In this document: piece by piece, positions 1 through 64,000 of the stretch
Layout: each line of letters begins with the position of its first letter
How positions within the stretch are numbered: the first letter of the stretch is position 1
NCBI GenBank assembly: GCA_947464275.1
Contig: CANHVU010000002.1
Coordinates: 124,001-188,000, forward strand
DNA from: Bacteroidota bacterium
GTDB taxonomy: Bacteria > Bacteroidota > Bacteroidia > UKL13-3
Reading direction: 5' to 3'
DNA: 64,000 bases
Notes under the pieces: generated by a model
Seen by the model: only the letters and a program-made list of their open reading frames with translations
Database searches by the model: none
Told to the model about the DNA's origin: nothing
Translations under genes and position numbers: made by a program

Positions 1-1211
1 TTTAACGAACTAATTTTTAAACCTTTGTCCAAATCCAAATAACGAATATCCGCGCCTGAGCTAATGGGAGCGTAAGAATAAAATGTAATCGAATCGAAAT
101 TACTTTTTACTTGTTGTTCTAACTTAAAAAAATTGCGGTATTGCAAATTGGTATCTGCTATTACTTTACCCGGGTAATAAATTACATTTCCAATTCCTAA
201 ACTTAACAAAACTAAACTTGCAATCCATTTAAGTTGTTTTTTATTACTAACTTCAATTAATAAAATTATTAATAAGAATTGGCTAATCATAAAGTACCTA
301 TGTCCAATGGTATTATACAAGAACACTGCCATACAAAGGCTATTTACCAATAAAATAATAGCACTAAAAATAAACAGTTCCTTATTTAACTTTTGTTTAA
401 AAAACAAATAAATAAGCAAAACATAAACAGTTAACATGCCATTATCAACCAAACGCCAAATAATTAAAAATACACTTTGAACAAACTGTTTAATTCCTTT
501 TATGTCATTATGCTCAGTATAATTGGGTGATAAAAAAGCCCAACCAAAATGCTGTTGATGTATGTATAACCAAATACCTAAAACCGTTACAGCAGGTAAA
601 AAAAGCAATAATCCATTTTTAAAAAATTGTGCAATGGTTTCTTTATTTTTAAAAACTTGGTAACAATAAATAATTCCAAAGGCTAATAAGAAAAAATTGG
701 CTTGTAAATGGGTTAATTCCATTAATACAGTGCTCATTACAAAACCTAGTTTTTCTTCCTTTATTAAATAATAAAATGCCAATAAAACAAACAAGTAAAA
801 CAATGGTGTATTAAGTAATAAAGCTTCTTGAGCAACAAATATAGAATAACATCCTGCTAACAATGTGGCTATATTGGCTTTGGTTTCGTGGCAATAATGC
901 AAAGCAATTTTTCTAGTCACAAAAAGAATAAAAAAGGAAATAAGGATTATTATAAAATGACTTACCACTAACGACTTTCCGAAAATCATCCAACTGCAGG
1001 CTAATAAGAATGGAAACAATGTGGGGTGACCGGGATCAAAATTGGCAGGATACCAAATAGTTTGCAAATTATTGTTGTAAATATTAAGTGCTGCTCTAGC
1101 TGTAGATGTAACAGCATCGCCATGAAAAGGATCGTCTTTAATTACCAAAAACAACACCAATTGCAAAACTGCTATGATTGCTAAAATATACTTGTTAAAC
1201 GGCTTTTGCAT
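1..1211 (-). CDS. Polytopic membrane protein, GT-C/ArnT-like glycosyltransferase (partial, runs off left edge)
   Basis: Manual reverse-strand translation from ATG at 1211: MQKPFNKYILAIIAVLQLVLFLVIKDDPFHGDAVTSTARAALNIY...YPANFDPGHPTLFPFLLA..., open to the window edge with many hydrophobic segments; not in the ORF track because its stop is outside the window. Confidence 0.7.
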   Translation of the reverse strand, partial: MQKPFNKYILAIIAVLQLVLFLVIKDDPFHGDAVTSTARAALNIYNNNLQTIWYPANFDPGHPTLFPFLLACSWMIFGKSLVVSHFIIILISFFILFVTRKIALHYCHETKANIATLLAGCYSIFVAQEALLLNTPLFYLFVLLAFYYLIKEEKLGFVMSTVLMELTHLQANFFLLAFGIIYCYQVFKNKETIAQFFKNGLLLFLPAVTVLGIWLYIHQQHFGWAFLSPNYTEHNDIKGIKQFVQSVFLIIWRLVDNGMLTVYVLLIYLFFKQKLNKELFIFSAIILLVNSLCMAVFLYNTIGHRYFMISQFLLIILLIEVSNKKQLKWIASLVLLSLGIGNVIYYPGKVIADTNLQYRNFFKLEQQVKSNFDSITFYSYAPISSGADIRYLDLDKGLKISSL

Positions 1212-1321
1212 TAAATAAAAATTGTAATATTTAAATGTAAAATAATAATATTGCTTGGTAATAATACCACTACAACAATATTGATTTTAAGGCAGATTTT
1301 ATGCTTGTGTCAATTTAATAT

Positions 1322-2200
1322 TTGTTTATGATAGAAATAAATTCACCAATTGAACCTTTAAATTTTGAGCTTTTTGAACAAAAACAAATTTCGGTTTATA
1401 TTAAACGTGATGACAAAATCCATCCATTTATAAGTGGCAATAAGTGGCGCAAACTTAAGTATACTCTTTCCGATGCTAAACAAAAAAATAAAAACCATTT
1501 GGTTAGTTTTGGTGGTGCTTACAGCAATCATTTAAATGCTTTGGCTTGTGCCGGTGCTATGTTTGGTTTTAAAACTACTGCCTTTGTTAGGGGTGATGAA
1601 GGAGTGAGCAACCAAATGTTGGCTTTGAATAAGCTTTGGGGAATGGAGTTTATTTATACAGATAGAACTAGCTACAGAGATAAAGAAAGTTTATTTGAAA
1701 AATATTTTGGACAAAATGAAAATGCCTATTTTGTAAATGAAGGAGGAGCAGGAGTTTTAGGTGCTAAAGGTTGCCAAGAAATTGTAACTGAATTAACCGA
1801 AAATTACCAACATATATTTTGCGCAGTAGGCACTGCTACTACTTTACAAGGAATTGCGCAAGCTATAAAAAACCAACAATTAGCGACTAAAGCCGAAGGA
1901 ATTTGTGTTTTGAAAGGAGCTGAAAATATTGATGAAGAATTGCAAAAAAATCAATTGCAAGATTATTATAAAATCCATCATCAATTTCATGAAGGAGGTT
2001 ATGCCAAAAGCAATCCCCAAATAATGGACTTTATAACCCTATTTGCTAGTAAAACAGGTATTTTATTAGATCAAGTTTATACAGCGAAAATGATGATGGC
2101 CGTTTTTAATTTAGCTGAACAAGATTATTTTGAACCAAACTCCAAAATTCTTTGCGTTCATACCGGGGGAATTTTGGGATTGTTAGGGGTTTTGAAATAA
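1322..2200 (+). CDS. 1-aminocyclopropane-1-carboxylate deaminase / D-cysteine desulfhydrase family PLP enzyme
   Basis: ISVYIKRDD...SGNKWRKLKY...SFGGAYSNHLNALA and HTGGILGL motifs; start probably the second ATG (1328). Confidence 0.85.
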   Translation: MFMIEINSPIEPLNFELFEQKQISVYIKRDDKIHPFISGNKWRKLKYTLSDAKQKNKNHLVSFGGAYSNHLNALACAGAMFGFKTTAFVRGDEGVSNQMLALNKLWGMEFIYTDRTSYRDKESLFEKYFGQNENAYFVNEGGAGVLGAKGCQEIVTELTENYQHIFCAVGTATTLQGIAQAIKNQQLATKAEGICVLKGAENIDEELQKNQLQDYYKIHHQFHEGGYAKSNPQIMDFITLFASKTGILLDQVYTAKMMMAVFNLAEQDYFEPNSKILCVHTGGILGLLGVLK

Positions 2201-2238
2201 TAACATCAATATAAAATATTTATTTGCCTAAATTATAA

Positions 2239-3000
2239 ATGAAAAGTTTCGTAAGTATTTTGCTAATAATTACTTGTCTAATATCGTGTAACGAGAACAA
2301 TGGTCAAATGATAAATAATCAAATCTTTATAATCGAAACCAAATTATTTGATTCCATTTATTATCATCAACTTAACAAAGCATATAAAGATAATGATACT
2401 TCCATGATGAGGAAATTTTTCGAAATTTGGCATGACTCATCAGTTAATAAATCAAATATTGTAAATCAAACCTCTATCGAATTACAAAAAATATTCAATG
2501 AAGTTTATAATCCTTTTGAATTACAAAAATATGGTTGGTCACCTAGGCAACATTTTTCAAAATATAATTATGTAGTTTTACCGAGTGAAATTAAATTCAA
2601 GATTGTAAAAAATTTAGGTTCATATAAAAGTTTGAACAATTTGGATTTTCAGAAATTGGATCTGAATACTTTAAAACCATTTTTTGCAATACCTGGTTTA
2701 GGAAAAGCAAAAATTATTTATGACATTGAACCTTTTAAAACTTCAATGCAATTGTTTTTGAATGAATATGGCTTTCAAAAAATATTTTATTTTGATACCA
2801 CTAATTTTTTAATGAATCCAATTTCATTTGATGGAAAAAGTTATTTAACACCTCCTAAAATTTTAGGCGTTTTATTAAATGAACAGATGGATAGTTCAAT
2901 TGTTGACCAAAGGTTGATGAGTACCGGAATTAGAATAACTTTGAGAAAAGAAAGAGGTAATTGGAAGATGAAAGAAGTGAAAGAATTATGGATTGAATAA
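2239..3000 (+). CDS. Hypothetical lipoprotein
   Basis: N-terminal signal with lipobox-like LISCNEN; no recognised domain. Confidence 0.6.
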   Translation: MKSFVSILLIITCLISCNENNGQMINNQIFIIETKLFDSIYYHQLNKAYKDNDTSMMRKFFEIWHDSSVNKSNIVNQTSIELQKIFNEVYNPFELQKYGWSPRQHFSKYNYVVLPSEIKFKIVKNLGSYKSLNNLDFQKLDLNTLKPFFAIPGLGKAKIIYDIEPFKTSMQLFLNEYGFQKIFYFDTTNFLMNPISFDGKSYLTPPKILGVLLNEQMDSSIVDQRLMSTGIRITLRKERGNWKMKEVKELWIE

Positions 3001-3067
3001 TCAAAAATCGCACTATATAACTTGAAATTGCTATCAATATTATTCGAATAAAGTATTTAAAAAATTT

Positions 3068-3316
3068 ATGGCTAGGAATAACATAAATTACTTGAAAGTA
3101 AAAAAGTTAGAAGCCATTGGGAGCTAAAAAAGAAACATGGTTTTTTTCTGTGATTGATGTAATTGAAATTTTAACTGGAAGTAGCATTCCCAAAAGATAT
3201 TGGAGTGATTAAAAAACAAACTAACCAAAGAGGGAAGTCAGTTGTACGAAAAAATCGTACGGCTGAAAATGCAAGCAGAATATGACAAAATTAGAGAAAC
3301 AGAAATAAATAATTAA
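3068..3316 (+). pseudogene. Degraded Bro-N family (phage antirepressor-like) fragment
   Basis: Reads HKLLESKKVRSHWELKKETWFFSVIDVIEILTGSSIPKRYWSD, then a 1-nt frameshift, then LKNKLTKEGSQLYEKIVRLKMQAEYDK and stop; homologous to the N-terminus of the next gene. Confidence 0.7.
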
Positions 3317-3322
3317 TATAAA

Positions 3323-4150
3323 ATGAGCAATCAAAACGTAATTTTATTTGAAAACAGACAAGTACGTAGGTATTATGATACAGAAAAAGAAACATGGTAT
3401 TTTTCTATTGTAGATATTGTAGAAGCTCTTACTGAGTCAGTTAATCCAACTGATTATTTAAAAAAACTTAGGAAAAGAGATTTTGAACTTGGAGCCTACT
3501 TAGGGACAAATTGTCCCCAGATAGAAATGCTTTCAAATGGAAAAAAGCGTAAAATATTGGCAGGAAATGCACAAGATATTTTCCGACTCATCCAATCCAT
3601 TCCATCACCAAAGGCAGAACCATTTAAACAATGGTTGGCAAAAGTTGGATATGAACGCATGCAAGAAATAGCAGACCCAAGTCAGAGTATAGATAGGGCA
3701 AGGGAAAATTGGCAAAAACTAGGTCGTTCTGAAAAGTGGATTCAGCAAAGAATGACTGGGCAAGAAACTCGGAATAAACTTACTGATTACTGGAAAGAAA
3801 GTGGTGTAGAAAAATCAGATGAATTTGCATTGCTCACCAATATTATTCATGAGGAATGGACAGGCTTAACAGTTAAAAATCACAAAGATTTAAAAGGATT
3901 AAAGACTCAAAACCTACGTGATCACATGAGCGAAGCTGAGTTGATTTTTACTGCTTTGGCTGAATTATCTACACGCCAAATAGCCGAAACCGATGATGCA
4001 AAAGGTTTACACGAAAATGCAAAAGCGAGCAAAAAAGGTGGCAAAATTGCTAAAAATGCGCGATTGCAATTAGAAGAACAAACAGGTAAAAAGGTAGTTA
4101 CAGGTGAGAATTTTTTACCTCCAAAAGCCAACAAAAAGAAATTGAAATAA
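3323..4150 (+). CDS. Bro-N domain / DinD-like protein
   Basis: EKETWYFSIVDIVEALTESVNPTDYLKKLRKRD, RLIQSIPSPKAEPFKQWLAKVGYER, and DinD-like C-terminal half. Confidence 0.8.
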   Translation: MSNQNVILFENRQVRRYYDTEKETWYFSIVDIVEALTESVNPTDYLKKLRKRDFELGAYLGTNCPQIEMLSNGKKRKILAGNAQDIFRLIQSIPSPKAEPFKQWLAKVGYERMQEIADPSQSIDRARENWQKLGRSEKWIQQRMTGQETRNKLTDYWKESGVEKSDEFALLTNIIHEEWTGLTVKNHKDLKGLKTQNLRDHMSEAELIFTALAELSTRQIAETDDAKGLHENAKASKKGGKIAKNARLQLEEQTGKKVVTGENFLPPKANKKKLK

Positions 4151-4201
4151 TAAAGATATTTACCAATGGCTTTACTCAATTGAAGGCCATTGGTTAGTTT
4201 T

Positions 4202-6478
4202 TTACTCAATCACCAAACGCTTTACCAATTGTTTGCCAGTTTCAGTTTGGATTTTTACAAAATATACACCCGCATTTAGATTTATCAAATCAATAGTTGC
4301 AGATTGAGTTGCGCGAGCCATTGGTTGATTAATAACTGTTGCACCTAAAATATTGATGATACTTACTTGCGCTTTTTCATTCAATAAATCGGTTTCAATA
4401 GTTAATTTATTTTTGGCTGGATTAGGATAAATTTTGGCTTCAAATGTTTGTTCTGTTAAATCATTGGTAGTTGATAAACTTATTTTCCCTAAAATAGTAC
4501 TTTTATAAAATTTAAATCCACCACGTTGGTTTCCAATTAACACCTCAGGGCTAGCATCAGCATCAATATTTGCAATGGTAACACTGGTATAAACCCCTTG
4601 AGAAATACTATCAGCAGCCATGATTGCATCATCTTTAAATATATTAGCAATTCTACGTGCTTTTATTGCAGGATTAGCACTGATATCAGTAAATAAAACT
4701 ACACTTTTGCTATAACTTCCAATTAAAGCTTCGTAAATACCATCATTATCCAAATCAAATACAAATGGATATGCATTTCCATAACTTTCGTTTCTTGATC
4801 GAACACTTAATTTCCCTAATGAATCTATAGTGGGGGTAGAATTAAATGCAGGTTCTGAAATTGTTCCAGTGTTTTGATAATAAGCCATGGTTCCGTTGTA
4901 TTTTCCAATAACTAAATCAAGTTTTCCATCAGCATTTAAGTCAATTAACTGCGGAGCTGTTTGTGTGCCAGCATTTATATTAAAGTAATTGCTATCTCTT
5001 TTTGCAAAGGTAATATTAGCAGTAGTTGAAGTATTTTCATAATAGTTTAAATAACCATTATACCAACCCAAAATCATATCTTTTTTGCCATCATTATTTA
5101 AGTCGCCAAAGGTTGGAATTACATTGGTTAGTGGTAAACGTACATCCGCTTGAATATTGGCAAAATTGGTGTCTAACAAACTAAATACAGGATTGGTTTT
5201 AGTTCCAATATTTTTGTATAAATACAATTGGTCAAAATTATTTTTGGTACTTGAATAATTCCCCTGCGTTGCAACAATTAAATCTTGGTCATTATCATTG
5301 TCAATATCAACAAAAACAGGCTTGGAGTTTCCTCCTAAATCAATCATTTCATCTATTAAAAAATTCTCTTTCACAAATTGAAATTTGGCAGCAGTATTAT
5401 TACTAGTTGCAGTGTTTTTATATAAATTTACATGGTTAGTATTTTTAACAGCCGCAGGTTCATTAGTTGTGATGATTAGGTCAGTGATTCCATCATTATC
5501 ATAATCTTGAAAATAGGGGGTAGGCCACGATAAATCTAATGGACGATAAGTGTTTCTTGGGAAAATGGTGTCTTCGGTTACGAAGGAGTCTCTTAACAAA
5601 GAATTTGTCTCTCTACCGTTTTTAGCAAAAATCAAAGTATTGAAAAATCCATCACCATAAATAAGGTCTTTATCGCCATCCGCGTCAGTGTCAAAAACAG
5701 CAAAGGAATTGCTTACATGCTTTCCACCCTTGCCTAAATAATAGGCATCTAATCCAAAGTTAAATCCATGAGTGTTTACTTTATAACCTACATGTCCCCA
5801 AAAATTAACACCAAATCCGAAATTAATTGAATCGCAATTATTTTTTGGTCTTCTATTTCTATACAAATCAAAATAATTTGATCCTGAAGGCATATACACT
5901 ACATCGGGGTCGCCATCATTATCCATGTCCTCTATTGCTCCTATATCAGTTGGGGTGAATTCCAAGCAATCTTCAAAATCGGCACTGTTTAAGTAGGTTA
6001 AACAATTACTTCTTTGTTTAAATTTCAGATTATTGGTTGTTGAAATATTTTGCAGATATCTTATTGAGTTTGATTTTACAAATTCTCCAGGATTTAATAC
6101 ATATGCTGGTCCAGATGCTGTTAGTAAATCGTCCTTTCCATCGCAATTGAAATCAGTTATTTTTAACCATTGCGAAATATTAGGTAAGAATTTTTCGTAA
6201 GAAGGTTCATAAACCCAACTATTATTTTTCCAAAGGTAGGTAAATACTTTGTCGCCAATACCGTCAAACACTACTAAATCTTTTTGTCCATCATTATCTA
6301 AATCTATCTTATTGAATTGTGGTTTTTGAAAACCACCAACAAAAGGGTATTTCAAAGTATCTGTGCTGTTTCTTTTTAAAAACTTTGCGGTATTAGCTAA
6401 AGTAAAATATACATTTTGAGCATTCATTATTGAGTTTATAAACAATATTGAAATAATAGCAAGTATGAATTTACGCAT
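4202..6478 (-). CDS. Secreted FG-GAP/VCBS repeat protein with T9SS type A C-terminal sorting domain
   Basis: Repeated D(L/I)DNDG-type motifs; C-terminus IYPNPAKNKLTIET...GVYFVKIQTETGKQLVKRLVIE. Confidence 0.88.
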   Translation of the reverse strand: MRKFILAIISILFINSIMNAQNVYFTLANTAKFLKRNSTDTLKYPFVGGFQKPQFNKIDLDNDGQKDLVVFDGIGDKVFTYLWKNNSWVYEPSYEKFLPNISQWLKITDFNCDGKDDLLTASGPAYVLNPGEFVKSNSIRYLQNISTTNNLKFKQRSNCLTYLNSADFEDCLEFTPTDIGAIEDMDNDGDPDVVYMPSGSNYFDLYRNRRPKNNCDSINFGFGVNFWGHVGYKVNTHGFNFGLDAYYLGKGGKHVSNSFAVFDTDADGDKDLIYGDGFFNTLIFAKNGRETNSLLRDSFVTEDTIFPRNTYRPLDLSWPTPYFQDYDNDGITDLIITTNEPAAVKNTNHVNLYKNTATSNNTAAKFQFVKENFLIDEMIDLGGNSKPVFVDIDNDNDQDLIVATQGNYSSTKNNFDQLYLYKNIGTKTNPVFSLLDTNFANIQADVRLPLTNVIPTFGDLNNDGKKDMILGWYNGYLNYYENTSTTANITFAKRDSNYFNINAGTQTAPQLIDLNADGKLDLVIGKYNGTMAYYQNTGTISEPAFNSTPTIDSLGKLSVRSRNESYGNAYPFVFDLDNDGIYEALIGSYSKSVVLFTDISANPAIKARRIANIFKDDAIMAADSISQGVYTSVTIANIDADASPEVLIGNQRGGFKFYKSTILGKISLSTTNDLTEQTFEAKIYPNPAKNKLTIETDLLNEKAQVSIINILGATVINQPMARATQSATIDLINLNAGVYFVKIQTETGKQLVKRLVIE

Positions 6479-6548
6479 AAATTATGGTTATTTGTTGATT
6501 CAAATTTATTAATTAAAGTTTGAAGTAGTTTCATAATTTTTTATTAAA

Positions 6549-7847
6549 ATGGATATAGCCAGTTTACAACAATTATTTTTAAAACATCCTATTGTTTGCA
6601 CCGACACGCGTAAGATTGCAGCTAATAGTTTGTTTTTTGCATTAAAGGGAGAAAAATTTAATGCAAATCAATTTGCTAGCAAAGCATTAAGCCAAGGAGC
6701 AGCTTATGCCATAATTGATGAAGCACAATATAAAATTAGTGAGCAATTTATTTTAGTAGATGATGTATTAACCACCTTACAACAGCTTGCTGCTTTTCAT
6801 AGGCATACTTTGAAGATTCCAGTTATAGCCATTGTAGGAAGCAATGGAAAAACAACTACCAAAGAATTAATCACATCGGTTTTAAAACAAAAATTTACAG
6901 TTTTGGCCACACCAGGTAATTTTAATAACCATATTGGCTTGCCTTTAACCATTTTACAAATAACAAGCGGTCATGAAATAGCAGTTATAGAAATGGGTGC
7001 TAATCATATTGGTGAAAATGAGTTTTTATGCAAAATAGCCAAACCAAGCCATGGAATTGTTACCAATAATGGTAAAGACCATCTTGAGGGTTTTGGCGAT
7101 ATGGAAGGTGTTGCAAAATCAAACTCTGAGCTTTATTATTATTTACTAAAAAATAATGGAATTGCATTTGTAAACATGCACGATGAATGGTTGATGCGCA
7201 TGGCAAGGCAATTAGAAAATAAAGTTACTTTTGCTGCTAATTTTGAAGGTAGGATTAAGGAAGCATCTCACACTTGTTACGCTAGTCATTTACAGCCAAC
7301 TATTAATTTTAAAATTGATAATTCACCAATTGAAATAAATAGCAATTTAAGTGGTGATTACAATTTTGATAATATTACAGCAGCAGTGTCCATGGGATTG
7401 TATTTTGGATTAAGTATTTCTCAAATTGCTAAAGGAATTGAGAGCTACAAACCGAGCAATAATCGTTCGGAAGTAATAAAAAAAGAGTCAAACACCATTT
7501 ATTTAGATGCATACAATGCCAATCCAAGTAGCATGGAAGTATCAATTAATAATTTTGCAGCAATGCCATTTGGCAATAAAGTACTCATACTTGGCGATAT
7601 GTTTGAATTAGGAAAATATGCTGAAGAAGAACATCAAAACCTAGTTCATTTTTGCGAAGCACTTGGATTAACAAATGTATTTTTATGTGGTGATTTATTT
7701 AAAAATACCAAAAACAATTATGTGTGTTTTGCAACTACTGAGGAATGTAAAGAGTATTTATCAGAAAATAAATTAATGGATTCAAATGTGTTTATGAAGG
7801 GCTCCAGAGGAATGAAATTGGAGACATTGATGGAGGTTATTGTTTAA
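6549..7847 (+). CDS. murF: UDP-N-acetylmuramoyl-tripeptide--D-alanyl-D-alanine ligase
   Basis: GSNGKTTTKELI, NFNNHIGLPLTIL, EMGANHIGE, LDAYNANPSSM. Confidence 0.93.
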   Translation: MDIASLQQLFLKHPIVCTDTRKIAANSLFFALKGEKFNANQFASKALSQGAAYAIIDEAQYKISEQFILVDDVLTTLQQLAAFHRHTLKIPVIAIVGSNGKTTTKELITSVLKQKFTVLATPGNFNNHIGLPLTILQITSGHEIAVIEMGANHIGENEFLCKIAKPSHGIVTNNGKDHLEGFGDMEGVAKSNSELYYYLLKNNGIAFVNMHDEWLMRMARQLENKVTFAANFEGRIKEASHTCYASHLQPTINFKIDNSPIEINSNLSGDYNFDNITAAVSMGLYFGLSISQIAKGIESYKPSNNRSEVIKKESNTIYLDAYNANPSSMEVSINNFAAMPFGNKVLILGDMFELGKYAEEEHQNLVHFCEALGLTNVFLCGDLFKNTKNNYVCFATTEECKEYLSENKLMDSNVFMKGSRGMKLETLMEVIV

Positions 7848-7851
7848 TATA

Positions 7852-8046
7852 TTACAAGCCTAGCTTACTTTTTATGTAAAAATACAAATCATCAAAAGGA
7901 AAGTTAACTCCTTTAATTACATCAATAGCATACCTGCGTTTAACTTCAAACATAACAATATGCACCAAAATAAAGGCTATTGCAGCCTTAGTCATAAATC
8001 GTTTGTTGTATAATAAATACTTGTATGCTAAAATTTTTTGTAACAC
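7852..8046 (-). CDS. Small hypothetical protein (64 aa)
   Basis: ORF with one hydrophobic segment in the murF-kup gap. Confidence 0.45.
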   Translation of the reverse strand: MLQKILAYKYLLYNKRFMTKAAIAFILVHIVMFEVKRRYAIDVIKGVNFPFDDLYFYIKSKLGL

Positions 8047-8089
8047 ACATTTTATAACTTTTTAAATAAAAAAATGTTTTATCAAACAA

Positions 8090-8120
8090 AAAAGGCTGCT
8101 TTATAAAAGCAGCCTTTTTA
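8090..8120 (-). terminator. Rho-independent terminator of kup
   Basis: AAAGGCTGCTT-TAT-AAAGCAGCCTTT hairpin with T-run on the minus strand just after the kup stop. Confidence 0.85.
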
Positions 8121-8123
8121 TAT

Positions 8124-10088
8124 TTAGTAAATTCGTTTTAACTTAAACTCTTTTAAAGGAGTTATAACCAATGGTACTTTTTCAATCAATACCGAACTGG
8201 TATCTAATCCAAAAGCTTTTGCTTCCGATAAACTCAACCTATCGAGTGTAAAGTACACATCCATAATCCATTGTTCGTAAGCCGATAGTTCATTTTCGTT
8301 TGAAAGATGGCGTTGTAAAACCACAAATTTAAAATCACCTGTAATATTTTGTCCGCGTAACGAAGCATAACGACTGGTAACATCTACCTCGCCATTTAAA
8401 ACTAACTCTTCTACAACTTTTCTAAAGTAATAATTAATTTTTTGCTCTACCCTAAAGCCTAACTTAAACTCTACTTTTATAATATCGTTAGGAACTATGT
8501 GGTCAACTTTATACTGCATGGTATATGGTTGATCGTCTACATGAATATGTACAAACCAATAAATATCGGCACGTTTAGGCTGTTTTTGTAAAATAGAATA
8601 CATAATTTTTGATTCTATTTCGTTTTGTAAGTCAGCACTGGTTAGATAAACCAAATGTGTGGCAAACTTAGAAACCGATTCGTCTTTACTTAATTGCTCT
8701 AAAATAGGAATATATGATTTTAATTGAACAAACTCAGTCAATCTGTTTTTGATTTTGCGGCCTTTATACCAAATCCACATCACAAAAATAAACACACTAC
8801 TAATTACTAAACTTACCCAACCTCCGTGTGTAAATTTCAATAAATTAGCAGCTAAAAACGACCCTTCAATGGCTACATAAATTAATAACAATAATGCAAT
8901 TAGCCATTTATTTACCTTTATATGGCTAAGGTAATTAACCAGTAATAAAGTGGTCATTAACATAGCAATGGTAATAGCCAAACCATAAGCGGCTTCCATA
9001 GCTCCTGCTTCTTTAAAATACAATACTATTCCAATACAGCCAGCCCATAAAATTAAATTTGCACTAGGCACATAAAGCTGACCTTTCATTTCGCTTGGAT
9101 ACTTTAAAGCAACTTTTGGCCAAACATTCAACCTAATTGCTTCTGAAATTAAAGTAAACGAACCACTGATTAAAGCCTGACTGGCAATAATAGTAGCCAT
9201 AGTAGCAATGGCAATACCGTATGGTAAAAACTCGGTCGACATAATGCTATAAAAAGGATTAATAGCAGCTTGAGCTAATGTTTCGCCCTCGTGGCTTAAT
9301 AAATTTGCACCTTGTCCAAAATAGTTTAATAATAAGGCTGACTTTACAAAAATCCAACTTACACGAATATTGTTTTTTCCGCAATGGCCTAAGTCAGAAT
9401 ATAAAGCTTCAGCTCCTGTAGTACAAAGAAAAACTGCACCTAAAATCCAGAAACCCTCATGGTAATTAACCAACAAATTATAAGCATAATATGGGTTTAA
9501 GCAGTTTAATACATCTAAATGAGAGCCAATTTTAGCAACACCTAAAACAGCTAACATACCAAACCATAAAAACATAATTGGACCAAAAGCTTTACCAACT
9601 ATAGATGTACCAACACGTTGAATTAAAAACAATAAACTAATAATAGCAATTACTATAGGTACAGTTGGAATTTCAGAAAAATTAATGGTATCTGATTTTA
9701 ACAATCGCAAACCTTCAATGGCTGATGAAACCGAAATAGGTGGAGTAATTACCCCATCGGCTAATAAAGCACAACCACCAATAATGGCAGGGAAAATTAA
9801 GTATGGCCTGCGCCTGCGAACCAATGCATATAATGAAAAAATTCCACCCTCACCGTTATTATCAGCATTTAGTGTAATCAATACATATTTGATGGTAGTT
9901 TGTAAGGTTAATGTCCAAACAATACAAGAAAGGCCGCCATAAATTAATTCTTTCGAAATGATTTTATCGCCTACTATGGCATTTAATACATAAAGTGGTG
10001 ATGTTCCAATATCGCCAAAAATAATTCCAAGTGTAACTAAAAGTCCAGCTACTGATAGCTTATTATGATTACTGTGATGCTCTCCCAC
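8124..10088 (-). CDS. kup: KUP/HAK/KT family potassium transporter
   Basis: LGIIFGDIGTSPLYVL, NNGEGGIFSLYAL, GAEALYSDLGHCG. Confidence 0.93.
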   Translation of the reverse strand: MGEHHSNHNKLSVAGLLVTLGIIFGDIGTSPLYVLNAIVGDKIISKELIYGGLSCIVWTLTLQTTIKYVLITLNADNNGEGGIFSLYALVRRRRPYLIFPAIIGGCALLADGVITPPISVSSAIEGLRLLKSDTINFSEIPTVPIVIAIISLLFLIQRVGTSIVGKAFGPIMFLWFGMLAVLGVAKIGSHLDVLNCLNPYYAYNLLVNYHEGFWILGAVFLCTTGAEALYSDLGHCGKNNIRVSWIFVKSALLLNYFGQGANLLSHEGETLAQAAINPFYSIMSTEFLPYGIAIATMATIIASQALISGSFTLISEAIRLNVWPKVALKYPSEMKGQLYVPSANLILWAGCIGIVLYFKEAGAMEAAYGLAITIAMLMTTLLLVNYLSHIKVNKWLIALLLLIYVAIEGSFLAANLLKFTHGGWVSLVISSVFIFVMWIWYKGRKIKNRLTEFVQLKSYIPILEQLSKDESVSKFATHLVYLTSADLQNEIESKIMYSILQKQPKRADIYWFVHIHVDDQPYTMQYKVDHIVPNDIIKVEFKLGFRVEQKINYYFRKVVEELVLNGEVDVTSRYASLRGQNITGDFKFVVLQRHLSNENELSAYEQWIMDVYFTLDRLSLSEAKAFGLDTSSVLIEKVPLVITPLKEFKLKRIY

Positions 10089-10199
10089 GTTTCTGTTTTT
10101 TTGAAATAAGGTTGCAAATGTATAGGTTCATTTATATTCCGCAAATTTTTTATTTAACTATTATTTAGGTGGGTATTAAATAATTAAAAAGAATACTTA

Positions 10200-10874
10200 G
10201 TGGTTTTTGCAAGTAATTATTATTTTGCCAACTTTAATACACCAAAAACTATTTTGATTCAAACTATTTTAAAAGGGTATGGAACTGGGCTAATACTTTC
10301 GCTATCATTTGGCGCAGGTTTTTTTTCATTACTACATACTAGTATTGATAGAGGTTATAAAAAAGGATTATTAATTGCCTTGGGTATGGTTATTAGCGAT
10401 TTGCTGTTTATTGCACTCTGCGTATTTGCTGCAAGTTTCGTGGAAAATCAATTACGCCAGCTCGATTCTGAAATACGTTTGGTAGGTTTTGTGGCATTAC
10501 TTATATTAGGCATAAGTACTTACCTTAAAAAACCAAACGATCCAAATGAAATACAACCACCCGCAAGCGGTAATTTTATTTATATAATGAAAGGCATAAT
10601 GTTGAATAGCATAAATCCATTAACACTTTTGTTTTGGTTGGGTTTAGCAGCATTTATAAAAAGTAGCCTACCTACCTTATTAGAAGTAGTGGTTTTTTTT
10701 AGTGTAACCTTAGGAGCCATGTTTTTCCATCAATTTATTATTTGCTATTCGGCTAATAAAGTGAAACACTTATTATCTATAAAAAAACAACAATTACTGA
10801 ACCATATTATTGGGATTGTATTTGTAGTAGTGGCTTTTGTTTTGGTATGGCCAGTGGTGCAAAAAATCATTTAA
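10200..10874 (+). CDS. LysE/RhtB family transporter
   Basis: SLSFGAGFFSLLHTSIDRGYKKGLLIALGMVISDLLFI and polytopic topology; exact start uncertain. Confidence 0.75.
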   Translation: MVFASNYYFANFNTPKTILIQTILKGYGTGLILSLSFGAGFFSLLHTSIDRGYKKGLLIALGMVISDLLFIALCVFAASFVENQLRQLDSEIRLVGFVALLILGISTYLKKPNDPNEIQPPASGNFIYIMKGIMLNSINPLTLLFWLGLAAFIKSSLPTLLEVVVFFSVTLGAMFFHQFIICYSANKVKHLLSIKKQQLLNHIIGIVFVVVAFVLVWPVVQKII

Positions 10875-10924
10875 GTTATTAGGTTTGAAAATATACTTTC
10901 GTAAAAATATTATTTAGAAAAACT

Positions 10925-12196
10925 ATGCAAAGAGATACCGTTATATTTGATTTAATTAATCAAGAAAAAAGCCGCCAAGAACATGGCATTGAGTTAATTG
11001 CCTCAGAAAATTTTACTAGCCCGCAAGTAATGGAAGCTATGGGAAGCGTATTGACCAATAAATATGCTGAAGGCTTACCAGGTAAACGTTATTATGGTGG
11101 TTGCGAAGTGGTAGACGTAGTTGAAAATTTAGCAATTGATAGATTAAAACAAATGTTTGGTGCTACTTGGGCCAATGTTCAGCCTCATTCAGGAGCGCAA
11201 GCCAATGCAGCAGTGATGTTAGGTTGCTTAAACCCAGGAGATAAAATTTTAGGTTTCGATCTTTCGCACGGTGGACATTTAACGCATGGTTCGCCTGTTA
11301 ATTTTTCGGGTAAATTATATGTTCCTTCGTTTTATGGTGTGGAGCAAGAAACTGGTTTAATTGATTGGAATAAAGTAGAAGCAAAAGCACATGCTGAAAA
11401 ACCTAAAATGATCATTTGTGGTGCTTCGGCTTATAGCCGCGATTGGGATTATGCCCGTTTACGCGCTATTGCTGATAGTGTTGGTGCTATTTTATTAGCC
11501 GATATTTCTCACCCAGCAGGTTTAATTGTTGGAAAATTATTGAACGATCCAATTCAACATTGCCATATTGTTACTTCTACTACTCATAAAACTTTACGTG
11601 GACCTCGCGGTGGTATTGTGATGATGGGTAACGATTTTGAGAATCCATTTGGACAAAAAACTTTGAAAGGTGAATTGAAAATGATGAGTGCTGTTTTGGA
11701 TGGTGCTGTTTTCCCTGGAACTCAAGGTGGACCTTTAGAGCATGTTATTGCTGCTAAGGCTGTAGCCTTTGGAGAATGCTTAACCGATGACTACAAAACT
11801 TATGTAAAACAAGTGGCAGTTAATGCGCAAGCTATGGCCAATGCATTTGTAAGCCGTGGTTATAAAATTATTTCTGGTGGAACCGATAACCACTTAATGT
11901 TAATTGATTTGCGTAGCAAAAATTTAACAGGAAAATTAGCTGAGGCTGTTTTAGGAAAAGCTGATATTACAATTAACAAAAACATGGTTCCTTTCGATGA
12001 TAAATCGCCATTTGTAACAAGCGGAATGCGCGTAGGAACTGCTGCCATTACTACTCGAGGTATGATGGAAGTGGATATGGAACAAATAGTTGATTATATT
12101 GACACCGCGTTAATGAACAACGATAATGAAAGCACCCTTGCCGATATTAGAAAAAATATCAATACTTGGATGGCTAAGTTTCCATTGTACAAATAA
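10925..12196 (+). CDS. glyA: Serine hydroxymethyltransferase
   Basis: [51 protein letters not shown]. Confidence 0.96.
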
Positions 12197-12197
12197 G

Positions 12198-12255
12198 TTG
12201 AATTGTTAAATTGATAGATTGTTGAATTGTTAAATTGATAGATTGTTGAATTGTT
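12198..12255. repeat. Tandem repeat, 24-nt unit TTGAATTGTTAAATTGATAGATTG, about 2.4 copies
   Basis: Two perfect copies at 12198-12221 and 12222-12245 plus a 10-nt partial copy. Confidence 0.9.
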
Positions 12256-12274
12256 ATTATATCAACTAAAAATA

Positions 12275-12313
12275 AAAAATCCCTTTCAAGTAATGTTGAA
12301 AGGGGTTTTTTTT
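12275..12313 (+). terminator. Rho-independent terminator after glyA
   Basis: CCCTTTCAA-GTAATG-TTGAAAGGG followed by GGTTTTTTTT. Confidence 0.85.
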
Positions 12314-12355
12314 ATTGAATTGATCAAGTTAATATTGTGTTGAAACAATAATCAA

Positions 12356-12895
12356 ATGAAAAAATTAATATTCTTAGGGTTTATAACAGTAATTTCAATA
12401 TTTTTTTATGGCTGTTGTGGCGGTTTTGGAGCAAGTGGTATTGACTGCACAAATTATAATGCAAGTACTACGATTTTTATTAAAATGAATATGGATTCTT
12501 CTAACTTGGGATTTAAAATTATGGAATTGGACTCAACTTATTTAATAAAGTACAAATCAAGCAAAACTAACCTTTTTGATAAAGTAATTGATACAACATA
12601 TTTTTTTTATAAGAAAAATATCAGATTTATTGATTCTAATTATTTAAAAAACAGTGAGATTGGTATACAAATTTACGATGAGTCACAAGAAGGAAAAAGT
12701 TTATCAGATTATAGTTATAAGGTGATAAACTCAAATTCTCAAATTATAAATGACATTACATTGATACAAATTGAAACTTTAAACCATGAAAATAAATGCT
12801 GTACAGATAAATATAGAACCTCACCTAACATAACTGGATACAAGCTAAATGGCGTTCAAAAAACAGACAAAATAATTGTGATTAATAAAAAATAA
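12356..12895 (+). CDS. Hypothetical lipoprotein
   Basis: MKKLIFLGFITVISIFFYGCCGG signal/lipobox; no recognised domain. Confidence 0.6.
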   Translation: MKKLIFLGFITVISIFFYGCCGGFGASGIDCTNYNASTTIFIKMNMDSSNLGFKIMELDSTYLIKYKSSKTNLFDKVIDTTYFFYKKNIRFIDSNYLKNSEIGIQIYDESQEGKSLSDYSYKVINSNSQIINDITLIQIETLNHENKCCTDKYRTSPNITGYKLNGVQKTDKIIVINKK

Positions 12896-12915
12896 TTGGT
12901 GTTCCTAAACTATTT

Positions 12916-12953
12916 AAAATCCCTTTCAAGTAATATTGAAAGGGATTTTTTTA
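12916..12953. terminator. Terminator hairpin between convergent genes, near-copy of the 12275 hairpin
   Basis: CCCTTTCAA-GTAATA-TTGAAAGGG followed by ATTTTTTT. Confidence 0.85.
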
Positions 12954-12964
12954 TGTAAGAAATA

Positions 12965-14230
12965 TTATAAATATGGAGGCTGCTTGAACAAAACAAATTC
13001 TTTCATTTTTTTACCAATTAATAAGGCAACTCTTAATTCATTTTTAGATTGTAACGACTTCTTTAAGTCACAAAGTTCAGCATAACTTAATTTTCCTATT
13101 TCGTTACTATCAATTTTTAAAACCTGCTGCCCAATTTTAAAACCTGCTTTTTTAGTTTCTTTATTTTCCCAAACAAAATTTATTACCAATTGATTGGAGT
13201 CGTTTAGGCCAAATCCAATATCAAAAATACTGTTTAATGTAGTATCATAGTTTACGGGAGTTAGTATCATTTTCTTTTCCAAAAAATTATATACAAATAC
13301 ATTTCTTTTTAACAACGCAGAACCAACAGTTGGTTTACAACTACAAATGGTAGCAGGAATATTTGTAATAAACCCTGATTGCATTTTGAAAGAATCTATT
13401 TTCAAATTTGATACGAATGAGTTTTGGATAGAAAATGCTGCAAGTGCATACTGTCCAAATCCTTCCTTTCTTTTAAGTTTTTTGTACTTTTTCGATTTCC
13501 ATAAAACATCGTCATTCGATTGAAAATATCCAGAAAAGCCTGAATCAATCAATGCATAAAAAGCTATTTGATCATAACTTAATTGAACCAAAGGAAGGCG
13601 AGAATCCGTAAATTCAATATTAAACTCTGTGCTATTTATTTCCTTTTTAAATGCCGTTTTCGAAAATGAAATCATTTGATTAGTTGGGTTCAATTTCCAA
13701 TTACATAATTTAATCAAACTTGTTCCAATAATTCCATCAATTTTTACACAACCTAAATTTGCCAATCTTTCAGTATTTACCACTAAGCAAACTATATTGT
13801 TAAATGAACTTTTACCAATACTAATATTTTTAAAAACCACGTTTGCATTATTTTCTTTTCCACCGGCATCTTCAATTGGTAAACTACTTTCAATATTGGC
13901 CTTACCTGCAATTTCACTAGAAATAAAACATCCTGAGGCACCTGTATCAAATAAGAAAAGATATTTCTTACCATCAATAACCACTTCAACAAAAGGAACA
14001 TTGTCTCGTTGGTAAATAATTGGAACTGATTCTACACTATCATTTCCCATTGCTAAAACGCCTGAATTTAATAGCTGCTCCGTATTTTTATTTGCTGTTT
14101 GAGCAAATAGATTTAAACTAAACAATGGTAAAAAAAATAATACGCTGCATACTTTCATAAATAATATATTTAATTGGTTGATGCCTTGCTCGTGTAAAAT
14201 GTTCCTTTGAATGATGTATTTATTTTTCAT
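12965..14230 (-). CDS. Aspartyl protease-like protein with two D(T/S)G motifs and a PDZ-like C-terminus
   Basis: YLFLFDTGASGCFIS and FYALIDSGFSGYFQS motifs; C-terminal GFKIGQQVLKIDSNEIGKLSYAEL is PDZ-like; the true start is probably at an internal ATG. Confidence 0.75.
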   Translation of the reverse strand: MKNKYIIQRNILHEQGINQLNILFMKVCSVLFFLPLFSLNLFAQTANKNTEQLLNSGVLAMGNDSVESVPIIYQRDNVPFVEVVIDGKKYLFLFDTGASGCFISSEIAGKANIESSLPIEDAGGKENNANVVFKNISIGKSSFNNIVCLVVNTERLANLGCVKIDGIIGTSLIKLCNWKLNPTNQMISFSKTAFKKEINSTEFNIEFTDSRLPLVQLSYDQIAFYALIDSGFSGYFQSNDDVLWKSKKYKKLKRKEGFGQYALAAFSIQNSFVSNLKIDSFKMQSGFITNIPATICSCKPTVGSALLKRNVFVYNFLEKKMILTPVNYDTTLNSIFDIGFGLNDSNQLVINFVWENKETKKAGFKIGQQVLKIDSNEIGKLSYAELCDLKKSLQSKNELRVALLIGKKMKEFVLFKQPPYL

Positions 14231-14245
14231 TTAGCTAAATTGGTT

Positions 14246-14953
14246 TTAAAATATTTCTATAAAATACCCAATTTGCAAAAAATCTCTTCCAGTTTCATCA
14301 TTAATTTTATAGTCGAATTGGTGTAAATAACCAACCTGCAAAGTGGTTGATTTTGAAGGCTTATAATTAAATGCAAATTGCATTCTGTTTCTTTCAAAAT
14401 AGGGCTCATTATCGGTAAAGAAAATTTCGTTGCTTGTACTAACTTGATAAGGTTTATAATTATTTTTTTCTTTACCAAATGGGTAAGACAAACCTAATCT
14501 ATACCTAAACCTATTTCTATAACCATTGGAAGTAAACCTTAATTCTGTGCGATATCGTTGCTCAATTTTTAATTTTCCTAACGATTGAAATAAAACAATT
14601 TGCGGCCAAATTCTGAATTCATTGTTATTTTTTGGAGTTACAAAATCTCCACCTTCTCCATAGGTTTGATAACTTCCTGCACCTAAGGTAAATGTGGCAT
14701 TATTATGAATCTTATAATTAAACCCTGCTTTGTACTCGTAATAGTGGAAATTATTATAGAATTTTAAGGAACGCAATTGCGATTCTCCAAATAAACTCCA
14801 TTTGTTATTTACATTCAATTTTAAATTTACAATATTCCAACTACCTAAATCAAAGTTTTGAGCTATGATTATTGGAGTGGACAAAATGAGTATTAAGGTT
14901 ACTAGTGAAACTCGTTTCATATTTAATTTATAAAATAGTTTACTTCTTTTCAA
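14246..14953 (-). CDS. DUF2490-like outer membrane beta-barrel protein
   Basis: Signal peptide then LGSWNIVNLKLNVNNKWSLFGESQLRS...RYRTELRF...RFRYRLGLSYPF...GYLHQFDY. Confidence 0.7.
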   Translation of the reverse strand: MKRSKLFYKLNMKRVSLVTLILILSTPIIIAQNFDLGSWNIVNLKLNVNNKWSLFGESQLRSLKFYNNFHYYEYKAGFNYKIHNNATFTLGAGSYQTYGEGGDFVTPKNNNEFRIWPQIVLFQSLGKLKIEQRYRTELRFTSNGYRNRFRYRLGLSYPFGKEKNNYKPYQVSTSNEIFFTDNEPYFERNRMQFAFNYKPSKSTTLQVGYLHQFDYKINDETGRDFLQIGYFIEIF

Positions 14954-15437
14954 TCATTGAAATTGATTTTTGAAATATATGTGAATTTGGAATAGTAATT
15001 AGTTCGCCACTAGTTGTTTTTAAATGAACAAAGAAATAAGTTAAGTCAATTACTTCGCCCTCAAAAGGGCAGTCTTTATCTAGTACTTTAATGGTATCGC
15101 CTATTTTTACTGGGTGATTAAAAAACAACAATAAGCTAGAAGTAATATTAGATAACAATGACCATTGTGCAAAAAAAGCAATACCTAAGGCCGTTAAAAG
15201 TGTTCCTACAAAAACAGCAATTTCGCTTTGTTTTAGCCCCCAAATAGCCGAAAGCAAAATGGTAGCAGTTAAGAAACTTAAAATATGAACCGACTTAATT
15301 ATCATTTTTCTTCTACCCCTCTGTAAGTGGGTATTCTTAAGTGAATTATTAACAAATGTTGTTGTAATATAATACACCAAAAAGTAGCTGATTATAACTA
15401 AACTGCTCTCAATAAGTTGAATTTTGAATGGCTCCAT
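14940..15437 (-). CDS. Short MscS-family mechanosensitive channel
   Basis: LTALGIAFFAQWSLLSNITSSLLLFFNHPVKIGDTIKVLDKDCPFEGEVIDLTYFFVHLKTTSGELITIPNSHIFQKSI; start set at the internal ATG giving MEPFKIQ. Confidence 0.75.
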   Translation of the reverse strand: MEPFKIQLIESSLVIISYFLVYYITTTFVNNSLKNTHLQRGRRKMIIKSVHILSFLTATILLSAIWGLKQSEIAVFVGTLLTALGIAFFAQWSLLSNITSSLLLFFNHPVKIGDTIKVLDKDCPFEGEVIDLTYFFVHLKTTSGELITIPNSHIFQKSISMIEKK

Positions 15438-15478
15438 TATTTTATTTAAAATGAAATATTTATAAAAAACAAATTTAA

Positions 15479-16930
15479 TTATTTCCAACCTCCACCCAAA
15501 GCTTTGTAAATATTAACACCTGCTAGTTTTAAATTCTTATTATTTATAATTAACTCCAATTCGGCTTGCAATGAACCTTGTTGAGCAATTAACACCTCTA
15601 AATAAGTGGCCTTTCCAACCATAAATAATTGATTGGATACTTCAACTGATTGATTCAAAATTTGCGATTTTTGTTTTTTCAAATTATTCATTTCTTTCAA
15701 ATTTTGAATATTTGAAAGCTCGTTTGTTACTTCTACAAATCCATTTAGAATTGTTTTTTGATATTCGAATATGGCATTAAGTTGTGATGCTTTTGCTGTA
15801 TTAAAATGTGCCTTTAAAGCATTTCTATTTACAACAGGAGCAACTAAATTTCCAAGTGTATTGTAGGCCAAAGATGCAGGTGCTTGAAATAAATACTGTG
15901 GGTCGAATGCTTGAAAACCAAAGCCTGCCGTAATATTTAAATTTGGATAAAAAGCGGCTTTAGCCGATTTTAAATCAAAATTACTAGCCTGAACCATTAA
16001 CTCCGATTTACGAATATCAGGCCTGTTTTTCAATAATTGCGAAGGAATACCTGCATTAAAATCTTGCGCAATTTCAGTTGAAAGTAGTTCTTTATTTCTA
16101 TTAATGGTTTGAGGAAATCTACCAATTAAAAAATTTATTTTATTTTCAAATAATACAATTTGTTGTAACGTTTCTTTTTCTAAAATTTTTGATTGCAACA
16201 AATTAGCTGAAAACTGCTGCAATGCCAGTTCATTTGCTAATCCAGCTTCCTTTTGGGCATTCACAGTTTGCAGCGCATCTTGCTGTTTTAAAATGGTTTT
16301 TTGCACCAAATCCAATTCATTATCTAATGCAAGAAGTTCGTAATATGCAGTAGCAACCTCTGCTATTAAATTTGAAATAATAAAATTGGTTCCTTCAATG
16401 GTTGCTAAATAATTGGAAACGGCCGATTTACGTTGGTTTCTTAATTTACCCCAAATATCTAGCTCCCATGAAGCTTGCAAACCAATATTCATATCGGGTA
16501 AATCGATTGGAACAATTTGACCTGGAGTAATTTGGGTAGAGATATTTCCAGCTCCATCCATGGTGTATAAACCAAATTTACGCACTCCACCACCAATATT
16601 TAAACCAACTTGTGGCAACAAAGCGCCTTTAGCTAATTTAACACCCGCACGCGAAATTTCAATTTTTTGAAGTGCCATTTGCAAGTCCAAATTATTGATT
16701 AAAGCCGAGTCAATAAGTTGTTCTAATGTAGGGTCTGAAAAATATTTTTTCCAATTAATATTAGAAATATTTAAACTATCGGTTGAAGTATTATAACTTT
16801 TGGGTAAAACCTTTTCTTTAACAGTGGCAGCCTTGTATTTGGGGGCACAACCTGCAAAAAAAATTACCACCAAATAAAAGGCCAACCTCAATTTATTGAA
16901 TAATAAATATTGCACTCTTTTCTCTATCAT
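15479..16930 (-). CDS. RND efflux outer membrane lipoprotein, TolC/OprM (NodT) family
   Basis: FFAGCAPKY lipobox; WKKYFSDPTLEQLIDSAL, ASWELDIWGKLRNQRKSA, LLKNRPDIRKSE. Confidence 0.9.
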   Translation of the reverse strand: MIEKRVQYLLFNKLRLAFYLVVIFFAGCAPKYKAATVKEKVLPKSYNTSTDSLNISNINWKKYFSDPTLEQLIDSALINNLDLQMALQKIEISRAGVKLAKGALLPQVGLNIGGGVRKFGLYTMDGAGNISTQITPGQIVPIDLPDMNIGLQASWELDIWGKLRNQRKSAVSNYLATIEGTNFIISNLIAEVATAYYELLALDNELDLVQKTILKQQDALQTVNAQKEAGLANELALQQFSANLLQSKILEKETLQQIVLFENKINFLIGRFPQTINRNKELLSTEIAQDFNAGIPSQLLKNRPDIRKSELMVQASNFDLKSAKAAFYPNLNITAGFGFQAFDPQYLFQAPASLAYNTLGNLVAPVVNRNALKAHFNTAKASQLNAIFEYQKTILNGFVEVTNELSNIQNLKEMNNLKKQKSQILNQSVEVSNQLFMVGKATYLEVLIAQQGSLQAELELIINNKNLKLAGVNIYKALGGGWK

Positions 16931-16950
16931 CTTTATGATTGTTTTTTTTA

Positions 16951-19900
16951 TTAATAATTGTATTTATGGGCAACATTTTTTTTATTCAATTTATCTTGAA
17001 TGGTGGCAAATACCACATACAAACCAGGAATGATGATAATTCCAAAAATGGTTCCAAATAGCATACCTCCTGCCGATGCAGAACCAATGGTTTTATTTCC
17101 AATAGCCCCAGCTCCACTAGCTAGCATTAATGGAATTAGTCCTGCCACAAATGCAAACGAGGTCATTAAAATAGGTCTTAACCTTAAGGTAGCTCCTTCA
17201 ATTGCAGCTTGCAAAGGAGTGTATCCTTCGCTGTGTTTTTGTGAAGCAAATTCCACAATCAAAATAGCATTTTTTGCCAATAACCCAATCAACATAATCA
17301 TGGCAATTTGGGCGTAAATATTATTTTCTAAACCCATCATGAATAAAAACAAAAAGGCTCCAAAAATTCCGGTTGGCAGCGATATAAGCACAGGTAAAGG
17401 CAAGATAAAACTTTCATATTGAGCCGATAACAATAGGTAAACGAATAACAAGCAAACTGCAAAAATAATAATGGATTCATTCCCTGCATTGGCTTGATCT
17501 CTTGATGAACCTGCCCAATCAAAATCAAATCCTTTTGGCAACTTTTCTTTAGCTGTTCTTTTAATGGCTGCTATGGCATCACCGCTACTAAAACCTTTGG
17601 CAGGCTCGCCTGTTAACATGGCGGAAGTATACATGTTGTAACGAGTAACTTGTTCTGGCCCGTAGGTTTTGGTTATGCTTACAAATTCGGAAATAGGAAC
17701 CATTTCACCTTCCTTATTTTTTACAAACATTTTTAAAATATCTTCTGGCATAGCTCTATACTCAGGAGATGATTGAACCATAACCCTATACAACTGTCCA
17801 AATCGAATAAAATTTGTGGCATACTCACTACCTAAATAAGTTTGTAAAGTACTTAATACATCCTCAATTACAACCTTTTTCTGTGCTGCTTTTAAGTAAT
17901 CAATATTCACCATTAATTGAGGAAAACTAGCATTAAATGTAGTAAATGCATTCACAATTTCAGGCTGTTTATTCAATTCTTGTACAAATTCATTGGTTAC
18001 CTTTTCAAGTGCCTTTAAATCGCCTTTACCCGATTTATCAAGTAACCTTAATTCAAATCCACTTGAATTACCATAACCAGGAACTGGTGGAGGTGTAAAA
18101 AATTCAATTTTTGCATCTTTTATATAATTTGTTTTTTCATTTAACTGTTGTATGATTTCTTTGTCTGACAATTTGCGTTCTTTCCAAGTTTTTAAACCAA
18201 TTAAATTCATACCATAAGTGGCTCCAACACCCTCCGAAAGCACACTAAATCCGGCTAGTGTAGAAACAGAAGCTACTCCTTCAATACTTGCAGCTACTTT
18301 TTGAATTTCATCTGCAATTTTTTCTGTACGTTCAAGTGTTGCACCTTCGGGTGTTAAAATATTTGCATAAATGGTTCCTTGGTCTTCGTTTGGAATAAAA
18401 CCAGTAGCCATAATTTTTCCGAGTATTCCAGTGCCTAAAATAAACACAAGTAAAATACCAAAAGTTACCACACGCCTATTAGCCACTAATGAAACAAGCC
18501 TTTGGTATTTACCCTCTAAGGCCGAATATTTCTTATTGAAACCATCAAAAAATTTGGTTAACCAATTTTTACTTTTTTCATCATTATGATGATGGTTATT
18601 TTTTAGCATAATGGCACACAAAGCTGGCGTTAATGTTAATGCTATTACTCCAGAAAGTACAATAGATACAGCCATGGTTAATGAAAACTCACGATAAAAA
18701 ACACCCGTTGGGCCAGATATAAATGAAACAGGAATAAACACAGCCGACATTACCAAGGTAATGGCAATAATGGCTGCACTTATTTCTTGCATAGCAAGTT
18801 CAGTTGCTTTTTTTGCTCCAATTCCTTGATTTACCATTTTATAATGAACTGCTTCTACCACTACAATGGCGTTGTCAACTACAATTCCAATGGCCAATAC
18901 TAAAGCAAAAAGGGTAATAAGGTTCAAAGAAAAACCCATTAATTGCATAAAAAAGAAAGTTCCTACCAATGAAACAGGAACCGTTAATATTGGTATGAGG
19001 GTTGAACGCCAATCTTGCAGAAAAATAAACACCACAAGAGAAACCAAAATAAAAGCTTCAATTAAAGTTTTAATTACTTCATGAATGGAGGCATCTAAAA
19101 ATGAAGAAACATCGTAACTAACAGTATAATCCATGCCTGCGGGGAAGTTTACTTTTAGTTCATCCATACGCTTTTTAATATTTTGAATTACTTCAGTTGC
19201 ATTGCTACCTGGTCTTTGTTTTATTAGAATAGCAGCCGATGGTTTTCCATTTTCTTTCGAAATTACATCATACTCCTGTGAACCAAATTCTACAGTAGCT
19301 ATATCTTTTAGTTTTAAAACTTCACCATGTTCATTGCTTTTTATAATAATGTTTTCGTACTCTTGAGGGGTGTTAAATTTACCTGTATATTTTAGTACAT
19401 ATTGAAGCTGTTGGGCTTGTCTGCCTGAACTTTCACCTACTTTGCCCGGTGCGGCTTCAATGTTTTGTTGTTTTAAACATTTAATAACCTCATCGGTAGA
19501 AATGGAATAAGTGGTTAACTTAGCAGGATTTAACCAAATACGCATGGCATAATCTCGCGAACCCATAATATCGGCAAAACCAACACCATCAATTCTTTTT
19601 AACTCAGCTAGTAAATTGATATCAGTATAATTGTACAAAAATTTTTCATCCATTTGTTCATTATTACTTAAGATATTTAAGTATAACAACATACTATTTT
19701 GAACTTTTTCTACAATAACACCCGCTTTTATGGCTTCTTCGGGCAACTCATCTAAAGTTGAAGCTACCCTATTTTGAACATTTACTGCAGCAATTTCAGG
19801 GTCGGTTCCTGATTTAAAAATAATTTGAATAACACTGGTACCGTCATTTCCAGAAACTGACGACATATAAGCCATTCCCGGCACACCATTAATAGCACGT

Positions 19901-20097
19901 TCCAACTGTGTTACCACAGCTTTAACACATGCTTCAGCATTGGCACCAGTATATTTGGTTGTTACATTTACCTCGGGTGGCGCAATATCAGGAAATTGGG
20001 TCATGGGTAATTGAGTTAATCCCAAACCTCCTAACAACAAAATAAATAATGAAATAACAATTGATAAAACAGGACGATGTATGAACTTTGAAACCAT
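16951..20097 (-). CDS. RND multidrug efflux inner membrane permease, AcrB/HAE1 family
   Basis: FIHRPVLSIVISLFILLLG, ALVLAIGIVVDNAIVVVEAV, GLLAKNAILIVEFA. Confidence 0.95.
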   Translation of the reverse strand: MVSKFIHRPVLSIVISLFILLLGGLGLTQLPMTQFPDIAPPEVNVTTKYTGANAEACVKAVVTQLERAINGVPGMAYMSSVSGNDGTSVIQIIFKSGTDPEIAAVNVQNRVASTLDELPEEAIKAGVIVEKVQNSMLLYLNILSNNEQMDEKFLYNYTDINLLAELKRIDGVGFADIMGSRDYAMRIWLNPAKLTTYSISTDEVIKCLKQQNIEAAPGKVGESSGRQAQQLQYVLKYTGKFNTPQEYENIIIKSNEHGEVLKLKDIATVEFGSQEYDVISKENGKPSAAILIKQRPGSNATEVIQNIKKRMDELKVNFPAGMDYTVSYDVSSFLDASIHEVIKTLIEAFILVSLVVFIFLQDWRSTLIPILTVPVSLVGTFFFMQLMGFSLNLITLFALVLAIGIVVDNAIVVVEAVHYKMVNQGIGAKKATELAMQEISAAIIAITLVMSAVFIPVSFISGPTGVFYREFSLTMAVSIVLSGVIALTLTPALCAIMLKNNHHHNDEKSKNWLTKFFDGFNKKYSALEGKYQRLVSLVANRRVVTFGILLVFILGTGILGKIMATGFIPNEDQGTIYANILTPEGATLERTEKIADEIQKVAASIEGVASVSTLAGFSVLSEGVGATYGMNLIGLKTWKERKLSDKEIIQQLNEKTNYIKDAKIEFFTPPPVPGYGNSSGFELRLLDKSGKGDLKALEKVTNEFVQELNKQPEIVNAFTTFNASFPQLMVNIDYLKAAQKKVVIEDVLSTLQTYLGSEYATNFIRFGQLYRVMVQSSPEYRAMPEDILKMFVKNKEGEMVPISEFVSITKTYGPEQVTRYNMYTSAMLTGEPAKGFSSGDAIAAIKRTAKEKLPKGFDFDWAGSSRDQANAGNESIIIFAVCLLFVYLLLSAQYESFILPLPVLISLPTGIFGAFLFLFMMGLENNIYAQIAMIMLIGLLAKNAILIVEFASQKHSEGYTPLQAAIEGATLRLRPILMTSFAFVAGLIPLMLASGAGAIGNKTIGSASAGGMLFGTIFGIIIIPGLYVVFATIQDKLNKKNVAHKYNY

Positions 20098-20120
20098 TTA
20101 AGTTGTTTTTTATTTAATAA

Positions 20121-21230
20121 TTAATTGATGCTTTTAATAGCTTGTCTTGAAGGAATTAGTTGTGTTAGGATTTTTTCACCTTCTTTTACTAACTGAATTC
20201 CTTCTAATAATATTTTTTCGTTTGGATTTAAGCCTGATTCCACAACGTAAACATTCTTCATGCGTAGTTTTGGTATAATTCTTTTCATGTGAACTATATT
20301 GTCGCTATCAACCACAAAAACATAAATATTATCTTGAATTTCGAAGGTAGATTTTTGAGGTATTAGCATGGCTTTTTTCAGTGCTTGTTTAATAATAATT
20401 TTACCACTTGAACCTTGCTTCAATATTCCGTTAGGGTTATAAAATCTAGCTCTAAAAGCTACATTACCTGTTTCTTTATCAATTTCACTTTCTACTGTTT
20501 CTATTTTTCCTTTGCCCGGAAAAAGTTGGTTATTTGCCATCACCAATTCCACTTCATTGCTGTGTGAATTTTTGTTGGTAGCTGTCATGTTTAGGTATTC
20601 GCTTTCCGATACATGGAAATAGGCAAAAATTTCTTTGTTGTTCGAAAATTCAGTTAGCAAAGTACCTTCGTCAATCAAACTTCCAATTTTATTTGGAATA
20701 CGATTAATAACCCCATCAAAAGGTGCAGTAATTTTAGTAAGTGATAAGTTTAATTGAGCGGTAGCCATATTGGCTTTTGCTTCATCAATCCTGGCTTTAG
20801 CAGCTTCTAATTTTATTTCCGCTACTTGCAATTCGGTTTTAGAAATAATTTTTTTTGCTAACAAAGTTTGCATGTTTTTAACTTCAAGTTCAGCTCCTTT
20901 GGCTTCGGCTTGGGCGTTTTTAAGCATAGCATTCGATTTACTCAACTCTTCTTTGTAATGATTATTGCTCATAGCAAATAATAGCTGACCAGCTTTTACT
21001 GGCTTTCCTTCATCTACATAAATATTTTCAATAAAACCTTTTACACGAGCGCGTATATCAACATTATGCATGGCGTGTATATCGGCCACATATTCTTTGC
21101 TAAATGAGGTATCAACCACCAATGGTTGAGCAATAGGAAATTTTTCTTCTTTTTCTTTGGTTTCTGTAGTAGAGCAGGCTGCTATAAATAATAACGCAGC
21201 CGAACTCAATTGCAATGCAATTTTATTCAT
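20121..21230 (-). CDS. RND efflux periplasmic adaptor, AcrA/MFP family
   Basis: Lipoprotein signal FIAACST; VDIRARVKGFIENIYVDEGKPVKAGQLLF; LTKITAPFDGVINR. Confidence 0.93.
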   Translation of the reverse strand: MNKIALQLSSAALLFIAACSTTETKEKEEKFPIAQPLVVDTSFSKEYVADIHAMHNVDIRARVKGFIENIYVDEGKPVKAGQLLFAMSNNHYKEELSKSNAMLKNAQAEAKGAELEVKNMQTLLAKKIISKTELQVAEIKLEAAKARIDEAKANMATAQLNLSLTKITAPFDGVINRIPNKIGSLIDEGTLLTEFSNNKEIFAYFHVSESEYLNMTATNKNSHSNEVELVMANNQLFPGKGKIETVESEIDKETGNVAFRARFYNPNGILKQGSSGKIIIKQALKKAMLIPQKSTFEIQDNIYVFVVDSDNIVHMKRIIPKLRMKNVYVVESGLNPNEKILLEGIQLVKEGEKILTQLIPSRQAIKSIN

Positions 21231-21598
21231 TTATTGGATGAGATTGTAAGTTAGTTTGTGATAAAGGATAAAGACTAAGCCAAAAGTATATTGGCTTCTT
21301 TTTGTTAATTTAATGAGTGTAATCTTTCAATTACAACTTTGTTTTCACATCATTTCATAATAGAAAATTAATACAAACAAATCCCATTAGTGAAGCATTA
21401 TTTATTTATATAATCCAATGTAAAATGATTATTAAATCATTTATTAAATTGGTAATTACGCTATAAAACTATGAAAGTGGGATGAATCTAAAAACCTATC
21501 TATTGTTTAAAAATACTAATAACCAATTTTGATTTAAATCAAAATGGAAACCATATTCAATAACGAATTTTGAAAGTGGTGATTGTAATTTGTAAAAA

Positions 21599-22000
21599 TT
21601 AACAAAAAGACTCGAAGGAGTTTATTTTAGGTGGGGGAACAGTTAATTCAGGATGGAAATGTTCTATAAACTTTTCTTCGTTAATTACTTTATTTAAATG
21701 ATTTGGTAATACCACAAAACAGAATACTTCGGGATAAAATTGGGCAGTAAAAAGGTCGTCCTCTTCTTCTAAATTGACACTTGGAATTTCTGTTTTTTCA
21801 CTTGTGTCATCAATAGGAATATTTTGATGATGATCATGTTGAATATTAAAACAATAAGTATTATTTTTACTCTTAATGGACTTAAATGCGTTTGCTTTGC
21901 TATCGAAATTAATTAAGTTTAAGCCAATACAAAATAATATAACATACACCTGTAAAGGCAAAAATAAATTAATTATAAAATTATTATTTGTATGTTTCAT
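21599..22000 (-). CDS. Hypothetical protein (133 aa)
   Basis: One N-terminal hydrophobic segment, then an acidic/His-containing soluble region; divergent from 22214 and upstream of the RND operon. Confidence 0.5.
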   Translation of the reverse strand: MKHTNNNFIINLFLPLQVYVILFCIGLNLINFDSKANAFKSIKSKNNTYCFNIQHDHHQNIPIDDTSEKTEIPSVNLEEEDDLFTAQFYPEVFCFVVLPNHLNKVINEEKFIEHFHPELTVPPPKINSFESFC

Positions 22001-22213
22001 TATGGCCGCAAAAGTAGCCCCTTTAAAGCTATATTATTGTCAAAGAATAGTAAAAATGTGATGTAATAATTTAGTATTTATTGATAAAACAAAATCATTT
22101 TTTTTTAATCAACAACTTTTTAGTCCTTTTATAAGAGAGAATTGCCATGTATGGAGTTTTATTTTGAAGGTAGAAAAAGAGACAATAAAATTGTATTCAA
22201 TAATTTAAAAAAA

Positions 22214-22456
22214 ATGAAAACACCTTTTAACAAGTTTCTTTACATTGGTTTTATTATCATGGGATTATACCAAACTTTTTTTACCAAAGATTATATGCAA
22301 GCTGCCGCATCTATGGGAATTGGCTTAGCCTTTGACCCATTTGATACTGAACAAAAATGGAACGATAGACCTACTTGGCAAAAAGCAGTATTAATTATTC
22401 ATTTGGCAGCAGTAGCAGCTTTGTTTGGTTATGGAGTTGGTTTGAATGATAAATAA
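22214..22456 (+). CDS. Small hypothetical membrane protein
   Basis: MKTPFNKFLYIGFIIMGLYQTFFTKDY..., in-frame ATG inside the 22142 ORF, two TM segments. Confidence 0.6.
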   Translation: MKTPFNKFLYIGFIIMGLYQTFFTKDYMQAAASMGIGLAFDPFDTEQKWNDRPTWQKAVLIIHLAAVAALFGYGVGLNDK

Positions 22457-22465
22457 AACCAAACA

Positions 22466-23047
22466 CTAATTACCCGAAGGTTCCCAAAGTTCAATTTTAT
22501 TGCCTTCATTGTCCATAATATGAACAAACTTTCCGTAATCAAAAGTTTCAATCGAATCTAAAACATTTACACCATTTGCTTTTAATTGAGCCACCAAGCC
22601 TTCTATATTTTGCACACGGTAATTAATCATAAACTCCTTTTTTGAAGGCGCAAAATATTCGCTTCCTTTTTTAAATGGGCTCCATTGCAAAGTGTTTATT
22701 TCATCAGGTTTATCTAGGCATCTCGATTCAAAGCTAGCGCCATAATCGTTGGCATTAATGCCTAAGTTTTTTTTGTACCATTCTCTTATTTCCTTTGGGT
22801 TTTCAGAGAAAAAGAAAATACCACCCACACCAGTTACTTTTGGTGTGGTATCGTTAGTTTGGGCTGTGGTGGGTTTTTGTTCCATGTTTTGTTTTACTTT
22901 ATATTCAAAGTTGCAACTTACAAAAGTTCCATTCAATACAAATAAAACTGTTATTAATATGACTGAGTTTTTCATTGGTTTATTGGATTTAACAAAAAAC
23001 AATGATAATAAAATTGAAAATTGATTTCTAATTAAATCCAACTCCAC
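22466..23047 (-). CDS. Glyoxalase/bleomycin-resistance (VOC) family protein
   Basis: GVGGIFFFSENPKEIREWYKKNLGI...FVHIMDNEGNKIELWEP; start probably at the internal MKNSVILITVLF. Confidence 0.85.
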   Translation of the reverse strand: MELDLIRNQFSILLSLFFVKSNKPMKNSVILITVLFVLNGTFVSCNFEYKVKQNMEQKPTTAQTNDTTPKVTGVGGIFFFSENPKEIREWYKKNLGINANDYGASFESRCLDKPDEINTLQWSPFKKGSEYFAPSKKEFMINYRVQNIEGLVAQLKANGVNVLDSIETFDYGKFVHIMDNEGNKIELWEPSGN

Positions 23048-23090
23048 ATTTACCGCTTTTAAATCACAAATAATGAAACATCAAAAATAA

Positions 23091-23171
23091 TTATTTGATT
23101 GTACAGAAAGCTGTGGCTGAAAGAACAATAATGGCAGTAATACTAAGAAGTATTTTATAAAATTTGTTCAA
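23091..23171 (-). CDS. Possible very small hydrophobic peptide (26 aa), TTG start
   Basis: Manual translation: MNKFYKILLSITAIIVLSATAFCTIK, stop; signal/TM-like; absent from the ORF track. Confidence 0.3.
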   Translation of the reverse strand: MNKFYKILLSITAIIVLSATAFCTIK

Positions 23172-23255
23172 GATTTTTTGAATTAATTACCTTCATACTT
23201 TTTTATTGTATCAAAAACATAAAAATCTATTAAAGTATTTGGTGTATTTCGTTTA

Positions 23256-24140
23256 TTATTTTGAGGCTATTGCAATTTTGGTAGGAGCAACTGTGCCTGA
23301 ATATGTTTTAGCATAAATAAAGGTAAACTCTGCACCAAAAAACATAATTATAGAGGAATAAGAAACCCATAACAACATTAATATAACTGAACCAGCAGCG
23401 CCATACACCGAGGCTGGATTTGCTTTTCCAAAGTAATAAGCAAGCGCTGTTTTACCTATAGTAAATAATATTCCGGTTATTAATGAGCCTAACCAAACTT
23501 GCTTCCATTTTATTTCTGCATCGGGTAAAACTTTAAACATCAATGCAAACAAAAACGAAATGACTGCAAGCGACAATAAAAAGTTAATGATGCTAAAAAC
23601 TGAAATCATAAAAGGCGAAGTATCCACTTTTATCCAATTACTCATGGCAGCTATAGCGGTAGAAATAACCAACGAAATAGTTAACAAAAAAGCAATAGCC
23701 AATATCAATCCAAACGAAAACAACCTTGCTTTTAAAATAGGCAAAATACCTTTTTGAGCCACTGTTTTAACTTGCCAAATTACATTGAGTGTTTTTTGTA
23801 ATTCAACAAAAACACCTGTGGCGCCAATTAATAGAATAATTACACCCACTATGGAGCCCCAAAGTGTAGCCTTTGATTCGTTGGCTTTTTCTAATATCTG
23901 GCTAATTTGAGCCGCAGTGCTTGCTCCCATGCTTTTCGATATTTCATGAATGAGGTCATTATTTACAGTTTCATTCCCGAAAAAATAGCCCATAATAGTA
24001 ACTATTAAAAGTAATAAACCTGGAATGCTAAAAATGGCGTAGTAGGCTATAATTGCGCTTTCTCTAAATGGATCTATATTAATCCAAGCTTCAAAACTAT
24101 CTTTAAAAAGTTTACCCAAATGTTTAATTTTAAATGCCAT
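23256..24140 (-). CDS. YihY/BrkB family membrane protein
   Basis: FRESAIIAYYAIFSIPGLLLLIVTI...VYGAAGSVILMLLWVSYSSIIMFFGAEFTFIYA. Confidence 0.88.
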   Translation of the reverse strand: MAFKIKHLGKLFKDSFEAWINIDPFRESAIIAYYAIFSIPGLLLLIVTIMGYFFGNETVNNDLIHEISKSMGASTAAQISQILEKANESKATLWGSIVGVIILLIGATGVFVELQKTLNVIWQVKTVAQKGILPILKARLFSFGLILAIAFLLTISLVISTAIAAMSNWIKVDTSPFMISVFSIINFLLSLAVISFLFALMFKVLPDAEIKWKQVWLGSLITGILFTIGKTALAYYFGKANPASVYGAAGSVILMLLWVSYSSIIMFFGAEFTFIYAKTYSGTVAPTKIAIASK

Positions 24141-24325
24141 TATTTAACCTTGGTGTTCTTTTTATTTAACTGAATACCTGCTTTGGTAATTTTTTGGGGT
24201 GAACCTGCTACTTGATTTGGATCATTTGCATTGGGTTTTTCTCCGTTAAAATCTTGGTATGTTTTTTTCTCTAACAAGTTAATTGTTTCAATGGCGTTAA
24301 TGGTTTTCGAGGTGTTCTTTTTCAT
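24140..24325 (-). CDS. Small hypothetical hydrophilic protein (61 aa)
   Basis: ORF abutting the YihY/BrkB gene, overlapping it by 1 nt. Confidence 0.45.
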   Translation of the reverse strand: MKKNTSKTINAIETINLLEKKTYQDFNGEKPNANDPNQVAGSPQKITKAGIQLNKKNTKVK

Positions 24326-24358
24326 TTTGATAGGTTGTTAAATTTATGCCCCATTAAT

Positions 24359-24529
24359 TTAGTTAGATTTACTTACTATTTTTGAACCTATAACATACCG
24401 AGCTATTAAGGAGGCTGCTACTAAAATGAGCAACAAATGAATGACAGCACCTGCGCCAAATAAAAAGAAACCCAAACCCCAAATAACCAATAAAACTTTT
24501 GCTGAAATATGTAAAAATTGCGTTGCCAT
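24359..24529 (-). CDS. Small membrane protein (56 aa), lmo0937-like family
   Basis: Manual translation: MATQFLHISAKVLLVIWGLGFFLFGAGAVIHLLLILVAASLIARYVIGSKIVSKSN; missing from the ORF track because it is under 60 aa. Confidence 0.65.
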   Translation of the reverse strand: MATQFLHISAKVLLVIWGLGFFLFGAGAVIHLLLILVAASLIARYVIGSKIVSKSN

Positions 24530-24814
24530 GCTGTTTATGTTTGTTACAAAAGTGGCTTAAAGAAGCATATAACTTATTACATAATTATTTAAAGTGTTGC
24601 ATAAATCACACCTTAAAAGGGTATCATTTTAGGAATTTAGGAGTAAAAAACTTTGCTAGTGAGTATTAAAAAAACCCTATGACTTAAATAAAAAACCAAA
24701 ATAGCTTTAGCTAAAACCGAAAGAGGTTTCTCCACTTAAAACCTATCCCACATTTCCCGCTTTTAAAATCCTTTACAAACAATATATTTGAATGCATAAA
24801 ATATATTATTGGTA

Positions 24815-26179
24815 ATGAACAAATTTTTTATACTCTTATTTTCTCTTTATTGCTTTCAACTAACGGCTCAAACCAACGATACTGCTGTTATTAAACAAAT
24901 TACTGACGAAGTTTTGCTTAACGGAAAAGCTTATTCTGACCTTCGCGATTTATGTAAAAAAGTAGGTAACCGAATCAGTGGTAGTCCGCAGGCCGAAAAA
25001 GCCGTAGAGTTAATGTATAACAAAATGAAAGGTTATGGTTTTGATAGTGTATGGCTTCAACCTGTTATGGTTCCGCGTTGGGTAAGAGGCAGCAAACAAA
25101 CCGAAATTGGAAAAATTATCAATGAAAATAAACCTTACAAAGTAAATATTTTAGCTTTAGGTGGTTCAGTATCTACTCCTAAAAATGGCATAACAGCCAA
25201 TGTAATTGAAGTAAAAAACTTTGAAGAATTAAAAAGTTTAGGTAAAGAAAAAATTGCTGGTAAAATTGTGTTTTTTAATCGCCCAATGGACCCAACTCAT
25301 ATTAGTACTGGAAGTGCTTATGGAGGTGCTGTGAACCAACGTGGGCGCGGAGCTACCGAAGCTGCCAAATATGGTGCCATTGGTGTGGTGGTGCGCAGTA
25401 TGACTTTAGCTCACGATGAATTTGCACATACAGGCGCTATGTATTACAACGATTCGTTTCCAAAAATTCCTGCGTGTGCCATTAGCAGTAACCATGCCGA
25501 TGCATTGAGTAGATCAATCAAACAAAATAATCAAACTCAATTTTACTTTAATTTAAATTGCCAAAACACCATAGATAGTGTATTGAGCTATAACGTAATT
25601 GGGCAAATAAACGGAACAACCAAAGCCAAGGAAATTATATTGGTTGGCGGCCATTTAGATAGTTGGGATGTGGGCGAAGGTGCTCACGATGATGGTGCAG
25701 GTTGTGTGCAAAGTATAGAAGTATTGCGTTTGTTTAAAACCTTAAATTTAAAACCTCAACGTACATTGCGCGCAGTACTTTTTATGAACGAAGAAAATGG
25801 TTTGCGTGGTGGCATAAAATATGCTGAGTTAGCAGCTTTGAATAAAGAAAATCATTATGCAGCTATTGAAACAGATGCTGGAGGTTTTGTTCCGCGTGGT
25901 TTTGGCATTAGCGATTCTACCGTTTATAAAAACATGGCCGCCAAAGCATATTTGTTTAGAAACTATGGTTGGGATAAAATAGACCTTGGTGGCGGTGGTG
26001 CCGATATTGGCCCTTTAAAAAACAATTGCAAAGCATTGATTGGTTATGTACCTGATTCGCAACGTTATTTTGATTACCACCATACTGAAAATGATGTATT
26101 TGAAGCGGTAAATGAACGCGAGTTACATTTAGGTGCTGCCGCAATTGGCAGTTTGGTTTGGCTGCTTTGTAACGATTAA
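24815..26179 (+). CDS. M28 family metallopeptidase (carboxypeptidase Q-like)
   Basis: GGHLDSWDVGEGAHDDGAG, NEENGLRGG, YFDYHHTENDVFE. Confidence 0.9.
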   Translation: MNKFFILLFSLYCFQLTAQTNDTAVIKQITDEVLLNGKAYSDLRDLCKKVGNRISGSPQAEKAVELMYNKMKGYGFDSVWLQPVMVPRWVRGSKQTEIGKIINENKPYKVNILALGGSVSTPKNGITANVIEVKNFEELKSLGKEKIAGKIVFFNRPMDPTHISTGSAYGGAVNQRGRGATEAAKYGAIGVVVRSMTLAHDEFAHTGAMYYNDSFPKIPACAISSNHADALSRSIKQNNQTQFYFNLNCQNTIDSVLSYNVIGQINGTTKAKEIILVGGHLDSWDVGEGAHDDGAGCVQSIEVLRLFKTLNLKPQRTLRAVLFMNEENGLRGGIKYAELAALNKENHYAAIETDAGGFVPRGFGISDSTVYKNMAAKAYLFRNYGWDKIDLGGGGADIGPLKNNCKALIGYVPDSQRYFDYHHTENDVFEAVNERELHLGAAAIGSLVWLLCND

Positions 26180-26263
26180 TTTACAATAGCTAAATACAAA
26201 ACATAAACTAAAATATACATTTGCAAACCTAGAAAAAGAAAAACTATTAATTAATTAAATAAG

Positions 26264-27124
26264 ATGAGTGCAGAGAACAAAGAATTAATTTTTAAAAAAA
26301 TTGGAATAGCCATTGCTTTTTCGCCAAGGCTTGAAGCTATTATAGCCGAAGCTTCTAAAATGCAAAAAGGATTTGTATCCAACTTGTTTTTTATACATGT
26401 TGGAAAACAAAGTGCTGATGATGAAAAGACTTTAAAAGACCTTTTTGATAAATACAATTTAAGCAACTCTCAGTTAATTTGGCGCGAAGGCGAACCTGTT
26501 GAAACTATTTTACAAATATGCGAAGATGAGCAGTTTGATTTATTGGTGGCAGGTGCTTTAGAAAAAGAAAGTTTAATAAAATATTTTATGGGCAGTGTGG
26601 CTCGTAAATTAAGTCGTAGGGTAAAATGCAGCATGCTTATGCTTACCGAACCTATGATAGAATCGAACCCTTTAAAACGCATAGTAGTTGAAGGTTCTGA
26701 TAATCCAAAAACAGTTAACACCATTGCCAAAGCCATTGAAATAGCCAAAGCTTTTGATGTGAAATATGTAGATGTTATTCAAGAAACTGATTTAAGCAAA
26801 GCCGCCTTAATACGTAGCGATGAGTTTAAAGAAAACGAAATGGCCCATCACAAAGAGCAGTTAATTAGCGAGGAAAATAAAAAGTTAGAATACATTTTAA
26901 GTTGTAACGATTGTGGTGGTTTAAAAGTAAATGTAGAACGTATAGAAGGCAAGCCGGGTTATGTAATTACTAAATATGCCCGCGAAAATGAATCGGATTT
27001 ATTGGTACTAAACTCACCCGACAGAAAACTAAATTTGATTGACCGTGTTTTTCCAACTGATATTGAATTTGCCTTAGCTGATTTGCCTTGTAATTTATTA
27101 TTGGTAAATGAAGATGGGGTTTAG
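26264..27124 (+). CDS. Universal stress protein (UspA-like) with two domains
   Basis: FDLLVAGALEKESLIKYFMGSVARKLSRRVKCSMLML and a second alpha/beta half ending DLPCNLLLVNEDG. Confidence 0.75.
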   Translation: MSAENKELIFKKIGIAIAFSPRLEAIIAEASKMQKGFVSNLFFIHVGKQSADDEKTLKDLFDKYNLSNSQLIWREGEPVETILQICEDEQFDLLVAGALEKESLIKYFMGSVARKLSRRVKCSMLMLTEPMIESNPLKRIVVEGSDNPKTVNTIAKAIEIAKAFDVKYVDVIQETDLSKAALIRSDEFKENEMAHHKEQLISEENKKLEYILSCNDCGGLKVNVERIEGKPGYVITKYARENESDLLVLNSPDRKLNLIDRVFPTDIEFALADLPCNLLLVNEDGV

Positions 27125-27126
27125 TT

Positions 27127-27350
27127 GGCAGTTGATAGACCATAGGCCATGGTTAATAAACAATTAGCAATAAGCAATAGATAATGAGCAATTGGCAATA
27201 GGCAATTAGCAATAGACAATAGGCAATAGAAAATGGGCAATAAGCAATAGACGGTAGTTAATAGACAATTTAACAAATAACAATTTAACAATACAACAAT
27301 CAAACAATTCCTTAAATCTCCAAATCAATAAATCAATAAGTCAAAAATCA
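27127..27350. repeat. Degenerate (g/a)GCAAT-type low-complexity repeats
   Basis: Runs of gcaataagcaatag / ggcaataggcaattagcaatagacaatag, then aacaatttaacaa-type repeats. Confidence 0.75.
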
Positions 27351-27363
27351 ATAAATCCTCCCA

Positions 27364-28656
27364 ATGAAAACCTTAAATCACCACGAAACAATAAGTTTAA
27401 TATTAAGCTTAGGCATTCTGCTTATTGTGGCAAGGCTTGTGGGTGAGTTTTTTAGGAAATTTAAAATGCCATTGGTAGTTGGAGAGTTGGTGGCGGGTAT
27501 TTGTTTAGGACCAAGTTTGTTAGGTCAATATTTTCCGCAGGTAAGTAATTTGGTTTTGAATAAAGAAAGTAATTCGGCCATTGCATTTAATGGTATTACT
27601 TCTATATCTGTTATTATGTTATTGTTTGTTGCAGGTATGGAAGTTGATTTATCCATCATTCGTCAGCAAGGCAAAACTGCTTTAAAAACAAGTTTTTTAG
27701 GATTAGTCATTCCACTAGGATTAGGATTTTTAGTAGCTTATTACCAATTTCCATTATTTGGCGAAAACTACAATTCGCACACTCAATTAATTTTATTCAG
27801 CTTATTTTTTGGAACAGCCATGGCTGTTTCTGCATTACCAATTATAGCGCGTACTTTAATGGACTTAGGTTTATTTAGAACCAAAGTAGGCATGATAATT
27901 ATAGCAGCTGCCATGTTTGATGATATCATCGGGTGGTTATTGTTTTCGGTAATTTTAGGTATGATGAAACCTGATACAGGCGCTCATGGTTTTATTTACA
28001 CTTTGGGTTTAACCATATTGTATTCCGTTGCCATGCTGACAGTTGGCCGTATAATTATTAATAAATCATTGCCATGGGCACAAAAAAACTTTAGCTGGCC
28101 AGGAGGATTTTTAAGTATTTCGTTAGGTTTGGCATTTTTAGGTGCTGCCTTTACCGAGTTTATTGGCATTCATGCTATTTTTGGTGCTTTTATAGTAGGT
28201 ATTGCTTTTGGCGATAGCGTACATTTAACCGAAAAAACCCGCGAAATAGTGAATCAGTTTGTAACCAATATTTTCGCACCATTGTTTTTTGTGTCTATTG
28301 GTTTTAAAGTAAACTTTTTTGCCAACTTCGATTTCCAAGTGACTGCTTTGGTATTAATTATTGCGGTAATTTGTAAACTATTAGGAGCAGGATTAGGTGC
28401 TTTATGGGGTGGTTTAACCAAAAAAGAAAGTTTAGCAGTAGGTTTTGGAATGAATGCCCGTGGTGCTATGGAAATTATATTAGCTTTATTGGCTTTGCAA
28501 GCAGGATTAATCAATCAAAAACTGTTTGTGGCTATAGTTATTATGGCGGTAGTAACTTCGGTTATGGCTGGCCCTGCTTTGCAACTTTTGGTAAAACGTC
28601 AATTAGATCAAGACAAAGAAGATTTAGACAAAGAACAAGAAGAGATGTTTGTGTAG
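27364..28656 (+). CDS. Cation:proton antiporter (CPA2/KefB-like)
   Basis: MPLVVGELVAGICLGPSLLG, FIGIHAIFGAFIVGIAFGD, GMNARGAMEIILALLALQAGLI. Confidence 0.9.
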   Translation: MKTLNHHETISLILSLGILLIVARLVGEFFRKFKMPLVVGELVAGICLGPSLLGQYFPQVSNLVLNKESNSAIAFNGITSISVIMLLFVAGMEVDLSIIRQQGKTALKTSFLGLVIPLGLGFLVAYYQFPLFGENYNSHTQLILFSLFFGTAMAVSALPIIARTLMDLGLFRTKVGMIIIAAAMFDDIIGWLLFSVILGMMKPDTGAHGFIYTLGLTILYSVAMLTVGRIIINKSLPWAQKNFSWPGGFLSISLGLAFLGAAFTEFIGIHAIFGAFIVGIAFGDSVHLTEKTREIVNQFVTNIFAPLFFVSIGFKVNFFANFDFQVTALVLIIAVICKLLGAGLGALWGGLTKKESLAVGFGMNARGAMEIILALLALQAGLINQKLFVAIVIMAVVTSVMAGPALQLLVKRQLDQDKEDLDKEQEEMFV

Positions 28657-28671
28657 GTTTTGGATTTGGAG

Positions 28672-28896
28672 TCACGCAAGGCGTGATTGATTTGGAGATT
28701 TAATTGTTGGATGGTTGGATTGTTAAATTGTTGGTTTTTGAATTGTAAGCAATACGCCTTACAAATCGCCTATTACAAATTTTTTTCTCCCATCTCAGTG
28801 CTCATTTCTCTTCTCTCAAATCTCTCATCTCATTTCTCCCATCTCAACTCTCAAAACTCAGTGCTCAAATTCACTTCTTTAACAAATAAACAATAA
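28672..28896. repeat. Low-complexity intergenic block: TCACGC-AAG-GCGTGA hairpin, ATTGTTAAATTGTTG motif and CTCATCTC-rich tract
   Basis: Read directly: tcacgcaaggcgtga at 28672; attgttaaattgttg at 28719; ctcatttctcttctctcaaatctctcatctcatttctcccatctc near 28800. Confidence 0.7.
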
Positions 28897-28955
28897 ATAG
28901 TTAGAGTTTTAAAACAAAACCTTATTTTCGCCCCCATTAAAAATTATAACAATAA

Positions 28956-29309
28956 ATGAAGCAATTGATAGATGCCATTAAAGCAACTTTGGCAAAAGAA
29001 GGATTTGAAGGCGAAAAATTAGTGAATCAGTTAAAGGAATTACGCCAACATTTTATTGAAAACTTAAACCAACCTGGCTATGTACGCATGATTAGATTGG
29101 CATACGAAAACATTCAAGAAAATGGCGATTACACCTTTGAATATACCGAAGATGACGGAAAAGCTAACCTTGATTATTTGTTAGATTTATTGAGCGATTA
29201 TAGCAACAAATACAACAAAGAAGAGTTGGTAGAATACCGCAAAATGATGGAAGGCGAAGAGTGGACCAGTCCTGACCAAGAGTGGGAAGGCGAAGAGGAT
29301 GACGAGTAA
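28956..29309 (+). CDS. Hypothetical small protein with acidic C-terminus
   Basis: 117-aa ORF with clear coding character; ATG about 60 nt upstream of the cyanophycinase gene in the same orientation (gap 29310-29370). Confidence 0.65.
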   Translation: MKQLIDAIKATLAKEGFEGEKLVNQLKELRQHFIENLNQPGYVRMIRLAYENIQENGDYTFEYTEDDGKANLDYLLDLLSDYSNKYNKEELVEYRKMMEGEEWTSPDQEWEGEEDDE

Positions 29310-29370
29310 GAAGTAGCTTAGTTAAAAACAATCGGGGGGATTTTAGTTTTCTCACTTAAAAATTGTACAA

Positions 29371-30252
29371 TTGAATACACCAAAAGGAAAACTTATATCT
29401 ATTGGAGGTGCCGAGGATAAAGGCACTGAACCAGAAAATGGATATGGGCACTCAGTAAAAAGTTTAAACTTTTTTAGCTTAGCTATTTTAAAAAGATTTG
29501 TTGAAGAAGTTGGCGGATCGGATAAAAAAATTGAAGTAATTACTACTGCTTCTTCTATTCCGCAAGAAGTAGGGCAAAATTATATAGATGCATTTGGCAA
29601 AATAGGTTGCAAAAAAGCAGGCGTTATGAATATTCGTAACCGCGAAGACGTGCAAAACCCTGAATACATTCAACGCGTAAAAGATTGCGATGGTATTTTG
29701 TTTTCGGGTGGAGATCAATTGCGCCTAACCAGTATTTTTGGTGGAACCGAAATTTACCAAGTATTGCACGATAGGTATTATGCAGAAAAAAGTTTTGTAA
29801 TAGCAGGTACTAGTGCAGGTGCCATGGCTATGAGTAATACCATGATTTACAGTGGAAAAAGCGAATTAGCGCATTTAAAAGGTGAAGTTAAAATTACTAC
29901 TGGTTTAGCTTTTATTCCAAATGTTATTATTGATTCACATTTTGATAAACGTGGACGTTTTAACCGATTGGCACAAGCTGTAGCAAGCAATCCGCAATGC
30001 ACAGGAATTGGACTTGGTGAAGATACTGGAGTAATTGTTATAGATAATAATTATTTAGAAGTAATAGGAAGCGGTGCTGTTGTTATTGTAGATGGACGAG
30101 ATATTAAATTCTCCAACATTACCGATGTAAGCGAAAGTTCACCAATTTGCATTGAAAATATTAAAGTAAATATTTTGGTAAAAGGAAATGGCTATCTGCT
30201 TAAAGAACGTAAGTTTTTACCTAATGCAAATGAGGCACATGCCCAAGCATAA
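29371..30252 (+). CDS. cphB: Cyanophycinase
   Basis: GKLISIGGAEDKG, FSGGDQLRLTSIFGGTE, AGTSAGAMAMSNTMI (nucleophile Ser), DSHFDKRGRFNRL; TTG start. Confidence 0.9.
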   Translation: MNTPKGKLISIGGAEDKGTEPENGYGHSVKSLNFFSLAILKRFVEEVGGSDKKIEVITTASSIPQEVGQNYIDAFGKIGCKKAGVMNIRNREDVQNPEYIQRVKDCDGILFSGGDQLRLTSIFGGTEIYQVLHDRYYAEKSFVIAGTSAGAMAMSNTMIYSGKSELAHLKGEVKITTGLAFIPNVIIDSHFDKRGRFNRLAQAVASNPQCTGIGLGEDTGVIVIDNNYLEVIGSGAVVIVDGRDIKFSNITDVSESSPICIENIKVNILVKGNGYLLKERKFLPNANEAHAQA

Positions 30253-30272
30253 TATTAAAAATCAAATAATTA

Positions 30273-30308
30273 AAAGTCTTCTAAACTTAAATTTAGAAGG
30301 CTTTTTTG
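30273..30308 (+). terminator. Rho-independent terminator after cphB
   Basis: AAGTCTTCTAAA-(loop)-TTTAGAAGGCTTTTTT. Confidence 0.8.
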
Positions 30309-30402
30309 TTTTTATCCAAACTTGAAATATTATAAATAACATCATCTTTAATGTTGGGAAATAGAAAGTTTTTTTAACATTAATATGAAGGAACAAACTC
30401 CG

Positions 30403-30636
30403 CCTCCTGTAGATAGGAGTATTTGACATTTAGATTTAATCATTTAATAAAAGGGAGTAATACCAATAAACGTTTGTATGTTGATTTTTTTCTAAAAGGT
30501 TAGAAAGTAATAGTGTGGTGGCCCAGCAAAAATGCGGGCCCAAATAATGGACCTTCGAGGAGTATCAACGGTCACTGAGCCTGTCGAAGTGTTGTCTAGC
30601 TTTTTTGCATACTTTTTTAGCAATGAAAAAAGTATG
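30403..30636. repeat. Intergenic cluster of inverted repeats, including a TTCGACAGGCTCAG-type element
   Basis: CTCCT..AGGAG (30404-30419); GGCCC-a-GCA-AAAA-TGC-GGGCC (30520-30540); ggtcactgagcctgtcgaag (30570-30589); CATACTTTTTT-agcaatg-AAAAAAGTATG (30608-30636). Confidence 0.75.
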
Positions 30637-30712
30637 AAGTAAATAAGTAGAATGCTTAAGTAAAGTGAGATTTGTTTTTCTGAAAATTATTGATGTAATT
30701 TTTAAGAAAATT

Positions 30713-33223
30713 CTATTTTTTAGGTAAACTCAACAAATTAGCAAATAACCTATAAGCTCCTGGAACACCTGCCGGTAATTCTCTAAAGAAAGCTAAACCT
30801 GTGTAAACATAATTTCCTTTGCCATATTTGGCAATAATTAAACTGCCTTTGTTTGGTTTTTCTCCTGGGTCGTTCATATTTAACGGACATTCAAAACTGC
30901 TATCCATATCAGTTGCAAAGTAAATTCCACGCTCTTGAATCCAACCATCAAAATCTGTATTGGTAATTTTATTCGGAAAGTTTAAAACTGGGTGTTCTGG
31001 CAATAAGAACGTAACAGGGGCTTCTTCAATGGTAACTCTATCGCGGCTTAGTTTAAATGGAACAGGAGATATTTGATCTTTCAATGGTCCAAAAAAACTA
31101 TTGGTATTGTACTGAACAATTAAGTTTCCGCCATCTTTTACATAATCAAACACACGTTGTTTGTATTGTTGTAATTTTTCGTTGGTGTTAAATGCACGCA
31201 CTCCAAGAACAATGGCAGGGAATTCATTCAAGTTTCCATTTTGTAATTGTTCATCGGTAATCATTATTACTTTATAACCCATTTGCTCCAAGCTTGCTGG
31301 CACTTCATCGCCCGCACCTTGAATATAACCAACTGTGTTAAAAGTTTTCTTAACATCTACTTTTACCAATTTGGCTTCAGCCTCTGGAAACCAAGTTTGC
31401 ACTGGAATATGGTCGTACTTAATTTCTTTGATTCCTTTGGTGTATGAAATGCCATCTATTTCGGCTGAGAAGTTGATGGTTGACCCTTCGACTACGCTCA
31501 GGGTGACAGGTGGTTTTATTGAAAAAGAGATAATCTGTTCATCACCTTTTTTAGGTAAATTTACATTTGCAAATGCTGGTTCTATAGTCCAACCTTGAGG
31601 TAAGTTTGCTGTTACTTTAGCTTTAATATTGTCCTTTCCGGCCTTTACTATTACCTTGATTTCTTTTGGTTTTTCATCGGTAAATACAAAACTTTTTTGT
31701 GTTAAGTTAAGCATTACTGGAGGCGTAATAACCAATGGACGGTACAATTCACCTTTTTCAGGATCCACCCATTTGTATTGTATTGGTTGAAAAATGAGTG
31801 AACCAAAATTATTAAATTTCAAACCCATAACAATTTTGAAAAATCCAGTTCTGTATGATTCACCAATTAGAGTTCTGTCAATATTGAAAATGTTTTTCTC
31901 AATAGGCTTTTCAACCCAAAATGTATTGTTAAAATAGATTCTCGAACTACGATAATTGTTTAAATTATAAAATTGTTTGTTTCTAAATAATTTGTTTTCA
32001 AAAAGTAGTTTTCTATTATTTGAATCATTTTCAAAATCTATTATTTGATTAATATTAATACTATTCTTTGATCTATTTATGACTGAATATTCAAAAAATA
32101 AAGAATCATCAAAACTAACGTAAGGTGAATTGCTATAAGCATCAATTTGAACTCCATTTATTACTGAAAAAATAGCATTTAAGTTGTTAAAAATTTCAAG
32201 ATTTTCTGAATATTCTGGAGGGTAAATTTTACTCCATAAATTTGATAATTCTTTATATAAATTTACTAATTGAGTTGAAGAATTATTTGGTGAGTTATTA
32301 TCAAAATCCTTCATAATTTTTGTAATCAGTTTCCCAATTTTCTCGCCACCTTTCACTCTTTTCCAACTAAAATCTATTCCTTCAAAAATATCTTTTAAGC
32401 CTGTGGTATCGCCTTTTAAAGGTTTAAAAAACTCTAAGCTTTCACCCCGTTGTTTTGCACTTCCAAAGCCTTGGCTTTTGTGCATGCTGCGGCTTTCGGC
32501 TGCTATTTCGCCATAACTTTTACCCAATAAAGGATTGTATCCGCCTACATCTAATTTAATATGCGGACTCATATCGGCATTTGGGTTGGCAAAACGAGTG
32601 CTAACATTCCAAAACATCCTGCGGGTTTTCCAAACCGAAACATATTGTAATTGCTCAGGAAAACGAGTTGGATCAGCTGCTGCATCAAAAGCTTCTTCAG
32701 CTAACATGGCCGATGCTGTATGATGTCCATGTCCGCCACTGCCATCAGTAGCAAAACGAGTAATGATAATATCTGGTCTAAAATTACGGATTACCCAAAC
32801 CATATCACTTAAAATAGAATCGTGGCTCCATTTGGTAAAAGTTTCTTCCGGATTTTTGCTAAAACCAAAATCGTAAGCACGGGTAAAAAACTGCTCGCCA
32901 CCATCAATTCTGCGTGCTGCCAATAACTCTTGCGTACGAATCATTCCTAACTCAATTCCTTGTTCAGAACCAATTAAATTTTGTCCACCATCGCCACGTG
33001 TTAAACTTAAATAGCCGGTGCGTAAACATTTTTCATTGGCCAAATAAGCTATCAAACGCGTGTTTTCATCATCAGGATGCGCAGCAATGTATAACACAGA
33101 GCCAACTGTATTTAACTTTTTTAATTGTAAAAGTATTTCCGATGAAGTGTATGATTTGGGTGCTTGCGCATTTGCCAAAACTGTTACACATATAGAAAGG
33201 ATGAATAAGGATATTTTTTTCAT
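30713..33223 (-). CDS. PIG-L/LmbE-like deacetylase family secreted protein
   Basis: LYIAAHPDDENTRLIAYLANEK, RTQELLAARRIDGGEQFFTRA, FATDGSGGHGHHTASA; start set to MKKISLFILSICVTVLANAQ signal peptide. Confidence 0.85.
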   Translation of the reverse strand: MKKISLFILSICVTVLANAQAPKSYTSSEILLQLKKLNTVGSVLYIAAHPDDENTRLIAYLANEKCLRTGYLSLTRGDGGQNLIGSEQGIELGMIRTQELLAARRIDGGEQFFTRAYDFGFSKNPEETFTKWSHDSILSDMVWVIRNFRPDIIITRFATDGSGGHGHHTASAMLAEEAFDAAADPTRFPEQLQYVSVWKTRRMFWNVSTRFANPNADMSPHIKLDVGGYNPLLGKSYGEIAAESRSMHKSQGFGSAKQRGESLEFFKPLKGDTTGLKDIFEGIDFSWKRVKGGEKIGKLITKIMKDFDNNSPNNSSTQLVNLYKELSNLWSKIYPPEYSENLEIFNNLNAIFSVINGVQIDAYSNSPYVSFDDSLFFEYSVINRSKNSININQIIDFENDSNNRKLLFENKLFRNKQFYNLNNYRSSRIYFNNTFWVEKPIEKNIFNIDRTLIGESYRTGFFKIVMGLKFNNFGSLIFQPIQYKWVDPEKGELYRPLVITPPVMLNLTQKSFVFTDEKPKEIKVIVKAGKDNIKAKVTANLPQGWTIEPAFANVNLPKKGDEQIISFSIKPPVTLSVVEGSTINFSAEIDGISYTKGIKEIKYDHIPVQTWFPEAEAKLVKVDVKKTFNTVGYIQGAGDEVPASLEQMGYKVIMITDEQLQNGNLNEFPAIVLGVRAFNTNEKLQQYKQRVFDYVKDGGNLIVQYNTNSFFGPLKDQISPVPFKLSRDRVTIEEAPVTFLLPEHPVLNFPNKITNTDFDGWIQERGIYFATDMDSSFECPLNMNDPGEKPNKGSLIIAKYGKGNYVYTGLAFFRELPAGVPGAYRLFANLLSLPKK
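31480..31508. repeat. Palindromic repeat inside CDS (CCCTTCGACTACGCTCAGGG)
   Basis: ttgacccttcgactacgctcagggtgaca; in frame it encodes VTLSVVEGST. Confidence 0.75.
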
Positions 33224-33249
33224 TATATTTTTTAAGTTCCGTTGGCTAA

Positions 33250-33267
33250 TCCCGAAAGCTTTCGGGA
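33250..33267. repeat. Perfect 18-bp palindrome TCCCGAAAGCTTTCGGGA
   Basis: Read directly in the cysS / LmbE intergenic region. Confidence 0.9.
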
Positions 33268-33370
33268 GAACGGCAATTGATGCTTTTGTTCTGTTGTGTT
33301 TTTCTGAGTAATCAGTGGAATCAGTGGCTATTTTTCTCACTGCCAGTTGCTAGCTGCCAGAAGCCAGCCG

Positions 33371-34837
33371 CTAATTTATCACACTATAACTCGTTCCTTC
33401 TTTGCCATCTTTTATTTCAAAACCAATGTCTTTTAGTTTGTTTCTTATGGCATCGCTTGTGGCAAAATCTTTGTTTAACTTAGCATGATTTCTTTGTTCA
33501 ATTATCATGTTCATCAATCCATCCACTTTGCTATTATCAGTATTATTTTCTTCTTGTAATCCCAATACATCAAAAACTATTTCTGTCATTAGTTTTTTCA
33601 AACTAGTTTTATCAGTTTCGGTAATGGTTTCTTTGCCATCATTAATAGAATTAATCATTCGCACCGCTTCAAAAATACTTGCTATGGCGATTGGTGTATT
33701 GAAATCATCGTTTAAAGCATTGTAAATATCATCAGTTGTTTGTTGAAAGTTGACAGTTGATTGGCTTGAAACTTTCAAACCATCAATCAATTTAATGGCA
33801 TTCATTAATCGAGCAAAACCTTTTTCAGCAGCTTGCAATGCTTCGTTGCTAAAATCTAAGGTGCTGCGGTAATGTGCTTGCAACATAAAAAAGCGCACTG
33901 TCATTGGGCTGTAACCTTTATCTAACAGCTTATGATTACCTGTAACTAATTCGTTTGGTAAAAAAGAATTGCCTAAACTTTTGCTCATTTTTTGGCCATT
34001 TACAGTCAACATATTGGTATGAATCCAATAACGAGCAGGTTGCGTTTTGTGGCAAGCCAAATTTTGCGCAATTTCGTTGGTATGATGGGTTGGAATTAAA
34101 TCCATTCCACCGCCATGAATATCAAATTCATTTCCCAAATATTTACTGCTCATGGCTGAACACTCTAAGTGCCAGCCTGGAAAACCAACTCCCCAAGGAC
34201 TTGGCCATTTCATAATATGTTCAGGTTTTGCTTTTATCCAAAGTGCAAAATCTAAACGTCCACGTTTATCATCTTGTCCATCCAAATCGCGGGTGTTGTT
34301 CAGTAAATCGTCTAAATTTCTGTTAGATAAAATGGTGTAATTATATTCTTTGGTAAATTTTTCTACATCAAAATAAATAGAACCATTTACCTCATAAGCA
34401 TAACCATTGGCAATAATTTGTTTGGTCATTTCTATTTGCTCAATAATATGGCCAGTGGCAGTTGGTTCAATGCTTGGCGGCAAGGTATTGAACATGCGCA
34501 TGGTTTCTCTAAAATCAATGGTGTAGCGTTGCACAATCTCCATTGGTTCTAGTTGTTCTAATTTTGCTTTTTTCGCAATTTTATCTTCACCTTCATCAGC
34601 ATCACTTTCCAAATGACCAGCATCGGTAATATTGCGCACATAACGCACTTTAAAACCCAAATGTAAAAAGTAACGAAAAATTACATCAAACGAAATAAAG
34701 GTACGTGCATTGCCTAAATGCGCATTGCTATAAACTGTTGGTCCACAAACGTACATGCCTACATGGCCTTCGTGAATGGGTTTAAAATCTTCGGTAGTTC
34801 GGGTTAAAGTATTGTATATTTTTAAAGTAGAATCCAT
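33371..34837 (-). CDS. cysS: Cysteinyl-tRNA synthetase
   Basis: [50 protein letters not shown]. Confidence 0.96.
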
Positions 34838-34974
34838 AATATAAAATGTGTGGCAAATATAGCTGTTTAAAGTTTGAATTTTGGTTTCCTACTATTGAAT
34901 TTTAGGAAAGATTTTAGAGTATGATTGTACAATTAATTGGTTGTTATAGAAGTAAAATCAACCATTTTTAATTT

Positions 34975-35997
34975 TTATAAATCATGCAAAAAAGAGTTAC
35001 ACACTTCTTTAATAGTTTGTTCTACAGGTTTAAACTTAAAATTTAGCGATTTAATTATTTTATTATTGTCATAATAAAATTGTTTCTGCGATGCTCTTGC
35101 AGTTTCTTTTGTTAAGCTAAATTTTGATAATTTTAAAAAGCGAACTATGGCAAATATGCGCCACGCCACTTCACTTAGAAATGGAGTTATGGCTATTCTT
35201 GGCGGCTTTACATCCAAGTATTTGGCAATATTGAAAAATAAACTTTTAATACTTATGCTTTCACTTACCAAAATATAGCGTTCACCAAAAATATTTTGTT
35301 CCATTAATTGAAGACAAACTTTAGTAATATCTTGAACGTCAATATAGCCGTTTACACCATTGGTATAAAATGGCATTCCTTTGTATACAGAATTAAAAAG
35401 AACCACTGAACCTTTTGTAAAATCGCCATAGCCTAATATAACACCAGGATTAACAATACATACATTCAAACCTTCTTCTTTGGCTCTCCAAACTTCCATC
35501 TCGGCTTTGTACTTGCTAATGGCATAATTGCTATTTAATTTTCCATTTTCCCATTTGCAATTTTCGTTGATGGTTTTACCATTCAAACTACGACCAATAG
35601 CTGCTATAGAACTGATATAGCAAAACTTTTCAACCTTATTAATGAGAGCTAGGTTTACCATATTGGCTGTTCCTTCAATATTGGTTTTGTCCATTTTAGT
35701 TTTATCGGCTTGGGCAAAACTTACCATAGCTGCGCAATGATATACTTCAGTAACACCTAAAAATGCTTCTTGAAGTTGTGGCAAATTTAAAATATCGGCT
35801 TCTACCCAATTTAAAGATTGGAATAATGCATTTTTTGCATCAATACTAAAATGGTTGAAATAGTAATTAAATATTTTATTAAACTCTACCAAACTAGCTG
35901 TACTTCGCCTAATTAGCTTTATTTTTTTACCTTGTAAAATTAAATAACAAGCCATGTGGGCACCTAAAAAACCTGTTGAACCGGTAACTAAAATCAC
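34975..35997 (-). CDS. NAD-dependent epimerase/dehydratase (extended SDR)
   Basis: VTGSTGFLGAHMACYLI, NYAISKYKAEMEVW, VNPGVILGYGDF. Confidence 0.88.
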   Translation of the reverse strand: MILVTGSTGFLGAHMACYLILQGKKIKLIRRSTASLVEFNKIFNYYFNHFSIDAKNALFQSLNWVEADILNLPQLQEAFLGVTEVYHCAAMVSFAQADKTKMDKTNIEGTANMVNLALINKVEKFCYISSIAAIGRSLNGKTINENCKWENGKLNSNYAISKYKAEMEVWRAKEEGLNVCIVNPGVILGYGDFTKGSVVLFNSVYKGMPFYTNGVNGYIDVQDITKVCLQLMEQNIFGERYILVSESISIKSLFFNIAKYLDVKPPRIAITPFLSEVAWRIFAIVRFLKLSKFSLTKETARASQKQFYYDNNKIIKSLNFKFKPVEQTIKEVCNSFLHDL

Positions 35998-36002
35998 TGT
36001 TT

Positions 36003-37262
36003 GTGGATATGTTTATTTTATATGCCAACAAATTAATGAGTTTTGAAGCAAATAGCTACTATGAATTAAACGATTGTTTAAAATTAAAAGTAGAAAAAAT
36101 AATAAACATGGAATTTTTAAAACCTATACCTAAAAGTACTATCGATTTTTTAGCGTCAAACTGTAGCCAAAAGAGTATTTTTTATAGCACCACATTTACC
36201 AATAATACAGAAAACATGGAAAATTTTGATATTGCTATTGTTGGAGTTTGCGATGATAGATTAAGACCCGAATTTAGTGGTTCGGCATTGGCTGCTAATG
36301 CTGTTAGAAAGGAATTTTATCAGTTAATTAAGCATAGAAATGATTTTCGCATAGTTGATTTAGGAAATATAGAGGCTGGTAACACTTTAAGCGACACTTA
36401 TTTTGCACTTAAACAAACTGTTGGCACACTTTTGAAAAAGAATATTATGTGTTTAATAATAGGTGCCAGCGAAGATTTTGTTTATGCTCAATATGCTGCT
36501 TACGAGGAAACACATTTTAATATGAATGTATTGTTTGTAGATGCAAGAGTGGCCTTGAAATTTGATGACGATAATGCAGAAAACAACGGATACATCAGTA
36601 AAATAATTGCACATCCGAAAAATTATTTGTTCAATATTGCGCATATTGGGCATCAAAGTTATTTTGTAGAACCTGAAAACTACGATGCGTTTGAGCGAAT
36701 GAACTTTGATATGCTTCGATTAGGAAATTTCCGAAATAAAATTCAAGATATTGAACCTTTTTGCAGAAATGCAGATATGATGGCATTTAATATGTCGGCA
36801 ATAAAAGCAGCCGATGCGCATGGTCAAAATATGCCATCAGCCAATGGTTTTATGGGCGAAGAGGCTTGTCAGATTGCTCGTTATGCAGGAATGAGTAATG
36901 ATTTGAAATCATTTGGTATTTATAATATAAATCCTACACATGATTTGAATAATTTAACTAGTCAATTAGCAGCTCAGATGCTTTGGTATTTTATAGATGG
37001 ATTTGGTAATAGAAAAGTAGAATACCCAACCAAAGAAAGTAATGACTTTATGGTTTATTATACCAGTATTCAAGAAACTTATGAAATTACTTTTTATAAA
37101 AATATATTGAGTGAAAGATGGTGGATGGAAGTGCCGTATCCTAAGGATAGAAGCGATAATAAGGGTTCATTTATGGTGCCATGCAGTTATGCTGATTACC
37201 AAATTGCTCTTTCGAATGAAATACCTGACAGATGGATAAAAGCATTTCAAAAATTAATTTAA
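36003..37262 (+). CDS. Arginase/formimidoylglutamase-fold protein with degenerate metal-ligand motifs
   Basis: Overall ureohydrolase-like layout (IGASEDF, FVDARVAL, AFNMSAIKAADAHG...NGFMGEEACQIARYAG); start uncertain, possibly internal ATG giving MEFLKPIPKS. Confidence 0.65.
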   Translation: MDMFILYANKLMSFEANSYYELNDCLKLKVEKIINMEFLKPIPKSTIDFLASNCSQKSIFYSTTFTNNTENMENFDIAIVGVCDDRLRPEFSGSALAANAVRKEFYQLIKHRNDFRIVDLGNIEAGNTLSDTYFALKQTVGTLLKKNIMCLIIGASEDFVYAQYAAYEETHFNMNVLFVDARVALKFDDDNAENNGYISKIIAHPKNYLFNIAHIGHQSYFVEPENYDAFERMNFDMLRLGNFRNKIQDIEPFCRNADMMAFNMSAIKAADAHGQNMPSANGFMGEEACQIARYAGMSNDLKSFGIYNINPTHDLNNLTSQLAAQMLWYFIDGFGNRKVEYPTKESNDFMVYYTSIQETYEITFYKNILSERWWMEVPYPKDRSDNKGSFMVPCSYADYQIALSNEIPDRWIKAFQKLI

Positions 37263-37595
37263 TTGGATAAGTACACCTTTTTTGACAATGTATTTGATGT
37301 GGTAAGGCAAATTCCTTATGGAAGGGCAACTAGTTATGGCGCTATAGCTAAGTACTTAGGTAGTGCCAAAAGTAGCCGAATGGTTGGTTATGCTATGAAC
37401 GCAAGCCATCAATTAATCCCATCAATTCCTGCTCATAGAGTAGTGAACAGAAATGGTTTGCTAACAGGAAAACATCATTTTGGTGGAAATACTATGCAAG
37501 AAATGTTAGAAACCGAAGGTTTTGTAATTGAAAATGACCAAATAAAAGATTTTGAAAAACACTTTTGGGATCCGAATGTGGAGTTGGTTTTGTAA
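37263..37595 (+). CDS. Alkyltransferase-like (ATL/MGMT C-terminal domain) protein
   Basis: VRQIPYGRATSYGAIAKYLGSAKSSRMVGYAMNASHQLIPSIPAHRVVNRNGLLTG; TTG start directly after the upstream stop. Confidence 0.87.
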   Translation: MDKYTFFDNVFDVVRQIPYGRATSYGAIAKYLGSAKSSRMVGYAMNASHQLIPSIPAHRVVNRNGLLTGKHHFGGNTMQEMLETEGFVIENDQIKDFEKHFWDPNVELVL

Positions 37596-37622
37596 CTGCT
37601 AATTTATCGGATACAATATAAA

Positions 37623-37907
37623 CTATAATTCTAGTTTATGGATTCTTTCAATTGGTATTACTAATCCTTGTTTTAAAATAACTCGTTCTTCTGTTAAGCC
37701 CCAAATAGTAGTATCAACCATGCGCTTTTTGATAGTATCTTCAAAATATATTTTTATTTTGAAATGTTCCAAATTCCCTAGCGAAAGCGCTTTGTTTAAA
37801 TTGTCAGTTCTATCTTTAATTTTCTCAGCGTCTGTTAAAACCTCTTCATGAGGAAATTTTAATGTTTCGATTGCTTCTTTTTCAATAATTTCAAATGTAG
37901 TATCCAT
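37623..37907 (-). CDS. Hypothetical small protein (94 aa)
   Basis: Intact ORF with coding character; no recognised domain. Confidence 0.55.
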   Translation of the reverse strand: MDTTFEIIEKEAIETLKFPHEEVLTDAEKIKDRTDNLNKALSLGNLEHFKIKIYFEDTIKKRMVDTTIWGLTEERVILKQGLVIPIERIHKLEL

Positions 37908-38115
37908 AATTGATTGCTTTTTTTTGTTTAGTTCAAATGTAGAATTTGTGTTGGTATTAACTAATTATATTTAAAATATATGCCTTAAAAATTTTATTGA
38001 TAAATGAATCAAATATTTAAAATTTAAATAGCGTATTTTTCATAAAAACTTATTTGTTTGCGTAATGTTTTAAATTATACCTAAGTAAAGGTATTAATTA
38101 AGTAAAATTTTTGTC

Positions 38116-38763
38116 TTGAGTTTCCATAAAAACATATCGTTTCCACATGTAATGCATCTAATAAGTAGGGGCGAGGGTGAACAATTGGATTTTAAAAAAA
38201 CCATTTCTTCGGCCAATAAAATTGCTAAAACCATGGCTGCTTTTGCTAACCACAAAGGAGGAACTTTACTAGTTGGAGTTAACGATAATAAAACCATTTC
38301 AGGCGTAAAAAGTGAAGACGAAAAATACATGCTTGATTTGGCCGCAAGTTTTTACTGCAAACCCGAAATAAAAATAACTTTGGTAGAGTGGGAGATAGGC
38401 GGTAAAACGGTTATTGAGTGCATTATTCCTGAAGGAAACGATAAACCTTATTATGCCAAAGATGAAGATGGTAAATGGTGGGCACATATTCGTGTAGCTG
38501 ATAAAACTTTATTGGCTAGTAAAATTGTATTAGATGTATTAAAACGACAAGCCAATAATACCAATACTTTTATAGCTTACAGTAAGCACGAGCAAGGTTT
38601 ATTGCAATATTTAAACACCAATAATAAAATTACTTTAAAAGAAGTATCAAAATTACTCAATATTGGCCGTTGGCGAGCACAAAAAATGCTGATTAATTTA
38701 GTAAGTGCAGGTATTTTACGCTCGCATACCACCGAAAAAACAGAATTTTTTACTTTAAGTTAA
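38116..38763 (+). CDS. Schlafen AlbA_2-domain putative nucleic-acid-binding protein with C-terminal winged HTH
   Basis: GEGEQLDFKKTISSANKIAKTMAAFANHKGGTLLVGVNDNKTISGV and C-terminal HTH-like KITLKEVSKLLNIGRWRAQKMLINLVSAGIL; TTG start. Confidence 0.8.
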   Translation: MSFHKNISFPHVMHLISRGEGEQLDFKKTISSANKIAKTMAAFANHKGGTLLVGVNDNKTISGVKSEDEKYMLDLAASFYCKPEIKITLVEWEIGGKTVIECIIPEGNDKPYYAKDEDGKWWAHIRVADKTLLASKIVLDVLKRQANNTNTFIAYSKHEQGLLQYLNTNNKITLKEVSKLLNIGRWRAQKMLINLVSAGILRSHTTEKTEFFTLS

Positions 38764-38859
38764 TTTTTTAAATTAAATTCCTAAAGTCAATTCACTTTTA
38801 GATGCTTTCGTAATTGTAAAAAATAATAAGTATGTTAGCACCAAATTTTGAAATCGTAG

Positions 38860-39981
38860 GTGAAACAATTACTGTGTGTAATTTATATCGTTTTTGGTAT
38901 TTGCTTTATTAATAAAATTAAGGCACAACCTACTGTGCTTGGCACCAATGCAAAAAGGTATAATTTTTACGATAGATTTAACCTAAATAATTTTGGAAAA
39001 TTAAGACAATATAGATTTCAAGCCGATAACAATGCAAGTAGTGGAAGTGCTATTTGGGAGTTTCCAACTGGGGATTCTATCTCTCCTAACTACAATATTG
39101 TATGGCGGCCATATGCTACTAATCAAACTATCTTCTCTTTCGACTCCATCATTTCTCCAAACTCAACTCCTACGGTCGGAGCCATGTATAATAACACAGC
39201 AGGAGGCCTTGGTAATGGAAACTCAGGTAAACTACCTGCTGTTGTAGCAAATAGGTATTATACTTTTAATATTGGTGACTCAACGGGGAATAATTATATG
39301 GCCGTTTGGGAAACTAATTTTAACCCAACAGCCATTTCAGTTAGTTCTCAATCGCCAAATACAGTATGTACCAATGGTGATTCGGTAAGTATTTTATTAA
39401 CGGCTAATCAGCTTTTAAATGGCACGGAAAATGTATATCTACGCTATTCTTCAAGTGCAAATTTTGCCTCTTCTAGTCTTGTTCAGGCTCAGTTTGTGGG
39501 GTTAAATGGCTATGCTAAAATTCCAACACCAAATGTTATTGGAACGGTATATTTTTATGTATTTACTTCAAAATATAATATCAATAAATTAGCGCCTAAT
39601 GGTGTGGTCAATCAAACTTACTGCGATTTAAGTTCATTAAGCATAAATAATAATTTTAATAATAATTATAGTTATTCTGTAATCAGTGGTACTGTTCCAA
39701 ATGTTGATTTTTCTACCGCAAATTTTTGTTTGGGCGGTTCTACTCTATTTACTAATAACACCACCATTTCGAGTGGAAGTATATCAAACTATAATTGGGC
39801 ATTTGGAGATGGCATCACCAACACTAATTCAGCATCCTCATTTACCAAAATTTATAGTAGTGCAAATAATTATACCATTAGCTTAACAGCCACAAGTAAT
39901 TTAGGTTGTACCAAAACTATTTATAAAACAAATACCATTAATCAACCCCCAATTACTAGTCAAATTATATCAGTTTATTAA
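38860..39981 (+). CDS. Secreted PKD-domain protein without a recognisable C-terminal sorting domain
   Basis: Signal-like N-terminus; PKD segment ISNYNWAFGDGITNTNSASSFTKIYSSANNYTISLTATSNLGC; GTG start. Confidence 0.7.
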   Translation: MKQLLCVIYIVFGICFINKIKAQPTVLGTNAKRYNFYDRFNLNNFGKLRQYRFQADNNASSGSAIWEFPTGDSISPNYNIVWRPYATNQTIFSFDSIISPNSTPTVGAMYNNTAGGLGNGNSGKLPAVVANRYYTFNIGDSTGNNYMAVWETNFNPTAISVSSQSPNTVCTNGDSVSILLTANQLLNGTENVYLRYSSSANFASSSLVQAQFVGLNGYAKIPTPNVIGTVYFYVFTSKYNINKLAPNGVVNQTYCDLSSLSINNNFNNNYSYSVISGTVPNVDFSTANFCLGGSTLFTNNTTISSGSISNYNWAFGDGITNTNSASSFTKIYSSANNYTISLTATSNLGCTKTIYKTNTINQPPITSQIISVY

Positions 39982-39993
39982 TTAAAAAAATAT

Positions 39994-41022
39994 TTGAAAA
40001 AATACATTTACATATCATTATTATTTGTGTTAGCCTTTAATTATAAAGGCTATACGCAGTATTTTGATACAGTTTGTGTAAATGAAAATAATGTTCGTTA
40101 CAAGGTAAATGAAACCATAGGGTCTTCATATAACTGGCAAGTTACAGGAGGTGCAATAATTGGAGGCCAGGGCACCAGTAATATCCTTGTCAATTGGGGT
40201 AGTTTAGCGGGTGTTTTTACCCTTTCTGTTACTGAAACAAACGGTGCAAGTTGTTTAGGTGAAATGGTAACAGATAGTATTCTAATTCAGAGTAAACCTC
40301 AAGTTGTAATTATTGGTCCAGATTTAGTTTGTGCCGATTCATTAATTGCAGTCCAGGCTTCTGGAAGTATTAATTATGTTTGGAGCAATGGAAGTACTGG
40401 AAATGCCATTGTTGAAAAAATTAAAAACACAAAAACCTATTATGTAATTGGCGAAAACAATGGCTGTAGTAGTGATACTGTTTTTAAAACAGTTACTGTT
40501 ATAAGTAAGCCAAATGCTACTTTTACTGCTAACCAAATTAATGATTGGATAATTGGCGATGAAATTCAATTTACGGCCACCGATTTAACTATAAATAAAT
40601 GGGTTTGGGATATCAATAATATTCCAATGAATCAAAATCAACCAACAATTAATTTCATTCTCAATTTAATTGGATTGAACACTATTAAACTAACTGCATA
40701 TAATAGTTTTAATTGTAGCGATACGTTTTCAATTACCAATAATGTGGTGAATAAACTTGACCTCTATATTCCTACTGCTTTTTCACCAAACAATGATAAT
40801 TTAAACGATATTTTTGAGCCTACTGGTTCTCATTATTCTGATTACTATATGCAGATTTTTGATGCCTTTGGTGGACTTATTTATGAAGGGACAAATAAAG
40901 GCTGGGATGGTACCTATAATGGACAATTAAGTGCATTGGGAAATTACACATACAAAATAACAGTTACCACTGCTAGCGGAAGAAAAAAAGCAGTTGATGG
41001 TAACGTGATTTTGGTAAGATAA
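39994..41022 (+). CDS. PKD-like protein with gliding-motility/CHU_C-type C-terminal domain (T9SS type B)
   Basis: C-terminus LYIPTAFSPNNDNLNDIFEPTGSHY...MQIFDAFGGLIYEGTNKGWDGTYNGQLSALGNYTYKITVTTASGRKKAVDGNVILVR. Confidence 0.88.
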   Translation: MKKYIYISLLFVLAFNYKGYTQYFDTVCVNENNVRYKVNETIGSSYNWQVTGGAIIGGQGTSNILVNWGSLAGVFTLSVTETNGASCLGEMVTDSILIQSKPQVVIIGPDLVCADSLIAVQASGSINYVWSNGSTGNAIVEKIKNTKTYYVIGENNGCSSDTVFKTVTVISKPNATFTANQINDWIIGDEIQFTATDLTINKWVWDINNIPMNQNQPTINFILNLIGLNTIKLTAYNSFNCSDTFSITNNVVNKLDLYIPTAFSPNNDNLNDIFEPTGSHYSDYYMQIFDAFGGLIYEGTNKGWDGTYNGQLSALGNYTYKITVTTASGRKKAVDGNVILVR

Positions 41023-41030
41023 TTTTTAAA

Positions 41031-42383
41031 TTAATCTACTACTTCAATCACTTTTTCAGGATTAGCCAAAGCAAATAATTCTATTTGTTTCAGAATAAAA
41101 AAATTCTCTTTATATTTCTTAATAAAATGAATGATTTCATCAAGATTGTCTCTTGGAACTTCAACCGGTATATAGCCCATGCCAATAAATTTACCCTTGC
41201 TCACATAAATAGCTGAAAACTCATTTTTAGTTCGTCCTTTGTCAATAATTAAGTAACTTTCTTTATTACTTAATTGAACTATTAAATCATTTACTTTTGC
41301 ATTGTATTCAAATAGGGAGATGAGTTTTTTGCAATCGCAGTTTGGGTTTATACAAATTTGTTGAACACCACAAAATTGGGGGCATAATTCAAATACCTCT
41401 ACCATTTGTTGAATGTGTTCAATAGCTTCTGTTTTAGAACTATATTCAATTAACGGTTTGGTATGTCTGTGTTTTCCAATAATTTCAATTCCCAACCTAA
41501 TTATGCCACTTCTATCTGTGTAGTCGTACAAACCATATTTGGCATCATATTTTTTTTGTGCTTTATTAAAGGCTGGCCAATGAGCTTTAATTTCGTGCGA
41601 TTCGAGTATAAGAGCCAAAAGCTCTGTGGAGGTTTCCTCAAATGAAAGACTGTGTATTTCTCTTAAAAAATCTTGCTTCTGTTTATTGGTTGAATTGTTA
41701 GAAAAGTGGCTGCTTACTCTACTTTTTATATTAATAGCCTTGCCTATATAAACCACTTTCCCTTCTTGATTATGAAAATAGTATATACCAGGTTTTGAAG
41801 GTAATTTTTCAAATTGCTGTTTAGGTAAATTTGGAGGTAATGATTGCTCCTTTGAACCTTTTTTAAGCATTTTTTCAATATCTCCATTGCTGTCTTGCTC
41901 AAGTAAAATTTCAAAAAGTTTTACTGTGGCCGCGGCATCACCTTTAGCTCTATGTCTATCAAACATTGGTATATTCAAATACCCACATAAATTACCAAGA
42001 CTATAGCTAGCATAACCTGGAATAATTTTTCGGCTAAGCCTAACTGTACAAAGTTTGCTGGTATTAAGTTGAAAGCCACATAACCCAAGCGAATGTTTGA
42101 TAAATGAGTAATCAAAATTAACATTATGTGCTACAAAAATATTGTCTTTTAGCAGGGTGTAAATTTGATGAGCCACTTCGTTAAAATAGGGAGCAGTGGC
42201 TACCATTTCGTTGCTAATACCTGTTAGCGATTCAATAAAACGGGGTATTTCCATTCCCGGATTTATTAAAGTTTGGTATTCGTTAATTACTTTTTCACCA
42301 TCAAAAATAAAAATACAGATTTCGGTTATACCATTGGTTGAAGCGTGCCCGCCTGTAGTTTCAATATCAACTATTGCATACAT
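41031..42383 (-). CDS. DnaQ-like 3'-5' exonuclease fused to a GIY-YIG (UvrC-type) nuclease domain
   Basis: AIVDIETTGGHASTNGITEICIF, VAHNVNFDYSFIKHSL, HRAKGDAAATVKLFE; then PSKPGIYYFHNQEGKVVYIGKAINIKSRVSSHF. Confidence 0.92.
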   Translation of the reverse strand: MYAIVDIETTGGHASTNGITEICIFIFDGEKVINEYQTLINPGMEIPRFIESLTGISNEMVATAPYFNEVAHQIYTLLKDNIFVAHNVNFDYSFIKHSLGLCGFQLNTSKLCTVRLSRKIIPGYASYSLGNLCGYLNIPMFDRHRAKGDAAATVKLFEILLEQDSNGDIEKMLKKGSKEQSLPPNLPKQQFEKLPSKPGIYYFHNQEGKVVYIGKAINIKSRVSSHFSNNSTNKQKQDFLREIHSLSFEETSTELLALILESHEIKAHWPAFNKAQKKYDAKYGLYDYTDRSGIIRLGIEIIGKHRHTKPLIEYSSKTEAIEHIQQMVEVFELCPQFCGVQQICINPNCDCKKLISLFEYNAKVNDLIVQLSNKESYLIIDKGRTKNEFSAIYVSKGKFIGMGYIPVEVPRDNLDEIIHFIKKYKENFFILKQIELFALANPEKVIEVVD

Positions 42384-42453
42384 ATTAGGCTGTAATATTA
42401 ATCAAATATATTTTAAATTAAATATCGCACTTAAAATTTATTACGGTTTTAAA

Positions 42454-43134
42454 ATGCATGATTTTGTGAAAATGAAAATATTGCCATTTAATAAGTTACC
42501 TTGTGAAAATACCAACAAAATAGGGTATAGTGGCGTAATGGATGATGTGTTTGAAGCCTTAATTGGTAGTTATATTGAAAACAGGATTGGTATTGTATCA
42601 AATTTTTTAACCAATAACTTGGCTAATAAATTAAAAGACAGCCTTGTTTTACTTAACAAAAATAGTTTGTTAATAGCCGCTGGCACAGGTAACTCTCAAA
42701 ATCCAAATCAAAATTCAGCTATAAGAGGTGATGCCATTTATTGGTTAGATAAAAATAATAATAACCAAGCTGAAGATGAGTTTTTTATACAAATAGAAAA
42801 TTTTATTAAATACCTAAACATGAGTTGCTATGCAGGTATTACAGATTACGAATTTCATTATACACTTTATGTAAAAGGAAGTTTTTATATCAAACACATT
42901 GATCAGTTTAAAAACGATACAAGCAGAGCTTATTCTTTAATAAGCTATTTAAATTTAGATTGGCAACCACATGATGGCGGTGAACTTTTGGTTTACAACA
43001 ATCAAAACAATAACGCACAAATCATTGAGCCCAAACAAGGAACAACTGTATTATTTAAAAGCAATGAAATGCCTCATGAAGTATTAGTTACTCAAAAACC
43101 ACGCATGAGTATTACGGGTTGGTTAAAGAAATAA
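42454..43134 (+). CDS. 2OG-Fe(II) oxygenase (prolyl 4-hydroxylase-like)
   Basis: FYIKHIDQFKNDTSRAYSLISYLNLDWQPHDGGELLVY...GTTVLFKSNEMPHEVLVTQKPRMSITGWLK; start moved to MHDFVKMKI so it no longer overlaps the opposite-strand gene. Confidence 0.83.
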   Translation: MHDFVKMKILPFNKLPCENTNKIGYSGVMDDVFEALIGSYIENRIGIVSNFLTNNLANKLKDSLVLLNKNSLLIAAGTGNSQNPNQNSAIRGDAIYWLDKNNNNQAEDEFFIQIENFIKYLNMSCYAGITDYEFHYTLYVKGSFYIKHIDQFKNDTSRAYSLISYLNLDWQPHDGGELLVYNNQNNNAQIIEPKQGTTVLFKSNEMPHEVLVTQKPRMSITGWLKK

Positions 43135-43251
43135 TAGTTAGTCATCATTCATTTATACCTTTTATCTTTTTGCTACCTCGTTCCAACAATAATTTGGGCT
43201 GTTATTTTATTATTAAGCTATATTAGCTGCGCAATTAATCAATAAAAATTT

Positions 43252-45021
43252 ATGAAGCAGTTTTTCAAATTTATGTTTGCCAGTATGTTAGGATTTATAA
43301 TAAGTGGCGTGGTGTTGTTTTTTATCCTAATAGCAACTATAGCTGGCTTGGCATCAAGTGGCAATAAGGAAGAAGTTAAAGTACCCAATAATTCCATTTT
43401 AAAATTGGATCTTAACTATTTGATTCCAGAAAGAACAACTGAGAATATTTTAAAAAACTTTAATTTTCAAACTTTTGAAAGTAAAGAAGATGCTGGCTTA
43501 GATGATATTTTAGCTAATATTAAAAAGGCTGCTGCCGATGATAATATTAAAGGAATTTATTTGGTAATGGGCATTAACATGAACAGCTTTGCTACTTTAG
43601 AAGAAATAAGAAATGAACTGATTGAATTTAAAAAAACCAAAAAATTCATTTTAGCGTATGGCGAATTAGCCGACCAAAAATCATACTATTTAAGTTCAGT
43701 TGCCAATAAAGTATATTTGAATCCTGCAGGCGAGTTAATATTAAATGGTTTATCAAGCAGTGTAGTTTATTTAAAAACCATGTTCGAAAAAGTAGGAGTA
43801 AATCCTGAGTTGATTCGTCATGGTAAGTTTAAATCGGCAGGCGAGCCTTTAATTGCTGATAAAATGAGCGCTGCAAACAGAGAACAAATTAGCTCTTATT
43901 TGGGTAGCCTTTATTATACCATGGTAAATGGAATTGCCTCCGCACGAAAAAAATCAAGTACTGAAATAGAAAATATTATTAACCAATTATTGATTCAACA
44001 CCCTCAAGATGCAGTAAATCTTGGAATAGCTGATGGTTTAAAATATGATGATGAAATAGAAACTGAACTTAAAAAACTAGCGAATACTCCAAATGAAGAA
44101 AAAGTGAATATTGTTACTTTTGGAAAATACAGTAAAACGCCTAAAATAAATATCTCAACTAGCGAAGATAAAATAGCCATCATTTACTGTGATGGAGAGA
44201 TAATTAGTGGCGAAAGTACAGACGATGCAATGGGTAGCGAAACTATTGCTAAAGCCATTAAAAAAGTAAGATTGGATAATAATTATAAAGCCATTGTTTT
44301 ACGCATCAATTCGCCTGGAGGAAGTGCCATGGCTAGTGATGTAATTTGGCGTGAGGTAATTTTAGCTAAAAAAGTAAAGCCAATTGTGGTAAGTATGGCA
44401 AGTGTAGCTGCTAGTGGTGGATATTATATAGCTGCTCCTGCCGATGTAATAGTAGCTGAACCAAATACCATAACTGGTTCTATTGGTGTATTTGGGTTAA
44501 TGATAAATGCAAAAGAACTTTTAAATAATAAAATTGGGGTAAATGTAGAAACTGTAAAGTTTGGTGAATATGCTGATTTAGGTTCTATTGATAGGCCTTT
44601 AACAACTGCCGAAAGAGCCATTATTCAGAAGGGTGTTGATAGAATTTACGATGATTTTATTACCAAAGTAGCTGAAGGAAGAAAGCTAAAAAAAGAACAA
44701 GTAGATAGTATTGCACAGGGAAGAGTTTGGGTAGGATTAGATGCTAAAAAGATTGGTTTAGTAGATGAATTTGGTGGTTTAGATAAAGCACTTGAAATAG
44801 CTAAAAACAAAGCAAAACTTACGGATTACAGAACAGTAAGTTTCCCAGAATTAAAAAACCCTCTTCAAAATTTATTTTCAGATGTATCGGAACAAGCAAA
44901 TATGTATTTTGCTAAAAAAAGTTTAACACCTGAGCAATTTAAGTTAATTAACAGTATTGAAAAACTTATGCATTACCGCGGTGTACAAGCCCGAATGAGT
45001 TTTGATATCAACGTACAATAG
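43252..45021 (+). CDS. sppA: Signal peptide peptidase SppA, 67K type
   Basis: LRINSPGGSAMASDVIWREV, VSMASVAASGGYYIAAPADVIVAEPNTITGSIGVFG. Confidence 0.93.
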   Translation: MKQFFKFMFASMLGFIISGVVLFFILIATIAGLASSGNKEEVKVPNNSILKLDLNYLIPERTTENILKNFNFQTFESKEDAGLDDILANIKKAAADDNIKGIYLVMGINMNSFATLEEIRNELIEFKKTKKFILAYGELADQKSYYLSSVANKVYLNPAGELILNGLSSSVVYLKTMFEKVGVNPELIRHGKFKSAGEPLIADKMSAANREQISSYLGSLYYTMVNGIASARKKSSTEIENIINQLLIQHPQDAVNLGIADGLKYDDEIETELKKLANTPNEEKVNIVTFGKYSKTPKINISTSEDKIAIIYCDGEIISGESTDDAMGSETIAKAIKKVRLDNNYKAIVLRINSPGGSAMASDVIWREVILAKKVKPIVVSMASVAASGGYYIAAPADVIVAEPNTITGSIGVFGLMINAKELLNNKIGVNVETVKFGEYADLGSIDRPLTTAERAIIQKGVDRIYDDFITKVAEGRKLKKEQVDSIAQGRVWVGLDAKKIGLVDEFGGLDKALEIAKNKAKLTDYRTVSFPELKNPLQNLFSDVSEQANMYFAKKSLTPEQFKLINSIEKLMHYRGVQARMSFDINVQ

Positions 45022-45042
45022 TTGATTTGAAAATTAATAAAA

Positions 45043-45078
45043 CAAAAAAAGCTGCTTTAATAAAAAGCAGCTTTTTTT
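45043..45078. terminator. Bidirectional-type terminator between sppA and slyD
   Basis: AAAAAAAGCTGCTTT-aataa-AAAGCAGCTTTTTTT. Confidence 0.85.
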
Positions 45079-45093
45079 GTTTTGTTTAAAGTA

Positions 45094-45603
45094 TTAGTGA
45101 TGAGCGTGTCCATCAGCACCGTGTGCGTGGCCATGAGCTAATTCTTCGGTAGTAGCTTCTCTAATACCTACTATTTCACCTTCAAATTTTAAGTCAGTTC
45201 CCGCTAAAGGATGGTTAAAATCCATTTCTACGTAAGTATTGGTAATGGCCAATACAGTACCTGTAAGTTGGTTTCCTTCTTCATCGTTCATAGGAACAAC
45301 TGCGCCAACATACACATATTCAGTTTCCATGTTTCCATCTTCATCTAAAAATGCATCCACTGGAATTTGAACTATTTCGTTTGGATTAGGATTGCCATAA
45401 GCATTTGCCGATTCAATGGAGAATTCAAAAGTTTCGCCAATGTTTTTACCATGTAAGTTTATTTCAAACTCAGGAATTACAGCACCTGTGCCAAATAAAA
45501 ATACCATTGGATGTTCTGGAGAAGTTTCTTCAATTTTTTCTCCTGTTTTGTGGTTAGATAACTTGTAATTTAAAGTAACAACCTTATTTGCTTCTATTGC
45601 CAT
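45094..45603 (-). CDS. slyD: FKBP-type peptidyl-prolyl isomerase, SlyD-like, with His-rich tail
   Basis: VVTLNYKLSNHKTGEKIEETSPEHPMVFLFGTGAVIPEFE...NHPLAGTDLKFEGEIVGIREAT; C-terminus HGHAHGADGHAHH. Confidence 0.88.
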   Translation of the reverse strand: MAIEANKVVTLNYKLSNHKTGEKIEETSPEHPMVFLFGTGAVIPEFEINLHGKNIGETFEFSIESANAYGNPNPNEIVQIPVDAFLDEDGNMETEYVYVGAVVPMNDEEGNQLTGTVLAITNTYVEMDFNHPLAGTDLKFEGEIVGIREATTEELAHGHAHGADGHAHH

Positions 45604-45882
45604 TTTATTTAAAATAAGGGCTGAAAGGTAGGTATTAAATAACACTTTCCTAAAATTATTGATTAGTAAGTTGTTATTTAATAAGTTTTGTGAAATAATT
45701 TAGGTCTTTAAAAAAAGTCGCTTTGGTTTTTAGGTCCAATTAATCGCATTTGTTTGAAGATATATAACACAGTTTTGTTATAAAACTTTAAAGTACTTTT
45801 CCAATAAAGTATCATACTTGTTTTTACTATTCAATATATTCAATTATAATATTAAATTCGATTAACTTTAATTCGAAAAACA

Positions 45883-46908
45883 ATGAAAAAACTTACCACA
45901 TTTTGGATATTATTAATATTATTTATTAGTATCCTAAAAGCGCAAACTAACGCACAAACAGAACGTACTTTTAGCAACATTAATATTAAGCCTGCTGATT
46001 TAATAGTGGAGGGGCTAATTACAAATATTTCTTATTTTAGAGATACTACCGAAGCCATAAAAAACTATGGACTAAGAAACCCATCACGAGACAATGACGA
46101 TGCTATTTGGTTTGTTAAATATACCATTGAAGTACAAAAAATTTTTAAAGGGCAAAAAATTACTACTGTTACCGTAATTGATCAAAATAGAGATAGGGAA
46201 ATTTACTTAAATAATAGAGAAATTACATTAAAAATAGGAAGACAATTACATGGTGGTAATTTAAGTAATTTTCCATTAAACTCGTTAAGTATATTTTTTC
46301 TAAAAAAAGATTTTGTTCCTAATTTAAATGCCATAAAAAATGAAAATATTTATAGTTTTACTGAAATAAGATGTGTTGGTGATTATAATTCTTTACGTGA
46401 AACTAGAATTAGTATAAGAGAAAAAGGTTTTTTTGATGAGGATAAAGAGTTTGAAAACTTAGAAGAATTTTATAAATACTTAGAAAAAGAAACTAAAACT
46501 AAAAAAATAGATATTACTCACAAGCATTTTTTTGTAAATAATACCCTAGAAAAAGAAAGAAATTATATTGGCACCCATTTTGGCGATAGCAGCAACTCAG
46601 AATCATTTATGAAAAAAATTAGAAATGGTACTATTAACCAATTAAACGCAGATAGTTTTTTAGTAAAACAAAAACCACCTCTAACTAAAAAAGAACTACG
46701 ATTACAGAAAAGAGAAAGAATACGCAAAGGCGAAGAGGCTAAAATAAAATTTAAAAAAGCACAGGATAAAATTAAAGAAGATTTAAACTATTACAAAAAA
46801 ACAGGTAGTTTAAACAAGTTAGACGAAACATTAACTTATCGTAAAATTTGTTTGTCTTGTATTTTGGCGACTATAAATACAGAACATATTGCACCAATAG
46901 TAGCATAA
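45883..46908 (+). CDS. Secreted hypothetical protein, possibly 3'-truncated
   Basis: Signal peptide MKKLTTFWILLILFISILKAQ; last ~24 codons overlap the opposite-strand DUF2238 gene. Confidence 0.6.
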   Translation: MKKLTTFWILLILFISILKAQTNAQTERTFSNINIKPADLIVEGLITNISYFRDTTEAIKNYGLRNPSRDNDDAIWFVKYTIEVQKIFKGQKITTVTVIDQNRDREIYLNNREITLKIGRQLHGGNLSNFPLNSLSIFFLKKDFVPNLNAIKNENIYSFTEIRCVGDYNSLRETRISIREKGFFDEDKEFENLEEFYKYLEKETKTKKIDITHKHFFVNNTLEKERNYIGTHFGDSSNSESFMKKIRNGTINQLNADSFLVKQKPPLTKKELRLQKRERIRKGEEAKIKFKKAQDKIKEDLNYYKKTGSLNKLDETLTYRKICLSCILATINTEHIAPIVA

Positions 46909-47429
46909 AGCATATCCGATTGAGTATCCCAAACATAACCTTGAGTTCCTAAAAATGCATCTCCCGATTCTCCTGAAAATAGGGCTACAAACCATTCTAA
47001 AAATTCGTAAAAAACACTTATTGAAACACAAATACAAACTATTATAAATGGTTGCCAACTTTTTACTTCAATAATATTTTTCCTTACAAATATTTCTCTA
47101 ATAATGAGTGCAGGAACAAAACCTTGGGCAAAATGTCCAACTTTATCATAATTATTCCTGCTTTGGTCAAAAACCATTTTTATCCAATTAAATAAAGGAA
47201 CTTCGGCATAAGTATAATGTCCACCAATAAAAAGAATATAACAATGTACTAAAATAAAGGAGTAGGTAAAGTAGGTGAATTTAAATTTACGGTAGGTAAA
47301 TACAAGCACAACAAAGCCAATTATTGCAGGGAAAACTTCAAGTATCCAAGTAAAATAATCGTGTGGACGAATCCCGGAAATTATTAATCCTAAAAAGAAT
47401 AAAGCAATTAATAGATAGTGTTTTTTCAT
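46836..47429 (-). CDS. DUF2238/YjdF-family membrane protein
   Basis: YDKVGHFAQGFVPALIIREIFVRKN...FYEFLEWFVALFSGESGDAFLGTQGYVWDTQSDMLYATIGAI. Confidence 0.9.
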   Translation of the reverse strand: MKKHYLLIALFFLGLIISGIRPHDYFTWILEVFPAIIGFVVLVFTYRKFKFTYFTYSFILVHCYILFIGGHYTYAEVPLFNWIKMVFDQSRNNYDKVGHFAQGFVPALIIREIFVRKNIIEVKSWQPFIIVCICVSISVFYEFLEWFVALFSGESGDAFLGTQGYVWDTQSDMLYATIGAICSVFIVAKIQDKQILR

Positions 47430-47487
47430 TTATAAAAAATTTAAACAAAGCCTAAAAACCTATCAACTAACAACCGTTAACCATCAA

Positions 47488-49836
47488 CTAGTCTTCTGGT
47501 TCTACCTCCACAAAAGTGGTGTCAAACTCTTTTTTGTTATTGATTGATTTTTCTAATGAAAGCAATAAAGAAGGAAGTAATAACAAATTCATCAACATAC
47601 CAAAAATTAATGATAATGATGTTAATACACCTAAGGCTATGGTTCCTCCAAATGAACTTGCTGCAAAAATAATGAAGCCACCAAAAAGTGCTACTGCAGT
47701 ATAGATAATACTTGGACCAGCTTCAGTTAAACTTTCAGGAATGGCAATTTTCATATCCCAATTATTCTTTTTTAAACTATGCCTATATTTAGCCAAATAA
47801 TGTATGGTAAAGTCAACCACAATTCCATAAGCAATACTAAAAATAATAATGGTAGATGGTTTTAACCTAATATGGAAAAAGCCCATAATACCTAAAGTAA
47901 CAATTAAAGGAATGATGTTTGGCAATAACGAAATAAGCATCATACGCCATGAAGCAAATAAAAATATCATCATAAACGAATTAAGTAACAATGCCCAAAA
48001 TACAGAACTTAACAAGTTATTGATAAGGTAATCGTTTCCTTTTAAAAATATAGCGCTGGTTCCAGTAAGTTTTACCGAGTATTTATCTTTATCAAAAATA
48101 GAATCTACTTTTTGTTGCACCATTTGATGGATTCGCTTAATATCGGTTGAACCTACATCGGCCATTTGAATACTAACCCTAGCCGTTTGAAAAGTGCTAT
48201 CCACCATTGATTTTAACAAATTAGGCTTACCTGCTTGTTGTTTGGGTAAATAATTCACTATTTCGCTAATAGCCAATACATCTGGTAATTGGTAGTAACG
48301 TACATCGCCATTATTCATGCCTTGGTTGGCAAATTTTAAGAAATCAACTACAGAAGTAGCTTTGCTAAACTCAGGAATTTTAGCCAATTCTTTTTCTAAT
48401 CTGTTAATTTTTTGAAGCGTTGCATAATCCTTAATGCCATTTGGACGTTTGGTATCAATGGCTATTTCGTAAGGTAAAATACCTTTCAAGTTCTTTTCAA
48501 AAAACTTCAAGTCTTTGTAAACCTTATTTTCTTCAGGCATATCATCAACCACATAACCAGTTCCATCAACCATTAAAGCACCTCCAACACTAGCCAACAC
48601 CAATAAAATGGTTGATATGTAAATAGCCTTACGTTTGTTATACACCAAGTAATTACAAAACGCTAATACTTTATTTAAACGCTTAGCTTCTAAATGTTTG
48701 GTATGTTTAACTTTAGGAGGCGGTAAATAACTGTAAACTATTGGAATAAATACCAAACTGATTACATAAATAAGCATGATATTGATACCTGAAACTACCG
48801 AAAACTGGTCTAGTACGGCACTTCCCGAAAAACTAAATACACAAAAACCAATGGCAGTAGTAATATTGGTTAAAAATAAAGCCAAACCATTTTTGGCAAT
48901 TAATTCTTTAATGGCCTTTATTTTATCGTTGTGTTTTAAAAACTCTTGATGGTACACATTGAGCAAATAAATACAATTTTGCACCCCAACTATTACCATT
49001 AAAGGCGGAATAATACCTGTAAGTAAACTAATTTTATAACCAAACAATGCTATGGTACCAACAGTACAAATTACACCAACTATTACAACTACTAACGAAA
49101 GAATAACTGCACTAATAAACCTAAAGAATACAAAAATAAAAATGGCAGTTACTAAAATAGATAGGTAAATAAAAATTTTAATTTCATCGGCCACCTTGCT
49201 GCTCATAACGGTGCGCACATAAGGCAAACCTGAGTAATGCATTTCGCATCCATACTTTTTACCAAATTCATTAGCAGCTTGTTCTATACTGTTAACCAGC
49301 GGAATACGTTCTTTGCTATCTAACTTTTCCTTTTTTAAAGTAATAGCTAAAAGCGTAACATTACTTTCAGGGTTGTATAAAAATCCGTTATAAAATTTTA
49401 AATCGGCTACTTGATTTTTAAAACTATCAAGTTGGCTTTGGTTTTCTATTTTGCTTTTAAGTAATGGTTGTAAACTAAGCGTTTGTAAGCTATCGTTTCT
49501 GTTAATGGTTTGAATATTGCTTAACGATACTACTTTTTCAATGCCATCAATTCCTTCTATTTGCTTGGTTAAATTACTCCAATCGTTAAAAAAATTGTAT
49601 TCAAAAATTTTGACTGATTGAACACCAATTACCAAAACATTTCCATCTTCGCCAAAAGTATTTTTAAACTTGATGTAATCAATATAATCGGGGTCATCGG
49701 CCGGAATTATCTTAGCAAAATCGTAAGTGAGTTGAACTTTACCAGCATAGTATCCAAAAAATACGGTAGTAATTGCAATGGCTAAAAGACTTTGCCATCT
49801 ATATCTTAAAATAAAATCAGCTAATTTGCTCCACAT
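47488..49836 (-). CDS. MMPL/RND superfamily transporter
   Basis: Two hydrophobic halves; DDPDYIDYIKFKNTFGEDGNVLVIGV; PSTIIIFSIAYGIVVDFTIHYLAKYRH. Confidence 0.87.
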   Translation of the reverse strand: MWSKLADFILRYRWQSLLAIAITTVFFGYYAGKVQLTYDFAKIIPADDPDYIDYIKFKNTFGEDGNVLVIGVQSVKIFEYNFFNDWSNLTKQIEGIDGIEKVVSLSNIQTINRNDSLQTLSLQPLLKSKIENQSQLDSFKNQVADLKFYNGFLYNPESNVTLLAITLKKEKLDSKERIPLVNSIEQAANEFGKKYGCEMHYSGLPYVRTVMSSKVADEIKIFIYLSILVTAIFIFVFFRFISAVILSLVVVIVGVICTVGTIALFGYKISLLTGIIPPLMVIVGVQNCIYLLNVYHQEFLKHNDKIKAIKELIAKNGLALFLTNITTAIGFCVFSFSGSAVLDQFSVVSGINIMLIYVISLVFIPIVYSYLPPPKVKHTKHLEAKRLNKVLAFCNYLVYNKRKAIYISTILLVLASVGGALMVDGTGYVVDDMPEENKVYKDLKFFEKNLKGILPYEIAIDTKRPNGIKDYATLQKINRLEKELAKIPEFSKATSVVDFLKFANQGMNNGDVRYYQLPDVLAISEIVNYLPKQQAGKPNLLKSMVDSTFQTARVSIQMADVGSTDIKRIHQMVQQKVDSIFDKDKYSVKLTGTSAIFLKGNDYLINNLLSSVFWALLLNSFMMIFLFASWRMMLISLLPNIIPLIVTLGIMGFFHIRLKPSTIIIFSIAYGIVVDFTIHYLAKYRHSLKKNNWDMKIAIPESLTEAGPSIIYTAVALFGGFIIFAASSFGGTIALGVLTSLSLIFGMLMNLLLLPSLLLSLEKSINNKKEFDTTFVEVEPED

Positions 49837-49950
49837 AAAACTTGCGCAAAATAAACAAATAATTGAGGCTTACCATTTGATTTCATATAATTGTAAAATA
49901 ATTATTCAAATGAAACGTTTGAGAAATAGTTTTTATTAATTTGCCCTATA

Positions 49951-52233
49951 ATGATTAAAAAAATTTGCATCACGCTATATCTGTTTTTACCCATTTTTAT
50001 TTTAGCCCAACCTGCTGGTGGCCTTGGAACTTGGCGCGTCCATTTGCCATATTGGCAAAATAAAACCATAGCTGCTATTGGCAGCACAGTTTATGTTGGT
50101 TCATCAAGTTCAGTTTTTTCATACAATGAAGCCGATAAAGAATTAGAACGCATTTCAAAAGTTAATGGACTTTCAGATGTGGAAGTAAAGTTATTGCGCA
50201 GCAATCCTAATAATAATTTACTATTTATAGTTTATGAAAACGGAAATATTGATTTGCTCCAAAATGAGGTAATTACCAACATGCCACAGATTTTTCAACG
50301 TAATGTAATTGGCAAAAAATCTATTAATGATTTAACCTTTTACAACGGAAAAGCTTATTTGGCTTGCAGTTTTGGTATTGTTGTAATTGATATTAATAAA
50401 AAACAAATTGTTGATTCGTACCAAAATATTGGTGTTAATGGTAGTAATATTGAAATTTTAGACGTAGCCATTTTAGATAATTTTATATACGCATCAACTT
50501 ATAATGGTGTTTATAGGGCTAAGTTAAACAGTGGTAATTTGAGTGATTTTAACTTTTGGAGTCTAGTTAAATCATCTACAAAAAGTAATAAAATAGAAGC
50601 TTATAATGGAATGTTGTATGCCGAAATTGATAGTGTTTTAAATACTTTTAGCAATAATACTTGGACAGCAAGTAATGATTCTGATTTGAATAATGTACTT
50701 GATTTAGTTATTAGTAATAATAAATTAATTGTCACTACCTATCTTAATGTAAGTGAAATTGCTGCAAATAATGTAATAACTAAAACAGGGAAAGCACTTA
50801 AAAACTCCGCAATCCAATTACCTAACAACCGATTTGCTTGTGTAGATAATTTTGCGGGCATCCATCTTTTTCCGGGTGGAGAGTTTAATGGGTCTGACTT
50901 TATTTATCCAAATGGTCCATACAATAAAATTGCCACTGATTTTAAATTTATTAATGGAAAAATATATGCTGCAAGTGGTTATGCACCTTACTTTAACGAA
51001 AGTTTTAGTCACAATGGTTTATATATTTTTGATAATAATATTTGGACTAATACCAGTCAAGGAAATGCAATTACACCTGATTCCATAAGAGATATTTTGT
51101 CGATAGCTTACGATAATGTAAATGATAAACTTTTTGCAGCCTCTTATGGTTCAGGCTTGGTTAAAATGGATTTGACAGGCAAAGTAGAAGCGGTTTACAA
51201 TAAAAACAATAGCATTTTGCAAGAAGCATTTGGCGGAAGTTGTCGTGTTCCTGCATTGGCTTTTGATGCTGATAATAATTTATGGTTTACGAATCATTCT
51301 AGTGGTCAACCATTGTGCGCATTAAAGTCAGACGGTACGATGCAATGTTTTTCAGTAGGTAACGTTTTTGGCGGAAGTAATTATGTTACTGCAATTGCCA
51401 TTGACGATATGAATCAAAAATGGGTAGCTCATTCGCGTGAGGGAGGTTTACTTGTATATAATAATGGACTAGATATTAATAATGCAAATGATGACGCTTA
51501 TAAAGTATTGAATAAAGATATTGGAAATGGAGCCTTAGCGAGTAATCAGGTTAATTGTTTGGCAAAAGATAAAAATGGAGAAATTTGGGTTGGAACAAGC
51601 GAAGGTCTGAGTATTTTTAGTAGTCCTGAAAGTGTATTTGATGGTTCTGATAAAACATCATTCGATTCTCGCCAAATTGTAATAAAAACAGGCTTGGTGT
51701 ATTCCAATTTTTTAGGCGGAGAAAATGTAACTTGCATAACTGTTGATAAAGCCAATAGAAAGTGGATTGGAACTAATAATGGTGCTTGGTTAGTATCAAG
51801 CGATGGATATACTGTAATTCATAATTTTACTACCAAAAACAGTTCATTAATAGATAATAATATTTTGAGTATTGGTGTAAATGATAATACCGGAGAAGTT
51901 TTTTTTAGTACTTTAAAAGGTATGGTTAGCTTCATGGCTGATGCTACTGAAGCTAAGGAAGACTATAATGCTGTAGATATTTACCCAAATCCTGTTCGTC
52001 CTAATTTTATTGGAAATATTGCTATCAAGGGTTTAGCCGAAGCAAATGCAAACGTAAAAATTACTGATATAGCAGGCAATTTGGTGGCAGAAACGCAATC
52101 TTATGGAGGTTTTGCAACTTGGGATGGTAAAAATTTCGCAGGTTCAAGAGTTTCAACCGGAGTTTATTTAATTTTTTCTGCAAGTAAAGATGGTGCTAAA
52201 TCGTTTGTAGGTAAAATTGCATTTATCAATTAA
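49951..52233 (+). CDS. porZ: T9SS-associated beta-propeller protein, PorZ-like, with type A sorting domain
   Basis: GTWRVHLPYWQNKTIAAIGSTVYVGSSSSVFSYNEADKELERISKVNGLSDVEVKLLRSNPNNNLLFIVYENGNIDLL; GEIWVGTSEGLSIF propeller motifs; C-terminal YPNPVRPNF...GVYLIFSASKDGAKSFVGKIAFIN. Confidence 0.85.
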   Translation: MIKKICITLYLFLPIFILAQPAGGLGTWRVHLPYWQNKTIAAIGSTVYVGSSSSVFSYNEADKELERISKVNGLSDVEVKLLRSNPNNNLLFIVYENGNIDLLQNEVITNMPQIFQRNVIGKKSINDLTFYNGKAYLACSFGIVVIDINKKQIVDSYQNIGVNGSNIEILDVAILDNFIYASTYNGVYRAKLNSGNLSDFNFWSLVKSSTKSNKIEAYNGMLYAEIDSVLNTFSNNTWTASNDSDLNNVLDLVISNNKLIVTTYLNVSEIAANNVITKTGKALKNSAIQLPNNRFACVDNFAGIHLFPGGEFNGSDFIYPNGPYNKIATDFKFINGKIYAASGYAPYFNESFSHNGLYIFDNNIWTNTSQGNAITPDSIRDILSIAYDNVNDKLFAASYGSGLVKMDLTGKVEAVYNKNNSILQEAFGGSCRVPALAFDADNNLWFTNHSSGQPLCALKSDGTMQCFSVGNVFGGSNYVTAIAIDDMNQKWVAHSREGGLLVYNNGLDINNANDDAYKVLNKDIGNGALASNQVNCLAKDKNGEIWVGTSEGLSIFSSPESVFDGSDKTSFDSRQIVIKTGLVYSNFLGGENVTCITVDKANRKWIGTNNGAWLVSSDGYTVIHNFTTKNSSLIDNNILSIGVNDNTGEVFFSTLKGMVSFMADATEAKEDYNAVDIYPNPVRPNFIGNIAIKGLAEANANVKITDIAGNLVAETQSYGGFATWDGKNFAGSRVSTGVYLIFSASKDGAKSFVGKIAFIN

Positions 52234-52337
52234 TTATTTTCAATTTTTAAAATATTCATAAATTAATTTTTAGCAAATTGGTTTTTTGCCATTTTGTAAA
52301 TCAATCTTATATATTCGTACTTCATAAATTTTAGAAA

Positions 52338-53366
52338 ATGCAAATTAGTGTAGCGCAATTAGCGCAATTGTTAAACGGGACAGTAGTTGGAAACCCTGAT
52401 ATATTGCTTCATACGGTAGCAAAAATTGAAGATGGCAAAGAAGGAGCTTTGTCGTTTTTAGCTAATATGAAATATGAATCGCATATTTACGATACCAAAT
52501 CAAGTGTGGTTTTGGTAAATAACGATTTTATCCCTAGTCAAGAAATAAAAGCTACTTTAATAAAAGTAGAAAATGCTTATGCTTCGTTCACCTTATTGTT
52601 AGAACAATTTGCAGCTTATGCCAATAAAAAAGAAGGAATTGAAGAAGGCGCGGTTATAAATAAATCGGCCGAGTTAGGTACAAATCTATACATAGGAGCG
52701 TTGGCTTATATTGCTAAAGGCGTAAAAATTGGAAACAATTCACAAATTTACCCAACAACATATATCGGTGATAATGTAACTATTGGCGAAAATTGTATCA
52801 TTTATGCAGGTGTGAAAATTTACAATGACTGTTCAATTGGCAATAATGTAATTATTCATTCGGGCACTGTAATTGGTAGTGATGGTTTTGGTTTTGCTCC
52901 ATTGGCCGATAGGTCGTATAAAAAAATTCCGCAAATTGGTAATGTAATTATTGAAGATGATGTTGAAATTGGCAGTAATTGCAGTATTGACAGGGCAACA
53001 ATGGGTAGCACCATTTTAAGGAAAGGTGTAAAATTAGATAATTTAAACCAAGTGGCTCATAATGTGGAAATAGGTGAGCATACTGTGATGGCTGGGCAAA
53101 GTGCCATTGCTGGAAGTACCAAAATAGGTAAATATTGTATTTTGGCTGGTCAAGTAGGAATAGGAGGGCATTTAACCATAGCCGATGGAACTGTACTTGG
53201 TGCTAAAAGTGGCGTAAACAGTAATGTTAAAAAGGAAAATCAAAGATTATTTGGTGCACCTGCTTTTGAGTATGCAGAGTCAATTAAAGCATCAATTGTT
53301 TATAAAAAATTACCACAATTGTATAAAACGGTAAATGAGTTAGAAAGAAAAATAAATGAAAAATAA
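52338..53366 (+). CDS. lpxD: UDP-3-O-(3-hydroxymyristoyl)glucosamine N-acyltransferase
   Basis: [53 protein letters not shown], hexapeptide repeats. Confidence 0.94.
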
Positions 53367-53437
53367 TTTTAGACGGCTGTAACTTTTTTTATTTACAAAT
53401 CGTTTCAGTTGTAATTTTAACCCAATAGGCTTATTGA

Positions 53438-53923
53438 ATGACTATTACTGAGTACAATACATGCGTTAAAAATTATGCTGATGCGGTTTACCGATTCATT
53501 TATAAAAATATAAAAGATGAGGATAAGGCTAAGGATATAGTGCAAGACACGTTTGAAAAAATGTGGCTAAAGGTGGATAATATTATAGCTGAAAAGGCTA
53601 AATCGTATTTATTTACCGCTGCCTATAATACCATGATTGACTCTATAAGAAAAGACAAACACAAAGCAACCTATGAGGAACATTACGATGACTACTTAAC
53701 TACCAATAATAATTACAACGATTTGAAAAAAGTGATTAATTTAGCTTTTAGTAAATTGAATGAAATTCAAAAAAGTGTAATAATGTTAAGAGATTACGAA
53801 GGTTACTCGTATGAGGAAATTGGAAAAATTACTGGGCTTAACGAAAGCCAGGTTAAAGTTTATATTTATAGAGCTAGGCTAAATTTAAAAGAATACATTG
53901 GTTCGCTAGAAAATGTGGTATAA
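53438..53923 (+). CDS. ECF-type RNA polymerase sigma-70 factor
   Basis: DEDKAKDIVQDTFEKMWLKVDNI (region 2) and LNEIQKSVIMLRDYEGYSYEEIGKITGLNESQVKVYIYRARLNLKEYI (region 4). Confidence 0.92.
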   Translation: MTITEYNTCVKNYADAVYRFIYKNIKDEDKAKDIVQDTFEKMWLKVDNIIAEKAKSYLFTAAYNTMIDSIRKDKHKATYEEHYDDYLTTNNNYNDLKKVINLAFSKLNEIQKSVIMLRDYEGYSYEEIGKITGLNESQVKVYIYRARLNLKEYIGSLENVV

Positions 53924-53947
53924 AGCGGTTTTAAACAAATAAGGAAC

Positions 53948-55129
53948 ATGGAAATAAATATTAATAATTACGAAGAGATTATAATTGACTTTTTGGATGG
54001 AAAGTTGGATGATAATACTGTGGCTAAACTATTTGTATTTTTAGACCAAAACCCTGCTATTAAAGCAGAGTTTGATTTGCTTAACGCTAATCAAGCTACT
54101 TTACCAGCCGAACCAATAGCTTTTGATTTTTCGGATTTGCTTAAGCAAGAAAAAATAAATGTAGCCGATTATTCCAATAAATTAATAGCGCTTTTAGAAA
54201 ACGATTTAACTCTAGAAGAAACCAAATCATTAGAAGCTGAAATTAGCACTTACCCTGAGCTAGCTGCTGAATTTGAATTATTTAAGAAAACAAAATTAGT
54301 TCATGAAAATGAAATTGTTTTTGCTAATAAACAACTTTTAACTAAAAAAGGTGGTTTTACTATCATTCCTATATTTAACCGTTATTCAGCCATTGCTGCT
54401 GTTTTTATTGCTGTAGTTATGGGCATTTATTTCTTTACCAATAATAAAGGTGAGCAAATGGCCGATAAAGTAGATGCTACCATTGCTAAATCAAAACAAG
54501 ATTCAATAAGTGAAATACTTAAATCTAAAAATAACGTACAAAATCAGTTAGAAAAAGAAACTGAACGAAAAATGTTGGCATTTGGAGGAGTTAATGTAGC
54601 CAGTGTTCAAAAACAAAACAAAAAAGCAGTTTTGCCAGCAAATAAAAACCCACAAAACAAAAAACCAGTTAAAGAAAATCCATTAAATGGAGGTGCCAAT
54701 CAATCTGTTGTGCCCAATAATAATGCGCCTAAAAAAGTGGTGGCTGAAAATGGTGGTGGAATGGGTAATTTCGCAAGTGCTGATTTGCCTATAGTTAACA
54801 ATGATTTTAAAGTTCAACCTAAAATAGTTGAGAATGCTATTGGAAACAATAATAATGAACAAATTATTGCTTCTAATCCTATTGATAACAATAAAAATGT
54901 AGATTTAAGAGATTATGTTAAACAACAGCTAAAAATTACTGCTCAATCTGAAGTAATTGCGGTAAATAGACCAACTAATTCAAACGAAAATATTTCATTG
55001 GCAGAGTCAATTGGTTTGAATGTACTTTCTCTTCTTAATAAAGTTTCCAATCGTGATGTGAAAATTAAAAAAACATACAATAACGATGGTGAAGTAGAAA
55101 AAGTAAGATTGGTAGCTAGTGGCTGGTAA
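53948..55129 (+). CDS. Putative single-TM anti-sigma factor-like protein
   Basis: Directly downstream of the ECF sigma; two N-terminal anti-sigma-like helical repeats, one TM segment (YSAIAAVFIAVVMGIYFFT), Asn/Lys-rich distal region. Confidence 0.65.
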   Translation: MEININNYEEIIIDFLDGKLDDNTVAKLFVFLDQNPAIKAEFDLLNANQATLPAEPIAFDFSDLLKQEKINVADYSNKLIALLENDLTLEETKSLEAEISTYPELAAEFELFKKTKLVHENEIVFANKQLLTKKGGFTIIPIFNRYSAIAAVFIAVVMGIYFFTNNKGEQMADKVDATIAKSKQDSISEILKSKNNVQNQLEKETERKMLAFGGVNVASVQKQNKKAVLPANKNPQNKKPVKENPLNGGANQSVVPNNNAPKKVVAENGGGMGNFASADLPIVNNDFKVQPKIVENAIGNNNNEQIIASNPIDNNKNVDLRDYVKQQLKITAQSEVIAVNRPTNSNENISLAESIGLNVLSLLNKVSNRDVKIKKTYNNDGEVEKVRLVASGW

Positions 55130-55462
55130 TTAAAGTGATTAAAAAACACAGCTTTTTTATTATATCTTTAAAAAAGTAAACGTAATTCTTTTAAACTTTA
55201 GGCCGTTTTTCAAGTATTAATTTATTATTACTTATTCTATTACTTCCCTCTTTTATTGATTTTTTTTGTCAAAAATGGATTTTTATCCATATTTCTTCTT
55301 CATAATTAGTTCATAATTACATTAATAATTTTTAATACTAGCGTCTAATTATCTTATTATTAAAATTTTACTTTTTTTTGTGTATTTTACTTTGCATATT
55401 GAACCCGTAAAATTACTACTTTTTGTGTAGTTTAAATTGAAACCAATAATCAAATAATAAAT

Positions 55463-58400
55463 ATGAACAAATCTACAAAACAAGAGTCCTTTGTGAAAAG
55501 GTGTTTAGGTTCAGCAAAAGTCACGCTTTTGCTCTTTCTATTAATGTTTGGAGTGATGCAAGTTCAAGCGCAGCTTACGGTTAGTGTAACTAACCCAAGC
55601 AATGCTACACCCGCATTATCAGCTTCCTACTCTTCACTTGCTTCTGCTATTACTGCTTTGAACTCATCAACTGCATTTAGTGGCCAAGTGATTTTAACTT
55701 GTTCAGGTACTTCTGAAACAGCACCAGTTGGTGGTTTTAGAATAGCCTTTACAGGAACTACTACAGGAACTAACAATGTAATTATTGATGGTTCTTCTAC
55801 TACAGTAACTGCAGCTAACTTATCTGCAACTACTGCAGGTGTTAGAACAGATGCCATTTTTAAAATTGTAGGTAGTGATTATGTTACTATCCAAAATTTT
55901 ACAATGACAGAAAATGCTGCTAACACTACAGGTGGTGCAATTGGTGTGCAAAAAATGACTGAGTTTGGTGTAGCATTATTTGCTTCATCTAATACCAATG
56001 GTGCTCAAAACAACACCATTAAAAACAATACCATTACTTTAAGCTCTGCTACCAAGTATCAAAATGCAATTGGTATTTTTTCTAGTACAGCTTCATCTGA
56101 AACAAACTCAGCGCAAGCAGCAGCTTCAGTGGCAGGTACCAACTCATTTAACATGATTTATGGTAACACTATTTCTGGAGTTGCCACAGGTATTTATTTT
56201 GTAAGTCCTGCTCAAACAGCTACTGTTTTTGAATCAGGTAATGATATTGGAGGTACTTCATTGAGTACTGGTAATACTATTACTTACGGTTGTTCAAATA
56301 CAGCTGGAGATTTAGGTTATACATCATATTCAGGAACTACAGCTGCAGGTGTTTATTTTAGAAACGTAGTTGGAAATAGTGTTAGATACAATACTATTAC
56401 AAACGTATCTACTTTAACTTTAACAAGTGGTGGTATTTTTTCAGCAAACGGTACAGCCCCTGTTTCAGTTCCTGTTTATACCTCTAATTTTAGTAATAAT
56501 ACCATTACCATTACACAAACTGCTTCAGTAGCCATTACAGGTATTGATTTTGGTTCAGGCACTGCCAATGGAACTATCACTTGTGATAATAATAAAATTA
56601 CAATTAACCATACCATAATTGCAGCAAACTCAGCAGCAGATAATGGTATCAAAGCCAATTATACTTGTGCTGGTGCATCTTTAAGTTATAACACAGTAAA
56701 TATTAACCAAGCAATTACAGCTACCGCTTCAATAGCATACGCAGGAACGCATTATGGTATTTGGATTCCTGGCGGATCTACTGCCAATATAACTGTTTAT
56801 GGTGATTCAGTAAATATTATCAAATCGGCCAATGCTTCTGCTACTTTTACTGCTACTCATAGTGGTACTGTTTATGGATTTAGTACATCAACCGCAGCTA
56901 GTTCTATGATTATAGGTAACTCAACTCCTGGAAATGGAAACGTTTTTATCATTAACGACAATCCTTCTGGTGCTGGTACTTATGCAGCAAGTTATATAAT
57001 TTACGGTTTTGATGGTAATGCATTGGCACACAATACCTATAGATGTGAGTATAACTATGTAGGAACAGGTAGAGGAAACTCTAGAAGTTCGAGTACTACT
57101 TATGGTTATTATTTACCTTCAGGAGGAAATAATACCATGTTTATTACTAATAATACGCTTTCTTTAGACAAAACAGGTGTAGCCACTGCGGGTGGAACTA
57201 CTTATGGCGTTTATGCAGGTGGTGCGGCTACCAATTGTCCAAATTACCGAATTGGCAACAATAACTTAACTTATAATAACCAAACAGCAGGAACAGCTAC
57301 TGGTACTTTTTATGGTATTTATACTTTTGATCAAAACAGTATGTTAACCAAAAAATACCAAACCAATAATGTTGTTTCAGGTAGTGGTTTGTTTACAACT
57401 TGTGTTGGTATATACCATTATTATGGAGATAATGTAGATTCTAATAATACAATTACTCTTACATCATCATCACCTACTACAAGCCCCGCACTGACTGGTA
57501 TTAGCTGTATCAATACTACACCAGCAGCATACAATGTGTATAATAATACCATCAGTTTAACTGCCACTGCAGGTAGTACCTCTGCTACCAGTCCAACTTT
57601 AATAGCAATTAACATGGCAGGTACCACTACAGCTAATTACTGCCACGATAATATCATTACCAATTTATCTACAGGAGCTACTACAGGTAATGCTACTGTT
57701 TCGGGTATCATTGTATCGGGTGGTGTTGAAAATAATGTTTATAGAAATAAAATATACAATTTATCAGCAAGCACCACCGGTGCAACCACTAGTATAGCCG
57801 GGATGAGAATTTCTGGTGGTACTTTGGTTAAAGTGTATAATAATTTAATATCACAAACCAATGCATTAACTGGTATCAATAATCCTAATGCAGTATTTGG
57901 TATTAATATTACTTCTACTTTAGCTCTTTCGGATATTAGAGTATATTACAATACAATCTATTTATCAAGCACCAATTCAGGTGGTACCAACTTTGGTGCA
58001 ACAGGTATTTTTCATACTTCAAATGCAACAGGAACGACTGCTAATTTAGACTTAAGAAACAATATTATTGTTAATAATATTACCCCTTCTGGAACTGGTC
58101 TTTCCATAGCATTTAGAAGAAGTTTAGCTACATTAGCCAACTATGCTACTACTTCAAATAATAACTTGTTTTATTGTACAAGTGGTTTATATGCTGATGG
58201 TGCGACAATCGATTCTACAGCATCAGCTATGATTTCGAGAGTTTCGCCAAGGGAAGGCAATTCTGTTAGTGAATCTTTATCTTTTTTAAACACAAGCTCA
58301 CCTTTAGGAGCTAATTTCTTAATGTTAGATCCATCAATTGCTACGCAAGTAGAAAGCGGTGGTTCATCAATTTCAGGTTACAATGATGATTATTTAACCA

Positions 58401-61400
58401 ATGGTGCACGTGCATCATATCCATTAACTGGTCAAGTATATGGTGGTGGAACTGCCCCTGATAGAGGAGCACAAGAAATGGATTTAACTCCAGCCGATTT
58501 ATCGGGTCCTGCTATTTCTTATACATTAGTGCCAAATACTACAAACACAAGTACAGTTTCATTAAATGCAACTATAACAGATGCAAGTGGTATACCTACT
58601 ACAGGTGCAGGCTTACCAACTTTATACTGGAGAGTGGGAACAACAGCTCCTTACACTGCGGTAACAGGTACTTATGTAAGTGGTTCAACTTATAATTTTG
58701 TATTTGGTGGTGGTGCAGTTAATGACTTGATTAGCTATTACATAGTAGCACAAGATAATGCAGCAACTCCAAATGTAACAGTATCACCTGCAACAGGTTC
58801 TGCAACACCAACCATTAATCCTCCTGCAGTAGGTACTGCTCCAACATCTCCAAATACTTATACTATTTTGGATGCATGGAATGGAACTTATGTAATAGGT
58901 GGTAACGGTGCTGGTTTGGCAGTAGGTGCTAACTATGTTTCTTTAACAGAAGCAGTAGGTGAAGCTTTACCAAATAGAATTAAATCAGTATATGTCACTG
59001 CAGGAGGAACAGGTTACACTTCTGCCCCTACTATCAGTTTTACTGGTGGTGGTGGAACAGGTGCAGCTGCAACTGCTGTTGTATCGGGTGGTGTAATTAC
59101 TAGAATTAACATGACAGCTTATGGAACAGGATACACATCTGCTCCAACTGTAGTTATTACCGGTGCTGGAACAGGTGCTACTGCTACAGCTAATTTATCA
59201 GGTGGTAGAGCATTGTCAGGCCCAGTTACTTTCTTATTATCATCTAATTACGATGGAACATTATATGAGTCAATTTTCCCTATTACCATTGGTGATATTG
59301 GACAAACTGCTACCAACACAGTAACCATTAAACCAGCTACTGGTGTTAATGCTACTATTAGTGGTTCATCGCTTACAAGTATCATTGATTTATATGGTGC
59401 TGATTATACTACTATTGATGGTTCAAATAATGGAACTGCATCAAAAAATTTAACCATTACTAATACTAATACATCTGCGAATACAGCGGTAATTAAAGTA
59501 ACTAGTTTAGGTGTTGGTTTGGGTGCTACTAACAACACTATTAAAAATTTGAATTTGTCTAATGGTTCAACTAGTGTAGTTAATTTTGGAGTTTTTGTAG
59601 GTGGAACAACTATCATTTCATCAGGTGCAGATAATGATAATACAACGATTCAAAACAATAATATTACTAATGCGACCACTGGCATATATGCAATAGGAAC
59701 TACAGCAACAAGTTCAGGTGGACTTGATAACTTAATGATTGTTGGAAATAATATTTCTTTTACAGCATCTGTTACCGGGGTATATGGAATTAGGGCAGGA
59801 TTTGCATTAAATGCTTCAATTAGTCAAAATACAATTGATATTGAAACATCAACAGCCAGTCTTGCTGCCATCTCACTTGAAACAGGCTTTGTTTCTTCCG
59901 TAGTGAATGCAAATCGTATTACAAAGGTTAAAGCAACTGCTGCTGCCACTATACCTATCAATAGAGGAATAGTTATAGGTACGGGTCAAACAGGAAGTAA
60001 TGTTACCATTTCAAACAATGTCATTTACAATGTTATCTCAACATACGCAACTACAAATGTTGGATCAAATTGTACCGGTATTATGATTGGTGCAGTTGGT
60101 GTGGGTACTACCTATTCGATTGTAACAGGTGGTATTAATTTATACCATAATAGTATTAATCTTTATGGCAATGTTGATAGAAATGCAGCATGTTTTCAAC
60201 ATAATGTATTTATTGGATCAGCAGCTACTAGCCTTGACATCAGAAATAATGTTTTTACTAACTCAATTGAGAATACAAATGCTTCAGGAACGACATCAAA
60301 ATCATATACCATTTATTGTCAGTCTGCTAATACTGCTTTCTCAAATATCAACTATAACGACTATTATGTTTCTGGTTCGCAAGGTGCATTAGGTTTCCTA
60401 ACATCAGCTAGAACAACCCTTGCTGATTTAATAACTGGATTTGGTGGAAATGCGAACTCATTAAATGTTGACCCTGCTTTCAATGCTAATAATGTTTTGT
60501 TTCCTCAAACGGGAGCTCCCATATTGGGTGTTGGAACACCTATCTCGGGTTTAACTACTGATTTTTTAGGTACAACAAGAAGTTTAACAGCTCCTTCAAT
60601 AGGTGCCTACGAAAATGGTGGTGACGGTGCTGCACCGGTAATTACCTTTAGTTCCTTAACCAATAGGACAGCAAGTGCTGATAGTACTATAATTGCTACG
60701 ATTCAAGATTTAGGTACATTAGCTGCTGGAACTGATTCAACAGTTAATAAACCAAGATTATATTTCAAAAAATCAACTGATGCTAATACATTTGGTGTAG
60801 CAAATGATTCAACTGGTAACGGTTGGAAATATGTTACCACTTCTTCAGTTGGTTCTCCTTATACTTTAAGTATTGACTACTCATTATTACGTTCTAGCTT
60901 AAATAATGCTGATATAATTCAATACTTTGTGGTTGCTCAAGATTACGCAGGTAATATTGGTGCCAGTCCTTCAACAGGTTTTGATGGTACAACAGTTGGT
61001 AATATTGTTTCAGGTCCAACAAATCCAAACTCATATATTATTATTGGGCCTCCAATTTCAGCAGGAACCTATACTATTGGAACTTCGGTGGCTAGTAATT
61101 ACCCTACCATTACAGCAGCGGCAAATGATTTTACGCTGCGTGGAATTGCAGGTGCGGTTACATACGAATTAGTTGACCCTGCTTATAATTCAACCACAGG
61201 AGAAACTTTCCCTATCGTTTTTGGAAATACTGTGGGAGCAAGTGCTTCTAACACCATAACCATTAGACCAATTGCTGGTAACAATGGAGTGGTAGTTACT
61301 TCATCAAATGGTACTGCTACTTTCGACTTAAATGCTTCAAAATATTTAACTTTTGATGGAAGACCAGGAGGAACTGGTTCATTTACTAGTGGAACTAACC

Positions 61401-64000
61401 TAGTTATTAGTAACACTGCAACTACCGCTCCGGCTATCAGATTAATAAACGAAGCAAGTTATAACAATATTCTATATTGTGATTTACAAGCTAACAATAC
61501 AACTGCAACAACAGCTACAGCTGGAGGAGGGGTAGTTTGTATTGGAGGTACTACTGGTGCAAATGGAAATGATAATAATACAATTTCATATTGTGACATA
61601 CACAATGCAGTAGGAGGAAACCCGCTTATGGCTGTTTATGGTTATGGAAGTGCAACAAGCGTTGCTGCCAATAATGACAGTAACTATGTAACTAATTGTA
61701 ATATTTATGATTTCTTTAGTGCTGCCACTGCCACCGCGGGTGTTTATGTTGGTGTAAATAATGGTTATTGGAGAATTAATAACAATCGTTTCTACCAAAC
61801 CACAAGTAGAACTTTGACTGGTGCAGTTGTTCATCGTGCCATTTGGTGTACTCCTAATACAGGAACTTTAACATCAGCAAGTGGATTTACAATTAATAAC
61901 AATTTTATTGGTGGTAACAGTGCTGCTGGTACTGGTATGTATACATCAACTTCAGCAGTTGCTTCTTCTTTCTTAGGAATGGATGTTTCAGTTGGTCAAG
62001 GTGCTTATACTGAAATACAAAATAATACCATTACTAACATTAACCAAACTTCAGCAAATACTAACTCTGCTGTTTTAGTAGGTATTAAGATTGCAAATGG
62101 AAATGTGAATGTAGGTACCACTAGTGGTAACACCATTGGTTCGACTACAGCAAATAGTGCGATTATCTTAAACACATCTGTTGCTGGTGGTGGATTTATT
62201 GGTATTCAAACAACTGCCGGACCAAACATCAATATTTCAAATAACCGAATTTCTGGTATTGAAATGACAGGTACAGTATCAACTGCTGCTTGTGAATTTT
62301 TTGGATTGGCTTTGTCTGGAGGTAGTAACCTTAATGTAACTAACAATGTTATTGGTGACTCTAGCTTAGCTAATAGTATTAACTCTTCATCTGCAGCATC
62401 TACTTCAACATTTGCACAAAGAATACAAGGTATAATTGTTAATCCATTATCTGGTACTCCTAATTATAATATTTCAAACAATTTGGTTGCAAATATTAAT
62501 AGCAATTACTCTGCAACTGGAACACAGGCAGCAAGTGTTATTGGTATAAACATGGCAGCTGCCTTTGCTGGTACTTATAATATTACCAACAATACTTTTA
62601 GAAATTTATCTTCTGCTACTCAAACAACTGGAACAGGTGCAAGTGCAGCAATTACAGGTATTTCTGTTAATACTGCTACTGCTAATTCAAACGCTACTGT
62701 GACAGGTAATACTGTCCATACTTTAATTGAAACTGGCGCTACAGCTAATTCAGTAAATGGTATTTATTTCTCAGGTGCCGCATCTGGAACCTATGCATTT
62801 ACTAAAAATTTCATTCACTCAATCAAAGTAAGTGGAATAGGTTCAAGCATAAGAGGATTTACAGCTGCAGCAGGTATTTCAAATATCAATAATAATATGG
62901 TTCGTATTGGTATTGATGAAACAGGGGCTGATATGACTACTTCGGCCGGTATTCAAGGTATGAGCATGACAGGTGGAACACACAATGTTTATTTTAATAC
63001 TGTTTTAGTTAATGGTTCAAATGTAGCTAGTGGATCGGATAGTACTTATGCTATCAGAAGTACAATAGCCTCTGGAACGAATATTTACAAAAACAATATT
63101 TTTGCTAATACTCGTCAAAATAGTGCTTCAACGGGTAAACATTATGCTATGTCGTTTGCAGGTACTACTGCGCTTCCTAGCGGCTTAACATTAAATAACA
63201 ATAATTATTACACAGTTTCTTCTCCTCTTGCTTTATACAATGGAGTAGATAGAAATGACCTGAATTCATGGAGAACAGCAGTTGGTTTAGATGCCAATAG
63301 TATGGTAGAAGCACCTGTTTTCGTATCAGCAAATGGAACAAATAGTACGGTTAACCTTCATGTAGTTCCAGGAACACAAAGTTTAATGGAATCAGGTGGA
63401 ACTGCTATCAGTGGATTAACTACTGACTTTGATGGTGATGCTAGACCAGGTCCTGTGGGTGCAGTGAATGGTGGAGGTTTAGCTTCTGATATAGGAGCTG
63501 ACGAATTCGATGGTTCTATGTTCCCAATCAATATGGGTGTTCAGATGCTGGTTTCACCTGTTGGAAGTTGTGCTATAGCTGGTAAAACAGTAACAGTTAG
63601 AATTAAAAATTACTCATTGACTCAAACTATCAATTTTGCTACAAATCCTGTTACCATAAACGGAAGTGTTTCAGGACCTAACCCTACTACTTTTGGAACT
63701 ATCACTTTAAACAGCGATACTTTAACAGTTGGTGGAACCTTAGACATTACATTTACCACAAACTATGATATGAGCAATTTAGGTACTTATACCTTTGATG
63801 CTTACACTAGTGTTACAGGAGATGCAAATAGTTCTAACGATGCTATGCCGTCAACAAACATTGTTATTACAAGTTTAACAGCAGGAACAGTTAGTGCAAA
63901 CGAAAATTCTTTCTGTAAATTAACTGGCCCTCCTACTTTAACTACTAATGCCTCTGGAGGAGATATTCAATGGATGTATTCAACTGTTAGTAATGCTGGT
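55463..64000 (+). CDS. Giant modular beta-helix/Ig-like secreted surface protein (partial, runs off right edge)
   Basis: ATG at 55463: MNKSTKQESFVKRCLGSAKVTLLLFLLMFGVMQVQAQLTV...; same frame still open at 64000 (...CKLTGPPTLTTNASGGDIQWMYSTVSNAG); T/S/G/N-rich repeats with NNTI-type beta-helix motifs; absent from the ORF track because there is no stop in the window. Confidence 0.88.
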   Translation, partial: MNKSTKQESFVKRCLGSAKVTLLLFLLMFGVMQVQAQLTVSVTNPSNATPALSASYSSLASAITALNSSTAFSGQVILTCSGTSETAPVGGFRIAFTGTTTGTNNVIIDGSSTTVTAANLSATTAGVRTDAIFKIVGSDYVTIQNFTMTENAANTTGGAIGVQKMTEFGVALFASSNTNGAQNNTIKNNTITLSSATKYQNAIGIFSSTASSETNSAQAAASVAGTNSFNMIYGNTISGVATGIYFVSPAQTATVFESGNDIGGTSLSTGNTITYGCSNTAGDLGYTSYSGTTAAGVYFRNVVGNSVRYNTITNVSTLTLTSGGIFSANGTAPVSVPVYTSNFSNNTITITQTASVAITGIDFGSGTANGTITCDNNKITINHTIIAANSAADNGIKANYTCAGASLSYNTVNINQAITATASIAYAGTHYGIWIPGGSTANITVYGDSVNIIKSANASATFTATHSGTVYGFSTSTAASSMIIGNSTPGNGNVFIINDNPSGAGTYAASYIIYGFDGNALAHNTYRCEYNYVGTGRGNSRSSSTTYGYYLPSGGNNTMFITNNTLSLDKTGVATAGGTTYGVYAGGAATNCPNYRIGNNNLTYNNQTAGTATGTFYGIYTFDQNSMLTKKYQTNNVVSGSGLFTTCVGIYHYYGDNVDSNNTITLTSSSPTTSPALTGISCINTTPAAYNVYNNTISLTATAGSTSATSPTLIAINMAGTTTANYCHDNIITNLSTGATTGNATVSGIIVSGGVENNVYRNKIYNLSASTTGATTSIAGMRISGGTLVKVYNNLISQTNALTGINNPNAVFGINITSTLALSDIRVYYNTIYLSSTNSGGTNFGATGIFHTSNATGTTANLDLRNNIIVNNITPSGTGLSIAFRRSLATLANYATTSNNNLFYCTSGLYADGATIDSTASAMISRVSPREGNSVSESLSFLNTSSPLGANFLMLDPSIATQVESGGSSISGYNDDYLTNGARASYPLTGQVYGGGTAPDRGAQEMDLTPADLSGPAISYTLVPNTTNTSTVSLNATITDASGIPTTGAGLPTLYWRVGTTAPYTAVTGTYVSGSTYNFVFGGGAVNDLISYYIVAQDNAATPNVTVSPATGSATPTINPPAVGTAPTSPNTYTILDAWNGTYVIGGNGAGLAVGANYVSLTEAVGEALPNRIKSVYVTAGGTGYTSAPTISFTGGGGTGAAATAVVSGGVITRINMTAYGTGYTSAPTVVITGAGTGATATANLSGGRALSGPVTFLLSSNYDGTLYESIFPITIGDIGQTATNTVTIKPATGVNATISGSSLTSIIDLYGADYTTIDGSNNGTASKNLTITNTNTSANTAVIKVTSLGVGLGATNNTIKNLNLSNGSTSVVNFGVFVGGTTIISSGADNDNTTIQNNNITNATTGIYAIGTTATSSGGLDNLMIVGNNISFTASVTGVYGIRAGFALNASISQNTIDIETSTASLAAISLETGFVSSVVNANRITKVKATAAATIPINRGIVIGTGQTGSNVTISNNVIYNVISTYATTNVGSNCTGIMIGAVGVGTTYSIVTGGINLYHNSINLYGNVDRNAACFQHNVFIGSAATSLDIRNNVFTNSIENTNASGTTSKSYTIYCQSANTAFSNINYNDYYVSGSQGALGFLTSARTTLADLITGFGGNANSLNVDPAFNANNVLFPQTGAPILGVGTPISGLTTDFLGTTRSLTAPSIGAYENGGDGAAPVITFSSLTNRTASADSTIIATIQDLGTLAAGTDSTVNKPRLYFKKSTDANTFGVANDSTGNGWKYVTTSSVGSPYTLSIDYSLLRSSLNNADIIQYFVVAQDYAGNIGASPSTGFDGTTVGNIVSGPTNPNSYIIIGPPISAGTYTIGTSVASNYPTITAAANDFTLRGIAGAVTYELVDPAYNSTTGETFPIVFGNTVGASASNTITIRPIAGNNGVVVTSSNGTATFDLNASKYLTFDGRPGGTGSFTSGTNLVISNTATTAPAIRLINEASYNNILYCDLQANNTTATTATAGGGVVCIGGTTGANGNDNNTISYCDIHNAVGGNPLMAVYGYGSATSVAANNDSNYVTNCNIYDFFSAATATAGVYVGVNNGYWRINNNRFYQTTSRTLTGAVVHRAIWCTPNTGTLTSASGFTINNNFIGGNSAAGTGMYTSTSAVASSFLGMDVSVGQGAYTEIQNNTITNINQTSANTNSAVLVGIKIANGNVNVGTTSGNTIGSTTANSAIILNTSVAGGGFIGIQTTAGPNINISNNRISGIEMTGTVSTAACEFFGLALSGGSNLNVTNNVIGDSSLANSINSSSAASTSTFAQRIQGIIVNPLSGTPNYNISNNLVANINSNYSATGTQAASVIGINMAAAFAGTYNITNNTFRNLSSATQTTGTGASAAITGISVNTATANSNATVTGNTVHTLIETGATANSVNGIYFSGAASGTYAFTKNFIHSIKVSGIGSSIRGFTAAAGISNINNNMVRIGIDETGADMTTSAGIQGMSMTGGTHNVYFNTVLVNGSNVASGSDSTYAIRSTIASGTNIYKNNIFANTRQNSASTGKHYAMSFAGTTALPSGLTLNNNNYYTVSSPLALYNGVDRNDLNSWRTAVGLDANSMVEAPVFVSANGTNSTVNLHVVPGTQSLMESGGTAISGLTTDFDGDARPGPVGAVNGGGLASDIGADEFDGSMFPINMGVQMLVSPVGSCAIAGKTVTVRIKNYSLTQTINFATNPVTINGSVSGPNPTTFGTITLNSDTLTVGGTLDITFTTNYDMSNLGTYTFDAYTSVTGDANSSNDAMPSTNIVITSLTAGTVSANENSFCKLTGPPTLTTNASGGDIQWMYSTVSNAG

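Follow-up and report, generated by a model that had tools for sequence, protein, structure and literature searches.

A giant reading frame that runs off the right-hand end of the window, by which we mean the whole 64,000-nucleotide stretch analysed (G000:C2:124001-188000 of its own genome), raises the question of what kind of protein it encodes and by which signal such a protein would leave the cell. The frame starts at the ATG at 55463 on the forward strand and is open through 64000, which gives 2846 codons in the window and confirms, by frame reading, the earlier note's claim of a single frame of at least that length reaching the window edge. Extension along the contig finds no early stop past the window; the frame is stop-free to the contig edge at 190726 (C2) and still open there, so that the giant ORF comprises at least 3754 codons, with a predicted full-length protein of ~3820 amino acids. 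Its open length is far beyond chance, since none of 200 shuffles of its 11,262 bases contains a frame open for more than 180 codons, and GC by codon position (0.40/0.55/0.18) is strongly coding-like. It is probably missing from the ORF track through running off the window. The explanation that we favour, with moderate confidence, is that the product is a giant adhesin exported by the T9SS and that its tail is a sorting/anchoring domain of this system not recognised before. The parts of the gene are as follows.

55463..64000, then beyond the window to the contig edge, + strand: giant ORF, an open frame of at least 3754 codons.
55463..55570, + strand: Sec signal peptide without lipobox (sequence and hydropathy heuristic).
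55580..58483, + strand: module 1, beta-helix-like, closing motif DRGAQEMD (BLASTP E 3e-7 against module 3; also similar to the relatives L104/L090).
58484..58879, + strand: Ig-like linker 1, GPAISYTLVP... (from the sequence; approximate boundary).
58880..60622, + strand: module 2, predicted parallel beta-helix, closing motif SIGAYENGG (AlphaFold2, Foldseek; choice_anch_Q below cut-off).
60623..61045, + strand: Ig-like linker 2, APVITFSSL... (from the sequence; approximate boundary).
61046..63514, + strand: module 3, beta-helix-like, closing motif DIGADEFDG (E 3e-10 against module 2; further homologues are the giant proteins L031, L047, L049 and that of C30).
63515..64000, + strand: start of the C-terminal region, with Ig_7 repeats, fn3 and the C-terminal module following outside the window.

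The protein opens with a convincing Sec signal peptide (MNKSTKQESFVKRCLGSAKVTLLLFLLMFGVMQVQA|Q...) that lacks a lipobox, and the three modules and their closing motifs (at 58460, 60596 and 63488) lie where they had been described. Aligned with one another, modules 1-3 are weakly but significantly homologous, with 27-40% identity over parts and a best BLASTP E of 3e-10. Ig-like linkers do follow modules 1 and 2, in the reverse of the order first reported (GPAISYTLVP comes first and APVITFSSL second), and the proposal that each module is followed by an Ig-like stretch does not extend to module 3, where a different stretch (FPINMGVQMLVSP...) stands and no third linker copy is found. An AlphaFold2 model of module 2 (58880-60637, from an alignment of five homologous giant proteins) has a mean pLDDT of 62.7, with most of the core at ~60-90, and a pTM of 0.75. 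Its best PDB matches in Foldseek are LnbX, the pneumococcal adhesin PfbA, the phage HK620 tailspike, AlgE4 and polygalacturonases, all with modest scores (E 1.5e-3 upward, TM-scores ~0.3). The model supports, with modest confidence, a parallel beta-helix as the fold class of module 2 and does not indicate a close relative; modules 1 and 3 would be beta-helical by homology, and the idea of repeated beta-helices stands to that extent. Module 2 would thus share its fold class with parallel beta-helix surface proteins and glycan-active enzymes such as PfbA, LnbX and phage tailspikes, whereas the giant protein has three modules in series and its beta-helix modules have no sequence match among solved structures. 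Pfam finds four stretches of Ig_7 (E 8e-24) and an fn3 domain (E 3e-5, residues 3542-3615), the best-scoring of which fall outside the window, and the only NCBIfam match is choice-of-anchor Q, below cut-off. In its body, the protein appears to be a large new member of a familiar adhesin-like kind with a presumed adhesive function.

The end of the protein is less familiar. The last 119 residues on the contig (3636-3754; C2:190368-190724) are part of a C-terminal module of ~190 amino acids that occurs in nine proteins of this genome, in seven as a complete copy, and in 7/7 complete copies the module is the protein end and the final residue is proline. Its consensus starts ...LNLTAFLQGLYLG...ADTITVEL...VIKHRNSIETWS...YDFSS..QAFG.N...GVFLIYSGDINQDGSIDFADYP.LD...GY and, after GY..., ends DLNGD.SVDFGDYP.LD.NS..GII...P-stop; no model in Pfam or NCBIfam names the whole of it. 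Near-identical copies in otherwise different genes are found at C2:190368-190724, C30:26772-27335 and C33:2-391, with DNA identity leaping from ~50% to ~97% at the module start, a pattern that suggests recent exchange of the module between genes as a unit, by gene conversion or shuffling. The contig very probably breaks inside the module because C2, C30 and C33 share this near-identical copy. Neither the last 628 bases nor the C30 tail, used as queries against the genome, locates the rest of the giant gene on any contig, and the last ~70 residues, including the dockerin half, are therefore inferred from the module copies. The assemblies of three related genomes (L051, L103, L070) likewise break within the module, and metagenome assemblies may often cut genes of this kind short.

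Across 84,980 species genomes, a scan yields 329 related stretches; the labels of the records behind the best 80 all name Bacteroidota groups or Ignavibacteria. The module is the protein end in 73 of the 75 relatives whose stop codon is present, with Pro as the last residue in 67, Pro-Tyr as the final pair in 5 and Pro-Asn in 1. An Ignavibacteriales copy (L100:5001-5585) is among the very few exceptions and extends 22 residues beyond the aligned module end. Two EF-hand-type loops are evident, both with positions 1, 3, 5, 9 and 12 conserved at >=88%. The family profile matches solved dockerins with its C-terminal part only (~residues 111-180, best E 9e-6), and Pfam Dockerin_1 is hit in 40 of the 68 members, in most of them weakly (best 6e-10); on the C30 copy this model (PF00404) scores 15.5 bits against a cut-off of 22.9. 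For the sandwich half, Pfam and NCBIfam hold no family among the 68 members, and NCBIfam gives no real match. AlphaFold2, run with the 68 sequences, folds the module at a pLDDT of 97.4 and a pTM of 0.91 into a beta-sandwich that spans residues 2-126 and, behind it, two loop-helix units that form a dockerin-like EF-hand pair, whose two loops would be expected to bind calcium. A PDB fold search with the whole module returns nothing at E <0.001; the matches are mainly sandwiches of the transthyretin/Ole e 1-like type, with low TM.

Bacteroidota proteins normally carry their T9SS export label at the C-terminal end. A standard sorting domain of this kind had been expected past the window, and an unnamed module is found in its place: no type A domain (TIGR04183/PF18962) is detected by Pfam or NCBIfam on the 3754-aa giant ORF, the last ~70 residues of the protein lying outside the assembly, and neither type B (TIGR04131/PF13585) nor type C (NF033708) is found on the giant ORF or in 68 module relatives. 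The suggestion of a T9SS-exported surface protein is partly supported, by the Sec signal peptide and by the T9SS machinery of the genome (SprA E 1.9e-160, PorV E 1.1e-62, and PorZ), and not by any known sorting domain. Among module ORFs with a visible start, 39 of 44 have a Sec signal peptide and none has a lipobox, and the cargo bodies are unrelated (subtilase, endonuclease I, sortilin/BNR and giant Ig proteins). This genome has 107 type A CTD matches, 0 of them on module proteins.

A link to secretion comes from a replacement test, in which the N-terminal functional parts of an EndA (C14) and a sortilin-like protein (C13) were used to find their best homologues across the phylum. All 46 homologues with complete ends (28 EndA nuclease, 18 sortilin/BNR) carry TIGR04183, and the C14 EndA and C13 sortilin of this genome have the module at the place of the type A CTD. 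Two EndA paralogues here differ in the same way, C14:45580-48252 ending in the module and C4:13209-15338, 53% identical, in a type A CTD. Of 396 phylum genomes, 42 contain the module, and every one of these is SprA-positive; none of the 92 SprA-negative genomes has it (hypergeometric 7e-6). This co-occurrence is weaker than its P suggests, as the SprA-negative genomes largely belong to one family (f19), which accounts for all of those listed from outside this class, and provide few independent contrasts. Genes flanking module genes encode T9SS cargo in 22 of 74 cases (~30%; 18 type A and 4 type B), against a background, taken from this genome only, in which a type A CTD occurs roughly every 32 kb. 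Genes for surface and extracellular proteins tend to cluster in any case, and these cargo neighbours are for that reason weak evidence. No common shuttle-like gene was found beside module genes among the neighbours examined, and PorP/SprF is outside their most frequent neighbour families.

In Flavobacterium johnsoniae, CTDs combine an exit signal with a targeting signal that is read by shuttles: PorV recognises type A, and PorP/SprF recognises type B (PMC12618676). The simplest reading is that the module is a further signal of the same sort. The ORF, the domain order, the C-terminal place, the predicted fold, the confinement to T9SS-positive genomes among those sampled and the replacement of the CTD in two cargo families are computed directly, and the module on this reading would be a new variant of T9SS sorting/anchoring domain that confers transport by this system. 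The giant protein would be Sec-exported and surface-displayed, with three beta-helix-type modules and Ig-like linkers, then Ig_7 and fn3, and would end in a ~125-residue beta-sandwich rigidly fused to a dockerin-like EF-hand loop pair with a conserved final proline. After Sec export the module would be recognised at the outer membrane instead of a type A CTD, read by a shuttle or receptor, and then be cleaved or retained after transport, while its two calcium-binding loops would fold or lock it. A more specific version, which we put forward tentatively and with some doubt, is that the sandwich and EF-hand module constitutes a further T9SS signal class beside A, B and C, in which extracellular calcium folds the dockerin-like end and thereby completes, locks or anchors the protein.

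Dockerin-like folds elsewhere serve in docking and not in secretion, which counts against the sorting reading. On an alternative view, the proteins are exported by some route and the dockerin-like end binds a cohesin-like surface receptor, as in cellulosomes, without being a secretion signal. The profile matches to solved dockerins described above, which include an X-module-dockerin chain (2b59_B, E 0.008), the Dockerin_1 scores among relatives and the resemblance of a C-terminal beta-sandwich plus dockerin to X-module-dockerin tandems all fit such a role. However, cohesin (PF00963) is absent from the genome even at E 10, a route across the outer membrane would still be needed by a giant protein that has neither another T9SS CTD nor a lipobox or an autotransporter domain, and the module stands instead of the type A CTD and not beside it. 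The absence of cohesin and the replacement of the CTD disfavour this main rival, which we judge unlikely.

Slightly less likely again is that the module is a mere calcium-stabilised end cap against proteolysis, with the export signal elsewhere or the proteins periplasmic. A compact, high-confidence predicted fold with two loops of calcium-binding type would suit a cap, but the module is almost always at the very end, has a conserved final proline, is attached to unrelated cargo, occupies the place of the CTD in families of known T9SS cargo and transfers as a unit between genes. It is very improbable that the giant ORF, or its tail, arose through misassembly, with the copy of a repeat from a different gene fused on at the contig end. 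The contig does break within a repeat, and its final 356 bases are 96% identical to the C30 copy; against this, one unbroken frame continues into the module, the C30 gene, with its flanks intact, has the same order of fn3 followed by module, and the related giant proteins L031, L104 and L090, from other genomes, also terminate in the module.

The sorting reading finds a close parallel in the type A CTD, which like the module is a C-terminal, beta-sandwich-containing domain of Sec-exported, unrelated Bacteroidota cargo, stands at the corresponding position in EndA and sortilin-type proteins and has a conserved C-terminal end. The module differs in its length (~190 against ~72-80 residues), in the lack of a sequence match and in the extra dockerin-like EF-hand pair, and its conserved motifs HRNSIETW and GDINQDG are unlike those of type A, whose CTDs have a conserved C-terminal motif of their own (PMC11285876). 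Types B and C are alternative C-terminal signals, as the module would be; type B cargo comprises known or predicted adhesins and requires larger C-terminal regions (PMC12618676, PMC10202324). In contrast to both, the module has no family match in 68 members, and the genes flanking it differ as noted above for PorP/SprF. Dockerin type I and X-module-dockerin proteins have two calcium-loop-plus-helix units C-terminal behind a beta-sandwich, as predicted for the module, whereas the two genome copies tested are below the Pfam cut-off, no cohesin partner is found, the module occurs in T9SS Bacteroidota and no X-dockerins appear among the fold-search matches listed. No papers on a dockerin-like or EF-hand T9SS sorting domain were found in the openly licensed literature.

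To our knowledge, genomes are screened for T9SS cargo almost exclusively with models of the type A, B and C domains. If the module is a sorting domain, these models overlook a whole group of exported proteins, with nucleases, subtilases and giant adhesins among them, in many Bacteroidota and Ignavibacteria (42/396 sampled genomes; 329 related stretches), and a calcium-dependent element in T9SS signal recognition and retention would become testable. Even if it serves only in docking or capping, it represents an unnamed, high-confidence domain family that is missing from the Pfam and NCBIfam libraries searched.

Three genes upstream of the giant ORF complete the setting.

49951..52233, + strand: PorZ, T9SS attachment-complex protein (NCBIfam NF052228, E 1.3e-176, full length).
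53438..53923, + strand: ECF-type sigma factor (Pfam Sigma70_r2 and r4_2 above cut-off).
53948..55129, + strand: putative anti-sigma-like membrane protein (one hydrophobic stretch, position behind the sigma gene; no Pfam match).

The ECF sigma gene and the putative anti-sigma gene, the latter a candidate by its position and hydrophobic stretch, lie directly upstream of the giant gene and may control it; a search upstream of 55463 for a Bacteroidota-type -33/-7 promoter gave no match to the consensus used. PorZ carries a weak type A CTD at its C-terminus, and a gene resembling lpxD by sequence (52338-53366) is located between PorZ and the ECF sigma gene. Other T9SS cargo is also encoded in the window, with a strong type A domain at 4208-4432 on the reverse strand (E 5.7e-16) on a 759-codon frame.
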